Source: Erinaceus europaeus
Taxonomy: Eukaryota > Chordata > Mammalia > Eulipotyphla > Erinaceidae
Direction of reading: 5' to 3'
Assembly: GCF_950295315.1 (NCBI RefSeq)
Contig: NC_080165.1
Location: forward strand, 9,078,417-9,142,416
Length of the DNA stretch: 64,000 nucleotides
Shown here: positions 1 to 64,000 of the stretch, in pieces
Numbering within the stretch: position 1 is the first letter of the stretch
Layout: each line of letters opens with the position of its first letter
The notes under the pieces: generated by a model
Seen by the model: the letters and a program-made list of their open reading frames with translations, nothing else
Databases searched by the model: none
Told to the model about the DNA's origin: nothing
Program-made: the position numbers and the translations under genes

Positions 1-14
1 TGCTGTCATTATTG

Positions 15-306
15 TTGCCTCCAGGATTATCACTGGGGCTTGGTGCCTGCACTATGAGTCCACTGCTCTTGGAGACCATTTTTTTCCATTGTTATTGTTA
101 CTGTTGTTGTTGGGTAGGACAGAGAGAAATGGAGAGAGGAGGGGAAGACGGAGAAGGGGAGAGACAGACACCTACAGACCTGCTTCACCACTTGTGAAGC
201 GGTCCCCCTGCAGGTGGGGAGCTGGGGGCTCGAACCGGGATCCTTATGCGGGTCCTTGCGCTTTGTGCCACGTGTGCTTAACCTGCTGCGCTATCGCTCG
301 ACTCCC
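15..306 (-). mobile_element. SINE type A, long form
   Basis: Type A is the main hedgehog-type tRNA-derived SINE. Read on the - strand it has the tRNA-like head (GGTTCGAGCCC-like B-box at 231-241), the body and the second domain ending CCTGGAGGCAA. It is complete from its GGGAGTC head (right) to its tail (left). Confidence 0.88.
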
Positions 307-487
307 TAAAGTGTATTTTTTTAAATAGCAGATCCTTTACTGCTTGTGCTTTTTTCCCCCCCTTTGCTATATGTTTTTATACTTTAAGTTGGTTTTGGAA
401 TGCCAGCTGACCCTTGTGTGTTTTGAATTCATTGCTATACCCTTTGTATATTTTTCTATTGTGGTATGTTCTAGGGTGAGTGGTGGG

Positions 488-786
488 GGGGTGGGGTGGG
501 CAGTGGCCACTGGGTTAAGCACACATAGTAGGAAGCTGAAAGACCCACGCAAAGATCCGGGTTCAAGCCCCTACCTCCCCGCCTGCGGGGGAGGGGTCGC
601 CTCACAAATGGTGAAACAGGTCTGCAGGTGTCTTTCTCTCGCCCTCTCTGTCCTCCCTTGCTCTCTCTATTTCTCTCTGGCCTCTCCAATAACATAGAAA
701 AAATGGCCTCCGGTAGCAGTGGATTTGTAGTGCTGGTGCTAAGCCCCCTAACCATACCATAACCCTGGAGGCAAAAAAAAAAAAAA
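488..786 (+). mobile_element. SINE type A, long form
   Basis: The copy has a diverged tRNA head with GGGTTCAAGCC B-box, a body ending TTTCTCTCTGGCC, the second domain (GCCTCCGGTAGCAGTGG ... ACCCTGGAGGC) and a poly(A) tail. Confidence 0.85.
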
Positions 787-927
787 GACTAGTGGGATGT
801 ATTTCAGGATTGTAACTTCTTTAAATCATACATTTCAAGGAATTGCATGTTTGCCTTTCTATTGGAAGTGGTTTAAAAGGTTATCCAGTCACAAAGCAAT
901 GAAGCTAAAATAAAGTGACAAGTTGAG

Positions 928-1202
928 CGGGCCAGGCGGTGGTGTGCCCGGTTAAGTGCAAAGCACTAAGGACAGGAACCCGGGCAAGGAACCAGGTTTG
1001 AGCCCCCAGCTCCTCACCTGTAAGGATAAAGCGTCACAAACAGCAAAGCAGGTCTGCAGGTGTCTCTCTCTCCCTGTCTCCCCTTCTCTATAAATTTCTG
1101 TCTGTCCTATCCAATAAAAAAGTGAAAAAAAAAAAAAGGAAAAAAATGACTGTCAGGTGCAGTGGATTCATAATGCAGGCACTGAGTCCCAACGAGAAGC
1201 CT
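928..1202 (+). mobile_element. SINE type A/B-like, long form
   Basis: The head GCCAGGCGGTGGTGTGCCCGG, a B-box GGTTTGAGCCC and the second domain up to ACTGAGTCCCAACGA are visible. The usual CCTGGAGGC end is replaced by an inverted piece of a SINE head (1203-1228). Confidence 0.8.
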
Positions 1203-1228
1203 CTTAACCGGGTGCGCCACTGCCTGAT
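1203..1228 (-). mobile_element. Inverted SINE head remnant
   Basis: CTTAACCGGGTGCGCCACTG is the reverse complement of a SINE 5' head. It directly abuts the 3' part of the preceding + strand SINE and has no body of its own. Confidence 0.6.
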
Positions 1229-1249
1229 GAAGTTGACAATACAGAAAAC

Positions 1250-1345
1250 AATCTCAGGAGAGTACGTATTAGCTTTATCTTATTAAACTAATGAGGAGAC
1301 TGATACACGTTGAGTCACTGGCCAGAATCCCTCAGCTGGAACCTC
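1250..1345 (+). repeat. Probable MIR fragment
   Basis: The segment around ACTAATGAGGAGACTGA ... GAGTCACTGGCCAGAATCCC follows the core of the ancient mammalian MIR SINE. The match is weak and made by eye. Confidence 0.45.
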
Positions 1346-1955
1346 TTAGAGCTTGGCCCGCTCGGCGTACCTTCCAAACTAAAATAGGTTTTCTTTATCC
1401 TTTCGTGTTGGACTTACTGCTCTGGCTGATGATACTGGTTCTGCCTCGGTTTACATAAGGACCTTAGAAATGCTTAGTGAGCACAGAGGTGGGTTTCCCC
1501 CTAAAGCTCGGCCATCTTCTTGTTTATAACTTGACTTCTTGTTGTTGGTTGGGACTGACGAATGAAGGTCTGTGACTCAGGGACTGAATGCCAGCCACAC
1601 TTTGCAAGACAGTATCTGAGTGAAGTCCTGCCTGCTTCCCTTCCTCTTCCCGCTGTCCCCTGAGCGTGTCTCCTAGCCCTCCGAGCAGCACTTTGTAGTC
1701 ATGGCATTATCTGCATAATTATCTTTCACTGCAGTCCTTTCTGTTTGCCCTAGCAACAGAAGGCTTATTTAAGTCCGAGGATACTAGGAAATAGAAAAGC
1801 TACTGAAATTATATAATATAACCAGGAAGCAGTGATTTGTAGACGCTTTAACCTTGGAACTTTCCACTTCGTTTCTTTTCTTACATCTAAAGAACTCCTG
1901 GCAGTCATTGTCTTATTAATGTAATGCCACTTGCAAAAGAAAATCATCAGAAATT
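1346..1955. other. Intron 1 sequence without recognisable element
   Basis: No gene, SINE, LINE or simple repeat stands out here. Confidence 0.6.
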
Positions 1956-2113
1956 AGTGTGTGTGTGTGTCTGTGTGTGTGTCTGTGTCAATGTGTGTCT
2001 GTGTGTGTCTTTGTGTGTGTGTCTGTATGTATCTCTGTGTATGTGTGTGTCTCTGTGTGTGTCTGTATGTGTCTCTGTGTGTGTGTGTGTCTGTGTGTCT
2101 GTGTGTGTGTGTA
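1956..2113 (+). repeat. (TG)n microsatellite, interrupted
   Basis: This is a 158-base GT-rich tract with regular TC and TA interruptions. It is followed by a poly(T) run at 2137-2158. The cysteine/valine-rich open frames across it are artefacts of the repeat. Confidence 0.95.
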
Positions 2114-2159
2114 GGGTTATTGCTTTTTCATTCGATTTTTTTTTTTTTTTTTTTTTTAG

Positions 2160-2815
2160 TGTCACGATCTCAGGAATAACTTCCTTGCTTTATCTTTGCT
2201 GTGAATCCACAGTACCTGATATGCCTCTTAAAATACTAGTTAATGGGACAGGGGAAACTGTATGACGGTTATGCAGAAGACTCTCGTGCCTGCGGCTCTA
2301 AGCTTCCAGGTTTAAGAACCACTGCATTGCGCTAGAGCTGAGCTGTGCTCCGGCTTCCCTTTTCCTATGTGTCTCTCTCCTTTACATGACATAGTGCAGT
2401 TAACTGAACATGAAAAGATTGTACTGCAAAGTCAGTAGTCTTCCTGCTGGTCCATTATGAATAGACAGCTTTATTGCTGCTTTGAATTTGCCCAAATCCC
2501 ATTACAATTTTGGAATATGATAGTCCACAAGAATAACACAGGCTGTATTTGTCTGCAGAGATTATCTCCCCCCCCATGTGGGGATGAGCTCATGGGAAAA
2601 GAACTGTTAACATAAAAATTTTATCAATCTTCTGACGTATTTGCGTCTCCAAGTGCTTCTGGACTTGTCCAGTCAGGTCTCTCTCTGCCCTAGAGTGGAC
2701 GTGACACCAGGGCGTGTGTGTGGTGAGTACGGAGGAGTCGGAAACCTTCATAGCTGGCCGTATCAGTTTGAGACTAGCTTTGTTTGGGGCTCTATTTTTT
2801 TAAGGAAGCGACATT
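2160..2815. other. Intron 1 sequence without recognisable element
   Basis: No repeat or gene is recognised between the poly(T) run and the next SINE. Confidence 0.55.
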
Positions 2816-2819
2816 TTCA

Positions 2820-3026
2820 AAATATTTTATTAATTTATTAGATAGCGATAGAGAGAAATATAGAGGAGGGGGGGAGATAGAGAGGGAAAGATACAGAGAG
2901 AGACACCTGCAGCCTTGCTTCACCCAGTGTAAAGCTTCCCCCTGCAGGTAGAGACCAGGGGCTTGAACCTGGGTCCTTGTGCACTGTAATGTGTGCACTT
3001 AACCAGGTGCACTACTGCCTGGCCCC
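2820..3026 (-). mobile_element. SINE type B
   Basis: Type B has a head of the form GCCAGG(C/T)GGTGGCGCACC, a body CCCCACCTGCAGGGGGAAAGC and an (AATA)n tail without a second domain. This - strand copy ends at right with CTGCCTGGCCCC. Confidence 0.87.
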
Positions 3027-3360
3027 CTGGGGCTCTATGTTTCATGTAATTTGTTTAACGATTTAAGGTAGAGAAAGAGCTTGAAAGAGGCCGCAACACT
3101 AACCTTTCCTTCAGTGCAGCAGGAGCTGGCGTCAGACCTGGGCCACTCACATCACAGAGCACAGTGTGCGGACTGTCCAGCTGAGCTGTGCCAGCAGCAT
3201 GGGCTCTGCCCTTGACTCCCGAGTATTTATAGTGTTACCCAGTCGTCTATGGTTTGGGGTGGTTTGTTTACATTTTATTTATTTCTCTATTTATTGTGTA
3301 TTATCGGTGATAAGATGAGTGACTCAGAGGAATGAAATATTTCAAACAACTACAGTTGAT

Positions 3361-3650
3361 TTATTTATTTTTATTTTTTTATTATTTCCTTTGTGTTGCC
3401 CTTGTATTTATTGTTGTTGTAGTTATTATTGTTGATGTCGTTGTTGTTGGATAGGACAGAGAGAAATGGAGAGAGGAGGGGAAGACGGGGGGGGGGGGGG
3501 AGAAAGCCAGACACCTACAGACCTGCTTCACCGCCTGTGAAGCGACTCCCTTGCAGGTGGGGAGCCGGGGGCTCAAACCTGGATCCTTATGCCAGTCCTT
3601 GCACTTTGCGCCACGTGTGCTTAACCCGTTGCACTACCACCCAGACTCCC
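3361..3650 (-). mobile_element. SINE type A with target duplication
   Basis: This is a full type A copy with TTTGTGTTGCCC at the tail side and CCCAGACTCCC at the head end. It is flanked by ACAACTACAGTT and ACAACTACAATT, a typical L1-type target duplication. Confidence 0.92.
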
Positions 3651-3809
3651 TACAACTACAATTTAAACCAGGGTGGAATTCAGATAATTTCTAGATGATA
3701 ATCTCATACTAGTTATTTTATTCTAAACACCAAGTTAATGTAATCCTTTTTTTTTCTTTTTAAAATAAAGTTAGGGGAATGGAATTGTGCTGAACATAAC
3801 TCTTGTATA

Positions 3810-3830
3810 AGATATATATATATATATATC
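3810..3830. repeat. (TA)n microsatellite
   Basis: This is a short uninterrupted AT dinucleotide run. Confidence 0.9.
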
Positions 3831-4033
3831 TCCTCTGGGTGTTTGGAGGTGAAAAATAACTATCTGTCCTTACATTGCTTTCTTTACCTCTTGAATTATT
3901 GTGGCCACAGAGTGAAGACATTTTGATGTTCTCACACTTGGTTTTATATCTGTGCACATAACCAGCATCCTACTCCACTGCCGTCCTTCAATTTGCTGCT
4001 TATAATAACTATCCTCTCTCTTTTTAAAAACTG

Positions 4034-4136
4034 TTGTCAGAGCTCTGGCTTATGGTGGTACCAGGGACTGAACCTGGGACTCTATAGACCCTCAGGCATA
4101 AAAAGTCTTTTACATAACCACTGTACTATCTGCACA
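4034..4136 (-). mobile_element. SINE type D, fragment
   Basis: Type D is an older tRNA-derived SINE. On its sense strand it reads TAGCATAATGGTTATGC ... CCAGGTTCAATCCC ... CCAGAGCTGAGCAGTGCTC. This copy keeps the CTCTGGCTTATGGTGGTACC core on the + strand. Confidence 0.75.
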
Positions 4137-5648
4137 AAGCCTCCTGTAGTTATTTGTGGCCTGCAAATTCCTTCATTCATGTAGTCAACAAACACTTGTT
4201 AAGTATTCCCTAGATTAGATGCTGCCCTTGAAGAGTTGGATACCATCAGTATAAAGAGTACACTGCTGCATGGAGCTTGTGATCCAGAGATAAAAACACA
4301 CTAGAGAGATGTGTAGCTACAGAATTATGGTAGTCACACAGGAGAAAAAAGACAACTAGGAATGATTATTAAACCATTGAAGTTGGGGAGTGAAAGAGAG
4401 ACCTGGCCTTTAAGAGGAAGTGCCTTCTCTGTGAAAGCTTCTGCTTCTTGTCCCAGTCATGTGGGAGGCAACTGGGAGTTTGAGGCCAGGGATAAAAGGA
4501 TCAGATCTGATGTGTGAGTTGAAGTGGGTGTCAGGAAAGGCAGCTGAGGTCTCAGTACTCAATGCTAGATGTCTGAAGAGTTCTGAGAGTTTCTGTGGGT
4601 GAACTTGGGGGTCCCGACATTTTTTGACATTTCCTTTGATTGTTCAGCTAAAAGAATTCATTTTCTATAACAGGCTCGGTAATAAATATGTAGAGTTTAT
4701 GGGTCAGATAATCTTTTGGCAACTATTTGACTCTGCTGTTGGCGTGGCAGACATATCAGCTGTAGGCAGAAACTAAATGGATGAATGGGGTTTCGGTCCT
4801 ACTTAATTTACGAGGTCAAGTGACATGAAGACATTTAGTTTGCTGAACCTGGCTCAGAGCTTTGTGGATAATTTCCACGATCTTCAGCATTAAGAGTGAG
4901 AGGAAATGCAATGTATGTAGTTGTTCCTGACCTTGGGTTGCTTGTAATCATTAGAAGAAGATAAATATATACACTGCAGAGGCTCTCAGTGCACATACGT
5001 AATTAGACACAAAGCTGAACAGAAATAGGAAACGTGGTGAAAAGTCTAGTCATCTGTTTGGGCTCTGGGTGCCTAGGAGCAGGGTTTGAGGTGTTGTGGA
5101 GAAAGTTAGACTTGACAAGCAACTACAGAGCCCTGGAAGGTTCTGAGTTCGGTATAAACCAGTCTTCATTTGCTACCTTTACAAGCAAGTGAAACAAGGT
5201 TTCTAACTGAGCTTAAGGTACAGTCTGGGCAAGAAGAGAAGTCTACTCTTCTCCTTATCTTTACTGCATGATATTTTTATTGCAGAACTGGTCCTCCTGA
5301 TGCCTAAAAATACACAAATAGTCCATATGTTAGTGAGAAGGGGCATGGAATAAGAAGTTCCATGTTGTAGGTTGTCTGGGAATATTCATTCTTCTTCTTA
5401 TTATTATTATCCTTGAGGAAAGTGTTTCTAGTAGACTGAGAACAACATGGTTGTATCTGTCATATGGTATGGGAAGAGAAGGAAGGAGAAACTAGGGGAA
5501 AGTCGGGTATATAGAATATAGAAAAATGCACGTGTACACCAGTGTACTGACAGAGAAACCATCTGCAGGTTCCCCTTGGGAAGGATCACTATATCCTATA
5601 TCCATAAAGTTGACGAAGCCCTGATGGCAGTAAAAATTGAAGTGGTCT
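4137..5648. other. Intron 1 sequence, mostly unannotated
   Basis: No lineage-specific element is seen in this stretch. The opening part, near AACAAACACTTGTTAAGTA, has the flavour of an ancient mammalian LINE/MIR remnant, but I cannot place it. Confidence 0.5.
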
Positions 5649-5649
5649 T

Positions 5650-5880
5650 AAGGCCAGGTGGTGGTGCACCTGGTTGAGTGCACACATTACAGTGCACAAG
5701 GACCCAGGTTCAAGCTCCTAGTCCCCACCTGCAGGGGAAAAGCTTCACAAGTGGCGAAATAAGGCTGCAGGTATCTCTCTGTCTCTCTCCCTTTCTATCC
5801 CCTCAATTCTCTCTCCCTCTCTATCCCCTCAATTCTATCTCTGTCTCTATCCAATAATAAATAAATAAATAAATAAATAA
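5650..5880 (+). mobile_element. SINE type B
   Basis: This complete type B copy has an internal duplication of its pyrimidine body (about 26 bases ending CCCCTCAATTCT, repeated at 5798-5849) and an (AATA)n tail. TGAAGTGGTCTT and TGAAGTAGTCTT flank it. Confidence 0.9.
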
Positions 5881-6002
5881 GTTAAAGACTGAAGTAGTCT
5901 TTATTTCTAATATGAAGAGATTTTAGTGATATAGTTTTAGTAAACAGAGACAAATCACAGAGCAGAATTTATGGCTTATTCCCTTAAGATCTATTTAAAA
6001 AA

Positions 6003-6200
6003 ATTATTGTCTTTATTTATTTATTGGATAGAGACAGCCAGAAATTGAGCGGGAAGGGGGCGATGGAGAGAGAGAGAGACACCTGCAGCCCTGCTTCACC
6101 ACTCACAAAGCTCTCCCCCTGCAGGTGAGGACCAGGGTCTCGAACCCTGGTCTTTGTGCATTATAATGTTTGCTCAACCAGATGTGCCACCACCCAGCTT
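6003..6200 (-). mobile_element. SINE type B
   Basis: The (TTTA)n tail at the left and the head ending GTGCCACCACCCAGC at the right are both visible. Confidence 0.87.
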
Positions 6201-6780
6201 CTTCCTTTACATCTATAAACATCTTTGTTTGCAAAGCCAAAAGCAACTGAAAGTGGATTTAAAATATGTGTGCATAGATCTATCACATATAGACATTCAA
6301 TAAGGGGTCTGAAAGATGTGCTTCACATCAATAGTATCTCTGGAGATAGGTGATTGTGAGCAGAGATTTTTAGTTAGTGATATGATCTGTCTTATCTGCT
6401 TGCAAAAATCAATCAAGAAGCCAAGAAGCAGTGAGAGAGCGTATGGGTGATGTTCCAGCTCCAAAGAGAGAGAGAGAAGAAGAAGGAAGAAGAACGAAGA
6501 GACAAAGAAAGAAAGGAGTGCATGCAGGAAGGAGAAAAGAAAAGCAGTAAAAACTGTCAGGTTGGTTAAGAGTTGGAAGAAGGAGCTCAGACCCTCACTG
6601 TATCGCTGAAGTCTTTTTCAGAATTGGAGGTGAGTCCGAGAGGCCATGCTTTAGGTCAAGTTGAAAAGTTGACTGGGCATCATAATTATTTATAAAGTTT
6701 TTATTTGTTTGTTTGTTTTTAAAAGCAAATTTCTGGTCCCACTGCAGACCTATAGTGATCTCAGGTGATGAAATTGAGGC
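6201..6780. other. Intron 1 sequence with a purine-rich patch
   Basis: Nothing is recognised except an interrupted GA-rich stretch at about 6455-6545. Confidence 0.55.
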
Positions 6781-6784
6781 TACT

Positions 6785-7330
6785 GGTTTTTTTTTTTTTT
6801 TTAATTTATTAGTGACTAATACTGATTTACAAAATTCAGAGACAGCAGGGGTGTAATTTGGCACCATTCCCACCACCAGAGTTCTGTGGCTACAGTAGTT
6901 CTCTCAAGGTCACAGATATAGGCTATTATTTCTACAACTGTCTGTATTTATATATATTTGCCCCCCCCCCCCTTTTTCTATGGTTTTGCCTTCTCTTCCT
7001 TTTTTTTTTTTTCTCTAGGGTTATTGCTGAGGCTTGGTACCTGCACTATGAATCCACTGCTCCTGGGGGCTATTTTTCCCCCTTTTGTTGCCCTTACTGT
7101 TTATCGTTGTCATAGTTATTGTTGTTATTGCTGTCGTTATTGTTGGATAGGGCAGCGAGAAATGGAGAGAGGAGGAGAAGACGGGGGGGGGGGAGAGACA
7201 GACACCTGCAGATCTGCACCTATTGCTACTTCAGAATGTCTTTCATTTTTTCCTCTTCTCTCTCCAGGTCCTAATAAAGTTGGAGTTCAGAGCCCCCTAT
7301 CACTTCTCCCTTTTTGGGAGTATGGATCAT
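6785..7330 (-). mobile_element. Family X repeat, older variant, interrupted by a SINE
   Basis: Family X is an unclassified interspersed repeat with a fixed A-rich 3' end and variable 5' truncation. This older variant starts at the left with poly(T) and ATTTATTAGTGACTAATACTG. It contains CACCATTCCCACCACCAGAG and resumes after the SINE with TCCTCTTCTCTCTCCAGGTCC. Confidence 0.75.
7008..7218 (-). mobile_element. SINE type A, head missing
   Basis: The tail domain GGTTATTGCTGAGGCTTGG and the body are present. The tRNA head is absent after GACACCTGCAGATCTGC. The copy is nested in the family X copy. Confidence 0.8.
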
Positions 7331-7344
7331 AATTCTTTCTTTCT

Positions 7345-8700
7345 TTAAAATTTTATTAGTTAAAGTATTGATTTAAAAAATCAAAATGGGTGTAATTCTG
7401 CCCCTTCCTGCCACCAGAGTTCTCTATCCCCACTCCCTCCATTAAAGGCCACAGCAGTCATCACACGGCTGCAGATATGAACTGAGTATTATTTTGTGGT
7501 CCAGGAGGTGGCGCGGTGAATAAGGCATTGGACTCTCAAGCATGAGGTCCTAAGTTCATTCCATGGCAGCACATGTACCAGAGTGATGTCTGGTTCTTTC
7601 TCTCTCTCCTATCATTTCTCATGAATCAATAAATAAAATCTTAAAAAAAAAAAAGAACTGACTATTATTTCTACAACTGTTTGTCTATATTTATATACAT
7701 ATTTACTCCCACTCCCCAATATGGTCCTGTCTTCTCTTCCTTTCTAAGTAATAACTATATCTATTATTACTTCCGAATGTCTTTTTTCTCCTCTTCTTTC
7801 TCCAGGTCCTGACAGAGTTGGAGCTCAAAGCCATCTGGTCATCTTACCCTATTATTTCTTCCCCTCTGGGAATGTGGACCAAAATCCTTTTTGGGGTGCA
7901 GAAGGTGGGAGTTCTGGCTTCTTTAATTCCTTCTCTGTTGGACATGGACATTGGCAGGTGGAACCATACCCCCAACCTGTTTCTATCTTTCCCTAGTGGA
8001 CAGGGCTCTGGGGAGGTGGGGTTCCAGGACACACTGGTGAGGTCGTCTGCCCAGGGAAGTCAGGATGGAATCACAGTAGCATCTTCACCTTGGTGGCCGA
8101 AAGGCAGTAAGATATAAAGCAGGACACAATGATTGATGAACAGGAACCAAAAAGTAGGAATAGCGCAGATGAGAATAGGAATCTTAGGGTGAAGCTAAGA
8201 AGTCTATTTTAGGCATATTCCTAGGGGCTCATGACTGTATGAGTTTTTGCTTGAGTTTGACAGCTAACATGGAGGTGGACAAAAGTATTGTTGGGGATGA
8301 TGGTGTCAGAATTGAAACTATGGCTAGAAAGTTGTATTAGGGTAGAGAGTAGCTTCCAAACTTGAAGAAAATTTATGAATAAAATGAACTGTTTACCCTA
8401 TTGGTCTAACCTAGGGGCCCATATATATTCCTATTTAGCACAGGAGCCTGTGTGACCTCTGAGTCCCTGTCAGTCTGAGCTCACAGTTTCATGGTCACAA
8501 CTGGGAACATTCTAGGCTGCTCTAATTTCAGGACCTCTAGTGGCAGAGTAGGATGACCCAGCAGCCTCTCTTCAGGTGGACCAAAATTTTTTTATGGGGA
8601 GCAGAAAGTGGGAATTCTGGCTTCTGTAATGGCTTCTCTGCTGAACATGGGTGTTGGCATATTGATTCATACTCTACCAGTGGCTATTGATTTTTTTCAG
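7345..8700 (-). mobile_element. Family X repeat, long older variant
   Basis: This is one of the longest copies. It shows in order CCACCAGAGTTCTCTATCCC, TCTCCAGGTCCTGACAGAG, GTGCAGAAGGTGGGAGTTC, GTTGGACATGGACATTGGC, CCAGGACACACTGGTGAGG and a non-coding 5' region shared with the copies at 27624-28330 and 55000-55690. A type C SINE is nested in it. No long reading frame is present. Confidence 0.75.
7498..7655 (+). mobile_element. SINE type C
   Basis: Type C has a tRNA-like head (GGAGGTGGCGCGGTGAATAA), the motif GGACTCTCAAGCATGAGGTC and the run GCAGCACATGTACCAGAGTG. An AATAAATAAAATCTTAAA tail follows. The copy is nested in family X. Confidence 0.88.
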
Positions 8701-9065
8701 AAATCCTTCTAGGTAGTTCTGTTGTTGCATTTGAGGCTTGAGTCTTTGGTAAAATAAAGCTCTGATTTAATTTCTCCACCTTTGCACAATGAAAAAATGG
8801 AGTATCTTGATAGGTAGGACATCAGACATTAGGTTTTCTGACTGTCACTACTCTTGTACTTCTAGCTGAGTCTCTTGGTTCAGATGTTTTCTATAACATT
8901 ATATTTTTAGGTATCAGATAAATTTGGTTTTGTTTGCTCGTTTTGGTAATTCATAAAGCATGTTTTTCCAAAAAGTTTTGAAGTTCATCTACTCCATTAC
9001 CTATTGCTTCACTTTTTCACATAGTGCTAATCATCTTAGAAACAAGAGGGTAGCAACTTATTTAG
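8701..9065. other. Intron 1 sequence without recognisable element
   Basis: I see no gene or known repeat here. Confidence 0.55.
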
Positions 9066-9066
9066 T

Positions 9067-9368
9067 TCTTTTTTTTTTTTTGTCTCCAGGGTTATTATTG
9101 GGGCTTGGTGCCTGCACTACGAATCCACTGCTCCTAGAGGCCATTTTCTTTTTCTATTTTTGTTGCCTTTGTTGTTGTTGGATAGGAAGGTGAGAAATTG
9201 AGAGGAGGGAGAGAGAGAGAGGAGGAGAAAGACACCTGCAGAACTGCTTCACCGCTTGTGAAGTGACCCCCCTGTGGGTGGGGAGCTGGGAGATCAAACT
9301 GGGATCTTTGTGCCAGTCCTTGTGTTTTATGCCTTGTGCACTTAACCTGCTGTGCTACCTCCCGCCCC
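9067..9368 (-). mobile_element. SINE type A, long form
   Basis: The copy runs from the poly(T)/GTCTCCAGGGTTATTATTGG tail domain to the head end CTACCTCCCGCCCC. Confidence 0.88.
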
Positions 9369-11200
9369 ACAACCAGTTTAGCTCTAAGCTCAGTGATTGA
9401 AAGGTCTTAGAAAGTAATGTTTCTCAGGTGCCACCTCTGTGTTTCTGTAAAGAAATAAATGATGTTACCGCCTTTTCCTCTTGTCAGACTTTCATTTAAG
9501 ATTGAGCCCTTCAGAGTAGTACCTTCAGCTTTTCAGTCATATGGGTTTAGCTGTTTGCTTTGGAATTGGAAGAGATCTTAGAGTTTCCTCTAGCTCAGCA
9601 ATTTTCAAACTTGTTTAGGGAACGGAAACTCCCTCAGCAAACTGGTAAATTGGAAATGTGTTTGAGGCAGAGACAGATGTGAGGACCTCACTTCCCCTGC
9701 CCAAAGAACATTAGGTGCATCATTGTTGCTCATTGGCAGCCCTGAGAACTGTGTTCTATGCTCTCCCGAGTCCAACTTAACTACCGGGAATTCCATACCC
9801 TTTTCCCTTCCATAGGCAAACACGCACCAAATCCAGTTGCTCAAAAATCTTTTTTTCTGCAACCATTACACTAGTCGAAATCACCCCCCCTAGTCCCACC
9901 TTCATTTTTCCATTACGAAAGGGATTTTTCTCTTCTAGTATCCCCTTTCCACTCTCCAGTCAAATAGATTTTTATTCGTAAATGTATCTGTTTTCTTCCC
10001 CACTCCATCCTCTCATGTAATGATTTCTCATTGCCTTTTCTGTTAGGCTTTCCAAGTTTATGATCCGCTGTGTGGCATGTTGAGGTAGAACTCCATATGC
10101 TTTGTAATTACTGGCCTGAGCTTCTTTTTACTTGGCAATGCTTGCTCTGGAACTCTCATTTCATCCCTCTGATTTTCTGTGCCCAGAGAGGTAGGTCTTG
10201 CTTCTCTATCATCCAGACATGCTCCAAAACACTTCTAGAAGTTCCATTTCACAGGACTCTTGTCTTTCTCCTTCTGATCAGTAATCTCAATTCCAATGAT
10301 GCAATTACTAAAGCAATTCTTCCTGTCCCTCCTGAAATGGAAGATAAACTGAATTGGAGCTGGGTTCGAGTTTAGAAGGTTCTTTTGTCAGTCTGTGGCA
10401 TGGTAACTTGTACACATAGTAGGTCTTCCCACGACTTGCTTGTCCAATGAGATCACAGTATTTGGTTTCTAGCACAGATCTCATTTCTTGTGCTCAGACC
10501 AGATTGATGTTGTTATTCGCTGACTCTGTCTCTTGGAGCATGAGGTAATTCAAAGTTCCATTTTTAGAGTCACTTTGTGTGAAGTGGGTTACTTACTAAA
10601 GAACTGAGCTTTGCTTTAATTAGAAACTTGACCAGTGATTTGAAATGAACTAAGAACTGAAAAATCCACTTCATGAGTAGGGAAAAAATATGGGCACAGT
10701 GTGTAGGTTAGAGGTGGGTGGGCTTTGTGTTCAGTGATACAGAACCGAGAACCCCCCCGCCCCCACCACACACACACTCAGAAGACAGGGGAGACTGTAG
10801 GAAGTCAAGCATGACCCTTCCCTGTGCCCCTGGCACACAGGGCACTGCTGTCTTCCCGCTTTCTGGTTGTGTGTATGGCTAACTGCCCAGGTGGGGAGCA
10901 GGATCTGCTCTACGGTGCACTGGTGTGACACTCTCTGACCACATCATCTGATAGAGTCCCTGCCTCCATTTAATGTGGACAGGTGGAATAACCCGTCGTT
11001 CGAGTATTTACACAGCCACAGCTTTCCCAAACTGGGTACTTAGAAGCTAGATACAAATGAAGTCCTTACATTAGGATAAGCTATCAAGTATTCTCATTAT
11101 ATTCTCAATGAATTTCTCAATCAATTAAAGAATTTCCTATGTGATATATATTGATACTGAGAGAGAGAGAAAAAAATTAGATTATGATTCCATTATCTGT
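9369..11200. other. Intron 1 sequence, largest unannotated stretch
   Basis: This 1.8-kb stretch is free of recognisable lineage-specific repeats. A C-rich/CA run at 10752-10780 is the only low-complexity patch. Open frames here are short and resemble no family I know. Confidence 0.55.
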
Positions 11201-11203
11201 ATC

Positions 11204-11247
11204 ACATATATAAGTCTTTTTTTTTTTTTTTTACATATATAAGTCTT
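11204..11247 (-). mobile_element. Poly(T)-only insertion flanked by a 15-bp target duplication
   Basis: ACATATATAAGTCTT occurs at 11204-11218 and again at 11233-11247, with only T residues between. This is the footprint of a LINE-driven insertion that copied nothing but a poly(A) tail. Confidence 0.75.
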
Positions 11248-11282
11248 ATGTTCTACCTGTTGAATGCTTTAGTTGACTTTTT

Positions 11283-11560
11283 AAAAAAAATTATTTATTT
11301 CCCCCTTTGTTGCCTTTGTCTTTTTTTTTTTATTGTTGCTGTAGTTTGTTGTTGTTATTGATGTCGTTGTTGTTAGATAGGACAGAGAGAAATGGAGAGA
11401 GGAGGGGAAGACAGAGAGGGGGAGAGACAGATAGACACCTGCAGACCTGCTTCACCGCCTGTGAAGCGACTCCCCTGCAGGTGGGGAACCGGGATCCTTA
11501 CACCAGTCCTTGCACTTTGTGTCACATGCGCTTAACCCGCTGTGCTACTGCCCAACTCCC
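11283..11560 (-). mobile_element. SINE type A with target duplication
   Basis: The copy has its tail at TTATTTATTTCCCCC and its head end at GCCCAACTCCC. TAGTTGACTT flanks it on both sides. Confidence 0.91.
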
Positions 11561-11589
11561 TAGTTGACTTCGTAAGAAAAGAAAAAGGG

Positions 11590-11645
11590 GGAGGTGAGGG
11601 AGAGGGAGAGTGAGGGAGGGAGGGAGGGAGAGAGGAAGAGAGACA
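11590..11645 (+). repeat. Purine-rich (GGGA)n-like tract
   Basis: This is an interrupted GAGGGAG-type run just after the SINE. Confidence 0.8.
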
Positions 11646-11994
11646 TCAGAGCACTGCTCCGCTGTTTGTGGGATCCTATCCACCTTAGTAGATGTCTTAG
11701 TGCTAAGCCACATGGACAGAACCAAAGACCTCACTCTGGAAGACATAAGCCACTTCCCAGACCCTCGGCTGAGTTTTATAATCCATTCAAAGGGACAGTC
11801 AGCGTCATTTTATAGCAGGAAAACAAGGAAACTGAGTCAGAGGTTAGGCAACACAATGAAAGCTTCAGAGAGGCCCTAGGATGGAATCAGTCCAGGACCT
11901 CTCCTTTTCTGTTGTTTCATCGCAGTGGCCTAAAGAGGGCGCGGAACTGGGAATTCATCTTTGATAGAAATGGTGATGGTGGGTTCCAGATGCC

Positions 11995-12319
11995 ACCAGG
12001 ATGCTGGCCAGGCTTCCCTGGATTGAAGACCCCACCAGTGTGTCCTGGAGCTCAGCTTCCCCAGAGACACACCCTACTAGGGAAAGAGAGAGGCAGACTG
12101 GGAGCATGGACCGACCAGTCAACGCCCATGTTCAGCGGGGAAGCAATTACAGAAGCCAGACCTTCCCACAATGACCCTGGGTCCATGCTCCCAGAGGGCT
12201 AGAGAATGGGAAAGCTATCAGGGGAGGGTGTGGGTTATGGAGATTGGGTGGTGGGAATTGTGTGGAGTTGTACCCCTCCTACCTTATGGTTTTGTTAATT
12301 AATCCTTTCTTAAATAAAA

Positions 12320-12325
<6 letters not shown>
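11995..12325 (+). mobile_element. Family X repeat next to exon 2
   Basis: The sense-strand copy reads GTGTCCTGGAGCTCAGCTTC, CAGCGGGGAAGCAATTACAG, GTGGTGGGAATTGTGTGGAG and ends TTAATCCTTTCTTAAATAAA. Its tail lies about 155 bases before the exon 2 acceptor. Confidence 0.88.

Positions 12326-12361
<36 letters not shown>
12318..12361. repeat. Poly(A) and (TA)n microsatellite
   Basis: An A run followed by about 16 TA units grew from the tail of the family X copy. Confidence 0.95.
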
Positions 12362-12364
<3 letters not shown>

Positions 12365-12481
12365 GAAATGGTGGTGGTGGGGGTTCCGATTGCCACCTTT
12401 TCCCCCCTTTTTGCCTTCTGTTCCAAGGTGATATTCCACTGACTTTTGTTCCTCCCCTCTCTTCTTTTTCATTTCTTTCAG

Positions 12482-13133
12482 CTGGGATTCCTCAGCTCCA
12501 TCACAGCTCAGCCCGAGCAGAAGTCTCCAAATCTTATTGGCAAATACCATCATGTTGACCGTGCCACCGGCCAGGTCCTAACCTGTGACAAATGTCCAGC
12601 AGGAACCTATGTATCTGAGCACTGTACCAACACCAGCCTGCGTGTCTGCAGCCGTTGCCCCATGGGGACCTTCACCAGGCATGAGAACGGCATAGAGAAA
12701 TGCCATGACTGTAGCCAGCCATGCCCTTGGCCAATGATTGAGAAATTACCTTGTGCTGCCTTGACTGACCGAGAATGCACTTGCCCGCCTGGCACGTTCC
12801 AGTCTAACGGTACCTGCGCCCCCCATACGGCGTGTCCTGTGGGGTGGGGCGTGCGGAAGAAAGGGACGGTGTTCGAGGACGTGCGCTGCAGGCAGTGTGC
12901 TCGGGGTACCTTCTCTGATGTGCCTTCTAGTGTGATGAAATGCAAAGCATACACAGACTGTCGGAGTCAGAACCTCGTGGTGATCAAGCCAGGGACCAAG
13001 GAGGCAGACAACATCTGTGGGACATTCCTTTCCTCCTCCAGCACGAACTCGCCTTCCCCTGGCACTACCATCTTTTCTCACCCCGAGCACCTGGAGTCCC
13101 TTGAAGTCCCTCCCTCCACTTATGTTCCCAAAG
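12482..13133 (+). CDS. TNFRSF21: TNFRSF21 (death receptor 6) exon 2: end of signal peptide and cysteine-rich domains
   Basis: DR6 is a type I membrane receptor of the TNF-receptor superfamily; its known roles are neuronal death and axon pruning (with APP fragments as proposed ligand), T/B-cell regulation and JNK/NF-kB signalling. This exon begins after the AG at 12480-12481 with LGFLSSITA, the end of the signal peptide. The mature start QPEQK follows. By alignment with the human numbering I remember, it covers about residues 33-249 and all four TNFR cysteine-rich repeats. Eighteen cysteines are visible from TCDKC to NICGT. N-glycosylation sequons NTS (N82) and NGT (N141) are kept. The frame is open throughout and ends in phase 1, with the glycine codon split before the GT at 13134. 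An upstream in-frame ATG at 12446 lies in the intron and is not the start. Identification is by direct recognition of the protein. Confidence 0.97.
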
Positions 13134-14673
13134 GTAACCCAACCTTGTGAGTTAATTATTTGAGGAAGACTTTGAGCTCAGTGGCAGCGCCAAGAATGGG
13201 ATTGTATGTACAGGGATGTTTTTCTTCTTTTCTGTAGCCCATAATCACCCTTTGAAGAAGGGGGCTACCATTCTGTGCCTAATTAAATATGGATTCTTTG
13301 AACCTATTAGAAAGACTTTAAGCTGAGAAATTTTGGGGTAGGGGGGGACTCAGATATCTAAAACTAGGTCAAATTCAGCCAGAAAATAAGAACTGGAAAA
13401 AGAAAGAAAGAAAGAAAGATAGCATAGGGACCTTTTATAAATCACTTCTTCAGATCTTGGTTTCAAGCTTGTCAAATACATGAGTGATTCAGATGTTTAA
13501 GGTTCATTCCAGATTGAAGTTTTTTTTTTTAAATATGGAATCAATCCTAGATAGCAAGGAGGAAAGAAGAAGAGAGAAGCAGAGGAAATACAATAACTTC
13601 TGGAAGAGAGATAAATGATGGATCCAAGGGCAGGAGAAAAGTTAGAAGCTTCAGGAAACATGCAAATTTGTATTAACTTTAGCAAACAGTAAACTTTTTT
13701 TTTTGTAAGTGATGTTGACTTCATGTCTTTCATCAAATATCCTTGTTTTTTTCAATTCAGTTTGAGCTGTAGACAGAACATAAAATTCAGTCTTTATTTT
13801 TAAACCTTTTGGGGCTGAATGAATACTTAATTTAATTTCTTATGAAATCATAGCCAACTTGTCCTGTCTAGCAAAGTCTCATGCGTTAGAAAGTTTGAGT
13901 TTATGTTAGTCTACCTGTGAGGAGAATCTTAAACTGCCATTTGGAATTGGAGAACTAGGTCCAAAAGCTCAAGTGACCTGTTCAGGTTATCTCAGAAACA
14001 GATACAGGTCAAGTCCTGTCTCTTGTGGTTTGAGAATGATCAGCTGGAGCCTAGTGCCTCACACCACTCGGTGGTGGTCCTGAGACACATTCATGGTTTC
14101 TGGTGACTTGCAAGTCTTGCTCCTCTCCTACTCCTTAACAAAGACACCTTGTGGAGACTTCTCTGAAAGAAGTCCACTAAACTTCCCACTAAACTTCTTG
14201 TTTATCTACTAATAGCAAATATAAAGAAAGTTCTGTCTTATTTTATTCGTTGACCTCTCACCAAACCTGGATGTGAGTTTGAGCTATTTAGTCATTGTCC
14301 CCATTTTACCATTGCACCAGGGCAATCAGAGTTTGAGAGAGGAGGCATTAAGTTCAGGCTTGTTCTCCGAAGAATCAAAATGATTACAAGTCGGCTAAAG
14401 CGGTGAACTCAGTCTTCTCTGTGTGCTCAGCACAGGAGAAGTTGCTGTTGTTGGATCAGATGTTGGACCCCTCATTATGTTTTTAAGCAGAGGGCAGAGT
14501 GTAGCTTTTACCTTGCACAAATAGGTGTGTTTAGGGTCTTGCTGGAAAGGTGGAATCTATTCTTAAGCTCCAAAGGTCATCTGACCTAGTTTGAAGATGA
14601 CCAGGAAAAGGAGAGGATATATAGAGCCCCAAATATAGAAAAGCTCTTCCCCCTCCTTACTCTTATTTTCTAG
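13134..14673 (+). other. TNFRSF21: TNFRSF21 intron 2
   Basis: This short intron (1,540 bases) has GT at 13134 and AG at 14672-14673. A pyrimidine-rich tract precedes exon 3. Apart from a short (AAAG)n run and weak MIR-like segments it holds no repeat I can recognise, and it is the only SINE-free intron in the window. Confidence 0.93.
13399..13418. repeat. (AAAG)n short run
   Basis: There are about five AAAG units in intron 2. Confidence 0.9.
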
Positions 14674-15168
14674 GCATGAACTCAACAGAATTCAACTCTT
14701 CTGCCTCTGTTAGACCAAAGGTACCAAGTGACATCCAGGAAGGGACAGTCCCTGACAACACGAGCTCAGCAACAGGGGAGGAAGGCGTCACCAAGACTCT
14801 CCCGAACCTCCAGGTAGTTACCCACCAGCAAGGTCCCCACCACAGACACATCCTGAAGCTGCTGCCGTCCATGGAGGCCAGCGGCGGCGAGAAGTCCAGC
14901 ACGCCCATCAAAGGCTTCAAGAGGGGCCACGCTAGACAGCACCTCCACAAGCATTTTGACATCAACGAACATTTACCCTGGATGATTGTGCTCTTCCTGC
15001 TATTGGTGCTGGTGGTGATAGTGGTGTGTAGTATCCGGAAGAGTTCCAGGACTCTGAAAAAGGGGCCCCGGCAGGACCCCAGTGCCATTGTGGAAAAGGC
15101 AGGGCTGAAGAAATCCATGACTCCAACCCAGAACCGGGAGAAATGGGTCTACTATTGTAACGGTCATG
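14674..15168 (+). CDS. TNFRSF21: TNFRSF21 exon 3: stalk, transmembrane helix and juxtamembrane region
   Basis: The exon completes the split glycine and continues with MNSTEFNSS, the serine/threonine-rich extracellular stalk. By remembered human numbering it covers residues 251-414. Sequons at N252, N257 and N278 are present, but the human sequon at N289 reads VTKT here and is lost. A hydrophobic helix ([17 protein letters not shown], about 14979-15030) is the single membrane span. A basic cytoplasmic segment [14 protein letters not shown] follows it. The exon ends in CNGH plus the first base of a glycine codon, in phase 1. The donor GT at 15169 lies only 10 bases from an antisense SINE, and the splice site itself is duplicated at 15471. 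Confidence 0.97.
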
Positions 15169-15178
15169 GTGAGCCTGC
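15168..15178 (+). other. Exon 3 5' splice site, first copy of an 11-bp target-site duplication
   Basis: GGTGAGCCTGC spans the last exon base and the first ten intron bases. The same 11 bases recur at 15470-15480, directly after the SINE's CTCCC end. The SINE therefore inserted 10 bases into the intron and copied the splice donor. Confidence 0.93.
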
Positions 15179-15469
15179 CTTTTTTAAAAAAAAAATTATT
15201 TATTTATTTTCCCTTTTGTTGCTCTTGTTGTTTAACATTGTTGTAATTATTGATGTCATTGTTGTTGGATAGGATAGAAGGAAACGGAGAGAGGAGGGGA
15301 AGACAGAGAGGGGGAGGGGAGAGAAAGACAGACACCTGCAGACCTGCTTCACCACCTGTGAAGGGACTCCCCTGCAGGTGGGGAGCCGGGGCTCGAACCG
15401 GGATCCTTATGCCGGTCCTTACGCTTTGCGCCACGTGTGTTTAACCCGCTGCACCACCTCCGGACTCCC
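15179..15469 (-). mobile_element. SINE type A at the exon 3/intron 3 boundary
   Basis: This young-looking, full-length antisense copy has its T-rich tail at the left, the body CTCCCCTGCAGGTGGGGAGCC at 15366-15386 and its head end CCGGACTCCC at 15460-15469. The target duplication 15168-15178/15470-15480 fixes its limits exactly. Confidence 0.95.
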
Positions 15470-15480
15470 GGTGAGCCTGC
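15470..15480 (+). other. Duplicated 5' splice site (second copy of the target-site duplication)
   Basis: This is an exact copy of 15168-15178, GGTGAGCCTGC, so it has the same donor bases from -1 to +10 as the real site. Only the upstream exon-side bases differ (CCCG instead of CATG). Use of this site would add the 302 bases 15169-15470 to the transcript, including an in-frame stop at 15270-15272. Confidence 0.85.
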
Positions 15481-15769
15481 TTTTATCCTTGCTTACGGGT
15501 TCCACTGCCTCTCATTCCTTACGTCCTTGTGTCCGAGGGAGTAGGAGATGCAGAGTTTCTGGAATCTCTCTTGTGTACTAATTGCTATTTGATCTAATGG
15601 TGTTATAAAAAAAAAAAGAGGTGATTAGCATGAGGTGCTTTATGTTAAGGGAATGACCTCTCTTCCCTCTGTGGCATTTTTAAAAGTGAATGTTACAGAG
15701 TCAGACACCTGAGGGTGACCTTGAGGGGCTTAGTTCAGCTTTAATCCTTTTGTTCTCTTTTTTTGTTTG

Positions 15770-15928
15770 TTTTTATTTTATTTATATATTTATTTGCCTC
15801 CAGGGATGTTGCTGTGGCTCAGTGCCAGTACTATGAATGCTGTCCATTTTATTGGATAGGACAGAGAGAAATTGAGAGAGGAGGGGGAGATAGAGAGGGA
15901 GAGAGACAGAGAGACACATGAAAACTCA
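15770..15928 (-). mobile_element. SINE type A, 5'-truncated
   Basis: The tail domain GCCTCCAGGGATGTTGCTG and the body up to GAGACACATG are present. The tRNA head is missing. Confidence 0.75.
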
Positions 15929-16140
15929 AGTCAGTATGTGTTGATTTAGACTGGAATTCTGTGGCCCTTCCTCTTTTGTAGACAAGAAACAACTTACAGA
16001 ACTTTTAGCAACTTAACTTGATCTGTGTTCTCAGACTGTGGCAGTTACATCCCTATTTCTTTAAACTCCAAGTAAAAATTCAGATTGAAATGTTAATACT
16101 CACATAATAACAACTGTTATTATCATTACTACTATTTTTA

Positions 16141-16256
16141 CTAGAGCACTGCTCAGTTCTGGCTTATGGGAGTGCTAGGGATTAAACCTGGGACTTTGGA
16201 GCCACAGGCCTGATAGTCTCTTTGCTTAACCATTATACTCTATCTCCTACCCTGGA
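16141..16256 (-). mobile_element. SINE type D
   Basis: The + strand reads AGAGCACTGCTCAGTTCTGG ... GATTAAACCTGGGACTTTGG ... AACCATTATACTCTATCTCC. Confidence 0.78.
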
Positions 16257-16265
16257 GATTCTGTT

Positions 16266-16376
16266 TTTGGGGTCAGAGTGCTGCTCACTTCTGGCTATTG
16301 TTAAGGCCAAAGACTGGACGTGGGGCCTCTGTCATGCAAGTCTTGTGGGTCACTGCTGTGTTACTGTTCTAGTCAT
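16266..16376 (-). mobile_element. SINE type D, diverged
   Basis: GTCAGAGTGCTGCTCACTTC and CATGCAAGTCTTGTGGGTCA mark a second, older type D copy next to the first. Confidence 0.55.
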
Positions 16377-16655
16377 TCTTTTTTTTCTATGAACCAATTC
16401 AAAAGATGCATTTCTTCTGGTCTAAAGAAGGACTAAGATAAAAGATACCCACCTATTTTTTTTATTGAGATAGATACTTATTAAGTTTGCAAAGTTCAGC
16501 TTTCATAAAATCTTATAAAAAACAATTGAGGAGGAAATCGGCCAAGCATACAGTAATTTTGGAGGACCATTTTCTCGCCCTTTACCTGTAGATGCTTCTG
16601 TATGCATTTCCTAGCAGCACAGAGATTCTCTTTTTTAAAAAAAGCATGTTTTAGG

Positions 16656-16972
16656 GGACTGGGCGGTAGCGCAGCAGGTTAAGCACACCTGGTGCAAAGC
16701 ACAAGGACCAGAGTAAGGATCCCTGTTTGAGCCCCTGGCTCCCCACCTCAGGGGGGAGTCACTTCACAAGCGATGAAGCAGGTTTGCAGGTGTCTCTCTT
16801 TCTCTTACCCTCCTCTCTCAATTTCTCTCTGTTCTATCCAACAACAATAATAACCACAACGAGGATAAAACAACAAGGGCAATAAAAGGGGAAAAAAAAT
16901 AGCCTCCAGGAGCATTGAATTTGTAGGCACCATTGAGCCCCAGCAATAACCCTGGAGGCAAAAAAAAAAGGC
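16656..16972 (+). mobile_element. SINE type A, long form
   Basis: The copy has a clear head GGGCGGTAGCGCAGCAGG, its body and the second domain ending ATAACCCTGGAGGC with an A tail. Confidence 0.9.
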
Positions 16973-17162
16973 CTGTTTTTCAGTCTCAGTAAGTTAATGT
17001 CTGTGTTACAAACTGCATCTATATAATACTTTAATTTTGAATCCACATTCTAATGATACCAGTTGACCTAGCAAGGCCCTTGATAGGATGCATGATTTTT
17101 TTAACTCTAGTATCAAATCTAGGCTTTTCAAAAATATGAAATATTACATTACATTACCCTTT

Positions 17163-17439
17163 TAAAAATATTTATGTATTTCCTTTTTGTTGCCCTTGTT
17201 TTTATTGTTGTAGCAATTATTGTTAATATCGTCGTTGTTGGATAGGACAGAGAGAAATGGAGAGAGGAGGGGAAGACAGAGACGGGGAGAGAAAGATAGA
17301 CACCTGCAGACCTGCTTCAACCGCCTGTGAGGTGACTCCCATGCAGGTGGGGAGCCAGGGCCTTGAACCGGGATCCTTACGCTGGTCCTTGCACTTTGCG
17401 CCACGTGCGCTTAACCCGCTGAGCTACCGCCGGACTCCC
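17163..17439 (-). mobile_element. SINE type A with target duplication
   Basis: The full copy is flanked by TACATTACCCTTT on both sides (at about 17150 and 17440). The head ends GCCGGACTCCC. Confidence 0.92.
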
Positions 17440-17557
17440 TACATTACCCTTTAACTAGCCTTGGGATTCTTGTTCTGATGTGCCTAACTAGCAGGAAACT
17501 AGTGAACACTCTGCTATACTAAGTGACTGAACATATCCTCTCATTATGCATTTTATT

Positions 17558-17840
17558 TTAATTATTTTTAATATTTTTTATTTTTATTTATTCCCTTTTG
17601 TTGCCCTTGTTGTTTTATTGTTGTAGTCATTATTGATGTTGTCATTGTTGGATAGGACAGAGAGAAATGGAGAGAGGAGGGGAAGACAGAGAGGAGGAGA
17701 GAAAGATAGACACCTGCAGACCTGCTTCACCGCCTGTGAAGCGACTCCCCTGCAGGTGGGGAGCTGGGGATTCGAACTGGGATCCGGTCCTTGCACTTTG
17801 CGCCACATGCGCTTAACCCGCTGCGCTACTGTCTGACTCC
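17558..17840 (-). mobile_element. SINE type A with 18-bp target duplication
   Basis: The full copy is flanked by CTCATTATGCATTTTATT at 17540-17557 and 17841-17858, a perfect duplication that points to a recent insertion. Confidence 0.94.
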
Positions 17841-18019
17841 CTCATTATGCATTTTATTAAAGAAACCATTTGTCTTAGATTAAACCATTTGGATTAGATC
17901 TCTGTCAGCTGTAATTCTAATTTTCTCTTTCACTTTCACAGTGCTTGATAGTACAGTAAGCTGCAGGGAAGTCAAGCTGGTTAAACAGCAGGAAAAAATT
18001 TAATACAATGGCCTTAGAT

Positions 18020-18400
18020 ATTCTTTTTTTTTAAATTTATATTTATAAAATGGAAATATTGACAAGACTATTGGATAAGAGGGGGTACATCTACACATAT
18101 TGCCCACCCCCAGAGCTCCGTATCCCATCCCCTCCCCTGATAGCTTTCCTATTCTTTATCCCTCTGGGAGTATGGACTCAGGGTCATTGTGGGATGCAGA
18201 AGGTGGAAGGTCTGGCTTCTGTAATTGCTTCCCTGCTAAACATGGGCGTTGGCAGGTGGATCCACACTCCCAGCCTCTTTCCCTAGTGGGGAAGGGCTCT
18301 GGGGAGGTGAGATTCCAGGACACATTGGTGGGGTTGTCTGCCCCGGGAAGTCAGGTTGGCATCATGGTAGCATCTGAAACATGATGGCTGAAACAGAGTT
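18020..18400 (-). mobile_element. Family X repeat
   Basis: The + strand shows AAATTTATATTTATAAAATG (tail), GATAGCTTTCCTATTCTTTA, GATGCAGAAGGTGGAAGGTC, GCTAAACATGGGCGTTGGC and CAGGACACATTGGTGGGG. Confidence 0.87.
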
Positions 18401-18956
18401 AAGATGACCTTAGACATTCTATGGCCTCAGTAACTTTGTAAACTACTTGGTGTCTCTTAAACAATGTTCTATTTCACAGAAAGAGTGAAAGTGCCAAGTC
18501 AAACAAAGCCAGACCATAACTTCTGTGAAAGCATTGCTTTAGCAATATGCTTTTCCCGTTAAATAACAATACCCTCATTCAGGTGTGACTGTCTTTTCCC
18601 AATGGTTTGACCATATCTCCCCTCCCCCACCACTTGGGTTTTTGCACTGGGATGTTTATGTGTTTCTCTAAGTAAGGTCTCCTCTTTCTCAACTGCTGCT
18701 CTCAAAGGTATATCCAGGTAAAACTCCATTACAAAGAGGGGTTCTGTTTTTAATAAGAGTCATTCTAGGTGTTGTGAGCAGCTCCCACAAACAGTGTCTT
18801 GTTGATCTGAATGCTGTGAGACCTGGATGGCAGATAACCCTGTATAATAAAACTTTATTCCGATCCTTATCCATTTAAGACTTGATTATCATCTGGAGCT
18901 AAGAGTGGAGACAGAGCCGCCTAGCTCTGAGTGATCTCCATAAGAGGTCAGGTAAG

Positions 18957-19243
18957 GGGGGCCGGGCGGTAGTGCAGCGGATTAAGCACATGTGGCACAA
19001 AGCGCAAGGACAGGTGTAATGATCCCAGGTTGAGTCCCCCACTCCCAGGGGAGTCACTTCACAGGTGGTGAAGCAGGACTGTAGGTGTCTTTCTCTTCCC
19101 CTCTCTGTCTTCCCCTCCTCTCTCCATTTCTCTCTGTCCTATCCAACAACAATGACGACATCAATAATACAACAATAATAACTACAACAGTAAAGCAACA
19201 GGAGCAACAAAGGGGAAAAATAAATAAATTAAAAAACAAAAAA
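18957..19243 (+). mobile_element. SINE type A with target duplication
   Basis: The full copy is flanked by AGAGGTCAGGTAAG on both sides (about 18943 and 19244). The head is GGGCGGTAGTGCAGCGG. Confidence 0.93.
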
Positions 19244-19349
19244 AGAGGTCAGGTAAGACCTCACTTATCTGTCCATCTCAGACAGACCACACTATACTTT
19301 CGAGGGTCATCTCGACCCTCAACACCCTGAAGCTAGGCCTCTGCTTTCT

Positions 19350-19626
19350 GTCTTTTTTTAAAAGTTATTTATATATTCCATTTTGTTGCCCTTGTTTTAT
19401 TGTTGTTGTTACTGATGTCGTCGTTGTTGGACAGGACAGAGAGAAATGGAGAGAGGAGGGGAAGACAGAGAGGGGGAGAGAAAGACAGACACCTGCAGAC
19501 CTCCTTCTCCACCTGTGAAGCGACTCCCCTGCAGGTGGGGAGCCGGGGGCTTGAACCGGGATCCTTATGCCGGTCCTTGTGCTTTGCACCACGTGCGCTT
19601 AACTCGCTGCGCTACTGTCGACTCCC
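19350..19626 (-). mobile_element. SINE type A
   Basis: The full antisense copy has its tail at TTATTTATATATTCC and its head end at CTACTGTCGACTCCCC. Confidence 0.91.
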
Positions 19627-19674
19627 CGTTTCTCTTTTTTTAAAAAAAACTTACTCTGATGTGTTTATTATTTA

Positions 19675-20033
19675 CTTTATTATATTTTAATTTTTGTTAG
19701 CTATTTAATAATGATTAACAAAATTGTAATATAACATGGTTATAATCCCATGTAGTCCCCACCACCAAAGTTCTGTGTCCCACCTCCTCCATTGGAAGCT
19801 TTCCTATTCTTTACCCCTCTGGGAGTATGGACCACAATTCTTTATGGGGTGAAGAAGGTGGAAGGTCTGGCTTCTGTAATTGCTTCTCCACTGGTCATGG
19901 GCGTTGGCAGGTAGACCCATAACCCCAGCCCATTTCTGTCTTTCTCCAGTGGGGCAGAGCTCTGGAGAGGTGAGACTTCTGGACACACTGGTGAGGTCAT
20001 CTGTCCAGAGAAGTCAGGATGGTGTCACGATAA
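19675..20033 (-). mobile_element. Family X repeat, older variant
   Basis: ATTTAATAATGATTAACAAA, CCCCACCACCAAAGTTCTGT and GAAGAAGGTGGAAGGTCTGG follow the family order. The copy is interrupted at its end by the poly(T)-only insertion. Confidence 0.82.
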
Positions 20034-20068
20034 TTTTTTTTTTTTTTTTTTTTGGTGTCTCGATAATC
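20020..20068 (-). mobile_element. Poly(T)-only insertion with target duplication
   Basis: TGGTGTCACGATAAT (20020-20034) and TGGTGTCTCGATAAT (20054-20068) flank a run made only of T. The two sides differ at one base. The insertion lies inside a family X copy. Confidence 0.65.
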
Positions 20069-20440
20069 TAATCTCACTATAAGAAACTGTTTTTTTGATT
20101 CTTCTAACTTTTCTGCCAACTATGAACTGAAGATCTTTAAAGTTAATGTGCCGAAAGCAGCATTCTTCCTTTCATGGAATCCTAGCGTTGGGAATGTAAG
20201 ACAGGACTTTATGTAATAGGAAGATAGGAGACTGTGGTGTTTTGTAGCCTTCCTTCCTTTCTGAAGGAATTATATTCAGAGTGATTGTATATTTGGTAGA
20301 TTGGGACTGTTGTGGTTTCTTGCCATACATTTATCTCAGCAATAGGAACTGTAAGTCTTTTCAGAATTTTTATATATTAAAAATCTACATAAGGGATTAT
20401 TGCCGGGTCCATTGTTATTGAGATGAATCTGCTATTTTAA
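20069..20440. other. Intron 3 sequence without recognisable element
   Basis: I see no known repeat or gene. Confidence 0.55.
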
Positions 20441-20444
20441 AAAG

Positions 20445-20612
20445 TATATTTTATTGCAATGATAGAGAGATACAGAGAGAAAGGTACAAAAAGAAGAGGA
20501 ACCAGAACACTGCTCAGCTGTGGGTTATGGTGGTATGGGGGACTGAACCTGGGGCTTTGAGCCTCCTCAGTCAACATCTTTGGTAAAAACATTATGCTGT
20601 ACCCCTCCCCCC
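20445..20612 (-). mobile_element. SINE type D
   Basis: GCTGTGGGTTATGGTGGTAT, GACTGAACCTGGGGCTTTG and ACATTATGCTGTACCCC mark the copy. ACATTATGCTGTAC is repeated at 20618-20631. Confidence 0.75.
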
Positions 20613-20632
20613 CCAGACATTATGCTGTACTC

Positions 20633-20732
20633 CCCTGAGGTGGGGAGCTGGGGGCTCGAACCCGGATCCTTGAGCCGGTCCTTTGCGCTTTGCACCATGT
20701 GCACTTAACCACTGCGCTACCGCCTGGCCCCC
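20633..20732 (-). mobile_element. SINE type A, head-only fragment
   Basis: Only the tRNA-like head remains, from GAGGTGGGGAGC through GGCTCGAACCC to GCCTGGCCCC. The body and tail are missing. Confidence 0.8.
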
Positions 20733-21210
20733 GGCATCTCCTTTAAGTTGATTGCAAAATGGTTTTAAAGAAAAGTAGTTTCATGTGCAGCAGAAGTGTA
20801 AGGGCCTTCTCTAGAACTAGATACAGTCTAAGGTGGTTTGATTTTATTTCTTTTAAGTTATAGCTTTATTATTATTATTGAGATAACCTTGGTTTACAAA
20901 ACTGGACATGTTTCAGAACTTGCAACTTCCTGATTCCTCAAGATGTGTCATACTTTGCTCTCTACCAAAACAACACTGTCCCTTCACCAAAGTCCATTAG
21001 TTTCAGACAACAATTAAAATAATTTATTCCCAACAAAACAGGGCTGCAAGAAACACTAAAGGAAATAGGTATAAAAGGAAAGTGTTGAATGTTTCCTCTC
21101 AGAAGAAGGTGTTTATTAACTCCCTTTGCCCTTAGTGTCATTATTTGGCTGTGTTTACGTGGTTTAACTCTCTCTGTTTCTTGTGTGGTGTTCTTTTTTT
21201 TTTTTAAAGT
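20733..21210. other. Intron 3 sequence, mostly unannotated
   Basis: The stretch around GAGATAACCTTGGTTTACAA looks like an old LINE 3' end, but I cannot assign it. Confidence 0.45.
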
Positions 21211-21214
21211 AACT

Positions 21215-21392
21215 CATTTTAAAATTTTATTTATTTATTTTTGAGGGAGAAGCAGAGACACACAGAGAAAGAAACACCAGAGCACTGCTCAGCTCTGGCT
21301 TATGGTGGTGCGGGGGGATTGAACCTGGGACTTAGGAGCCTTAGGCATGAGGGTCTGTTTGCATAACCATTATGCTATCTACCCTCACCCTT
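21215..21392 (-). mobile_element. SINE type D with A-rich tail
   Basis: A (TTTA)n tail and GAGCACTGCTCAGCTCTGGC ... GATTGAACCTGGGACTTAGG ... AACCATTATGCTATCTACC are visible on the + strand. Confidence 0.85.
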
Positions 21393-21778
21393 CGTCTGTG
21401 TTCTTAAGAGAGTAGGCTTTCAAGTTTTACTATGTGTAGTGTCTGCCTGGCTAGTAGCACAAAGAGTTGAAGGGTTTGTGAGGTGTCCAGAGCTGAGCTG
21501 GTTGGTGTAATGGCCACACAGCAGTTATTTAAGACTGAAATTAGCTAAAGTAAAGGTCAGTTTTCATCACACCAGCCGCAGTGTTCCCACTACACATGGC
21601 TAACAGATATTATAGTAAGGAACATTCTCCTTGTAGCGCTTCTGTTTGATGGCACTGTCTAGAGCATCCAGAGAAGAATCTACTTGCTTGACAGGTTGCC
21701 GTGTTTTTATCATTAAAATTTAGAATTTCCTTTGAACTTACAAAGATATGTGTTAGGGACTTAAATATAAAGATTTTT

Positions 21779-22126
21779 GTTGTTGTTGTTTCCAGGGTTA
21801 TTGCTGGGGCTCAGTGCCTACATTATGAATCCACTGCTCCTAGAGTTAATTTTTCCCATCTTGTTGCCCTTGTGGTTGAGTTTTTGTTGTAGTTGTTATT
21901 GTCGTCATAGCTGTTGTTGTTGTTGGACAGGGCAGAGAGAAATGGAGGAAGGATGGGGAAGACAGAGTGGGAGAGAAAGAGAAAGATAGATGCCTGCAGG
22001 ACTGCTTCACCGCTTGTGAAGCGACCCCCTGAAGGTGGGGAGCTAAGGTCTCGAACTGGGATCCTTAAGCCGACACTTATACTTTGTGCCACCTGCACTT
22101 AACCTGCTGCGCTACCACCCAGCCCC
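21779..22126 (-). mobile_element. SINE type A, long form, with target duplication
   Basis: The complete copy is flanked by AAATATAAAGATTTTT on both sides. The second domain is at the left (CCAGGGTTATTGCTGGGGC). Confidence 0.93.
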
Positions 22127-22518
22127 CAAATATAAAGATTTTTAGGGTAGGTTCTTTGCACTAAATTGCCAAAAATACCAGCAGGAATTATTCTTCAGAG
22201 CTAGTGAAGGCTTTCAGGATACAGTGCTTTAGTATATGCAAAAACTGGCTATAAAAATATAAAGATATATTCTTTCTTTCAAAGTAAAACATGTTGGCTT
22301 ATGAACACTGGAGAGCAGGGTAATTTGAAGATAAAATGACTATAATTCAAAGACCAAAACAACCTTGTAAATGTTTAAGTATTTGTTTTTAGCTGGAATG
22401 GAAATGGATTAGCCTTGTGGATGGCCTTACATAGATAAGCTTGTGGCAGTAATATGGTTTATCAGCGGTCAGAGAGACAAGCAATGGAGGGGAAGAGTTG
22501 GGAAGAAGTCATTTATCA
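22127..22518. other. Intron 3 sequence without recognisable element
   Basis: I see nothing assignable here. Confidence 0.55.
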
Positions 22519-22697
22519 GGGCTAGGTGGTGGCGTACCTGGTTGAGCGTACATGTTCAAGGACCCAGGTTTGAGCCCCCAGCCCCCACCTGCAGGGGAAA
22601 AGCTTTACAAGTTGTGAAGCAGGGCTGCAGGTGTCTCTGTTTCTCTCTGTCCCCCTTCCTCTCTATTTCTGGCTGTCTCTATCAAATGAATAAAGGT
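22519..22697 (+). mobile_element. SINE type B
   Basis: The head GCTAGGTGGTGGCGTACC, the B-box GGTTTGAGCCC and the end CTATCAAATGAATAAA are visible. Confidence 0.87.
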
Positions 22698-22806
22698 AGC
22701 AAAACAAACAAAAAGTTATCTAAGACTAAAGCTTACATCAATAAGACTGGGTTCTAAATGCTTCATTTGCAATTCCATGAAGACCAGTTAAGTACAAAGA
22801 TTTTGG

Positions 22807-22950
22807 TGGCCACGGAAGTGGTCTAGCAGGTAGAATGCAGGACATGCAAGTCTGAGGCTCCAGGTCCCATCCCCAATAGCACAAATGACAGAGCAGAGAT
22901 GTTGTCTCTTTCTCTCTCTCCCCCTCCTTCTCTCTTGAAATAAAAACACT
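22807..22950 (+). mobile_element. SINE type E (tRNA-like, short)
   Basis: The head GGTCTAGCAGGTAGAATGCA, the B-box-like AGGTCCCATCCCC and a pyrimidine body ending TTGAAATAAAAACAC are visible. Confidence 0.65.
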
Positions 22951-22971
22951 CTTGTAGAGGGTATGGAGCTA

Positions 22972-23238
22972 GGGGCCGGGCAGTGGCACTTAGTATGAAG
23001 CGCAAGGACCGGTACAAGGATCCCAGTTCGAGTCCTCAGTTCCCCACTTGCAGGGGAGTCGCTTCATAAGTAGTGATGCAGGTCTAGGTGTCTATCTTTC
23101 TTTCTCCCTTTCTGTCCACCCCCCCCTCCATTTTCTCCCTGTCTTATAAAAAGAAAAGAAAGAAATAGAAAAAAATGTCAGCAGAAATGGTGGACTCATT
23201 GTCAGGCACCAAGCCACAGTGATAACCCTGGAGGCATT
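22972..23238 (+). mobile_element. SINE type A, long form, with internal deletion
   Basis: The head has lost bases after GGCAGTGGCACTTA. The B-box CAGTTCGAGTCC, the body and the second domain ending ATAACCCTGGAGGC are present. Confidence 0.83.
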
Positions 23239-23669
23239 TCTATTATATGAAGATGACCCTAGGCTACATGGAAATGATAGCGGGAGCTGTGTTCCAATAA
23301 AACTTTAGTTGTACAAATAGATGGTTCATACTGCAGGGCTTTGACTGTATTTGATCCAGCCCATAGATTTTCTGCCTCTCTGACTTGCTCAGCTTAAATG
23401 AAGAGTCTCGTTCTTCTTGATGATGATGATGATTTTCAGTTTTCAGCAATTAGTAGCAAGAGCTGAGGAGACAAGACAGTGGTTTTATGGGAGGTTCCAC
23501 TTTCTGTCTCCAGCACCACTGACAGCTAGAACTGAGTGGGGCTCTGGCCAAAAAAAAAAAAAAAAAGCTGATGGGGGGAAAAGAGAAAGGGAAAGAAAGA
23601 GAGAAATAAAGAAAGAAAAGGCAGAAGAAAGAAAAAGAAAGAAAGAGGAAAGGAAAACAGAAAAGCACT
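23239..23669. other. Intron 3 sequence with poly(A) and purine tract
   Basis: Unassigned sequence is followed by a poly(A) run at about 23551-23566 and a GAAA-rich purine tract at 23577-23660. Confidence 0.6.
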
Positions 23670-23675
23670 GTCTTC

Positions 23676-24119
23676 TGTTGTTTTCGACGGGTTATGTCGT
23701 TTTCACCGGGCTGGCTTCACGGGCGGGAAACAGACGACCAGGGACTCATGGTTGAGCTGTAGGCAGTATCTCTTTATTCATGCAGGACGCAGCACAATCT
23801 AAGCCGAGCTAAGTTAAACTCAAAGTACAGTACTCTAAAACTCACAATGCTGTCTTTATATATACTTGCCAAGTAAGGTGGAAATAGGATGTGACATAGA
23901 GAGGGTGGAGAGAAAAGTGACTGGTGAAAATCAGAGTGTGACAAAGAGGGGGCAGATTAGGCGAGAATCCTATCACTGAACCACAAATGCCCTGGAGGGA
24001 GGGTGGAACTTGTTAACAGTGGTTATGTAAATAGAATGAAGTGGTTATGTAAATAGAATAGTGTTAAGCAGAGGGGATTTAAACCAAATGAAACAGAAGG
24101 GGTCTCATGCATACCAACA
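23676..24119 (-). mobile_element. Solo LTR of an endogenous retrovirus (class II-like), antisense
   Basis: The 444-bp element starts TGTTG and ends CAACA on the + strand. It is flanked by a perfect 6-bp duplication GTCTTC (23670-23675 and 24120-24125). On the - strand it has a TATATATAAAG box (about 23855-23864) and an AATAAA polyadenylation signal (complement at 23773-23778) in the order expected of U3-R-U5. Its U3 carries two copies of GTGGTTATGTAAATAGAAT (24019-24037, 24041-24059). There is no internal retroviral sequence, so this is a recombined solo LTR. Six-base duplications are typical of class II (beta-like) ERVs; the class is an inference. Confidence 0.9.
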
Positions 24120-24125
24120 GTCTTC

Positions 24126-24372
24126 CTGCTCTGTTGAAGAGATAGGTAACATGTCAGAATAATCAGATAGGTATGGTGGTTAGGAAAAGGTGTCAATTAT
24201 CCTGGTATTTTTCCTTAAAACTTGTTCCACACCTTCTCAGTCAGTCTCTCTCTCTTTCTCTCTCTCTCTCCCAGTACAGTTCAGTTTTACCTTATGGCTC
24301 TGCCTCTAGGAGTATCTGCTACAAACTGTCTCTTAAAGCAATGCAAAGCATAAAATAGGAGGGGGTGACTTG
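24126..24372. other. Intron 3 sequence with (CT)n patch
   Basis: A short TCTCTCTC run lies at 24246-24270. Nothing else is recognised. Confidence 0.6.
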
Positions 24373-24618
24373 GATTCATTGTTGTAGTTATTATTGTTAT
24401 TGATGTCATTGCTGTTGGATAGGACAGAGAGAAATGGAGAGAGGAGGGGAAGACGGGGGGGGGGGCGGGGGGAGAGAAAGAAAGATACCTACAGACCTGT
24501 TTCACTTCTTGTGAAGCGACTCCCCTGCAGGTGGGGAGCCGGGGGCTCGAACCGGGATCCTTATGTTGGTTCTTGTGCTTCACGCCATGTGCGCTTAACC
24601 CGCTACTGCCCGACTCCC
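24373..24618 (-). mobile_element. SINE type A, tail shortened
   Basis: The copy begins within the TTGTTGTAGTTATTATTG tail motif and runs to the head end CTGCCCGACTCCC. A long G run at about 24455-24472 interrupts the body. Confidence 0.88.
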
Positions 24619-25534
24619 GGCACAGTCTCATTCCTAAAGGGCTGGACTGCGGTTCCAAGGAGAACTTTGGGCAACGAAGATTGCACTGGTTTGTTTAAGT
24701 CCAGACACAGCTCTGCTGCTCAAAGCCTGGGTGGGCCTGTTCAGAGCACTTCCTCTCTCTAAATCTCCATCTGGCATGTGAAGTGAGATCTAAATCCATC
24801 ACAGGAGGGCCTCCAGATTGTGATCAGTGTGGTTGTTTTTGCCATAACTGAACAGACTGCTGCCACAACGACATCTATCAGAGAAAGCACTACCCTGGTC
24901 AGTCTGTCTGTCCGTCCGTCAGCATGCTATGTCCTGGGTGACAGTTTGCTGTTACTTAGAGATAAGAGGAGGAACTCCAAACTGATGCCGAAGGAGGAAG
25001 GATATGCTCATTACCACACGAAAGAGTGTTCCCTCAAGCTTGTAATAGAGTGAGGTCAAGGCAGCAACCATTTTCACTTAAGCCAGGATGTGCGTTGGGG
25101 AGGACCGTGAGGACATGTGGTAATTCTGAAAGCGCCTAGAGAGAAACTGAGGCATTTTAGGAGTATGTGTGGCCGGGATTACGTAGTTATTGCAGAACTT
25201 ATGCTTTGAGTCCTTCAGTCATTTCCAAGTGTGTCACCTTACTGCAAAAGGCAGTGCTTTATCAGGTATCTTGTTCATTTCTGAATTTTATGCTGTGAGA
25301 GACTTGGGTCTCTCCCTATGGGCCAGGGAACCCCAATTACAAAGAGAACTCCTGAGCAAAGCAGGTACCCCTGGTAAATTCTTGACTTGTTTTGAAAAAA
25401 CAAAACACTGTTCAACGCAGGGATCAACAGCTCATCTTCATCAACTTGTAAGCAACGAGCAGATTCTGGGATATACGTCTGCTGGCCGCACAACTCTTCC
25501 ATTCCAGCTCACTGTCACTTAAGAGGTTGGTGGA
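24619..25534. other. Intron 3 sequence without recognisable element
   Basis: This is mostly unique-looking sequence. The open frames within it resemble no protein I know. Confidence 0.5.
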
Positions 25535-25830
25535 GGCTTTTAGAAAGAGAAGGGCGAAGATGGGATGACCCCACTCGGAGACAGAAGTTGGAAAAATAGG
25601 AGCAGCAAGGAAAGCACAGAACAGAACTTGGACTGGAGTTGGTGTACTGCACCAACGTAAAGGTCTCTGGGGTGGGGGTGGGAGTGGGGGTGGCGGGTGA
25701 GTTCAGGTCCTGGAACTTGATGGTGGAGGAGGGCCTAGTGGGGGTTTGAATTGTTATGTGGAAAACTGAGAAATGTTACATGTGTGCCAGCTACTGTATT
25801 TTACTGTTGGCTGTAAATAAAGGGGAAAAA
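25535..25830 (+). mobile_element. L1 LINE 3' end
   Basis: GATGGGATGACCCCACTCGG, AGAACTTGGACTGGAGTTGG, a G-rich tract (25669-25698) and TGTTGGCTGTAAATAAAG correspond to the 3' UTR seen in the copies at 44755, 48172 and 59398. Confidence 0.8.
25669..25698 (+). other. G-rich tract with quadruplex potential in an L1 3' UTR
   Basis: Five runs of three or more G lie within 30 bases. A G-rich 3' UTR tract is a known feature of L1. Confidence 0.75.
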
Positions 25831-25882
25831 TAGAGAAAAAAACGACATTGAGGTTTTCAATGTACTGAAACCCTCTTCCTTC

Positions 25883-25917
25883 ACACACACACACATACAC
25901 ACACATATATATATATA
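25883..25917. repeat. (CA)n/(TA)n microsatellite
   Basis: A CA run passes into a TA run directly before a SINE tail. Confidence 0.9.
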
Positions 25918-26117
25918 TTTAACTATATTTATTAGATAGAGACAGAGAAATTGAGAGGGGAGGAGAAGAAATAGAGATGGAGACAAAGAGACACCTGCAG
26001 CTCTACTTCACCACTCGTGAAGCTTTCCTCCTGCAGGTGGGGACCAGGGGCTTGAACTCGTGTCCTTGCACACTGTAGAGTGTGTTCTTAACCAGGTGTG
26101 TCACCTCCTGCCTCCCC
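25918..26117 (-). mobile_element. SINE type B
   Basis: The TATTTATTAGATAGAGACAG tail side and the head end GTCACCTCCTGCCTCCC are visible. Confidence 0.86.
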
Positions 26118-26755
26118 TCCTCATATATTCTTGTCATTCCCCAATAGTGTAAATGTTACTCTCTCCACTGAATTGGGTTCTTAAATTAGTAGGAAACTCC
26201 ACATCCACGCATCCTTGTAATTTGTTGCGACATTGTGCTTAACAAGATAATCTAAAAATTTGCGGTCGATTCTGAAAAATGTGGGGCATTTCCCTCGTTT
26301 AAACGTAGAAGGCAGAATTGATAGACATGGTGTATTCTTTTCCAGAAAGACAGTGTGTGAGTGGGGTCTCACCTGTAGGTAGGTGATGGCTGAGTGCCCT
26401 GTAGGACATGTCAAAGGTGCGGTCACAGCTCTTCTTGTTCACCTGCATTTTTCTGTAGCCGTGACAGCTATGAACTCATCCAGGGAAAAGAGCCATGGGC
26501 GTATTAGTTTAGAGGAAGAACTAGTCTTACATTTATCTAGCATTTATACCTCTTTATTCTGCTTTTTTGCTGTGTTCCCTCCTGTTTGAAAGTTGTTGTC
26601 CAGAGGTTGAATTATTTTTCTAAAGAGAAGCTAAATAGTGAGTCTGCCTGCCCCTGAATTACTTGTACATGACTGAAGCAGGGTAACATGGTACGTGAAG
26701 TCAACTTACCTGTGGGCACTGCGTTGCACTGCTCTGACGTAATGGAGGAAGTTTT
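26118..26755. other. Intron 3 sequence without recognisable element
   Basis: I see no gene or repeat here. Confidence 0.5.
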
Positions 26756-27156
26756 TATTATTATTATTATTTTTTATAATTTTTGTAAAGTTTTTTATGT
26801 ATAAAAAGGAAACATGGACTAAACCATGGAATAAGAGCATACATCTTCCCACAGTTCCCACCACCAGACCTCTGTATCCCCTCTCCTCCCGATAGCTTTC
26901 CTATTCTCTATCTAGCCTCCGGGAGTATGGAATCAGGGTCATTGTGGGGTGCAGAAGGTGGAAGGTCTGGCTTCTGTAATTGCTTCCCTGCTGAACATGG
27001 GTGTTGACAGGTGGATTCATACGCCCAGTCTGCCTCTCTCTTTCTCTAGTGGGGAAGGGCTCTGGGAAAGCTGGGCTCCAGGACACATGGGTGGGGTTGT
27101 CTGTCCAGGGAAGTCTGGTTGGCTGGCATCATGCTACCATCTGTAACCTGGTTGTT
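26756..27156 (-). mobile_element. Family X repeat, 3' part (split by an LTR)
   Basis: A TTATTATTATT tail, CCCACCACCAGACCTCTGTA, GGTGCAGAAGGTGGAAGGTC and CAGGACACATGGGTGGGG are visible. The element continues at 27624 after the inserted LTR. Confidence 0.86.
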
Positions 27157-27623
27157 TGTTGGGAAACTGTGCCGATGCAGTCACATCCACCATGTTGTCC
27201 CCTCAGGATATTGTCAATTCTCACGAGAGTTGAACCTATATTCCCAGAGTGCCTTGCTCCACCACGTTGTCCCCTCAGGGTATTGTCAATTCCTGCGAGA
27301 GTTGAAAACAAGTCCTGCGAGAGTTGAAATGCAGAGGTACTCTCCGGAGTACCTTTCCCGACCAATCCTGTCCCGACTTCCACTTCCACTTTTTATCCTA
27401 TAAAGCCTGCTGCTGCTGCGGGTCCCCCTCTCTCTTTGCCCCTTTTCACCTCTGCGCCCAGACACAGAGAAGGGTGCTGCGCGTAGCGGGAGGCGGCCAT
27501 TTTGCTAGCTCCATGTGGCCTGAACTGCTGCGCTCTCACCCAACTCTGAGGTGCCCATGTGAATAAAGATTTGTGTTGACTCTCCTCTCTGCTCTTCTCT
27601 CTCCCCGGCAACACAGCCCGACA
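27157..27623 (+). mobile_element. Solo LTR of an endogenous retrovirus (class II-like)
   Basis: This 467-bp element begins TGTTGGG and ends CCCGACA, a near-perfect terminal inverted repeat. Flanking 6-mers GTTGTT and GTGGTT differ at one base and are the target duplication; the uninterrupted relative at 54635-55690 shows the empty site. A TATA box lies at 27399-27404 and AATAAA at 27562-27567. U3 contains two copies of a segment of about 48 bases (27187-27234, 27259-27306) plus a third short copy of TCCTGCGAGAGTTGAAA (27313-27329), as in enhancer duplications. No internal viral region remains. Confidence 0.9.
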
Positions 27624-28332
27624 GTGGTTGAGAAGAGAGTTAACATACAAAGCCAAACAAATTGTTGACCAGTCATGGACCTAAGGGCTGGAATAGTGCA
27701 GATGAAGAGCTGGGGGGGGGGGTGTGCTCCATTTTATAGATAACTAGTAGGCATATTTTAGTTAAATTCCAAAGGGACTGTGGCTATACTATTTATTTAT
27801 TTTTGCCCCTGAGCCTGAAATCTGATATACAGGTGGATCCAAGTTATTGTCTGGGGAGATGATGCCCTGGCTGGAAAAAGGGCCAGAAAGTTGGATCAGG
27901 AAAGATAGTAGCTTCCTAATATGGGAAAGGGGTATAAATATTGTTGACTGTAAACACCACTGATTTGATGTGATCTGGGGCCCATAATCAGCTTAGGATC
28001 CTGTGTGACCTCTGAATCCCTGTAGATCTGAGCTCACAATTCTGTGGTCATGAATAGGAACATTCCAGGCTGCCCCAATATTGACCTGTCTTCCTAAGGT
28101 GTAGCATAGAGTATGTTGTCCATCCTCCCATCGGAGGCTGGAACATTCTCTACTGTTAATGATCTAAGTTGAGGGCAAGGTCCTATGGGGGCCCACAAAG
28201 GGGTCTATTATGTTGTTCCTGATAGAGATAACCGGTAACAATGCAGAGAGGGATTTATTCGAGGTCTAGGCACATCAAGTCTGTTTGGGAATCTCAGGAC
28301 TCCCCGACTAGGGCCCCAGCGGATGGGGTGGC
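27624..28332 (-). mobile_element. Family X repeat, 5' part (split by an LTR)
   Basis: This part matches the copy at 55000-55690 throughout: AAAGCCAAACAAATTGTTGA, GGTGGATCCAAGTTATTGTC, GGAACATTCCAGGCTGCCCC and GGGCCCCAGCGGATGG. It contains no reading frame of note. Confidence 0.85.
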
Positions 28333-28914
28333 CTGATAGTGACTAAAGAGTCATTGTTAAAGTATGCCAGTCTCTTGCCCTTATTCAGCTTTTGTAGTCC
28401 TTTCTTTGATAAGGTTAGCTTTGGACTGAGTGAGAGAACTGTAATAGGAAGTAGGTGAGGAGGGTATCTAAGTCTAAGTAGACACTATTTCATTAGGAAC
28501 TTGATACTGGCTTACTACAGACTGTTGTGTATTTTTGCTTTCAGGTATATATTTTGCCCTAATTTATGGATACATGTGAACATATGTTCTATTTTATGGG
28601 ACCTGGTCTATATCTAGGTGTTGGGGCTTTGTTAGGAAGTGAACCTCCTGGAATGGAATTAGAGAATCCTATGAAAGGAAAGGTCTTACCCAAGTAATGA
28701 GGGTGAAGGATTGACATTTTTCTTCCTGAGCCTAGCAGCTAAACAACAACACGTTCCTTCTCATCTGTGTGTTGCCTTCAGACCGAACTCAGTGACAACT
28801 TCTCCCTCCCTCCCAGGTCCTTATGAAACTCAGTAACAGGCTTAGCAAAAACATTTCCTTTCTTCCCACTTGCGATGTCCCCATTACTGTTGACCCAAGT
28901 GTGGGAGAATTGTT
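28333..28914. other. Intron 3 sequence, possible further family X 5' sequence
   Basis: The region follows the longest matched part of family X. I have no second copy here to define whether it belongs to the repeat. Confidence 0.4.
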
Positions 28915-29231
28915 TTTTTTTTTTTTGGGGGGGGGGGTTATTGCTGGGGCTTCTCTGTGCCTGCACTAGGAATCCACTACTTCTGGAAGCTATTTTTTCC
29001 CTTTTGTTGCCCTTATTGTTTATTGTTGTCGTTGTTTTGGACAGGACAGGACAGAGAGAAATCATGAGAGGGTAGGGAGACAGTGAGGGGGAGAGAAAGA
29101 CCTGTTTCACTGCCTGTGAAGCGACTCCCCTGCAGGTGGGCAGCTGGGGGCTCAAACCAGGATCTTTACTCCGGTCCTTGCGCTTTGTGCCACGTGCGCT
29201 TAACCCACTGAGCTACCTACTACCTGGCCCC
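28915..29231 (-). mobile_element. SINE type A, long form, with target duplication
   Basis: TGGGAGAATTG flanks both sides. The poly(T)/poly(G) start, the second domain and the head end CTACCTGGCCCC are visible. Confidence 0.91.
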
Positions 29232-29689
29232 TGGGAGAATTGGTTTTTATTGGGTGTTATGAAGCAGACATGTTTCCAGAGTCAGTTTTGCAGGCTTCGT
29301 CCTCTTTCTAAGATAGCAATGAGATGCAACTCCACTGTGAGCACACTTCCCATATAGATATTTCCTAGACGCAGCAGTGCACGGTTAGGGGGCCGATGTC
29401 ACGTAACTAGAAGCTGTGCCTGGACATATTTGAACAGTTTTAATATACTTTTCATTCAGGCTTTAAGGAATGACAAAACCCCATCATGTACAGTGTTGGA
29501 AATGAAGAATGAATATGTTAAGAATTTCAGAATAAGTGTTTCTCCACTTGAATTGTTTTCTAAAGTGAGTTCAGTATGCTTGCTACTAGTGACATAAAGA
29601 AGAACAAGAGACAACAGACTGTGACTATGAATCTTTCTTAGCATCTTTAAAAGAAAGATCTCTATGATTTTGTACCTATGTTTCTTTAA
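29232..29689. other. Intron 3 sequence without recognisable element
   Basis: Nothing assignable is seen. Confidence 0.5.
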
Positions 29690-29850
29690 CTTAGACTTGC
29701 ACAGTGCTTATGGAATGCTATATGCTGTTTTATGCACTGTAGAAATATCAACTTGTTTTTCATAAATAAGTGTTAGGCTGTTATCACTGTACAGGTAGAA
29801 AAAACCAAGATATAGATTTCCTAACTTGATCAAGGTAACCTACAGTAGGG
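29690..29850 (+). repeat. Probable MIR fragment
   Basis: ACAGTGCTTATGGAATGC, a TATCACTGTACAGGTAGAAA motif and a GATCAAGGTAACC stretch follow MIR order. The match is diverged and made by eye. Confidence 0.5.
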
Positions 29851-29957
29851 AAGCTTTGTGAGTGATGAAGCAGGTCTGCAGGTGTCTCTCTCTCTTTCTC
29901 TCCCTCCCTATCTCCCTTCCCTGCTCAGTTTCTCTCTGCCCTTTCAAGTGAAAATAG
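29851..29957 (+). mobile_element. SINE type B/A body fragment
   Basis: Only the body (GATGAAGCAGGTCTGCAGGT and the pyrimidine tract) remains. The tRNA head is missing. Confidence 0.75.
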
Positions 29958-29999
29958 AAAGAGGTAGGAAGTTAGATTGGGGTGTTTTTATTTTTTAAA

Positions 30000-30096
30000 A
30001 AACATTTCCAGAGTACCACCCTGGTTCTGGTGGGCATTGAACTTGGGACCTCATGCTTGAGAGTCCAGTGCTTGATTGTCCTGGACCAGAGAGATG
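30000..30096 (-). mobile_element. SINE type C, diverged
   Basis: GGGACCTCATGCTTGAGAGT and CCAGTGCTTGATTG are the complement of the type C head. Confidence 0.7.
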
Positions 30097-30969
30097 AATT
30101 TTCTACCAGTCTGACTCTAGGCAGTGCCCCTTGAGTTGTAGAATATGGATTTTTCTTCAGTTGTCTAAGGCTAGAACTTGATAGGTTTTTATCTGAGTTT
30201 TTTTTTTTTAAACCATGTTCAGTCAAGAAGATTTTATTCCCTTTAGCATGACCCAGTTCTGATATCAAAAATACCACAAAACAAACAACAGTAATGAATT
30301 CTTTTCTGCGACTGTTCAATTTCTCATGTTACACTTTTTTTTTCTCCTTAGGTTGCTTAGGGGAGAAAAAATTTATGGTGTCAGGTACTCAATGACCAAG
30401 GTCTCTTCAGGGCACTTTTTTTTTTTTTTAAAGGTTGTTTCAAATAAGTCAGAGGTGATGGAGCCCTGCAAATCTGAACTCACATCTGTTAAACATGGTC
30501 AGTCCCAGACAAGCAAACAGCAGCTGTCTGCAACCCAAGAAGCCCTCCTTCCTTTGCCAGAAACCTCCTTGACTGAAAAGTCCAGTCATCCTGCTTGTCA
30601 GCCCAGATTTCCTATGGGAAGTAGGCTTGAAGTGTAAACATTGGGAAGCCGGTCTGAAGGGAGATTATTCCATCCACGAGACACAGCTGTTTTACAGCAG
30701 CAGGAAAGGGAAGGCTCTTTTCCATTCCCTTCAGTCTCTGCCTTTTCTACCTTGGTTTCCGGTAATCCCTGCTGAGTGGATAACACCGTTTTGTTTAGCC
30801 TGGTAGGATGATTGGGGATTAGAAGGAGGAAAGCCTCTTATCATCACATCCTAAAAAGTTTCTGTTGTTGGAAAGGTTAGGAGTTGAACCTTCACCCTTG
30901 GGAGTTTGTAGCTATTGTCTCCCCAGAGACCAACTCCAGTCCAAGTTCTGCTTAGTGTTCTCTCTTCTG
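30097..30969. other. Intron 3 sequence without recognisable element
   Basis: This is unique-looking sequence with two poly(T) runs (about 30201 and 30419). The 103-codon frame across 30326-30637 resembles nothing I know and starts in low-complexity sequence. Confidence 0.45.
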
Positions 30970-31262
30970 GTCTGCTTTTTCAACTTCTGCCTGAGAGGGA
31001 GATCACCCCATATTCATCCTTCTGTTTCTGACTTATTTCACTTAACATGATTCATTCAAGCTCCATCCAAGGCGGACTGAAAATGGTGAAATCACCATTT
31101 TCTATAGTTGAGTAGCATTCCATTATATATATAAGCCATAACTTGCTCAGCCACTCATCTGTTATTGGACAACTGGGTTGCTTCCAGGTTTGGGCTCATA
31201 CACACTGTGCTGCTATGAACATGAGTAAACACAGATCTTTTTGGATGGGTTGATAAATCATT
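30970..31262 (-). mobile_element. L1 LINE 3' region, fragment
   Basis: CAACTTCTGCCTGAGAGGGA, GTAGCATTCCATTATATATA and CCACTCATCTGTTATTGGAC match the - strand L1 at 48420-48700 in the same order. Confidence 0.82.
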
Positions 31263-31281
31263 CTTCATGAGATCTTGGGTG

Positions 31282-31552
31282 TCCAGGTCACACTGTATAG
31301 GGGCTGGTCAAGGGCCCTGATTTCATTCCCCTCTCCCCACCTGCAGTGGGGGCTCTTCATGAATAAAGAAGCAGGTCTGCAGGTATCTTTCTCTCCCCCT
31401 TCTATGTCCCCCACCCCTCAATTTCTGTCTGTCCTTTCAAATAAAAATAGAAAGAAAAGGAAAAATGGCCTTCAGAGGCAGTGAATTCTTTGCACAGGCA
31501 CCGAGTCCCAGCGATCACAATAATTCTGGTGGCAAATACATAAAAAAAAAAA
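31282..31552 (+). mobile_element. SINE type A-like, long form
   Basis: A degraded head, CCCCACCTGCAGTGGGGGC, GAAGCAGGTCTGCAGGTATC and the second domain GCAGTGAATTCTTTGCACAG followed by an A tail are visible. Confidence 0.8.
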
Positions 31553-31778
31553 AATTGCAGAATTTACATAGAATTCACCATTGAAGCTTATAGATGGCAC
31601 ATCCGATTTCAAAAAAATAGGTGGGTTCAAGTTTATAAATTTAAAAAGGTATAGTTCTCACTACAATTCATTAATAAGACTATTAATGAAATATTCTGTG
31701 ATTTTTCTTTTTTTGTAAAATTATGTCACTAAGGAAAAAAAAAGCCTTGTAGCCAGGATATGAAATGTGCTATCCAGG

Positions 31779-31936
31779 GCTGGCAAAATAGCTCAGTTGG
31801 ATAGTGTACTGACTGCCTCACCATGGGGCAACTCAAATTTGAGAGTAGCTTATACTGCTGCATTGAAGAAAGCTTCAGTGCAGAGGTCTCCTTCACTGTC
31901 TCTCTCTCTCTGTTTGTCTATATCTTAAGAAAAAAA
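31779..31936 (+). mobile_element. SINE type E (tRNA-like)
   Basis: The head AAATAGCTCAGTTGGATAGT is strongly tRNA-like (A-box). A B-box-like AACTCAAATTTGAGAG, a CT-rich body and a poly(A) tail follow. Confidence 0.72.
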
Positions 31937-32586
31937 AAAAGCTAAGACAAAGCAATGCACTAATTAAAGTAGCCTTCACGTGTCTTGTTGGCTGAGAGGT
32001 AGCAGCAGTTTAGACCTAATCTCTCCTTTCTCACATGACCCGGCATTGTTCAGTTCTTGTTTTTTTCCTTTTCTTGCTTAATTCCCCCTGGGCTCTAGAT
32101 CACTGTACTCTTCCAATTCTTCTCTCGCTCTCTTGGCTCCTTGGCTGGCTCCTCTTCAGCCAACTTGCAAACAGCTCAGTGCCCCAAGAGACATAGACTC
32201 TTTTCGACCTGTATGCTCTCCCTCGCCTAGGAAACCATGGCTTGAAATACCATCGGCTAATTCCCAAGTGCATACTTCCAGCCTGGATCTTACAGCTGCA
32301 AATAGGATGGGAATGTTCACCTCCCTACTTGATAGACCCAGATCCCAGGTCTAGAGGAGGTACCTCGTACTTCAGAACTGGGGCTGGGGAGACAGCATAG
32401 TCATCTGTAAAAAAGAAAAGAAAAGAAAAGAAAATAGACACATACCAAACCATTCCTCCCCACCAGTCATCCACTGCAGTCAAGTTGCTCCTTGTTCTCT
32501 CACTTGATGTTTCATCCACCACTAAATCCTATTTGCTTGATCTTCAAAATACAGGCAGAAGTTGATCACTTCCTTTTATTTTTGAT
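31937..32586. other. Intron 3 sequence, mostly unannotated
   Basis: A truncated tRNA-like piece (GGGGCTGGGGAGACAGCATA) followed by (AAAAG)n lies at 32384-32434. Otherwise nothing is recognised. Confidence 0.5.
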
Positions 32587-33025
32587 GGGGCTGGGCAGTG
32601 GCTCACGCAGTTAAATCTTGCAAGGAACCAGATTTGACCCCTCATTCCCTGCCCACCTGGAGGGGGGATGCTTCATGAGTGGTGAAGCAAAGGAGGTTTG
32701 CAGGTGTCTCTCTTTTTCTTCTCTATCTCTCCCTTCTTAACTTTTTTTTTTTTTTTTTTGGTCTTACTGGACAAAATGATGAGCGAAAAAGAAAGAAGAA
32801 AAGGAAAGGAGAAGGAAAGGAAGGGAAGGGAAGGGAAGGGAAGGGAAGGGAAGGGAAGGGAAGGGAAGGGAAGGGAAGGGAAGGGAAGGGAAAGGAAAGG
32901 AAAGGAAAGGAAAGGAAAGGAAAGGAAAGGAAAGGAAAGGAAAGGAAAGGAAAGGAAAAGAAAAAAATGGCTGCCAGAAGCAGTGGATTTGTAGTGCCAG
33001 CATTGAGGCCCAGCAAATAAAAGGG
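32587..33025 (+). mobile_element. SINE type A, long form, split by a pentanucleotide array
   Basis: The head and body run to 32740. The second domain ATGGCTGCCAGAAGCAGTGG resumes at 32966. The intervening tail-linker has turned into the purine array at 32800-32960. Confidence 0.85.
32800..32960 (+). repeat. (AAGGG)n then (AAAGG)n pentanucleotide array
   Basis: There are about 14 uninterrupted AAGGG units (32821-32890), then about 13 AAAGG units (32891-32955). Mixed GGAAA units lie on the left side. The open frames on both strands here are repeat artefacts. Confidence 0.96.
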
Positions 33026-33499
33026 GGGGGGGAAGGTGAGAGAGGAGGGTAGAAGGAGAGAGAGACACCCAGAGGGAGAGGCTAGATCCATAGCCCCTCT
33101 TGGGTTTTGGCAGCAAAATCTTAGAATTGCAGTACACTGAAATTGAGGAAAGTGAAGCCCAGAATGAAGACAAAGGAAAGTTTAAATACAGCAGCCAAGG
33201 AAAAGGTGGGAAACTCCATTTGGGGTCAAGAGTCCATCTGGGGGGAGCTAGGAAGCCACGCTGGGGGGACCACTGTTGGTCTTTACGTAGGGTCCTGTTA
33301 CTTTGTCTGGCATGGGCATGGTCATGGCATGGGTCATAAGATTCATGATCCATTTCTGGTTGGAGATGTCTGGTGCAGGCAGGGGTAAATCTTCCCGTGC
33401 GGTGAGTGGTCTATTTATTCTCAGCATGGTCCTTCCCATCTGTTTCAACAAGATAAGTTCTTCCCATGAGCATAGGGGAGTCAGGGCTCAGCATATATC
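33026..33499. other. Intron 3 sequence without recognisable element
   Basis: Nothing assignable is seen. Overlapping short frames on both strands have no recognisable protein. Confidence 0.5.
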
Positions 33500-34476
33500 C
33501 TTCATAAACTATACAAGAAAACCCAGGAACCCAGTAAATGAGAGAAGATATTTGTATATCACATATCAGACAAGTGACTGATATCAAACGTCTATTCGGA
33601 ACTGGTCCAGATCTACAAAGGAAGCAAAAATAACCAAATAAAAAAGTGGGCCCAAAACTAGATAGTTTTCTAAAGAAGTGATTACACATGGCCCATAGAC
33701 ACATGAAGAAATGCTCTACTTTGCTCAGCACTAAGGAAAGGCAAATTAAAATGACGCTAAGATACCATTTCCCACCTGAGAAAATGGCTTACATCAACAA
33801 ACCAGGAAATGGCAGGTGTTGAGGGTTGTGGAGAAGCGAGAACTCTGCTTCCTTGCTGGTGGGAATGCCAACTGATACAAACCCTTTGCAAGACTGTATG
33901 GACAGTACTTAACCAAATAAAAATGGAGTTAGCTTGTGATCCCAGCAATACCGCTCTTAGGCATTTATCCACTGACTGTTGAAACACTAATTAGAAGGGA
34001 CGTACCTGCACACCTATGTTAATAGCTGTATTATTCACAATAACCAAATAACCAAAGAGGGAAACCAGCCTCAATATCCATCAACAGATGACTGGCTAAA
34101 GAAGTTAGGGCATATATATCCCATGGAATACTATTCTGCAATCAAAAAGATGATATTGTGTCCTTTGGGATGAAATGGGTGGAACTGGAGGTGATTATGC
34201 TTAGAGAAGTAAGTGAAGAGAATAAGGCAACTCCCAGATGGTTTCACTCATCCTTGGTATCAAGAGATCTGATTTGCTTGAACTCGCCAAGAAAAAAAAA
34301 AATCCAAACAAAAGAGAATCAGATAAACTGTAAGACCTGTGAGAACTATGATGATTCTCTTTTCGAGGTAGGAGGGTGGGGGGTACAGAACGTTGGTGGT
34401 GAGTCTGGTGTGAAACTATACATTGTAATCTTTCAGTCTCGTAACATATTACTAATGGTCAAATAAAGTAAAAGGA
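33500..34476 (+). mobile_element. Old L1 LINE, ORF2 end and 3' UTR
   Basis: CACATATCAGACAAGTGACT, GGCAAATTAAAATGACGCTA, AGATACCATTTCCCACCTGA, CTTGCTGGTGGGAATGCC, TATTCACAATAACCAAATAA and TGGAATACTATTCTGCAATC follow L1 order. Stops and indels break any ORF2 frame. The element ends near GGTCAAATAAAGTAAAAGG. Confidence 0.9.
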
Positions 34477-34744
34477 GAAACACACACTGAAGCCTCTTCC
34501 TCCATTGCCAAGATGGTGGCACCCTAGCCAGTGAACGTCTCCTGCAGCCTGTGAGACCGAATGCTTGCAAAGTTAAGCTCGCTGGGGACTTGCATGTGGT
34601 GCAGCAGCGCAATTATTAGTAGATACGTACTCCCCTGTGCTCCATTTGTGCCTGAGACTCTAACCCTCACCATTCTCCGTTCGGGTCTCGCCAGCAGCCC
34701 CAGCAGCCTTCCAGCCCTCCCTCTCCTCTCCCACAGCAACACCG
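34477..34744. other. Intron 3 sequence without recognisable element
   Basis: This short pyrimidine-rich stretch precedes the TTCC array. Confidence 0.55.
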
Positions 34745-34828
34745 TTCCTTCTTTCCTTCCTTCCTTCCTTCCTTCCTTCCTTCCTTCCTTCCTTCCTTCC
34801 TTCCTTCCTTCCTTCCTTCCTTCCTTCC
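34745..34828. repeat. (TTCC)n microsatellite
   Basis: There are about 20 nearly perfect TTCC units. The serine/phenylalanine-rich frames across it are artefacts. Confidence 0.96.
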
Positions 34829-35470
34829 CACCTGCTATTCCCCAGGCTTGTCATCTCCCATCCTCTAGATGTCTTCATAGATCACTCTCTTCTCTCCTCG
34901 GCCTCTTCATTAAAACGTTCAACCTCAGAGTGCCTTTCTTTCCGATAGGGGGTTAAAGACCCCATATCTAGCATTACAACCCTGCCCTCCCTTAGTCTCT
35001 TTGTTGGCTTCATCTTTCTCCTCAGCACTGCTCACGAACCAGTGAGTTACTATTTTCAGGGAACGCAAGATCCCAGTGCTGATGAGGCAGTTTCCTGTGT
35101 GCAGTGACAGTAGACACAGCATTGTTGGCATCCTAAAATATGGGCTACTGCAGAACACATGTGGGCTTGTTGCTGCCAAGCCATACTCAGGACGACTTAT
35201 CTCTGCATGTGGATGCTTGGAGTGGGGAGAGCCAGGGACTCTACCTCCTTTGAGCTCTGCTGATGAATCTCCCTCAGTGAGAAAGGGGAACTGACAGAGG
35301 AAGAATTTTTTTTTTTTTTTTTTAAAGCAAGAACTGAGTTCCTATGTCAGGAAGTTCACACCACAGTTTGTCTCTTCATATTATTATAGAGACCGGGGTT
35401 CAGGCAAGGACACGGTCTAAAGGGCGTGTGCTTCTCAGTGGCTCAACTTACTAATGAGATGATGATAAAG
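34829..35470. other. Intron 3 sequence without recognisable element
   Basis: Nothing is recognised apart from a poly(T) run at 35306-35323. Confidence 0.55.
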
Positions 35471-35478
35471 GGTGTGTG

Positions 35479-35530
<52 letters not shown>
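35471..35530. repeat. (GT)n microsatellite
   Basis: There are about 30 GT units with one TT interruption. A second short GT run lies at 35598-35618. Confidence 0.96.
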
Positions 35531-35533
<3 letters not shown>

Positions 35534-35689
35534 AGGGTAGTTTGAGGCAAGAGAAAAGGACAAAAAGGCTCTGTCTATAATTCATGAGAATATGCGTATT
35601 GTGTGTGTGTGTGTGTGTTTATCTTATTTTAGACTATGGATGATTTAGTAGGTGTGAAGCTTGGGCAAAAAAAAAAGTCCCTAAAAGTA

Positions 35690-36218
35690 ATCTCTGAGAC
35701 ATGACCAGAATTTTGAACATTGATTCCCAGAATGCTGGTACCAGAGATGACCTCACTGATAGCCCTGCCCCCCTAGGGAGAGATAGCAACAAGCTGAGGG
35801 TATGGATCCACCTGCCAACATCCATGTCCAGCAGAAAAACAATTGCAGAAACCAGAACTCCCACCTCGTGCACCCCATAGAGAACTTCGGTCTATAGTCC
35901 CAGTGGGGGAGAAATAATAAGGGAAGATGACCAGAGGGCTCTGAACTCCCGACTCCATCGGGACCTGGAGAGAGAAGGAAAAGGGAGGGACATTCGGATG
36001 TGGTAATAGGTGTATGTGTGACTTAGAAAGAAAGAAAAGATGGGACCATAAGGGGAAGAAAAGGCAAGTATATACAAACATTGACAGATAGTTGTAGAAA
36101 TAATAGTTAACCCATATCTACAACCTTAAGTGAACTTCTGTAGCTTACAATGGAAGGATTGGGGATCCAGTACTCAGGTGGTGGGAACTGTTCAGAGTTG
36201 TACCTATTATCTTCGAAT
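35690..36218 (+). mobile_element. Family X repeat, older variant
   Basis: GGTATGGATCCACCTGCCAA, GTCCAGCAGAAAAACAATTG, GGTGGTGGGAACTGTTCAG and an A/T-rich end match the older variant read in sense. It meets an antisense copy tail to tail at about 36218. Confidence 0.8.
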
Positions 36219-36221
36219 TTT

Positions 36222-36630
36222 TTAAAAATTTTATTTATAAAAAGGAAGCACTAACAAAACCATAGCATAAGAGGGGTACAACTCGGGGGCCGAGTTCCAG
36301 TGCACAAGGACCCAGGTTTGAGTCCCTGGTCCCTACCTGCAGGGTGAAAGCTTCATGAGTGGTGAAGTAGGGTTGCAGGTGTCTCTCTTTCTCTCTATGC
36401 CCCCCCTTCCCTCTTGATTTCTGCCAGTCTCTTCCAATAAATAAAGATAATAAAAAAAGAGGGCTACAACTCCAGACAATCCCCACCACCAGAACTCCGT
36501 ATCCCATCCCCTCCCCTGATAGCTTTCCTATTCTTGATCCCTCTGGGAGTATGGACCCAGGGTCATTGTGGGGTGCAGAAGGTGGAAGGTCTGGCTTCTG
36601 CCATTGCTTCCCCGCTGAACATGGGCGTTG
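36222..36630 (-). mobile_element. Family X repeat, interrupted by a SINE
   Basis: A TTTTATTTATAAAAAGGAAG tail, then after the SINE CCCACCACCAGAACTCCGTA through CGCTGAACATGGGCGTTG. The copy stops at 36630. Confidence 0.86.
36284..36460 (+). mobile_element. SINE type B, head shortened, in family X
   Basis: The body and AATAAATAAAGATAATAA tail are present. The flanks AGAGGGGTACAACTC and AGAGGGCTACAACTC are the target duplication. Confidence 0.9.
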
Positions 36631-36865
36631 AGTATCTTGTAATTTTGTAAGTTGATACTAAGTCACTAATAGAGTTAAGTAAGAAGAAGAAGAATGCTAG
36701 TGCCAGGCTTACGCTGTCCTTCCGTTTGCAAGACTGGTATCATAGCATGTGCCTAGTGAGAGCACACCTTGTGTGGGTGGGAGTGGGCATCAGGGTAGCT
36801 GAGCCTATGTCCTGTTTTCTCTCCATGTGTCTCAGGATGCTGCTGTGTATCTGAAACCAGCATGG

Positions 36866-37112
36866 CCAGTTCGAGCCCCGGCTCCCCACCTGCTGGTGGG
36901 TTTGCTTCACAAGCAGTAAAGCAGGTCTGCAGGTGTCTTTCTCTCTCTCTTTCTCTCTCTCCTTCTCTGTTTTCCCCTTCCCCTCTCAATTTATTTCTGT
37001 CCTATCCAAAAACAAACAAACAACAAAAGTCAAGAAAATGGCCACCAGGATCAGTGGTTTCATAGTGCAGGCACTGAGCCCCAGACATAACCCTGGCGGC
37101 AAAAATAAAAAG
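36866..37112 (+). mobile_element. SINE type A, long form, 5'-truncated
   Basis: The copy starts at the B-box CAGTTCGAGCCC and ends CCCTGGCGGC plus A tail. CCAGCATGGC on both sides (36858, 37121) is the target duplication, so the truncation happened at insertion. Confidence 0.88.
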
Positions 37113-37835
37113 AAGAAAGAAGCCAGCATGGCTTCTGTCCTGGGAGACGTCTGTCCTGGGAGGAGGTTGTGTCTTAATCGTCCTCATGGGGACTTTCTCA
37201 TTATTGTTTTCCTTTATGGTTCTCTTTCTAAAAGAATAACGAGAAGTGATGTGATATTTAACAAGTGTAGGGAATGCAGTCAGAATGCTTAACTAAATCT
37301 TTCAGATGCTGAGGATTTGCTACTGTGAAAAGTTTAAAAACATGTTCCCCTCTTTGAATAATCCTCTTGCTTGCATAGCAGGACACCCAGAGTTGTTGTT
37401 GTTGTTATTGTAGTTGTGGTTATTATTATTTCCCTAACATGGACACTGTGAGGGATCCTAGAGATTGCCATCTGACCCAGGTCAGTGCACTTGCAAATTA
37501 TGGGATTGAAATCATATCTTGTGGTTGTAAAGTTCATCATTTTTCGGCTACCTGAACATTAAAATTCACAAACCTTTTTCCCTGGAGAGCTTCTCAGACT
37601 CCATTTCTGGCAAGTATAACCCTTTCATTATAGAGCTTGACTCCTTCAGTGATGTCTTTATAAACTTGCCTTCCAGAGCTCCAGTGCCTGACATCCTAGG
37701 AAAGTGACGCTAAGCCTTACACCCCAGTTTGTCAGCTCTTGAGTGGGTTGAGGGCTGAGTTGCAACAAAGGCCTTATGCTATTCTTAATGAACAAAATAC
37801 TTCCTACTGTCATTACTTAAAATTATTATATTTTT
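37113..37835. other. Intron 3 sequence without recognisable element
   Basis: Nothing is recognised except a short TTG/TTA run at 37394-37430. Confidence 0.55.
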
Positions 37836-37837
37836 AA

Positions 37838-38041
37838 ATTTTTTATAATCTTTATTTATTGGATAGAAACAGCCAGAAATAGAGAAGGAAGGGGGTGATA
37901 GAGAGGGAAAGAGACAGACACCTGCAGCCCTGCCTCACCACTCGTGAAGCTTTCCCCTTGCAGGTGGGAACTGGGGGCACGAACCTGGGTCCTTTCGCAC
38001 TGTGACGTGTGCTTCACCAGGTGCGCCACCACTCGGCGCCT
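37838..38041 (-). mobile_element. SINE type B with target duplication
   Basis: TAAAATTATTAT flanks both sides. The (TTTA) tail at the left and the head end CCACCACTCGGCGCC at the right are visible. Confidence 0.91.
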
Positions 38042-38186
38042 AAAATTATTATTTTAAGTAAGCATTATTATTCTTGTAAACCTTTATTTTATTTTGATTA
38101 CTATTTGGTGGAACCTGACTTTCATGCATAAATGGTCTCACTCCTCCAGGTTGCTTATTCATTCAGAGAAAGAGGAAGGAAAATAG

Positions 38187-38191
38187 AGATA

Positions 38192-38235
<44 letters not shown>

Positions 38236-38238
38236 GAG
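38187..38238. repeat. (GA)n microsatellite
   Basis: This is a GA run with two GG interruptions. Confidence 0.95.
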
Positions 38239-38391
38239 GAATAACAAAGCCAGTGTCATAGAATCTCCCATGTGGAGGCCAGGACAAACTTGGACTGGAA
38301 GAGTTATTTCTTCAGCCCTGTTTTACCCTGCTCCTCCCTTCTTAAGGTACTGTTACTTTATTTTCATTTAATTATTATTATTATTATTACT

Positions 38392-38514
38392 ATTTTCTAC
38401 TAGAAAACTGCTCAGTTCTGGTTTATGGTGGTACTGATGTAGGGAACTGACCCCAGGACCTGAGAGTCTCAGGCATGAGAGTCTTTTTGCATTTTTATTA
38501 TGCCATCTGACATC
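38392..38514 (-). mobile_element. SINE type D
   Basis: AAACTGCTCAGTTCTGGTTT, TCTCAGGCATGAGAGTCTTT and ATTATGCCATCTGACA follow the family order. Confidence 0.77.
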
Positions 38515-38655
38515 CGTTTAAAGAAAACAAACTTATAACTCCCAAAGAAAACCTTCTCAGCTCCTGCGAACTAGTGGAGTGGCCTTGAACCAGTCACACA
38601 GATCTTCCTACAGGAGAAACTTCACCAAGGAAATAAAACACATTAAAAAAACACA

Positions 38656-38838
38656 ACGCTGTGTGGTAGCACACCTGGCTGAGTGTACACATTATCATGC
38701 ACAAGGATCTGTGTTCGAGCTCCCAATCCTTCCTCACCTGTAGGATGAGTGGTATAGCTGGGTTGCAAGAATCTTCTTTCTTTCTCCTCTCTGTCTCTTC
38801 TTCTCAATTTCTCTCTTTCCTAGTAAATAAATATGAAA
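38656..38838 (+). mobile_element. SINE type B, diverged
   Basis: TGGTAGCACACCTGGCTGAG, the B-box-like TGTTCGAGCTCCC and a pyrimidine body ending TAGTAAATAAATATG are visible. Confidence 0.8.
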
Positions 38839-38852
38839 ATTATATGTAAGTC

Positions 38853-38856
<4 letters not shown>

Positions 38857-38894
<38 letters not shown>
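38857..38894. repeat. (TA)n microsatellite
   Basis: There are about 18 TA units just downstream of a SINE tail. Confidence 0.95.
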
Positions 38895-38897
<3 letters not shown>

Positions 38898-39225
38898 TTA
38901 TATAATTTCATGTCACATATCGGTTAGATTGATATATCAATCTGTTAAGTATGATTTAAAAAGAAAGCATAAAATAAACATCAAGTAAAGTAATAAAATA
39001 CAAAGGCCAATTTCCCTGCCACCCAGCTCAGTCAGTGGGACCTTGAGATTCCGTCTATGAACTTCCTCCACTATAACAGCGATATTTCTCTCTGTTCCAT
39101 GTATCTGCTTTGACTTCATTATCCACTGCTTTTCTTTATTGGTGGTATTGCTTAGTATTTAGTATGTCTCACTTTTTTAATTTTTATTTTCAAAGTCTGA
39201 TCACATTTTGGTGTTCACGGGTACT

Positions 39226-39382
39226 TTTTTTTTTTTTTTTTTAAGATTTTATTTATTTATTCATGAGAAAGATAGAAGGAGAGAGAGAACCAGACATCAC
39301 TTTGGTACATGTGCTGCCGGGGAATGAACTTCAGGACCTCATGCTTGAGAGCCCAGTGCTTTATCCATGGCACCACCTCCAT
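39226..39382 (-). mobile_element. SINE type C
   Basis: A poly(T)/AAGATTTTATTTATTTATTC tail, GGTACATGTGCTGCCGGGG, CTCATGCTTGAGAGCCCAG and CATGGCACCACCTCC mark a complete antisense copy. Confidence 0.88.
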
Positions 39383-39675
39383 GGGTACTTTCTTTTCTTG
39401 ATGATAAGCTCTGTGAAGATTTCAGTTCATCCAATACCAAGGTGTAGCGGGCACTCAAGAAATACTCTTGAAATACCCCCCCCCCCTTTTCCACATTTGG
39501 TGGTGGTGATGGAGTAGGATAGGGTACAGTGAACTCAAAGACAGCTTTTGAATACTCCCCCCGATCCTGATGGAGTTTCATAATCATGTATTATGCTTAG
39601 GGACTGCTTTCTCCAGAAGTGGTTCTTCCTGCCACTGTTAGATAGCTACATTTATTATGTATTTTGCCTTTAGCA

Positions 39676-39932
39676 TTTTTACGGGGGCTCAGTGTCTGCT
39701 CTGTGACTCCAGCACTCTTGCTGGTCCTCACCCCACCCCGCCCCCATTTCTTTCCTTTACTGATAAAGACAGAGAGAAGGAAAGAGGGAGGAAAGAAAAG
39801 ATAGACCCACAGAACTGTCTCACCACTCATGGAGCCTCCTCCAACCCTGCAGGTGGGTCCCGAGGACTAGAACCCAAGTCCTTGCACATGGTGACGTGTG
39901 TGCATCACTGACTGTGCCATTCACAGGCACCT
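39676..39932 (-). mobile_element. SINE type A/B-like, diverged long form
   Basis: GGGGCTCAGTGTCTGCTCTG (second domain), CCCTGCAGGTGGGTCCCGAG and CACTGACTGTGCCATTC are recognisable but degraded. Confidence 0.65.
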
Positions 39933-40020
39933 GCCATCTTGGATTCATCAACCCCCAAACGAGAGGCCCTTGTGAGTTAACTCCATGGCTTCATAATACA
40001 ACAGTAAGAATTGGGTTTTA

Positions 40021-41055
40021 GATTTAACTTTCTTCTTCTTCTAGCGTTTGCCCTTCTTCCGTAGCCAGTCAACAGCGTCAGGTTGAGCCTGATGTAAAGT
40101 TTCGAGACCTCCTTTGAATCTGGAGAGGTGGCAGTCATTGACTATGTGGATCATAGTCTGTCTGGAGCCGCAGGGGCAGTTCGGGTCGTCTCTGGCTCCC
40201 CAGCGATGGAACATAGCGGCGCACCGGCCATGGCCTGTTCGATAGCGATGGAGGAGGGCCCAATCATCATGTGCTAGGTCAAAGCCGGGTTGACGCTCGC
40301 AGGGGTCTGTGATGAGGTGTTTGTTCTTGACCTCAGCTGACTGCCAACTCTGTTTCCAAGAGACTGGAACAGAGAAGTTCAGTGTAGGCGTAGGGGACCA
40401 GATTGGATGACGAGACGTCAAGCGTTGGACAGGGTGGGCGAAGATATCCGCGTATATTGGCAGATCCGGTCGAGCGTAGACGCGGGAAATGAACTTAGAT
40501 GATGCCGCATCCCGACGAATATCTGGCGGGGCGATGTTGCTAAGAACTGGCAGCCATGGAACCGGGGTGGAACGGATGGTTCCAGAAATGATCCTCATGG
40601 AGGAATATAATTTGGAATCGACCAAGTGGACATGGGGGCTACGGAACCATACTGGGGCACAGTATTCTGCAGTGGAATAGCATAATGCCAGAGATGATGA
40701 TCGCAGTGTGGAAGTGGCCGCGCCCCATGAGGAGCTGGCCAGTCTTGCAATGATGTGATTCCTCGCGCCCACCTTTGCTGCAGTTTTTATGAGATGTTCA
40801 TGAAATGACAGCGTGCGATCGAGAGTAACGCCAAGATAGACTGGCTGGGCTTCATGCCGGATTCTCGTATCGCCAAGCTGCACATTAAGCTCATGCGAGG
40901 CCGAGGCATGGTGTAAATGGAAAACAGATGATACCGTTTTTGCAGTGCTAGGGATTAGTCGCCATTTTTTACAGTAATCAGATATCAGAGACATGTCTTT
41001 CGTGAGTGTTTCTCGAGGATGTCGAACTTTGATGCCTGAGTTGCTAGGAAACTTA
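40021..41055 (-). mobile_element. 5'-truncated non-LTR retrotransposon of a non-L1 clade
   Basis: The - strand carries an uninterrupted frame of 317 codons (40994 to the TAG at 40041-40043). It starts just after the position where the RT YxDD motif is expected (a LATQAS stretch lies upstream) and continues through YLGVTLDRTLSF, STAEYCAPVW, SSMRIISGTIRSTP and WLPVLSNIAPP. These are thumb-region blocks of invertebrate-type APE LINEs. A C-terminal zinc-knuckle follows, CPCG x6 H x4 C (residues about 273-288), and then the end HQAQPDAVDWL. The stop codon is followed at once by an AAGAAGAAGAA tail, so there is almost no 3' UTR. The coding trace continues upstream to about 41050 in another frame, which indicates one single-base frameshift near 41005; the rest of RT, the endonuclease and ORF1 are missing. 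It is unlike L1 or BovB. The clade (jockey/CR1-like) is not settled. Confidence 0.85.
40029..40040 (-). repeat. (AAG)n 3' tail of the LINE
   Basis: On the - strand, AAGAAGAAGAAAG directly follows the TAG stop. A trinucleotide tail instead of poly(A) fits a non-L1 clade. Confidence 0.75.
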
Positions 41056-41815
41056 TTGTGTCCTCTTTTTTGTATGTGGGTGTACTTTCCCCCCTTTATT
41101 TCGTGGCTAAAAAAAGGCTATATAAACACTGGGTTTTTGGGAAAAGGAGCTGTTGTTAAGCTTAAGCCTTTTAAGCTCTGTAATTAGACTACAAAGACTG
41201 TGTACTTGTATCAGAAATGTATTTCGTCTTAAGTTTGTGTGTGTGTGTTTGTGTGTGTGTGCACGCTCAGTGTATGGAGCATTTATAATAAGGGGGTACT
41301 TCCAAAAATAAGTCAGCTCTAGAAAATGTTAATCAGCTCACCCCCAGGGACCAAAGTGAGTCTCTCCATTGTGCAGATGAAGAAACAGACATGGCAGTTA
41401 GTGGTCTGCTGAGGGCTACTCTGTCATTGGCATTATGCATGAAGTTTTAGGCAGTGATCCCTGTACACGAGAGCTCAGTCATGTTTCCACATATGACACT
41501 GTGAACCCTCGTCAGATTGACCTAAATGAAGATTCAGTCTCACAAGTCTGGTTGTTTAGAAGAATCAATCACAATTAACTGGCATTCTTAACGTTACCTG
41601 TAAGGTTTTAAATAGGACTTTTTTTTTTTTTTAAGGAGCCAGTCTGTTGGAAATCATAAAGCTATCTGGTAAATATTGCAATGAAAACAGCAAAAGCAAC
41701 TGACTCAAGTGTGTCATGCTGCCAGGGAAACAGAGAAGTACAAGACTGTTGCAGTTCCTAGAGTCTGCCTTTACAGTTGACCCGAAAGCAGCCTTCTACT
41801 AGGAGAATGTTTTCT
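41056..41815. other. Intron 3 sequence without recognisable element
   Basis: Nothing is assigned apart from a GT run at 41235-41262 and a MIR-like patch near 41370-41400 (GCAGATGAAGAAACAGAC). Confidence 0.5.
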
Positions 41816-41882
41816 CCTCCTCCTCCACCTCCTCCTCCTCTCCCTCTTTCACCTTTCTCTTTCCCTCCCCCTTTCCTCCTTC
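41812..41882. repeat. Pyrimidine-rich (TCC)n-like tract
   Basis: Interrupted TCCTCC and CTTTCC units cover about 70 bases. Confidence 0.85.
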
Positions 41883-42111
41883 CTGATTGTTCACTTGTCA
41901 TGGGTTTGATCACTTGGGCTGATTTTTAGGAAAGGAGAAAGGGAAAGGAAGGGATGAAGGAAGGAAAAAAGGAAGGCAGGCAGACAGGCAGGCACCACAA
42001 CACTGAAATGTGGGATCTAGGCTGGAACCTGGCTTATGGCCATGACAAAACAAGCAAACACGTTACTCAAGGAGGGTATTTTACTCACCTAGAACTTATT
42101 ATTATATCTTA

Positions 42112-42228
42112 TTTTTTTAAAAAAAAAAAGATTTAATACTGATTTACAAAATTATAATGTAATAGGGATATAATTCTATATAATTCCCACTGCCAGAGTT
42201 CTGTGCCCCATCCCTGTCATTGTAATAT
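42112..42228 (-). mobile_element. Family X repeat, short older fragment
   Basis: TTAATACTGATTTACAAAAT, CCCACTGCCAGAGTTCTGTG and CATCCCTGTCATTG correspond to the extreme 3' end only. Confidence 0.7.
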
Positions 42229-42799
42229 GAAAGCTTGAAGACGTTCACTGAGCCAATACCTAACATAATATCTGAAAAGACAGTAGTGAGTGTTGTTCTG
42301 TCGTTCTGACTGTTGTCTTTCTTACAACTATGCAGTGAACTTAAGAAACTGAAAAGAGGTCAGAACATGGAATTATGTTATACAGTGCGCAAAGAATAAA
42401 GAGCATAGAATTAAAAGATGTTCTTTTTTATTTGGTCATCAGTGGGATTTCAGAGGCAAAGCGAGAGAGAAAGACGCTACAGAACTAAAGCCTCCCTTTG
42501 GGCTCAGACTCGGATTGTGTCCTTGATAAAACGAGCGCACTATCTCGTTGATCCTAAAGGAGTTATCCCATTGGAGCTGGTACATTGCCTGGTGATACAG
42601 CGTTCATTATTGTCAGAGTCTGAACACCTTTCACCTAGGTAGTTTTAATTCTTGGTTTTTTTTTCTTTTCTTTTTTCCTTAGATTTTATGAAATTGCAAG
42701 ATTTTTAATCTGAGTGGTTTTAATTTATTTGTTTCCAGGTGTTGATAGCAGTAACTAAAATATTACTTGTTTTACTTACTTTGATTTTGACTTTATTTT
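42229..42799. other. Intron 3 sequence without recognisable element
   Basis: I see no gene or repeat here. Confidence 0.5.
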
Positions 42800-42804
42800 A
42801 AAAT

Positions 42805-42958
42805 TCTAAATGGTTTGTTTATTTACTTATTTATTTTAATCAGAGCACTGCTTAGCTGCTCTGGTTTATGGAGGTGCAGGAGATTGAACCTGGGACCTTG
42901 GATCCTCAGACAAGAGAATCTCTTTGCGGAACTATTGTGTTATCTACCCCTGCCCTTA
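42805..42958 (-). mobile_element. SINE type D
   Basis: CAGAGCACTGCTTAGCTGCT, GATTGAACCTGGGACCTTGG and TTGTGTTATCTACCCC are visible. Confidence 0.82.
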
Positions 42959-42963
42959 ACATT

Positions 42964-43171
42964 TAATTAATTTATTTATTACAGGATAAAGACAGAGAGA
43001 AACTGAGAAGAGAGGAGGAAATAGGGAGAAATAGAGAGCAAGAAAGACACTTGCAGCCCTGCTTCGCCATCATGAACCTTTGCTCCTGTAGTTGGGGACC
43101 AGGGGCTTGAACCTGTGTCATTGCATACTGTACTGCGTGCGCTTAACCAGATGCACCACCGCCTGGCCTCT
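42964..43171 (-). mobile_element. SINE type B
   Basis: The copy directly follows the type D SINE. The AATTTATTTATTACAGGATA tail and the head end CACCACCGCCTGGCCTC are visible. Confidence 0.86.
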
Positions 43172-43730
43172 TGAGTTAACTCTTTTTTGGGGAGGGAGGA
43201 CTTGTTAATACTGCCAAGATAGCTCCTTCTTCTGGATTCAGGAAAGTGCCTAACTAGACCGCCAGAGTGGACACCTGTGGCTGGCTGATGAAGTGGATTC
43301 CTTTGAAGCAGGGAAGGTGTGCTTGTTCCTTGAAACCAGTTAGACGTGAGCTCAGACTGGCAGCGCCTGAGCTTACACAGGCTTCTGTGCTAAATAGGAA
43401 TAGAAATGGGCCGGAGGTCAGATCAATGGAGTTAACCATTAATGGTATTTACATACTTTCCTCATGTTGGGGGTTACTCTTTGCCCTAACCCAGCTTGCT
43501 AGTGACACCATCTTCCCCTACAATATTTTTAGTCCACCGTGCATATTAGTGATCAGGCTCCAGCAAAAGTACTGACTGAAGTCATATTCCCCTCCACCCC
43601 CCAGAACATACCTAAAATAGACTTCCTAGCCCCTTCCTACGTGCATACCACTTATTTTACCTGCTCTTTTCCTACCTTTGGGTTCCTGTGATTAAACACT
43701 TTGTCCTGCTTTATATCTTACAACCTTTGA
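43172..43730. other. Intron 3 sequence without recognisable element
   Basis: Nothing assignable is seen. Confidence 0.5.
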
Positions 43731-43734
43731 TTCT

Positions 43735-43955
43735 ATCCAGACTCCCTGGCCATAGGACACCACCAACATGTCCTGGAGCTCTGCTTCCCCAGAGCCCTTC
43801 CCCACTAGGGAAAGAAACAGGCTGGGAGTATGGATCCACCTGCCAACGTTCATGTTCAGCCGGGAAGCAATTACAGAAGCCAGACCTTCCACCTTCTGCC
43901 TCCCACAGTGACCCTGGGTCCATGCTCCCAGAGGGATAAAGAATAGGAAAGCTGG
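43735..43955 (+). mobile_element. Family X repeat, 5' part (split by a SINE)
   Basis: ATGTCCTGGAGCTCTGCTTC, CAGCCGGGAAGCAATTACAG and CCATGCTCCCAGAGGGATAA are visible. The element resumes at 44247. Confidence 0.9.
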
Positions 43956-44246
43956 GAGTCTGGCAGTAGGGAGGTGGATTAAGCCACATAGCGCAAAGTG
44001 CAAGGACCGACGTAAGGATCCCGGTTTGAGCCCCCAGCTCCCCACCTGCAGAGGAGTCGATTCACAGGCTGTGAAGCAAGTCTTCAGGTGTCTGTCTTTC
44101 TCTCCCCTTCTTTGTCTTCCCCTCCTCTCTCCATTTCTCTCTGTCCTATCCAACAACAACGACATCAATAACAACAGTAATAATAACTACAACAATAAAA
44201 CAAGGGCAACAAAAGGGAATAAATAAATAAAATAAATATTAAAAAA
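43956..44246 (+). mobile_element. SINE type A inside family X, with target duplication
   Basis: The copy runs from GGGAGTCTGGCAGTAG to an AAATAAATAAAATAAATATT tail. AGAATAGGAAAGCT flanks both sides. It ends about 160 bases before exon 4. Confidence 0.94.
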
Positions 44247-44328
44247 AGAATAGGAAAGCTATCAGGGGAAGGGATGGAATACGGAGTTCTGGTGGTGGGA
44301 ACTGTATGGCATTATACCACATTATCTA
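44247..44328 (+). mobile_element. Family X repeat, 3' part, next to exon 4
   Basis: ATCAGGGGAAGGGATGG, TTCTGGTGGTGGGAACTGTA and a decayed tail end about 80 bases before the exon 4 acceptor. Confidence 0.88.
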
Positions 44329-44404
44329 AAACAAACATATAACCGGTAGACATTATATAATGACCGTGCCTCACATGCTTGTGTTTGGTTTGTCTTGGCT
44401 TCAG

Positions 44405-44670
44405 GTATCGACATCCTGAAGCTTGTAGCAGCCCAAGTGGGAAGCCAGTGGAAAGATATTTATCAGTTTCTGTGCAATGCCAGTGAGAAGGAGGTGGCCG
44501 CTTTCTCCAACGGGTACACAGCAGACCATGAGCGGGCCTATGCCGCCCTGCAGCACTGGACCATCCGGGGGCCCGAGGCCAGCCTTGCCCAGTTAATCAG
44601 TGCCCTGCGCCAGCACCGGCGTACGGACGTGGTGGAGAAGATCCGGGGACTGATGGAAGATACCACCCAG
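44405..44670 (+). CDS. TNFRSF21: TNFRSF21 exon 4: death domain
   Basis: The exon completes the split glycine and encodes 88 codons from [12 protein letters not shown] to GLMEDTTQ, which is essentially the whole cytoplasmic death domain (about residues 415-503 by human numbering). This six-helix module recruits TRADD-type adaptors. Recognisable blocks are [24 protein letters not shown] and [12 protein letters not shown]. There is no indel or stop. The exon ends in phase 0 before GTAAGA at 44671, so the next exon, beyond the window, should open in frame with the C-terminal tail. It sits between two retroelements: a family X copy ending about 80 bases upstream and an L1 3' end beginning about 85 bases downstream. 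Confidence 0.97.
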
Positions 44671-44754
44671 GTAAGAAACCCAGGGTTGTCTGTCGTTTCT
44701 GTGAACCTGTTTGTCCCTGTGCTTCAAATTTTACCAAATAAGGGGAAAATAGCT

Positions 44755-45066
44755 CGTATTGGGTTCACAAAAAAGCCAGAAAGGGAAGGAAATCGATGGG
44801 ATGATCCCACACATAGAAGTTGAAAAATAAGGACAGAAGGGAAAAACAGTAAGTAGAACTTGGACTGTATTTAGTGTAGGGGCACCAAAGTTAAGGACTC
44901 TAGGGTGGGGGGAGTGTTCAGATCCTGTTCCATGATGGTGAAGGAGGGCCTGGGGGGTTGTTTAGAGTCTTATCTGGAAAACTGAGAAGTGTTACACATG
45001 TACTGTATCTTACTGTCGACTGTAAACCATTAATTCCCCCAGTAAAGAAAATAAAAAGATAAAAAA
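44755..45066 (+). mobile_element. L1 LINE 3' end, just downstream of exon 4
   Basis: GGGTTCACAAAAAAGCCAGA, AGAACTTGGACTGTATTTAG, a G-rich tract and ACTGTAAACCATTAATTCCC followed by AGTAAAGAAAATAAAA are visible. The 5' truncation lies about 85 bases after the splice donor. Confidence 0.88.
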
Positions 45067-45107
45067 TGAAAAGACTTCAAAAAAAAAAAAAAAAGAAAAA
45101 GAAAAAA

Positions 45108-45306
45108 GGGACCGGGTGGTGGCGTACCTGGTTGAGCGCATATGTTACAGTGCTCAGGGACCAAGGTTCAAGCCCCCGGTCCCCACCCTGCAGGGAGAAA
45201 GCTTTGCAAGTGGTGAAGCAGGGCTGCAGGTGTCTCTCTTTCTCCCTATCTCCCCTACGGTCTCAATTTCTGGCTGTAATTATCCAATAAATAAAGATAA
45301 TAAGAA
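45108..45306 (+). mobile_element. SINE type B in the L1 tail
   Basis: The head GACCGGGTGGTGGCGTACC follows an A-rich run derived from the L1 tail. The copy ends CCAATAAATAAAGATAATAA. Confidence 0.88.
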
Positions 45307-45888
45307 AATACTTAGAAAAAAAAAGAAATCACTGTTTAAAACCTTTCCAGCAAATTGCAAAGATTAGCAGTAGTGTCTTAAGCAGAAGCTCTGGCTGTTT
45401 TATTCAGCCAGGTGTACTTGTTGTTACCTAGCATATAGTCTCATTTGACAGAACACACTTTAAATCAGGCCAAGGAGGAAACCGGTGTTCTAGAGGCAAA
45501 ATGTTCACCTTCCACAAAATGCATTGCCCCACCCTGAAAATGCCATTGGAGACCTGAGTGGAGAAAAATCCTGAGTGGAGACCTTAGAACTCTGAATATA
45601 TTCTGCCAGTCCCTTCTAGCTTTTAGAGTTTATCTTGAGAAGTTAGTTAATAGTCTCATGGATTTCTCTTCTAGAAGACTACTTGCTTTTGTCTAACAGC
45701 CTTCAGAACTCTCCCATGTTTGCCGTTTAAACTATTATGTGTCTAAGTCACCTTAAGTTTGGATAAATTTTTCCAGGAACTTTTTTAGCTTCCTGGATTA
45801 GGAAGTCTATTCCTTTTAATTTGGGGATAGTTTCCGGTAATTCTTTTTTACATTCTTGTTTTAAATACATTTTTGATTACTTATTTTT
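45307..45888. other. Intron 4 sequence without recognisable element
   Basis: The patch around GTTTATCTTGAGAAGTTAGT looks like an old LINE remnant. It is not assigned. Confidence 0.5.
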
Positions 45889-46096
45889 GTGATCTTTATT
45901 TATTGGATAGAGACAGTCAGAAGTTGAGAGGAGAGGGGGAGATAGAGAGGAAGAGAGACAGAGAAACACTTGCTACACTGCTTCACCACTTGGCAAAGCT
46001 TTCCCCCTGCAGGTGGGGACTGGGAGCTTGAACCCAAGTCCTTTGTAACATGTGTAACATGTGCGCTCAACCAGATGTGCCACCACCCAGCCCCTC
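45889..46096 (-). mobile_element. SINE type B
   Basis: The TGATCTTTATTTATTGGATA tail and the head end GCCACCACCCAGCCCC are visible. Confidence 0.87.
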
Positions 46097-46136
46097 TGAC
46101 AGAATTTATCTTTTTCCATCACTTCTTTTTTTGATT

Positions 46137-46395
46137 TTTATTCCTACTAGGGTTATTGCTGGGGACAGGTCACTGCACTGTAAACCCTCAACTCTCAGCA
46201 GCCATTTTACCTTTCTCTCTCTCTTTTATTTGATAGGACAGAGAGAAATTGAGAGGGCATGGAGAAAGAAAAATAGATACCTGCAGACGTGCTTCACAGG
46301 TAACCTAGTCTTGAAGATGGGGAGTGAGGCTCTAATACAGGTCCATGCATATGGTAACATATACATTCAACCAGCTGTGCTACCGCCTGCCCCTT
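46137..46395 (-). mobile_element. SINE type A, long form, diverged
   Basis: TACTAGGGTTATTGCTGGGG, TGATAGGACAGAGAGAAATT and GTGCTACCGCCTGCCCC are visible. Confidence 0.8.
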
Positions 46396-46399
46396 CATT

Positions 46400-46550
46400 T
46401 TCGAAAAAAAATTTAATTTATTTTTGAGGGAGCTATGAACAGAGAGAGAAGGGGAACTAGAGAATCCGGTATATGTGCTGCTAGGTATTAAGCTGGGGGC
46501 TTTGTCTCTGAAAGTCCAGTGCTTACTCATCCTGGTACTTCCCAGACCAC
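46400..46550 (-). mobile_element. SINE type C, diverged
   Basis: A TTAATTTATTTTTGAGGGAG tail, GTATATGTGCTGCTAGG and AAAGTCCAGTGCTTACTCAT are visible. Confidence 0.7.
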
Positions 46551-46607
46551 TCCATTGTTTCATTTTGATTTCTTGTCCTTAACTTTTTTTTAAAAAGTAA
46601 ATGTTCC

Positions 46608-46925
46608 CACTAATGTTCCCTGGAGCTCCAATTCTCAGAGCCCCGCCCCACTAGGGAAAGAGAGAGACAGGCTGGGAGTATGGATCCACCTGCCAACACC
46701 CATGTTCAGTGGGGAATCAATTACAGAAGCCAGATCTTCCACCTTCAGCATCTCACAATGACCCTGGGTCCATGCTCCCAGAGGGATAAAGAATAGGAAA
46801 GTTATCAGGGGAGGGAGTGGGATATGGAGTTCTGGTGGTGGGTGGGAATTGTGTGAAGTGGTACCGTTCTCATCCTATAATTTTGTCAGTGTTTCCTTTT
46901 TATATATAAAAAAATTTTTACTTAA
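46608..46925 (+). mobile_element. Family X repeat
   Basis: TCCCTGGAGCTCCAATTCTC, GTATGGATCCACCTGCCAAC, TCAGTGGGGAATCAATTACA and TTTCCTTTTTATATATAAAA end the copy. Confidence 0.9.
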
Positions 46926-47282
46926 AAAAGTAAATGTTTTGGTAATCAGTATATACACTTAGGCTTTAACAATTCCAGCTTGATAGTTTTTATTATGTAA
47001 TTGGAGAATTTCTCTGTGGTTACAGTTTTTAAAGGCAATTACTCATATATTTGGCTTTACACATGCAAAGGTACTACTTGTTTTACATTTGTCCTGCTCC
47101 CTTTTTGTTGTTCTTTGGGTTAATTATTTTTTATTATTCCACTTTTCCTCCTCTGCTATCTAGCTATCATTTTACTTAACTATTCATGAATGTCATAGAT
47201 TAGAATATGTGGAAGATATTTTATGAATATTCACTTTTTCACTGTCTCCAAATGATGTAACATTCTTAGAAGACTTAGTCCT
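46926..47282. other. Intron 4 sequence without recognisable element
   Basis: This AT-rich stretch is not assigned. Confidence 0.5.
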
Positions 47283-47283
47283 T

Positions 47284-47570
47284 TTTTATTTTTAAAATAT
47301 TTTATTTATTTATTTATTCCTTTTGTTGCCCTTGTTGTTTTATTGTTGTAGTTATCATTGATATCCTCTTTGTTGGAGAGGACAGAAAGAAATGGAGAGA
47401 AGAGGGGAACAGAGACGGGGAGAGAAAGATAGACACCTGCAGACCTGCGTCACCACCTGTGAAGCGATTCCCCTGCAGGTGGGGAGCCGGGGGCTCGAAC
47501 GAGGATTCTTATGCTGGTCCTTGCACTTTGCGCCATGTGCACTTAACCCACTGTGCTACCGCCCACCTCC
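47284..47570 (-). mobile_element. SINE type A with target duplication
   Basis: AGAAGACTTAGT flanks both sides. The (TTTA)n tail and the head end CTACCGCCCACCTCCC are visible. Confidence 0.93.
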
Positions 47571-47651
47571 CAAGAAGACTTAGTTTTTTTGCATTGCATT
47601 TTTTTGTTGCCATGAGCTGTAATACTATACATTTTAGTCTTTAAAGGTTTT

Positions 47652-47908
47652 TTTTTTTAAATTATACTTTATTCATTCCCTTTTGTTGCCCTTGTTTTAT
47701 TGTTGTAGTCGTTGTTGGATAGGACAGAGAGAAATGGAGAGAGGAGGGGAAGATAGAGAGGGGGAGAGAAAGACAGACACCAGCAGGCCAGCTTCACTGC
47801 CTGTGAAGCGACTCCCCTGCAGGTGGGGAGCCGGGGCTCGAACCGGGATCCTTCCGCTGGTCCTTGCCCTTTGAGCCACGTGCACTTAACCCGCTGTGCC
47901 CGATTCCC
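47652..47908 (-). mobile_element. SINE type A (first of three stacked insertions)
   Basis: The tail lies at TTAAATTATACTTTATTC and the head end at GCCCGATTCCCC. AAAGGTTTTTT precedes it at 47643. Confidence 0.9.
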
Positions 47909-47912
47909 CAAG

Positions 47913-48168
47913 CGATTTTTTTCCCCTCTTGTTACCCCTGTTGTTTATCGTTGTTGCAGTTATTACTGCTGTTGTTATTGCTGTTGTTGGATAGGACAGA
48001 GAGAAATGGAGAGAGGAGGGGAAGACAGACGCCTGCAGACCTGCTTCATCGCCTATGAAGTGACTCCCCTTCAGGTGGGGAGCCAGAGGCTGGAAACCCC
48101 GATCCCTATGCTGGTCCTTGCACTTTGCGCCACGTGCTGTTAACCTGCTGCGCCACCACCTGGCTCCC
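47913..48168 (-). mobile_element. SINE type A (second of three stacked insertions)
   Basis: A TTTTTTCCCCTCTTGTTACC tail, a shortened body and the head end CCACCTGGCTCCC are visible. It abuts the previous SINE. Confidence 0.9.
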
Positions 48169-48175
48169 AAAGGTT

Positions 48176-48850
48176 TTTTTTTTTTTTTTCATTTCTTTAT
48201 TGGGGAATTAATACTTTACATTCAACAGTAAATACAATAGTTTGTACATGCATAACATTCCCCAGATTCCCATTTAACAATACAATCCCCACTATGTCAT
48301 TCATCATTTTTCATGGACCTGTATTCTCCCTACCCACCCACCCACCCACCCACCCCAGAGTCTTTTACTTTGGTGTAATATTCCAATTCCATTTCAGGTT
48401 CAACTTGTGTTTTCTTTTCTAATCTTGTTTTTCAACTTCTGCCTGAGAGTGAGATCATCCCATATTCATCCTTCTGTTTCTGACTTAGTTCACTCAACAT
48501 GATTTTTTCAAGGTCCATCCAAGATCGGCTGAAAACAGTGAAGTCACCATTTTTTACAGCTGAGTAGTATTCCATCGTGTATCTAGACCACAACTTGCTC
48601 AGCCACTCATCTGTTGTTGGACACCTGGGTTGCTTCCAGGTTTTGGCTATTACAAATTGTGCTGCTAAGAACATATATGTACACAGATCTTTTTGGATGG
48701 ATGTGTTGGGTTCCTTAGGATATATCCCCAGGAGAGGAATTGCAGGGTCATAGGGTAGGTCCATTTCTAGCCTTCTGAGAGTTCTCCAGACTGTTCTCCA
48801 CAGAGGTTGGACCCATTGACATTCCCATCAGCAGTGCAGGAGGGTTCAAA
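48176..48850 (-). mobile_element. L1 LINE 3' end, 5'-truncated
   Basis: From left to right it has a poly(T), the 3' UTR end TTTCTTTATTGGGGAATTAA, a C-rich tract (48332-48356, G-rich on the element strand), and an open frame of 110 codons on the - strand. The frame (YTMEYYSAVKNGDF, DPAIPLLGIYP) matches the C-terminal part of L1 ORF2. The 5' truncation lies at about 48850. AAAGGTTTTTTT occurs on both sides and fits a target duplication. Confidence 0.92.
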
Positions 48851-49697
48851 GGTTTTTTTTTAATACAATCTGAGTTCACATAAATTTGCCTGCAGACTGA
48901 TTTTTTCCGTTCTTCATTCCTCCTGTAACTTTAGCTTCTACTTAAGATTATTTTTTTCTTGTGTAAAGACTACTTCACAGTGTAGGCTTCTTGCAATAAA
49001 TTCTGGCTTTGTTTGTCTGGAAAAGGCTTACCAATAAGTGAGTAAATAAAGAAATTGCATTATAGGTCCTGCGGTTTTAAAGGATAGCTGGAAAATTGAA
49101 TTTCGGCTTAATAATGGTTTTTCTTTTAACACTTTTATGCCTGGGTTTAAGTTTGTCCCACTAAACAGTGAAAGAGATGACGTGGTTTTATTTTTAACTC
49201 AATATTATATAACAAATTATGTGTGTAATATTATACCAGACACTTGGGGAAATACATAAATGAATGAGGGAAAGTCAGTGCCATCAAGGAAGTCAGTGTC
49301 CAGGAATAGAAGACACAGGCTCAGGAGTGAGTCCACAGGCTGGGGGAGGAGGAAGCCTTGGGTGGACAGCAGTGGGTTGCAAAGGCCCCAAAGAGGAGCC
49401 TCTGTGTGGCGTCACATGTGGAACATCATGTCCAACATCTGCATGGAACATGTATTTGGATAGTCAGTTGGCAGATGGAGCTGCTGTCAGGTTCAATGTC
49501 TTTTCTGGTAGCATATCACTCTGGGAGCACTGGCAAATTCTTTGACCTCTCCCTTTGCTGTTGTTTTTTGTTTTTTCTTTTCCTAACTAGCTCCAACTAG
49601 TATGCACAGTGGATCCCTTTAATCCTCGATATCGTTGGTACGTTAGTGTCGAGGAACACTCTCAACGTCAAAGACTCCCTAAAGTAGATGGTTGTAG
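48851..49697. other. Intron 4 sequence without recognisable element
   Basis: Nothing assignable is seen. Confidence 0.5.
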
Positions 49698-49698
49698 G

Positions 49699-49910
49699 GG
49701 TCGGGTGGTAGCACACTGGGTTGAGCACACATGTTACAATGTGTAAGGGCGGGGGTTCAAGTCCCCAGTCCCCATGTGCAGGGGGAAAGCTTTGCCATTG
49801 GTGAAGTGGTGTTGCCGGTATCTCTCTGTCTCTCTCCCTCTGTATCTCCCCCGCCTCTCTGGATTTCTGGCTGTCTCTGTCCAATAAATAAATAAATATT
49901 ATAATAAAAA
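49699..49910 (+). mobile_element. SINE type B
   Basis: GGTCGGGTGGTAGCACACTG, the B-box GGTTCAAGTCCCC and a CCAATAAATAAATAAATATT tail are visible. Similar AAGTAGATGGTTGT/AAGTAGGTGGTGGT flanks suggest a target duplication. Confidence 0.87.
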
Positions 49911-50328
49911 ATTAAGTAGGTGGTGGTTATCTGAGTTCAGTGTCAAGGAATTGGAAATTGTAGCTAACTAAAGGTGAAGTGTTTCCTGATGCCCAGATAA
50001 ATGATCCTAGATTGGTAGAGATACTTCTCTAGGTGAGAGACTGAAGTGTCGATTTATGAGGAGAATGGCTTGCCCTCACAGTGGCTCAGTCCCTCTCAGT
50101 TCTCTCCCCCTACCTTTTTCGCATGGTGTGCATTCTGACATGCTTAACCAGAGTCGTGCTTCTCTCCACTTCCTCTCATCCTTGCCCCCAGGTGGAACTT
50201 GAGTTTTGTTTCCTCCATAGAAAACCTGGGGCAAAACTTTTTGATTCTGCCGTCTTTTCCAATACGCATTGCGATCCAAGTGGATATAAGATAAATGAAG
50301 TAACTGACTTATTAAACTCTCTCTTTCT
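49911..50328. other. Intron 4 sequence without recognisable element
   Basis: Nothing assignable is seen. Confidence 0.5.
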
Positions 50329-50329
50329 C

Positions 50330-50438
50330 CCTTCCTTCCTCCATCCCTCCCTCCCTCCCTTCCTTCCTTCCTTCCTTCCTTCCTTCCTTCCTTCCTTCCT
50401 TCCTTCCTTCCTTCCTTCCTTCCTTCCTTCCTTCCTTC
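50330..50438. repeat. (TTCC)n microsatellite
   Basis: There are about 25 units, with CCCTCC variants at the left. Confidence 0.96.
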
Positions 50439-50900
50439 CGTTCTCTCTTTCTACTAAAGTAGATAGATTTAGATGTAGTTGTGCTTTAAATCCCAGAATT
50501 CCTTCATTATTTTCTTGAATAAAAGGAAATTTAAGGACATTTTAAAAGGATAATGTTGCAAAGTAACCATAGCAATTAAAAATAATATGAAGTATTACTT
50601 TAGTGGCTGCTTTGACCAGGGATTCACAAATGCAAAGGACTGGCGTTAGTCAGGCAGGAGCGTTGAGCTCTTTTTATGGTCTCTTCGATAGATTGTGGAG
50701 AGTCAGATGCCTTTGTAGCTAAGCTCTTAGTAGGCGTGGCATCAGAGCCACTGTGTTTGCTGTTGTTCATGTCTGTGGCATAAAGTGATTCTTTGTTAAG
50801 CTGTCAGTTTGCTCTGTTTGATCAACTGGGAGAATCGGCAGTGAAATGAGCTCTGGGTATGCTGTGTGACTGCTCCTGCTGCAGAGGGTGACACACTTAG
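50439..50900. other. Intron 4 sequence without recognisable element
   Basis: Nothing assignable is seen. Confidence 0.5.
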
Positions 50901-51046
50901 TTTCTCTCTCTCTCTCTCTCTTTCCTTTCTCACCCTCCCTCCCTCCCATCCTTCCTTTCTTGCTTCCATCCTTCCTTTCTCTGTCTCCTCTTTCTTTCTT
51001 TCTTTCTTTCTCTTTCTCTCTCTTTCTTTCTTTCTTTCTTTCTCTT

Positions 51047-51096
<50 letters not shown>

Positions 51097-51220
51097 TCCT
51101 TTCTCTGTCTCCTCTTTCTTTCTTTCTTTCTTTCTCTCTTCCTTTCCTTCCTTTCTCTCCTCTTTCTTTTTTCTTTCTTTCTTTCTTTCTTTCTTTCTTT
51201 CCTTCCTTCATTCTTTCCTT

Positions 51221-51266
<46 letters not shown>

Positions 51267-51276
51267 TTTCTTTCTA
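50901..51276. repeat. Compound (TTTC)n/(CT)n/(TTCC)n polypyrimidine tract
   Basis: About 375 bases are almost pure pyrimidine on the + strand. Higher-order duplication of CTTTCTCTGTCTCCTCTTTC blocks is visible. Long K/R/E-rich or F/L/S-rich frames across it are artefacts. Confidence 0.96.
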
Positions 51277-51778
51277 CTTACCAGCTGCAGGGCGCAGCTG
51301 TCCTCATCTACAGTCCGACTGACACCAACTATTTCCAGCAATCTACTCCAGTGAAGATAAGTCGCGGCAAATACAAGCTACACATTCAACCTCGTGCTGT
51401 TTGGTTATTTGCATTTGTCTTTGCCCTCAGTTTGTCAGCCGGCTCTTGGAAATAGGGCTGTTAGGTAAACTGCCACCATCAAGCCCTGCCATCTGCTGCT
51501 CTCCGGAGTGTGAAGGGTCATTTAAGGTCAAGTTGCTCTCTTGCAGGGTGTAATTGTGGGGCCTGGAGAAACTTGTGAAGGGTGAGAATGGAATATAAAG
51601 GGATTACTGATGCATACTAGGCCTATCGATTCGATTCTTGTGAATAAACCTTTCAATTGTCCTTTAATTTACACCCTTACCAGATTTCTTAAAAATTACA
51701 TTGGGAGAAGTCAGAATCAACATCATGAAAGGAGACTGGTTGCGTCTACCAGTGCTGGAGATCATATTTTCATTTTTA
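51277..51778. other. Intron 4 sequence without recognisable element
   Basis: Nothing assignable is seen. Confidence 0.5.
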
Positions 51779-51779
51779 A

Positions 51780-52047
51780 AAATATTTATTTATTCCCTTT
51801 TGTTGCCCTTGTTGTTTTATAGTTGTAGTTATTGTTGTTATTGATGATGTCATTGTTGGGTAAGACAGAGAGAAATGGAGAGAGGAGGGGAAGACAGAGA
51901 GGGGGAGAGAAAGACAGACACCTACAGACCTGCTTCACCACCTGTGAAGCGACTCCCCTGCAGGTGGGGAGCCAGGGATCCTTACGCTGATCCTTGTGCT
52001 TCGTGCCACAGTGCGCTTAACCTGCTGCGCTACTACCTCCGGTCTCC
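51780..52047 (-). mobile_element. SINE type A with target duplication
   Basis: ATATTTTCATTTTT flanks both sides. The head end CTACCTCCGGTCTCCCC is visible. Confidence 0.92.
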
Positions 52048-52938
52048 CCATATTTTCATTTTTTAAGCCAAAACTCTAGGGAGAAAAAAAAAAACAAAAA
52101 ATGACAGCTTTCAGTTTTGGGCTTGCTCTTCTCCATCATGTATTTGTGAGACTGTCCTCTATCTGTTAGAATCCAGGTGCCAACAGCTGGTGGCAATTGG
52201 TAACAAGGCCTTTTGCGGCGATGAGCAGTAGGTTTCCGTAGACAGTAGTTAGCTGCAATGTTTGTTGGTTTGTCCCCGTCAGCCCCACTCCTATCCCCGC
52301 CCCATGGGAGAGGGACAGGACAGCAACTCTTAGCTGGGTGCTTTAATCACATTTTCCTTACTGTTTCCTTGAAAGAGCTGTTGCTCCTGCTCCTACTCCT
52401 GTTTTTTTTTTTTCTTTTCTTTTCTTTTCTTTTTGTCATGAGGGTTCTTGATGAGGTGCCCTGTCTGCATGGCAAGTCTACTGATCCCAGCTGCTTTTTT
52501 TGTTGTTGTTGTTTTCCCTTCACCTTGCCCTTTTGATTCCATTAAAAAAAATTCTTAGCAAGGAAAACTGGATTTATCCACAGCTGTGTTAAAATGCCAA
52601 CCACTAAAATGACATGTAATCAAAAAGTAATCAGAAAACAAAAACCTGGAGAAAATTTTTTTGTTTTTACTGTTATAACAGTAGGTAAGGCTTTTCTGAA
52701 TAGAATATAAAACTTAGAGCCATACAAGAAATATTCATTTACTTAAGTTATCTAAGAAAGTATCATATACATACCAAAAGACAATGTAAGAAGAAGGAGT
52801 TGTTTGCATCTTAGAGCTTATTTCTTTAAGGAAATAAAGAGATTTTACAAACCAATTTATGTGACCGATAAAAAAAACTTGAACAGCTTGCAAACAACAT
52901 AGCTCACGGAAAAGAAAACACTGAAGATATTTAAAGAT
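52048..52938. other. Intron 4 sequence, mostly unannotated
   Basis: A (TTTTC)n patch at about 52400-52434 and a degraded SINE second domain near 52436-52500 are present. The rest is AT-rich and unassigned. Confidence 0.5.
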
Positions 52939-52944
52939 ATGCAA

Positions 52945-53500
52945 TTTTTTAAATATTTATTTATAAAGTGGAAATATTGACAAGACCATAGGATAAGAGG
53001 GGTACAGTTGCACACAGTTCCCACCACCAGAACTCCGTATCCCATCCCCTTCCTTGAAACCTTTCCTATTCTTTATCCCTCTGGGAACATAGACCCTGGA
53101 TCATTATGGGATGCAGAAGGTGGAGGTCTGGCTTCCATAATTGCTTCTCTGCTGAACATGGATGTTGGCAGGTGGATCCATACTCCCAGCCTGTCTCTCT
53201 CTTTCCCTCGTGGGGCAGAACTCTGGGGAGGTGGGGCTCCAGGACACATTGGTGAGGTGTCTGCCCAGGGAAGTCAGGTTGGTGTCCTGGTAGCATCTGC
53301 AACCTGGTGTCTGAAAAAGCATTAAGATATAAAGCAGAACAAATTGTTCAATAATCTGGAACCTAAAGACAAGAATAGAGCAGCTGAGATTGGGGGGGGG
53401 TCTCCATTTTGGAAAAAAGATATTAGGTCCATTTTAGATATATTCCAAGGGCCTCATGAGCTTACTAAATTTTGCCTGAGCCCAACAGTTAATATGATAT
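52945..53500 (-). mobile_element. Family X repeat
   Basis: ATATTTATTTATAAAGTGGA tail, CCCACCACCAGAACTCCGTA, GATGCAGAAGGTGGAGGTC and CAGGACACATTGGTGAGG are visible. The match extends into the 5' region up to GGGCCTCATGAGCTTAC. Confidence 0.89.
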
Positions 53501-53539
53501 GCACATTTTTTTAACCCTGTTCAGAAGCATTATCTACGA

Positions 53540-53755
53540 AAGTACACACAGTTATCCATGTATAGGAATATATCCTACCTCTATTCCCATATGGGCCCTA
53601 CAGATATACAGAATGTCCACATATTCATTGTAGCACCATTTGGAATAACACAAGTGGGACCAACATAAATGCCCTTCAGTAGAAGACCAGTTATATAAGC
53701 TTATCCAGACAAGTACATAACAGTTGGCAAAAAAGTGTGGCTCAGCACTTTATCT
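53540..53755 (+). mobile_element. Probable old L1 3' fragment
   Basis: CATATTCATTGTAGCACCAT, TGGAATAACACAAGTGGGAC and AATGCCCTTCAGTAGAAGAC follow the L1 ORF2-end order, but the copy is strongly diverged. Confidence 0.55.
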
Positions 53756-54216
53756 CCTAACCTCAAAACTGGTTTTTAAGTTTTAAAAGGCAGAGATACT
53801 ATTGTAAAAGAATGTATAATAATTTAAGCGCCAGGAAAGAAAAATAGATGTTCTTAATTGTTGTCACTACAGGTTGGTTTTGGAAGTATGCCCAGTGGAT
53901 TGGTAACAGAAGGAGAGGGACTCAGTGTTTAGGACCTAAAAGACACCAGTAAGGAAGAAGTATTTTCTTCACTGTTCTCCCATTTTATATCTTTGAATTT
54001 GTGTTAACACATTCTAATTCTAACAACTCAAGTAATGAGTTTATTAAGTAGTAATAGCCTAATCAAATTTGTTAAGGCTATAGAAACTTGAAGACAATGA
54101 TAGATGTCTTTAAAAAAGAAAAAAGAAAAAAAAAAATGACCATGCAGTCACATTCTGTGCTGTAGAATGTCCTCAGGCAAGCTTCTTTAAATTCTTACAA
54201 CTTTTTCCTTTTCTTT
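53756..54216. other. Intron 4 sequence without recognisable element
   Basis: Nothing assignable is seen. Confidence 0.5.
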
Positions 54217-54217
54217 T

Positions 54218-54505
54218 TTTCTTTGCTGCCAGAGTTTTATTGCTGGGGCTCTGTAACTGCATCATGAATCCATTGCTTCTGGTGGCCATCTTTTTCCTTT
54301 GTTGTTGTTGAGTAGAACAGAGAAAAATTGAGAGGAGAAGATAGAGAGGGAGAGAGAAAGAAACCTGCAGACCTGCTTTACAACTTGTGAAGCAGCCCCC
54401 CTCAACCCCCGCAGGTGAGGAGGTGGGGGGCTCGAACTGGGATCTTTGTGCCAGTCCTTGTGCTTTGCACTGTGCGCCAAACCCGGTGTGCTACCGCCCA
54501 GCCCC
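54218..54505 (-). mobile_element. SINE type A, long form
   Basis: GCTGCCAGAGTTTTATTGCT (second domain), CCGCAGGTGAGGAGG and the head end CCGCCCAGCCCC are visible. The copy abuts the TTTC array. Confidence 0.88.
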
Positions 54506-54506
54506 C

Positions 54507-54561
<55 letters not shown>

Positions 54562-54570
54562 CTCTCTCTT

Positions 54571-54626
<56 letters not shown>

Positions 54627-54628
54627 TC
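54507..54628. repeat. (TTTC)n microsatellite
   Basis: There are about 30 units with a central CTCTCTCT patch, between a SINE head and a family X tail. Confidence 0.96.
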
Positions 54629-54629
54629 A

Positions 54630-55690
54630 TCTATTTATAAAAAGAAAACATTGACAAAACCATAGGATAAGAGAGGTACAACTTCACACAGTTCCCACCA
54701 CCAGAACTCCATATCCCATCCCCTCCCCTGATAGCTTTCCTATTCTTTATCCCTCTAGAAGTATGGACCCAGGGTCATTGTGGGATGCAGAAGGTGGAAG
54801 GTCTGGCTTCTGTAGTTGCTTCCCTGCTGAACATGGGTATTGACAGGTCAATCCATACTCCCAGCCAGCCTCTCTCTTTCCCAAGTGGGGTGGGGGCTCT
54901 GGGGAAGCAGAGCTCTAGGACACATTGGTGGGATTATCTGTCCAGGGAAGTCTGGTCAGCATCATGGTAGCATCTGGAACCTGGTGGCTGAAAGGAGAGT
55001 TACATACAAAGCCAAACAAATTGTTGTTGATCAATCATGAACTTAAAGGCTGGAATAGTGCAGATGAAGGGTTGGAGGGTCTTCCATTTTGTAGATAGCT
55101 AGTAGGCATATTTTAGTTATATTCCAAAGGGCCTGTGGCTATACTAGTTTTTTTTTTTTTCCCCTGAGCCTGAAATCTGATATGCAGGTGGATCCAAGTT
55201 ATTGTCTGGGGAGATGATGCCATGGCTGGAGAAGGACCAGAAAGCTGAATCAGGGAAGAGAGTAGCTCCCAAATATGGGAAAGGGGTATAAATATCATTG
55301 ACAGTAAACCCCATCTATTTGATTTGGTCTGGGGCCCGTATTCAGCTTAGGAGTCTATGTGACCTCTGCATCCCTGTAGATCTGAGCTCACATTCTGTGG
55401 TCATGAGTAGGAACATTCCAAGCTGCCCCAATATCAGGACCCTCTTTCTCAGGTATAGCATAGAGTATGTTGTCCATCCTCCGGAGGATGAAACATTCTC
55501 TATCATTAATGATCCAAGTTGAGGGCAAGGTCCTATGGTGGAGGGGGCCCACAAAAGGGTCTGTTTTGTTGTTCCTGATAGAGATGACCGGTAACAAGGT
55601 GAGAGGGATTTATTTGAGGTCTAGGCCTATTATGTCTGTTTGAGAATCTCAGGACTCTCTGAATAGGGCCCCAGCTGATGGCCAGCCCCC
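54630..55690 (-). mobile_element. Family X repeat, long uninterrupted copy
   Basis: This is the best reference copy in the window. It runs from ATCTATTTATAAAAAGAAAA (tail) through CCCACCACCAGAACTCCATA, CTGCTGAACATGGGTATTGA, AAAGCCAAACAAATTGTTGT, GGTGGATCCAAGTTATTGTC and GGAACATTCCAAGCTGCCCC to GGGCCCCAGCTGATGG. It has no coding frame of note and shows the empty site of the LTR inserted at 27157. Confidence 0.9.
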
Positions 55691-56655
55691 TCTTAACAAC
55701 TTTTTAATCACAGAGGCTCTTTCTTTTGTAGGGAAGGTTCCCTAACAGGCATCACGGAGTGAATGTTAGGGGAGGATTTACAGCTGAGTGTGCTTTCTCT
55801 GTTATGTCTGTGGGGTCTGGCTTTCATAAAAGTCACGCTGTACATTTGAATCAGAGTGAGTTCCTGCTCCCAAGCCTGAGAGCCCACTGTCTTCACTTCC
55901 CTTTTGGAGAAGCTAGTCCATGAGTCAGCTCAGGCTTCAACATCATGATTTGTGTCAGCAGCTGGGTGGGGCAGGCCCTCCCTCTCTCTCTCTTTATTTC
56001 CCTCTCTTCTGAGCCAGCTGGTTCATACCAGTTTGGGCAGCTTTGGGCTGCCCTCCTAGCTGACCCTTCCTGTGGCTTTTCCCTGTGCTCCCGGGAAAGA
56101 AATAGCCCTCTTTCTTAGGAACAAGGACTGGTCACCAATCCCAGCACTTTAATATGCATGAATCTGCAGACTTTCGGATTCAACCTTGAAATGAATTTAG
56201 AAAGGATTAGAATTAGTGGATATCCATATATAAAATTTTCACAAAGACAATTGGAGTCTGAGGTCCTTAAGAGAAAAAGGGCACTATAGTCAGTTAACTT
56301 GGGCTAAAATATAATCATAGTCATAGAAAGATTGCCATTCAAACTAAATCTTTTCATTGCCCTATGCTTGCATGTTTTTGGCTGAGTTGCTCAGAATCTT
56401 TCTTCAGGTTCTGCTGTGGACTCCCCAATCTGCAGGGCAGCAATACACATTCACTCAGTTCTGGTATCTCTCTGGTCTGGTTATCCAAGCAAGATCAGCA
56501 GGATACTTACTGTCCTCTATCCCGTGACCTCCACTGACCCCAGGGAGATCTGGATATCCCTAAGATCCGTGATATTCTGGTGACTAGATTGAAGCGTCAG
56601 CGCTGAAAGCAACTCCTTACCTCCGTTTCCTAGGGTCTGAGTGGTAGGAGAAGGA
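55691..56655. other. Intron 4 sequence without recognisable element
   Basis: This is about 1 kb of unique-looking sequence between the family X copy and the AAAG array. Confidence 0.5.
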
Positions 56656-56659
56656 AAAA

Positions 56660-56710
<51 letters not shown>
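56656..56710. repeat. (AAAG)n microsatellite
   Basis: There are about 13 AAAG units. Confidence 0.96.
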
Positions 56711-56889
56711 GAGAAGCCGAAGCCTGAGGAAAGTTTGGGGGATTTTTGTGTAAAGTTTGACTCTAATTTTCTAATTTTTATTTGTTATTATTGAGAGGCC
56801 AGAATACTCTCTGTTATTTTAGGAGATAAGGAACTAAGACAATGCAAGGAGTGCATTTTCCTAAGGAGCTGTCTTCCTGCCCCCTTCTT

Positions 56890-57490
56890 TTTTTTTAATT
56901 AGTGATAATGATTAACAAGATGTAAGATAGCAGGAGTATATTCCACACAGTTTCCAATACCAGAGTTCAGTGTCCGCAGCCCCTCCATTGGAAACTTCCC
57001 TATTCTTTATCCCTCTGGGAGTATGGACCAAAATTCTTTATGGAGACCAGATGGTGGGAGTTCCGGCTTCTGTCATTGTTTCTCTGCTGGACATGGGTGT
57101 TGGCAGGTGGATCCACACCCCCAGCCTGTTTCTATCTTTCCCTAGTGGGGCAGGGAAGGTGGGGTTCTAGGATTCATTCATGAGGTCATTTGCCCAGGGA
57201 GGTCAGCATGGAATCATAGTAGTGTCTGCAATTTGGTTGAATGGCAGTAAGCTATAAAGCAGGACAAAGTGTTTAATAAACAGGAACCCAAAAGTAGGAA
57301 TAGAGCAGATGAAATTAGGGATCTTCATGTGGGAAGAAGCTAGGAAATATATTTCAGGTATATTCCAAGGGGCCCATGGCTATTTTTGCCTGAGCCTGAT
57401 AGCTGACATGCAGATGGACTAAAAATATTGTCTGGGAAGATGGCCTCAGAGTTGAGAATAGGGCTAGAAAGCTGGATTAGGGCAAAGCAT
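56890..57490 (-). mobile_element. Family X repeat, older variant
   Basis: TTTTAATTAGTGATAATGAT, CAATACCAGAGTTCAGTGTC, GACCAGATGGTGGGAGTTCC and GCTGGACATGGGTGTTGGC are visible. The match ends at about 57490, exactly where the left arm of the inverted repeat begins. Confidence 0.83.
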
Positions 57491-57491
57491 A

Positions 57492-57697
57492 GGTAAAGGA
57501 AAAGACAGCATTTGAATAGAGATGATTTAGACTAATTGTGCTCATTGAGAAATGAGAAATCTGTCTTGAGGGGAATTTTTTTTTTTCTAAGACCACACAG
57601 TTAGTTAACGGTATGTATGTATCTCATCTCTTCCCATTATATATATATATATATTAGTCTAAATCATCTCTATTCAAATGCTGTCTTTTCCTTTACC
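57492..57697. repeat. Perfect 45-bp inverted repeat around a 116-bp loop
   Basis: The left arm 57492-57536 (GGTAAAGGAAAAGACAGC ... TTTAGACTAAT) is the exact reverse complement of the right arm 57653-57697 (ATTAGTCTAAATCATC ... TTTTCCTTTACC). Matching stops at both arm ends. The loop holds a poly(T) and a (TA)n run. Confidence 0.97.
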
Positions 57698-57894
57698 GTC
57701 TGTCTTCCTAACCTCACCCCAATACTCTTTCTCCTCCAGGGGTAACCTGTAACTGCTTCATTCAATTATAGTTTACCACTGAGTGCATTTCAATTACTAC
57801 TCAATGTCAATTTCCTTGCTGTGACACAATCTGGTATTTTTTTAAATATTTATTTTATATATATATATAATATCCAATAATAAAAATGTATATA
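57698..57894. other. Intron 4 sequence with AT-rich runs
   Basis: Unassigned sequence, with a short TA run at 57855-57868. Confidence 0.6.
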
Positions 57895-58102
57895 ATATTT
57901 TTATTTATTTTTATTATTGGATAGAGACAGAGAGAAATTGAAAGGGGAGGAGGAGATAGAGAGGGAAAGACACAAAGACACCTGCAGCCCTGCCTCACCA
58001 TTTATGAAGCTTTCCCTCTGCAGGTGGGGACCAGGGACTTGAACCCGGGTCCATGAACACTGTAATGTGTGTGCTTAACCAGGTTCACCACCACCTGGCC
58101 CC
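57895..58102 (-). mobile_element. SINE type B
   Basis: An A/T-rich tail, ATTATTGGATAGAGACAG and the head end CACCACCACCTGGCCCC are visible. Confidence 0.87.
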
Positions 58103-58478
58103 TCTCTTCCTTCTTTTGAGGATGTTCCAGGCTTTTCATGATTTCTGCTTTTAGGAGTTGACTTTGTGGATCATACCGTGCATATTGAGGAGATGGTTTC
58201 TGAAGCTGGAATTCTTGAGCCATTTCCCTGAGGGATTCTGCTAGGACAGCAGTGGACGGCAAGCTGGATTATTGGGAGAAAAAATAACCTCAAACCTTTG
58301 TCCATTCAAATATCACCCTTGCCATGAATAAGTCTTCCAGGGATGTTTTTCACCATTCCTGGCTCCACTACCCTGAGGAACTAGAAAAACCTTGCACAGG
58401 ATGTCATTTTGAAGCCAGGGCAGGGAGATAGCATAATGATTATGCAAAAGACCTTAGGTACTGAGGCCCTAGGTCAAG
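58103..58478. other. Intron 4 sequence, partly tRNA-like
   Basis: Unassigned sequence ends in GGGAGATAGCATAATGATTA, a type D-like tRNA head at about 58424-58475. It is fused directly to the following family X copy. Confidence 0.5.
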
Positions 58479-58479
58479 T

Positions 58480-58800
58480 CCCCATGTGTCCTGGATCCTG
58501 GCCTCCTCAGAGTCCTTCCTGCCTCACTTTGGAAAGAGAGAGGCAGGCTGGGAGTATGGATCGACCTGTCAACGCCCATGTTCAGCGGGGAAGCAATTAC
58601 AGAAGCCAGACCTTCCACCTTCTGCATCCCACAATGACCCTGGGTCCATACTCCCAGAGGGATAAAGAACAGGAAAGCTATGGAGGGGGGTGGGATATGG
58701 AGTTCTGGTGGTGGGTGGGAATTGTGTGGAGTTGGTACCCCTCTTATCCTATAGTCTTGCCAATATTTCCATTTTATAAATATATATATTTTAATCACAA
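58480..58800 (+). mobile_element. Family X repeat
   Basis: ATGTGTCCTGGATCCTGGCC, CAGCGGGGAAGCAATTACAG, TCTGGTGGTGGGTGGGAATT and CCATTTTATAAATATATATA end the copy. Confidence 0.9.
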
Positions 58801-58832
58801 TTAGGAACTATTAGGGCCCATCTTTCTTGGGT

Positions 58833-58885
58833 CTTATCCTATGGTCTTGTCATTATTTCCATTTTATAAATAAAAATTAAAAATA
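58833..58885 (+). mobile_element. Second family X 3' terminus
   Basis: TCTTATCCTATGGTCTTGTC and CCATTTTATAAATAAAAATT repeat the last 50 bases of the copy that ends about 30 bases upstream. Confidence 0.8.
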
Positions 58886-59154
58886 AATAATCTATAGGGC
58901 AAAAATAATGTCTATAGGGCAGTGGTCAGAGAAGTGACTTTTTGACTTGGCGTTTCCTTAAAAGATAGATCATCTTTCAGCTTCAGTTTCAGGTTGTGAT
59001 TTGATTGACACTCAGAGAGGGCACATTAGTTCTGAGACTTTGTTGTGGGACCAAGGGTTGTAAGGATACAACTGGGAATGGAAAAAGGACAGAAGAAGAC
59101 AGCTGTTGCTCACTTAAGTACACCTTGAATGAGAATTAAATGATTGTCCTATTA

Positions 59155-59297
59155 GTCCGGGAGGTGGCGAAGTGGTAAAGCTTTGGACTCTCAAGCATGA
59201 GTTCCCGAGTTCGATCCCCGGCAGCACATGTACCAGAGTGATGTCTGGTTCTTTCTCTCTCATCCTGTGTTTCTCATAAATAAATAAACTCTAAAAA
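59155..59297 (+). mobile_element. SINE type C with target duplication
   Basis: GGGAGGTGGCGAAGTGG, the B-box GAGTTCGATCCCC and GCAGCACATGTACCAGAGTG are visible. GATTGTCCT precedes it and ATTGTCCT follows its A/GA tail. Confidence 0.9.
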
Positions 59298-59397
59298 AAA
59301 AAAGAGAGAGAGAGAGAGATTGTCCTCAGAAATACTGCTATGAACCTTTGTTGCCCAAAGACTTTCAAACTTGAAGTCTAAAAGTAACACCTTTTAT

Positions 59398-59590
59398 TTT
59401 TTTTAATTTCTTTATTGGGGGATTCATGTTTTACATTCGACAGTAAATATAACCATTTGTACATGTGTACCATTTCTCAGTTTTCCACGGAACAGTACGA
59501 TCCCCACTAGGCCCTCTGCCATCCTTTCTGGACCTGTATTCTCCCTGCCTCCCACCCCAGTGTCTTTTACTTTGGTGCAATATGCCAACT
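59398..59590 (-). mobile_element. L1 LINE 3' end
   Basis: TTTCTTTATTGGGGGATTCA, CGACAGTAAATATAACCATT and GTGTCTTTTACTTTGGTGCA match the same 3' UTR as the L1 at 48176. Confidence 0.88.
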
Positions 59591-60469
59591 CCAGTAAAAG
59601 CAGCCATCTTGATTACCTGAGTCACTTGCATAGATCCGTATACCCAGCCACTGTGGTACTCACAAAGGAGAGGCATCAGATCAGCAGTGGAATTCTGGGT
59701 GTGACTCAGCCTTGGAGAAAGGTGATCCATTTATCTCTCTTCCTTTATCAGTCTTCACTAATAAATTCAATATCTGGAAGGGCTAGATGTACTTGCCTGG
59801 AGACTAATGGGGTAGGGAAGAGGGACATTGGGAGTCCTTTTAGCCAAAAAGAAATCGCCCTAACTTGATGTTTATACAGTAGAAGCATTTTGGTTCTGGG
59901 TGCTTGGGGAAGTCTCTCCTCACTATCCTAGCCTTTTCCTCTACCTCCCCATCCGTTAATCTAGTTTTCTGTCTCTGTCATTTCTCAACTGTGTCTTCCA
60001 AGTTAGTATAATTACCTCATGGCGATAAAGCAAAAAAAAAAAATTTTTTTTTTTTTTCTGCAAGTATCTCCAAAGAGACTTCAAAAATTAAGTGGGTATA
60101 TAGCTCTTATTAGCCAAGTTTTCCAAGATGCCTCTTACGTATTTGTTTTTCCTTTAGATCTGCAGTAAGTTGGGGATAGTATTGTTCCTTTGTGCCTGAG
60201 GAGGTATGGAGAGAGGAACTCAGCTGAGTAGATGATCCTTCAACCACTCTGTTTCTTAGCTACCAGAATAAATAAGCTGCACTGCAGTCACAACACTCTA
60301 GTTAGCTGGAAGAAAATAGACTTAGCAGTGGCGACTGCTTTACAAATAACATTTGCTGTTTTTCTGATTGTAAATGTTAAGGTGGCCTTATGGAAATCTT
60401 AGAAATCTCCAGGGAATGTGAGGAATAAATGATATTCCTTGTGCTCTATTATGTGTGTATAGTCTGATA
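59591..60469. other. Intron 4 sequence without recognisable element
   Basis: Nothing is assigned apart from an A/T homopolymer junction at 60031-60057. Confidence 0.5.
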
Positions 60470-60471
60470 AG

Positions 60472-60698
60472 TTTTATATATTCATTTTCCCTTTTGTTGC
60501 CCTGGTAGTTTAATAACCTTGCCGTTGTTGTTGTCATTATTATTGTCATTGTTGTCATTGCTGTTGGATAGGACAGAGAGAAATGGAGAGAGGAGGGCAA
60601 GACAGAGGGGGAGAGAAAGAGAGACACCTGCAGACCTGCTTCACCGCCTGTGAAACCAACTCCCTGCAGGTGGAGAGGCAGGGACTCGAACCAGTGAT
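60472..60698 (-). mobile_element. SINE type A, 5'-truncated in the head
   Basis: The tail, body and B-box region (GGGACTCGAACC) are present. The outermost head, with the A-box, is missing. Confidence 0.85.
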
Positions 60699-60930
60699 AT
60701 GTTTTTGCAAAAATAAAATAAAGTCCTTTTCTTCTCATGGATTCCCAATGACTTATGATTGTTTTGGCTAGGGAGTCAAAGGTGACAGTTTTTAAGGGTG
60801 CATTATTACAAACCAGCTTTGATGGATATGACAAATATTAAGGTAAAGGAAATAAGTGTTTTTCTAGGAGCATTTTCTTAGAGGAAAAAAAATACAAATA
60901 GCTTTAAGGGAGCATGGCTTTCTGTCATCA

Positions 60931-61217
60931 GGGGCTGGGCAGTGGCACACTTGGTAGAGAGCACATGTTTCTGGGTTCAAAGACTTGAGTTCAAGCCCTT
61001 GGTCCTCACTTATGGGGTCTGAGAGGCAAGCTTCACAGGCAGTGAAACAAGGCTGTAGGTGTCTCTCTTTCTTCCTCCCCCTTCCTGCTCAATTTCTCTC
61101 TGTCTCTATTTAAAAGAAGAAGGAAAGGAAAGGGAAAGGAAGAGACAAAAAATCACCAGGAGTGGTGGATTTATTGTGCCAGGGGGTGTAGCCCCAGTGA
61201 TAATCACGGTGGCAATC
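60931..61217 (+). mobile_element. SINE type A/B-like, long form
   Basis: GGGCTGGGCAGTGGCACACT, GAGTTCAAGCCC and the second domain GAGTGGTGGATTTATTGTGC are visible. A purine linker lies at 61117-61150. Confidence 0.84.
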
Positions 61218-61852
61218 AAAAAATAAAAATAGAAAAACAAATAAAAACTTATTGCAGTTATCAGCTTGGATTTTGAACAAAGTTTATGATATTTGGACTT
61301 TATAATTGAATAGATTTTCTAGAAAAGTAATTTTCCAGTGGTCTCTGATTTTAGCTATGGTCATTAGTTCCACTGTGGCAATGACATAAACCGTTCCTTA
61401 AGGACCTTTCCCTAGTGGCTTGTTCTTTCTTAATTACAGGGGAATATTCCTCTATCCTTCCAAATTGTGTCACAAATTCCACCTTTGACAAAAGTGTATG
61501 TGTGTGGGGGGAATCAGATATTTAAAGTTTTGAACTCAGTTCAGGAAGTAAGTGGGTGGACTTCTTAGTCTGTAGGCATGTGATTTGTGGGTGAGAATTT
61601 CTTTTTAAAGCTGGAACAGTGTACTATAGTGACTGACCGTGTCATCCAATGTAATGTCCCTGAGAACCGAGAGGAGGCAAGCACTCTTTGTCTAACTGGG
61701 TGAATAAAAAATGTGTCTTGGCATGAATGGCATTGTGCATTTGCAGGGGTGAGGAACATGTGCCAAGGCCTACTGTATTCAAATCTAAACGTATACGTAC
61801 AACTGTACTATAAATCCTTGTTCCCTCCAATAAGATTTAAAAAATAAAATAG
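61218..61852. other. Intron 4 sequence without recognisable element
   Basis: Nothing assignable is seen. Confidence 0.5.
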
Positions 61853-61855
61853 AGG

Positions 61856-61981
61856 GTCTGAGTGGTAGCGCAGCGGGTTAAGTGCACATGGCGCGAAGCG
61901 CAAGGACTGGCATAAGGATCCTGGTTTGAGCCCCGGGCTCCCTACCTGCAGGGGGGTTGCTTCACAGAAAGTGCTCCAAGG
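61856..61981 (+). mobile_element. SINE type A, 3'-truncated
   Basis: The head GTAGCGCAGCGGGTTAAG, the B-box GGTTTGAGCCC and the start of the body to GCTTCACAG are present. The copy then breaks off at a second SINE. Confidence 0.85.
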
Positions 61982-62228
61982 GGAGTCCGGTGATAGCGCA
62001 GCAGGTTAAGTGCAGGTGGCACAAAGCGCAATGACTGGCGTAAGGATCCCGGTTCGAGCCCCCGGCTCCCCACCTGCGGGGGAGTCACTTCACAGGCGGT
62101 GAAGCACGTCTGCAGGTGTCTGTCTTTCTCTCCCCCTCTCTATCTTCCCCTCCTGTCTCCATTTCTTTCTGTCCTAGCCAACAACGACAACATCAATAAC
62201 AACAACAATGATAACTACAACAGTAAGA
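61982..62228 (+). mobile_element. SINE type A
   Basis: The copy is complete from GGAGTCCGGTGATAGCGC to ATAACTACAACAGTAAG. It follows a truncated SINE of the same type and orientation. Confidence 0.91.
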
Positions 62229-63158
62229 AAAAAGCGTACAGTCCATGACCTTTACGTTGGTGGTCACCTGTAAGAATGTCTCAGGCCATAAGGTTGTATA
62301 AGAGGCAGTTGTGTTCACTTTGTGCATTTTACAACTACTCAAGGGTAATAATCTGAAACAAAGGTCAATGTCTTCCTGGTCAGGGCACTTGAAAATGTTT
62401 TCAGTCAAGTTATTAGGATTCAGAGGATGACTCACAGCTCTGAGTATGATGGATGTCACCCCCTGAACCCTGCCCTGTGTGACTTTTTCTCACCTGACTC
62501 CCAGATTTTCATTTAGGCTGGAAAAACCACTGAGAAAGTAAGGTCGGTGAACTAGGTGTGGACTGCCCAAGTTCATGATGAGGCCTAGTGGCTCAGCCAA
62601 GCACATGCACGTTAAGGATCAGCTTTCTCTTATTAGCTGTGCATCTTCGCTAGAGAGTAGAATGACTGTACCCACCCCTTCATCTCCACTCTATTCTCCA
62701 CCTGTGTGTAGGACATTGTTACAGTTCACCTGTAACAATCGCCATCATGTCAGTGTTATAACTCAATTTGCTACTTGAAATCTTGCTTCTCTCAAGTCCT
62801 GTCTCCACACGCTGGCCATTAGCGATGAAGCTCAATGGATTAGCTCAATGGCTTCATCTAAAACTGCCTTGGTGGTTTGCCTACTTGCTAGTTAACTTTC
62901 TCAGCCCACTCCAGAAGCAGGCTGCACAGTTTCCATTCCATCCTTGGAGCTGATAAGGACCAGAGGGTAGTCTCTCTGCTCTCCTCTCCTCGGCTTCGGC
63001 TCTGATGTTCCTCTGTTCTCATTGCTTTAAGCAGATGTAATTCTTGAGTGACCTTAAGTCAGAAAACCTGGGGTCTGGTCTGAGTCCTGCTGCTTACTGT
63101 TTGGGAACCCCTTATTAGGAAACTTTCTTTTCCAGACCTTAGTTCTTTAGCTATAAAG
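62229..63158. other. Intron 4 sequence without recognisable element
   Basis: About 0.9 kb of unique-looking sequence. Confidence 0.5.
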
Positions 63159-63169
63159 AATGTATGTGT

Positions 63170-63471
63170 GGTTAAGCGCATGTGGCACAAAGTGCAAGGG
63201 CCCACGCAAAGATCCCGGTTCGAGCCCCCGGCTCCCTACCTGCAGGGAGGTTGCTTCACAGGCAGTGAAGCAGGTCTGCAGGTGCCTATCTTTCTCTCCC
63301 CCTTCTCTGTCTTTCCCTTATCTCTGTCCTATCAAAAAAAAATGACATCAATAACAAGAATAATAATAACCACAACAAAGATAAAACAACAAGGATAACA
63401 AAAGGGAAAATATAGCCTCCAGGACCAATGGATTTGTAATCCCCAGCAATAACCCTGGAGGCAAAAAAAAA
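63170..63471 (+). mobile_element. SINE type A, long form, head shortened
   Basis: The copy starts at GGTTAAGCGCATGTGGCAC. The B-box GGTTCGAGCCC, the body and a second domain with a small deletion end in ATAACCCTGGAGGC plus poly(A). Confidence 0.9.
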
Positions 63472-63497
63472 ATGTATTTGTACCTTTTTTTTTAATC

Positions 63498-63696
63498 CCT
63501 ATTTATTTATTTATTGGATAGACACAGCCAGAAATTGAGAGGGAAGGGGGTGATAGGAGTGATAGGAAGAGAGACACCTGCAGCCCTGCTTCACCAATCA
63601 ACAAAGCTTTCCCTTGTAGGTGGGACCGGGCACTCGAACCCGGGTCCTTAAGCACTATAACGTGCACTCAGCCAGGTGTGCCACCACCCAGCCTCT
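63498..63696 (-). mobile_element. SINE type B
   Basis: ATTTATTTATTTATTGGATA and the head end GCCACCACCCAGCCTC are visible. Confidence 0.88.
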
Positions 63697-63703
63697 AAAG
63701 ACT

Positions 63704-64000
63704 GTATTTGTTTACTAGTGCCACCATATAAAACACCTCTGGCTGGGTGGCATAGAACAACATGCATTTATTGTCTCACAGTCTTGGTGACAATTTTACA
63801 ATTCTGGTGGAAATTCTAGATTTTCTCTGGAAAATCGAATTCAAGGTATTTACAGAATTGATTTCTTCCAAGACATCGTTGTCTTCTCCTTGTAATTTCA
63901 TAGTCCTTGTGCTTTGTATGTCCATCCTAGTGTCCAGTCTCCTCTCGTAAGGACACTAGTCACATTGCATTAGTACTCAATTTTACTGAATTATCTCTTC
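63704..64000 (+). mobile_element. MaLR (MLT1/MST-like) LTR fragment, runs off the window
   Basis: TGTATTTGTTTACTAGTGCC, GGCTGGGTGGCATAGAACAA, TTTATTGTCTCACAGTC and the late motif TCGTAAGGACACTAGTCACA follow the order of mammalian MaLR LTRs. It is an ancient, non-coding remnant. Confidence 0.75.

Follow-up and report, generated by a model that had tools for sequence, protein, structure and literature searches.

The Vingi clade of non-LTR retrotransposons was named by Kojima, Kapitonov and Jurka (2011) after its expansion in hedgehogs. Vingi is described from hedgehogs and reptiles, anole lizards among the latter, and ancient Vingi traces (X12_LINE) as well as one pre-amniote Vingi protein fossil are described from the human genome. 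For Erinaceus europaeus, a table from 2011 gives 311 copies of Vingi-1N3_EE with less than 1% divergence, and the passage on hedgehogs counts their Vingi among the 'older' likely horizontal transfers, with families common to several descendant species (PMC3183009). Hedgehog Vingi lends itself well to the question whether mammals acquire LINEs sideways or harbour them unseen, which has been in print since 2011.

The locus described here is, with high confidence, a non-LTR element of the Vingi clade, in a young copy that was 5'-truncated and dead on arrival; it most likely belongs to Vingi-1_EE or a closely related sister and lies antisense in an intron of hedgehog TNFRSF21. We infer the clade and the family name Vingi-1_EE from the literature and from general background, and the hedgehog as host from the element and from the original suggestion. 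Such an element is already known, as Vingi was reported from hedgehogs in 2011, so that the single copy itself is ordinary. A second, undescribed young invasion of mammals by Vingi, with a placental host other than the hedgehog, is very improbable. The window, i.e., the whole 64-kb stretch of DNA that was analysed, contains the following features of the element and its host gene, P0002 being the closest relative of the fragment among public proteins:

40044..41044, minus strand: 5'-truncated LINE fragment, very probably of Vingi type, with the C-terminal part of an EN-RT protein (tblastn of P0002)
40041..41012, minus strand: uninterrupted homologous frame of 323 codons plus the stop TAG (homology to P0002)
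41009..41016, minus strand: region in which the frame slips by one base compared with P0002 (tblastn of P0002 splits into two pieces that differ in frame, each frame translated separately)
40131..40178, minus strand: C-terminal C-x-C-x7-H-x4-C knuckle (translation; motif of the relatives)
40030..40041, minus strand: (AAG)n 3' tail adjoining the stop (four TTC units on the plus strand)
12443..13150, plus strand: open frame that contains the TNFRSF21 (DR6) ectodomain exon (PDB 3u3p, E=1.4e-126; TNFR_c6)
44350..44823, plus strand: open frame that contains the TNFRSF21 death-domain exon (PF00531, E=1.3e-14)

The original prediction included a long stop-free frame, which is real. The minus-strand frame 40041-41117 comprises 358 codons from stop to stop; of 107 frames in the window that reach 90 codons, none is longer. 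When the window was simulated 100 times with an order-2 Markov model, its longest frame had a mean of 195 and a maximum of 270 codons. The extent given for it has to be corrected, as homology covers 323 codons and the stop, with 12 further residues in another frame. In tblastn searches with P0002, the main piece (41012-40044) is identical in 312 of 323 residues (96.6%) and the second piece (41044-41009) in 11 of 12 residues. The different frames of these two pieces indicate a one-base frame slip at about 41010-41015, near the 5' end of the fragment. Upstream of about 41044, tblastn of P0002 against the window gave no match, which suggests that the remaining codons up to 41117 are open by chance. 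Alignments of some more distant relatives start as far out as 41144, whereas P0002 gives none there. As placed by the P0002 sequence, the fragment starts just past the RT motif YADD and the RT palm motifs are located upstream of the truncation point. No Pfam model matched the fragment, RNase H models included, a PDB search gave no match up to E=1, and an Rfam search of 39000-42000 returned nothing at gathering thresholds. The fragment is therefore a dead, 5'-truncated copy with a frame slip near its 5' end.

At the other end, the stop codon occupies 40041-40043 on the minus strand and is adjoined by the AAG repeat, which leaves a 3' UTR of almost nil. The AAG-type tail and the near-absence of a 3' UTR had both been predicted correctly, but the tail comprises the four units at 40030-40041, and the evidence for the element stops short of 40021-40029. 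In a comparison of the flanks 41011-41130 and 39941-40060, neither an exact 7-base target-site duplication nor one of 10, 12 or 14 bases with 1, 2 or 3 mismatches, respectively, was found. This is either a mark against target-primed insertion or the sign of a complicated 5' junction. Further copies of the element in the 64-kb window amounted to two 18-base matches, which is chance level. When 211 relatives were aligned by tblastn to the rest of the window, the pieces obtained had E=0.05 or weaker; the one exception, an antisense piece of P0002, lies within the element.

LINEs insert by target-primed reverse transcription. A tail at the 3' end and a truncation at the 5' end are both seen in this copy, and from established LINE biology we infer the following course of events. 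The protein of a full-length element, carrying an APE endonuclease, an RT and a CCHC knuckle, would have nicked the TNFRSF21 intron, and reverse transcription would have begun at the AAG-ended 3' end of the element RNA. Copying would then have halted after about 1 kb, and no more than the 3' third of the coding sequence would have been inserted. The resulting copy yields no working enzyme, and its open frame reflects youth and not selection.

The copy is young, as seen from its little decayed CpG and its near-identity to P0002, from which it differs in 11 of 323 residues. CpG observed/expected is 0.84 in the element (56 CpGs in 1,024 bases) compared with 0.26 in the whole window, and does not exceed 0.49 in any of the 952 sliding stretches (1,024 bases, step 64) that lie clear of the element. 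A simple neutral model puts the probability of the frame staying free of stops at 0.70 for 1%, 0.35 for 3%, and 0.03 for 10% divergence. An open frame is thus what one would expect of a young neutral copy, and it needs no function; selection on the frame was considered and rejected on these grounds.

By its TNFRSF21, the host is a placental mammal. Although the death-domain frame 44350-44823 had no PDB match up to E=0.001, Pfam then identified the domain, and the joined translations of the TNFRSF21 exons have up to 92% identity to mammalian TNFRSF21 (Pteropus alecto; among the best 120 of 439 matches). These 120 matches, each representing a cluster at 90% identity, include none with a hedgehog name. 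The element is oriented antisense to TNFRSF21 and resides in the intron preceding the death-domain exon, in agreement with the predicted intronic location. The surroundings are rich in other repeats. SINE-like repeats, apparently tRNA-derived, are dense on both strands throughout the window, e.g., 19399-19614 and 61994-62209 with 89% identity. An open frame at 48432-48827 on the minus strand, without a Pfam match at 1e-3, resembles the C-terminal end of L1 ORF2. Long simple-repeat tracts of TTTC/TTCC extend over 50899-51302.

In a database of 5.8 billion proteins, 593 proteins match the fragment at E<=1e-3, and the best 120 of these 593 and the best 120 of 2,384 matches were examined. The motifs quoted in the original prediction are present in the translation, including the knuckle, which in the form C-x-C-x7-9-H-x4-C is found near the C-terminus of 182 of 211 relatives, followed by a median of 29 and a maximum of 106 residues. 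The assignment to LINEs of the APE type, probably outside L1, is likewise borne out: among the matches listed, relatives of about 950-1,020 aa carry Exo_endo_phos, Exo_endo_phos_2, and RVT_1. The truncated window copy itself has no APE-type endonuclease, this domain being seen in the relatives. When six relatives were rescanned with Pfam, EN and RT were found in four of them (P0124, P0127, P0169, and P0133) and RT without EN in the two shorter ones, P0122 (767 aa) and P0178 (876 aa). None of the six had an RNase H model. Vingi reportedly lacks RNase H according to the authors who named the clade, and this lack separates Vingi from Ingi. Clades other than Vingi are also devoid of RNase H, so its absence is no proof of Vingi. 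No match carries the label Vingi among the matches listed.

Ten of the matches listed, a minority, are named proteins, and they originate from eight species: a turtle, an eel, a sand fly, a fungus gnat, a beetle, a psyllid, a pseudoscorpion, and a planthopper. The turtle protein (P0041) has 54% identity and the eel proteins (P0055 and P0117) have 52% and 58% identity. The original prediction had tied this kind of element to invertebrates; a restriction to them is not supported in view of these vertebrate matches and of the reports of Vingi from hedgehogs and reptiles. A quickly built tree (80 rows: the window plus 79 of the 211 relatives; rooted at the midpoint, with SH-aLRT as its only support measure and one long branch flagged) pairs the window with P0002 (support 100) and next with five other proteins (support 92). 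Together with turtle and eel, the window falls within a group of 66 rows (support 99), and all seven named arthropod proteins are found in a separate 14-row group.

P0002 is a public protein from an ENA contig of 2,072 bases. It carries RVT_1 (Pfam, E=1.7e-32) and includes the RT palm that is absent from the window copy. At its N-terminus, 16 of 20 residues are identical to the translation of the element's opposite strand (40403-40462, plus strand), from which it follows that P0002 is itself rearranged or a chimera. At the start of its contig, a segment of its own 3' region stands in inverted orientation, either through 5' inversion as in twin priming or through an assembly chimera. P0002 could be hedgehog DNA or DNA of a donor. 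When viral contigs were scanned with P0002, two stretches matched, and neither is a relative.

Several routes could have brought such an element into this intron. If an ectoparasite such as a tick, the source originally suggested, had recently passed the element on in a so far undescribed horizontal transfer, this would agree with the recent activity that is evident from little CpG decay and a near-intact frame, and the 97%-identical P0002 may itself be donor DNA. Recent activity, however, differs from recent arrival. Of the predicted recent horizontal entry, the youth of the copy is borne out and a horizontal entry into hedgehogs is a published suspicion, but the passage in question calls the transfer 'older' (PMC3183009). 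P0002 aside, no relative among 208 exceeds 59.6% identity when 200 or more residues are aligned, which lends ticks no support and argues against a recent arrival from any donor with good coverage in the database. None of the ten named proteins among the matches listed comes from a tick, flea, or nematode, and the named arthropod proteins all fall outside the window's 66-row group under midpoint rooting. A tick-borne transfer of this kind is accordingly considered highly improbable. The same low standing is given to an assembly chimera or contamination, which the original prediction had offered as the other possibility. The CpG content of the element is unlike that of its surroundings and the flanks yielded no target-site duplication; high CpG, however, is expected of a young copy, and a 5' truncation with a tail at the 3' end fits ordinary retrotransposition. 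As the literature documents this kind of element in hedgehogs, contamination is not needed as an explanation.

A larger share of probability, although still a minor one, is assigned to vertical persistence, i.e., an old amniote Vingi lineage that was kept by descent, remained active in hedgehogs, and was lost or had decayed in other mammals. Vertical descent retains some plausibility because of the ancient Vingi traces published for the human genome (X12_LINE and the pre-amniote protein fossil), and the occurrence of Vingi in anole lizards and the turtle protein among the matches point in the same direction. Against it, the tree neighbours that follow P0002 are the five other proteins and not the turtle. 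In addition, Vingi was reportedly absent from 33 other mammals that were examined in 2011. The authors who named the clade reportedly left room for vertical descent. The reading of the locus as a young Vingi copy in the hedgehog holds with high confidence; on whether the lineage entered mammals horizontally or survived in them, a single truncated copy adds little.

Compared with known systems, the window copy has its nearest counterpart in P0002, which is alike in the 312 residues given above and alone has the RT palm. The turtle protein P0041, the eel proteins P0055 and P0117, and other proteins from public contigs share the same C-terminal frame and carry EN and RT when they are full length, but the closest of them differ from the fragment, with 52-60% identity. 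Vingi-1_EE and its non-autonomous derivatives such as Vingi-1N3_EE, as described from the European hedgehog, likewise form a recently active non-L1 LINE family, from which the window copy differs by its 5' truncation; this likeness is drawn from the descriptions. RTE1_Sar of the common shrew is another LINE for which horizontal entry into a eulipotyphlan has been proposed. In contrast to the window copy it belongs to the RTE clade, it was not detected in the hedgehog in that study, and it is likened here by description (PMC6542046).
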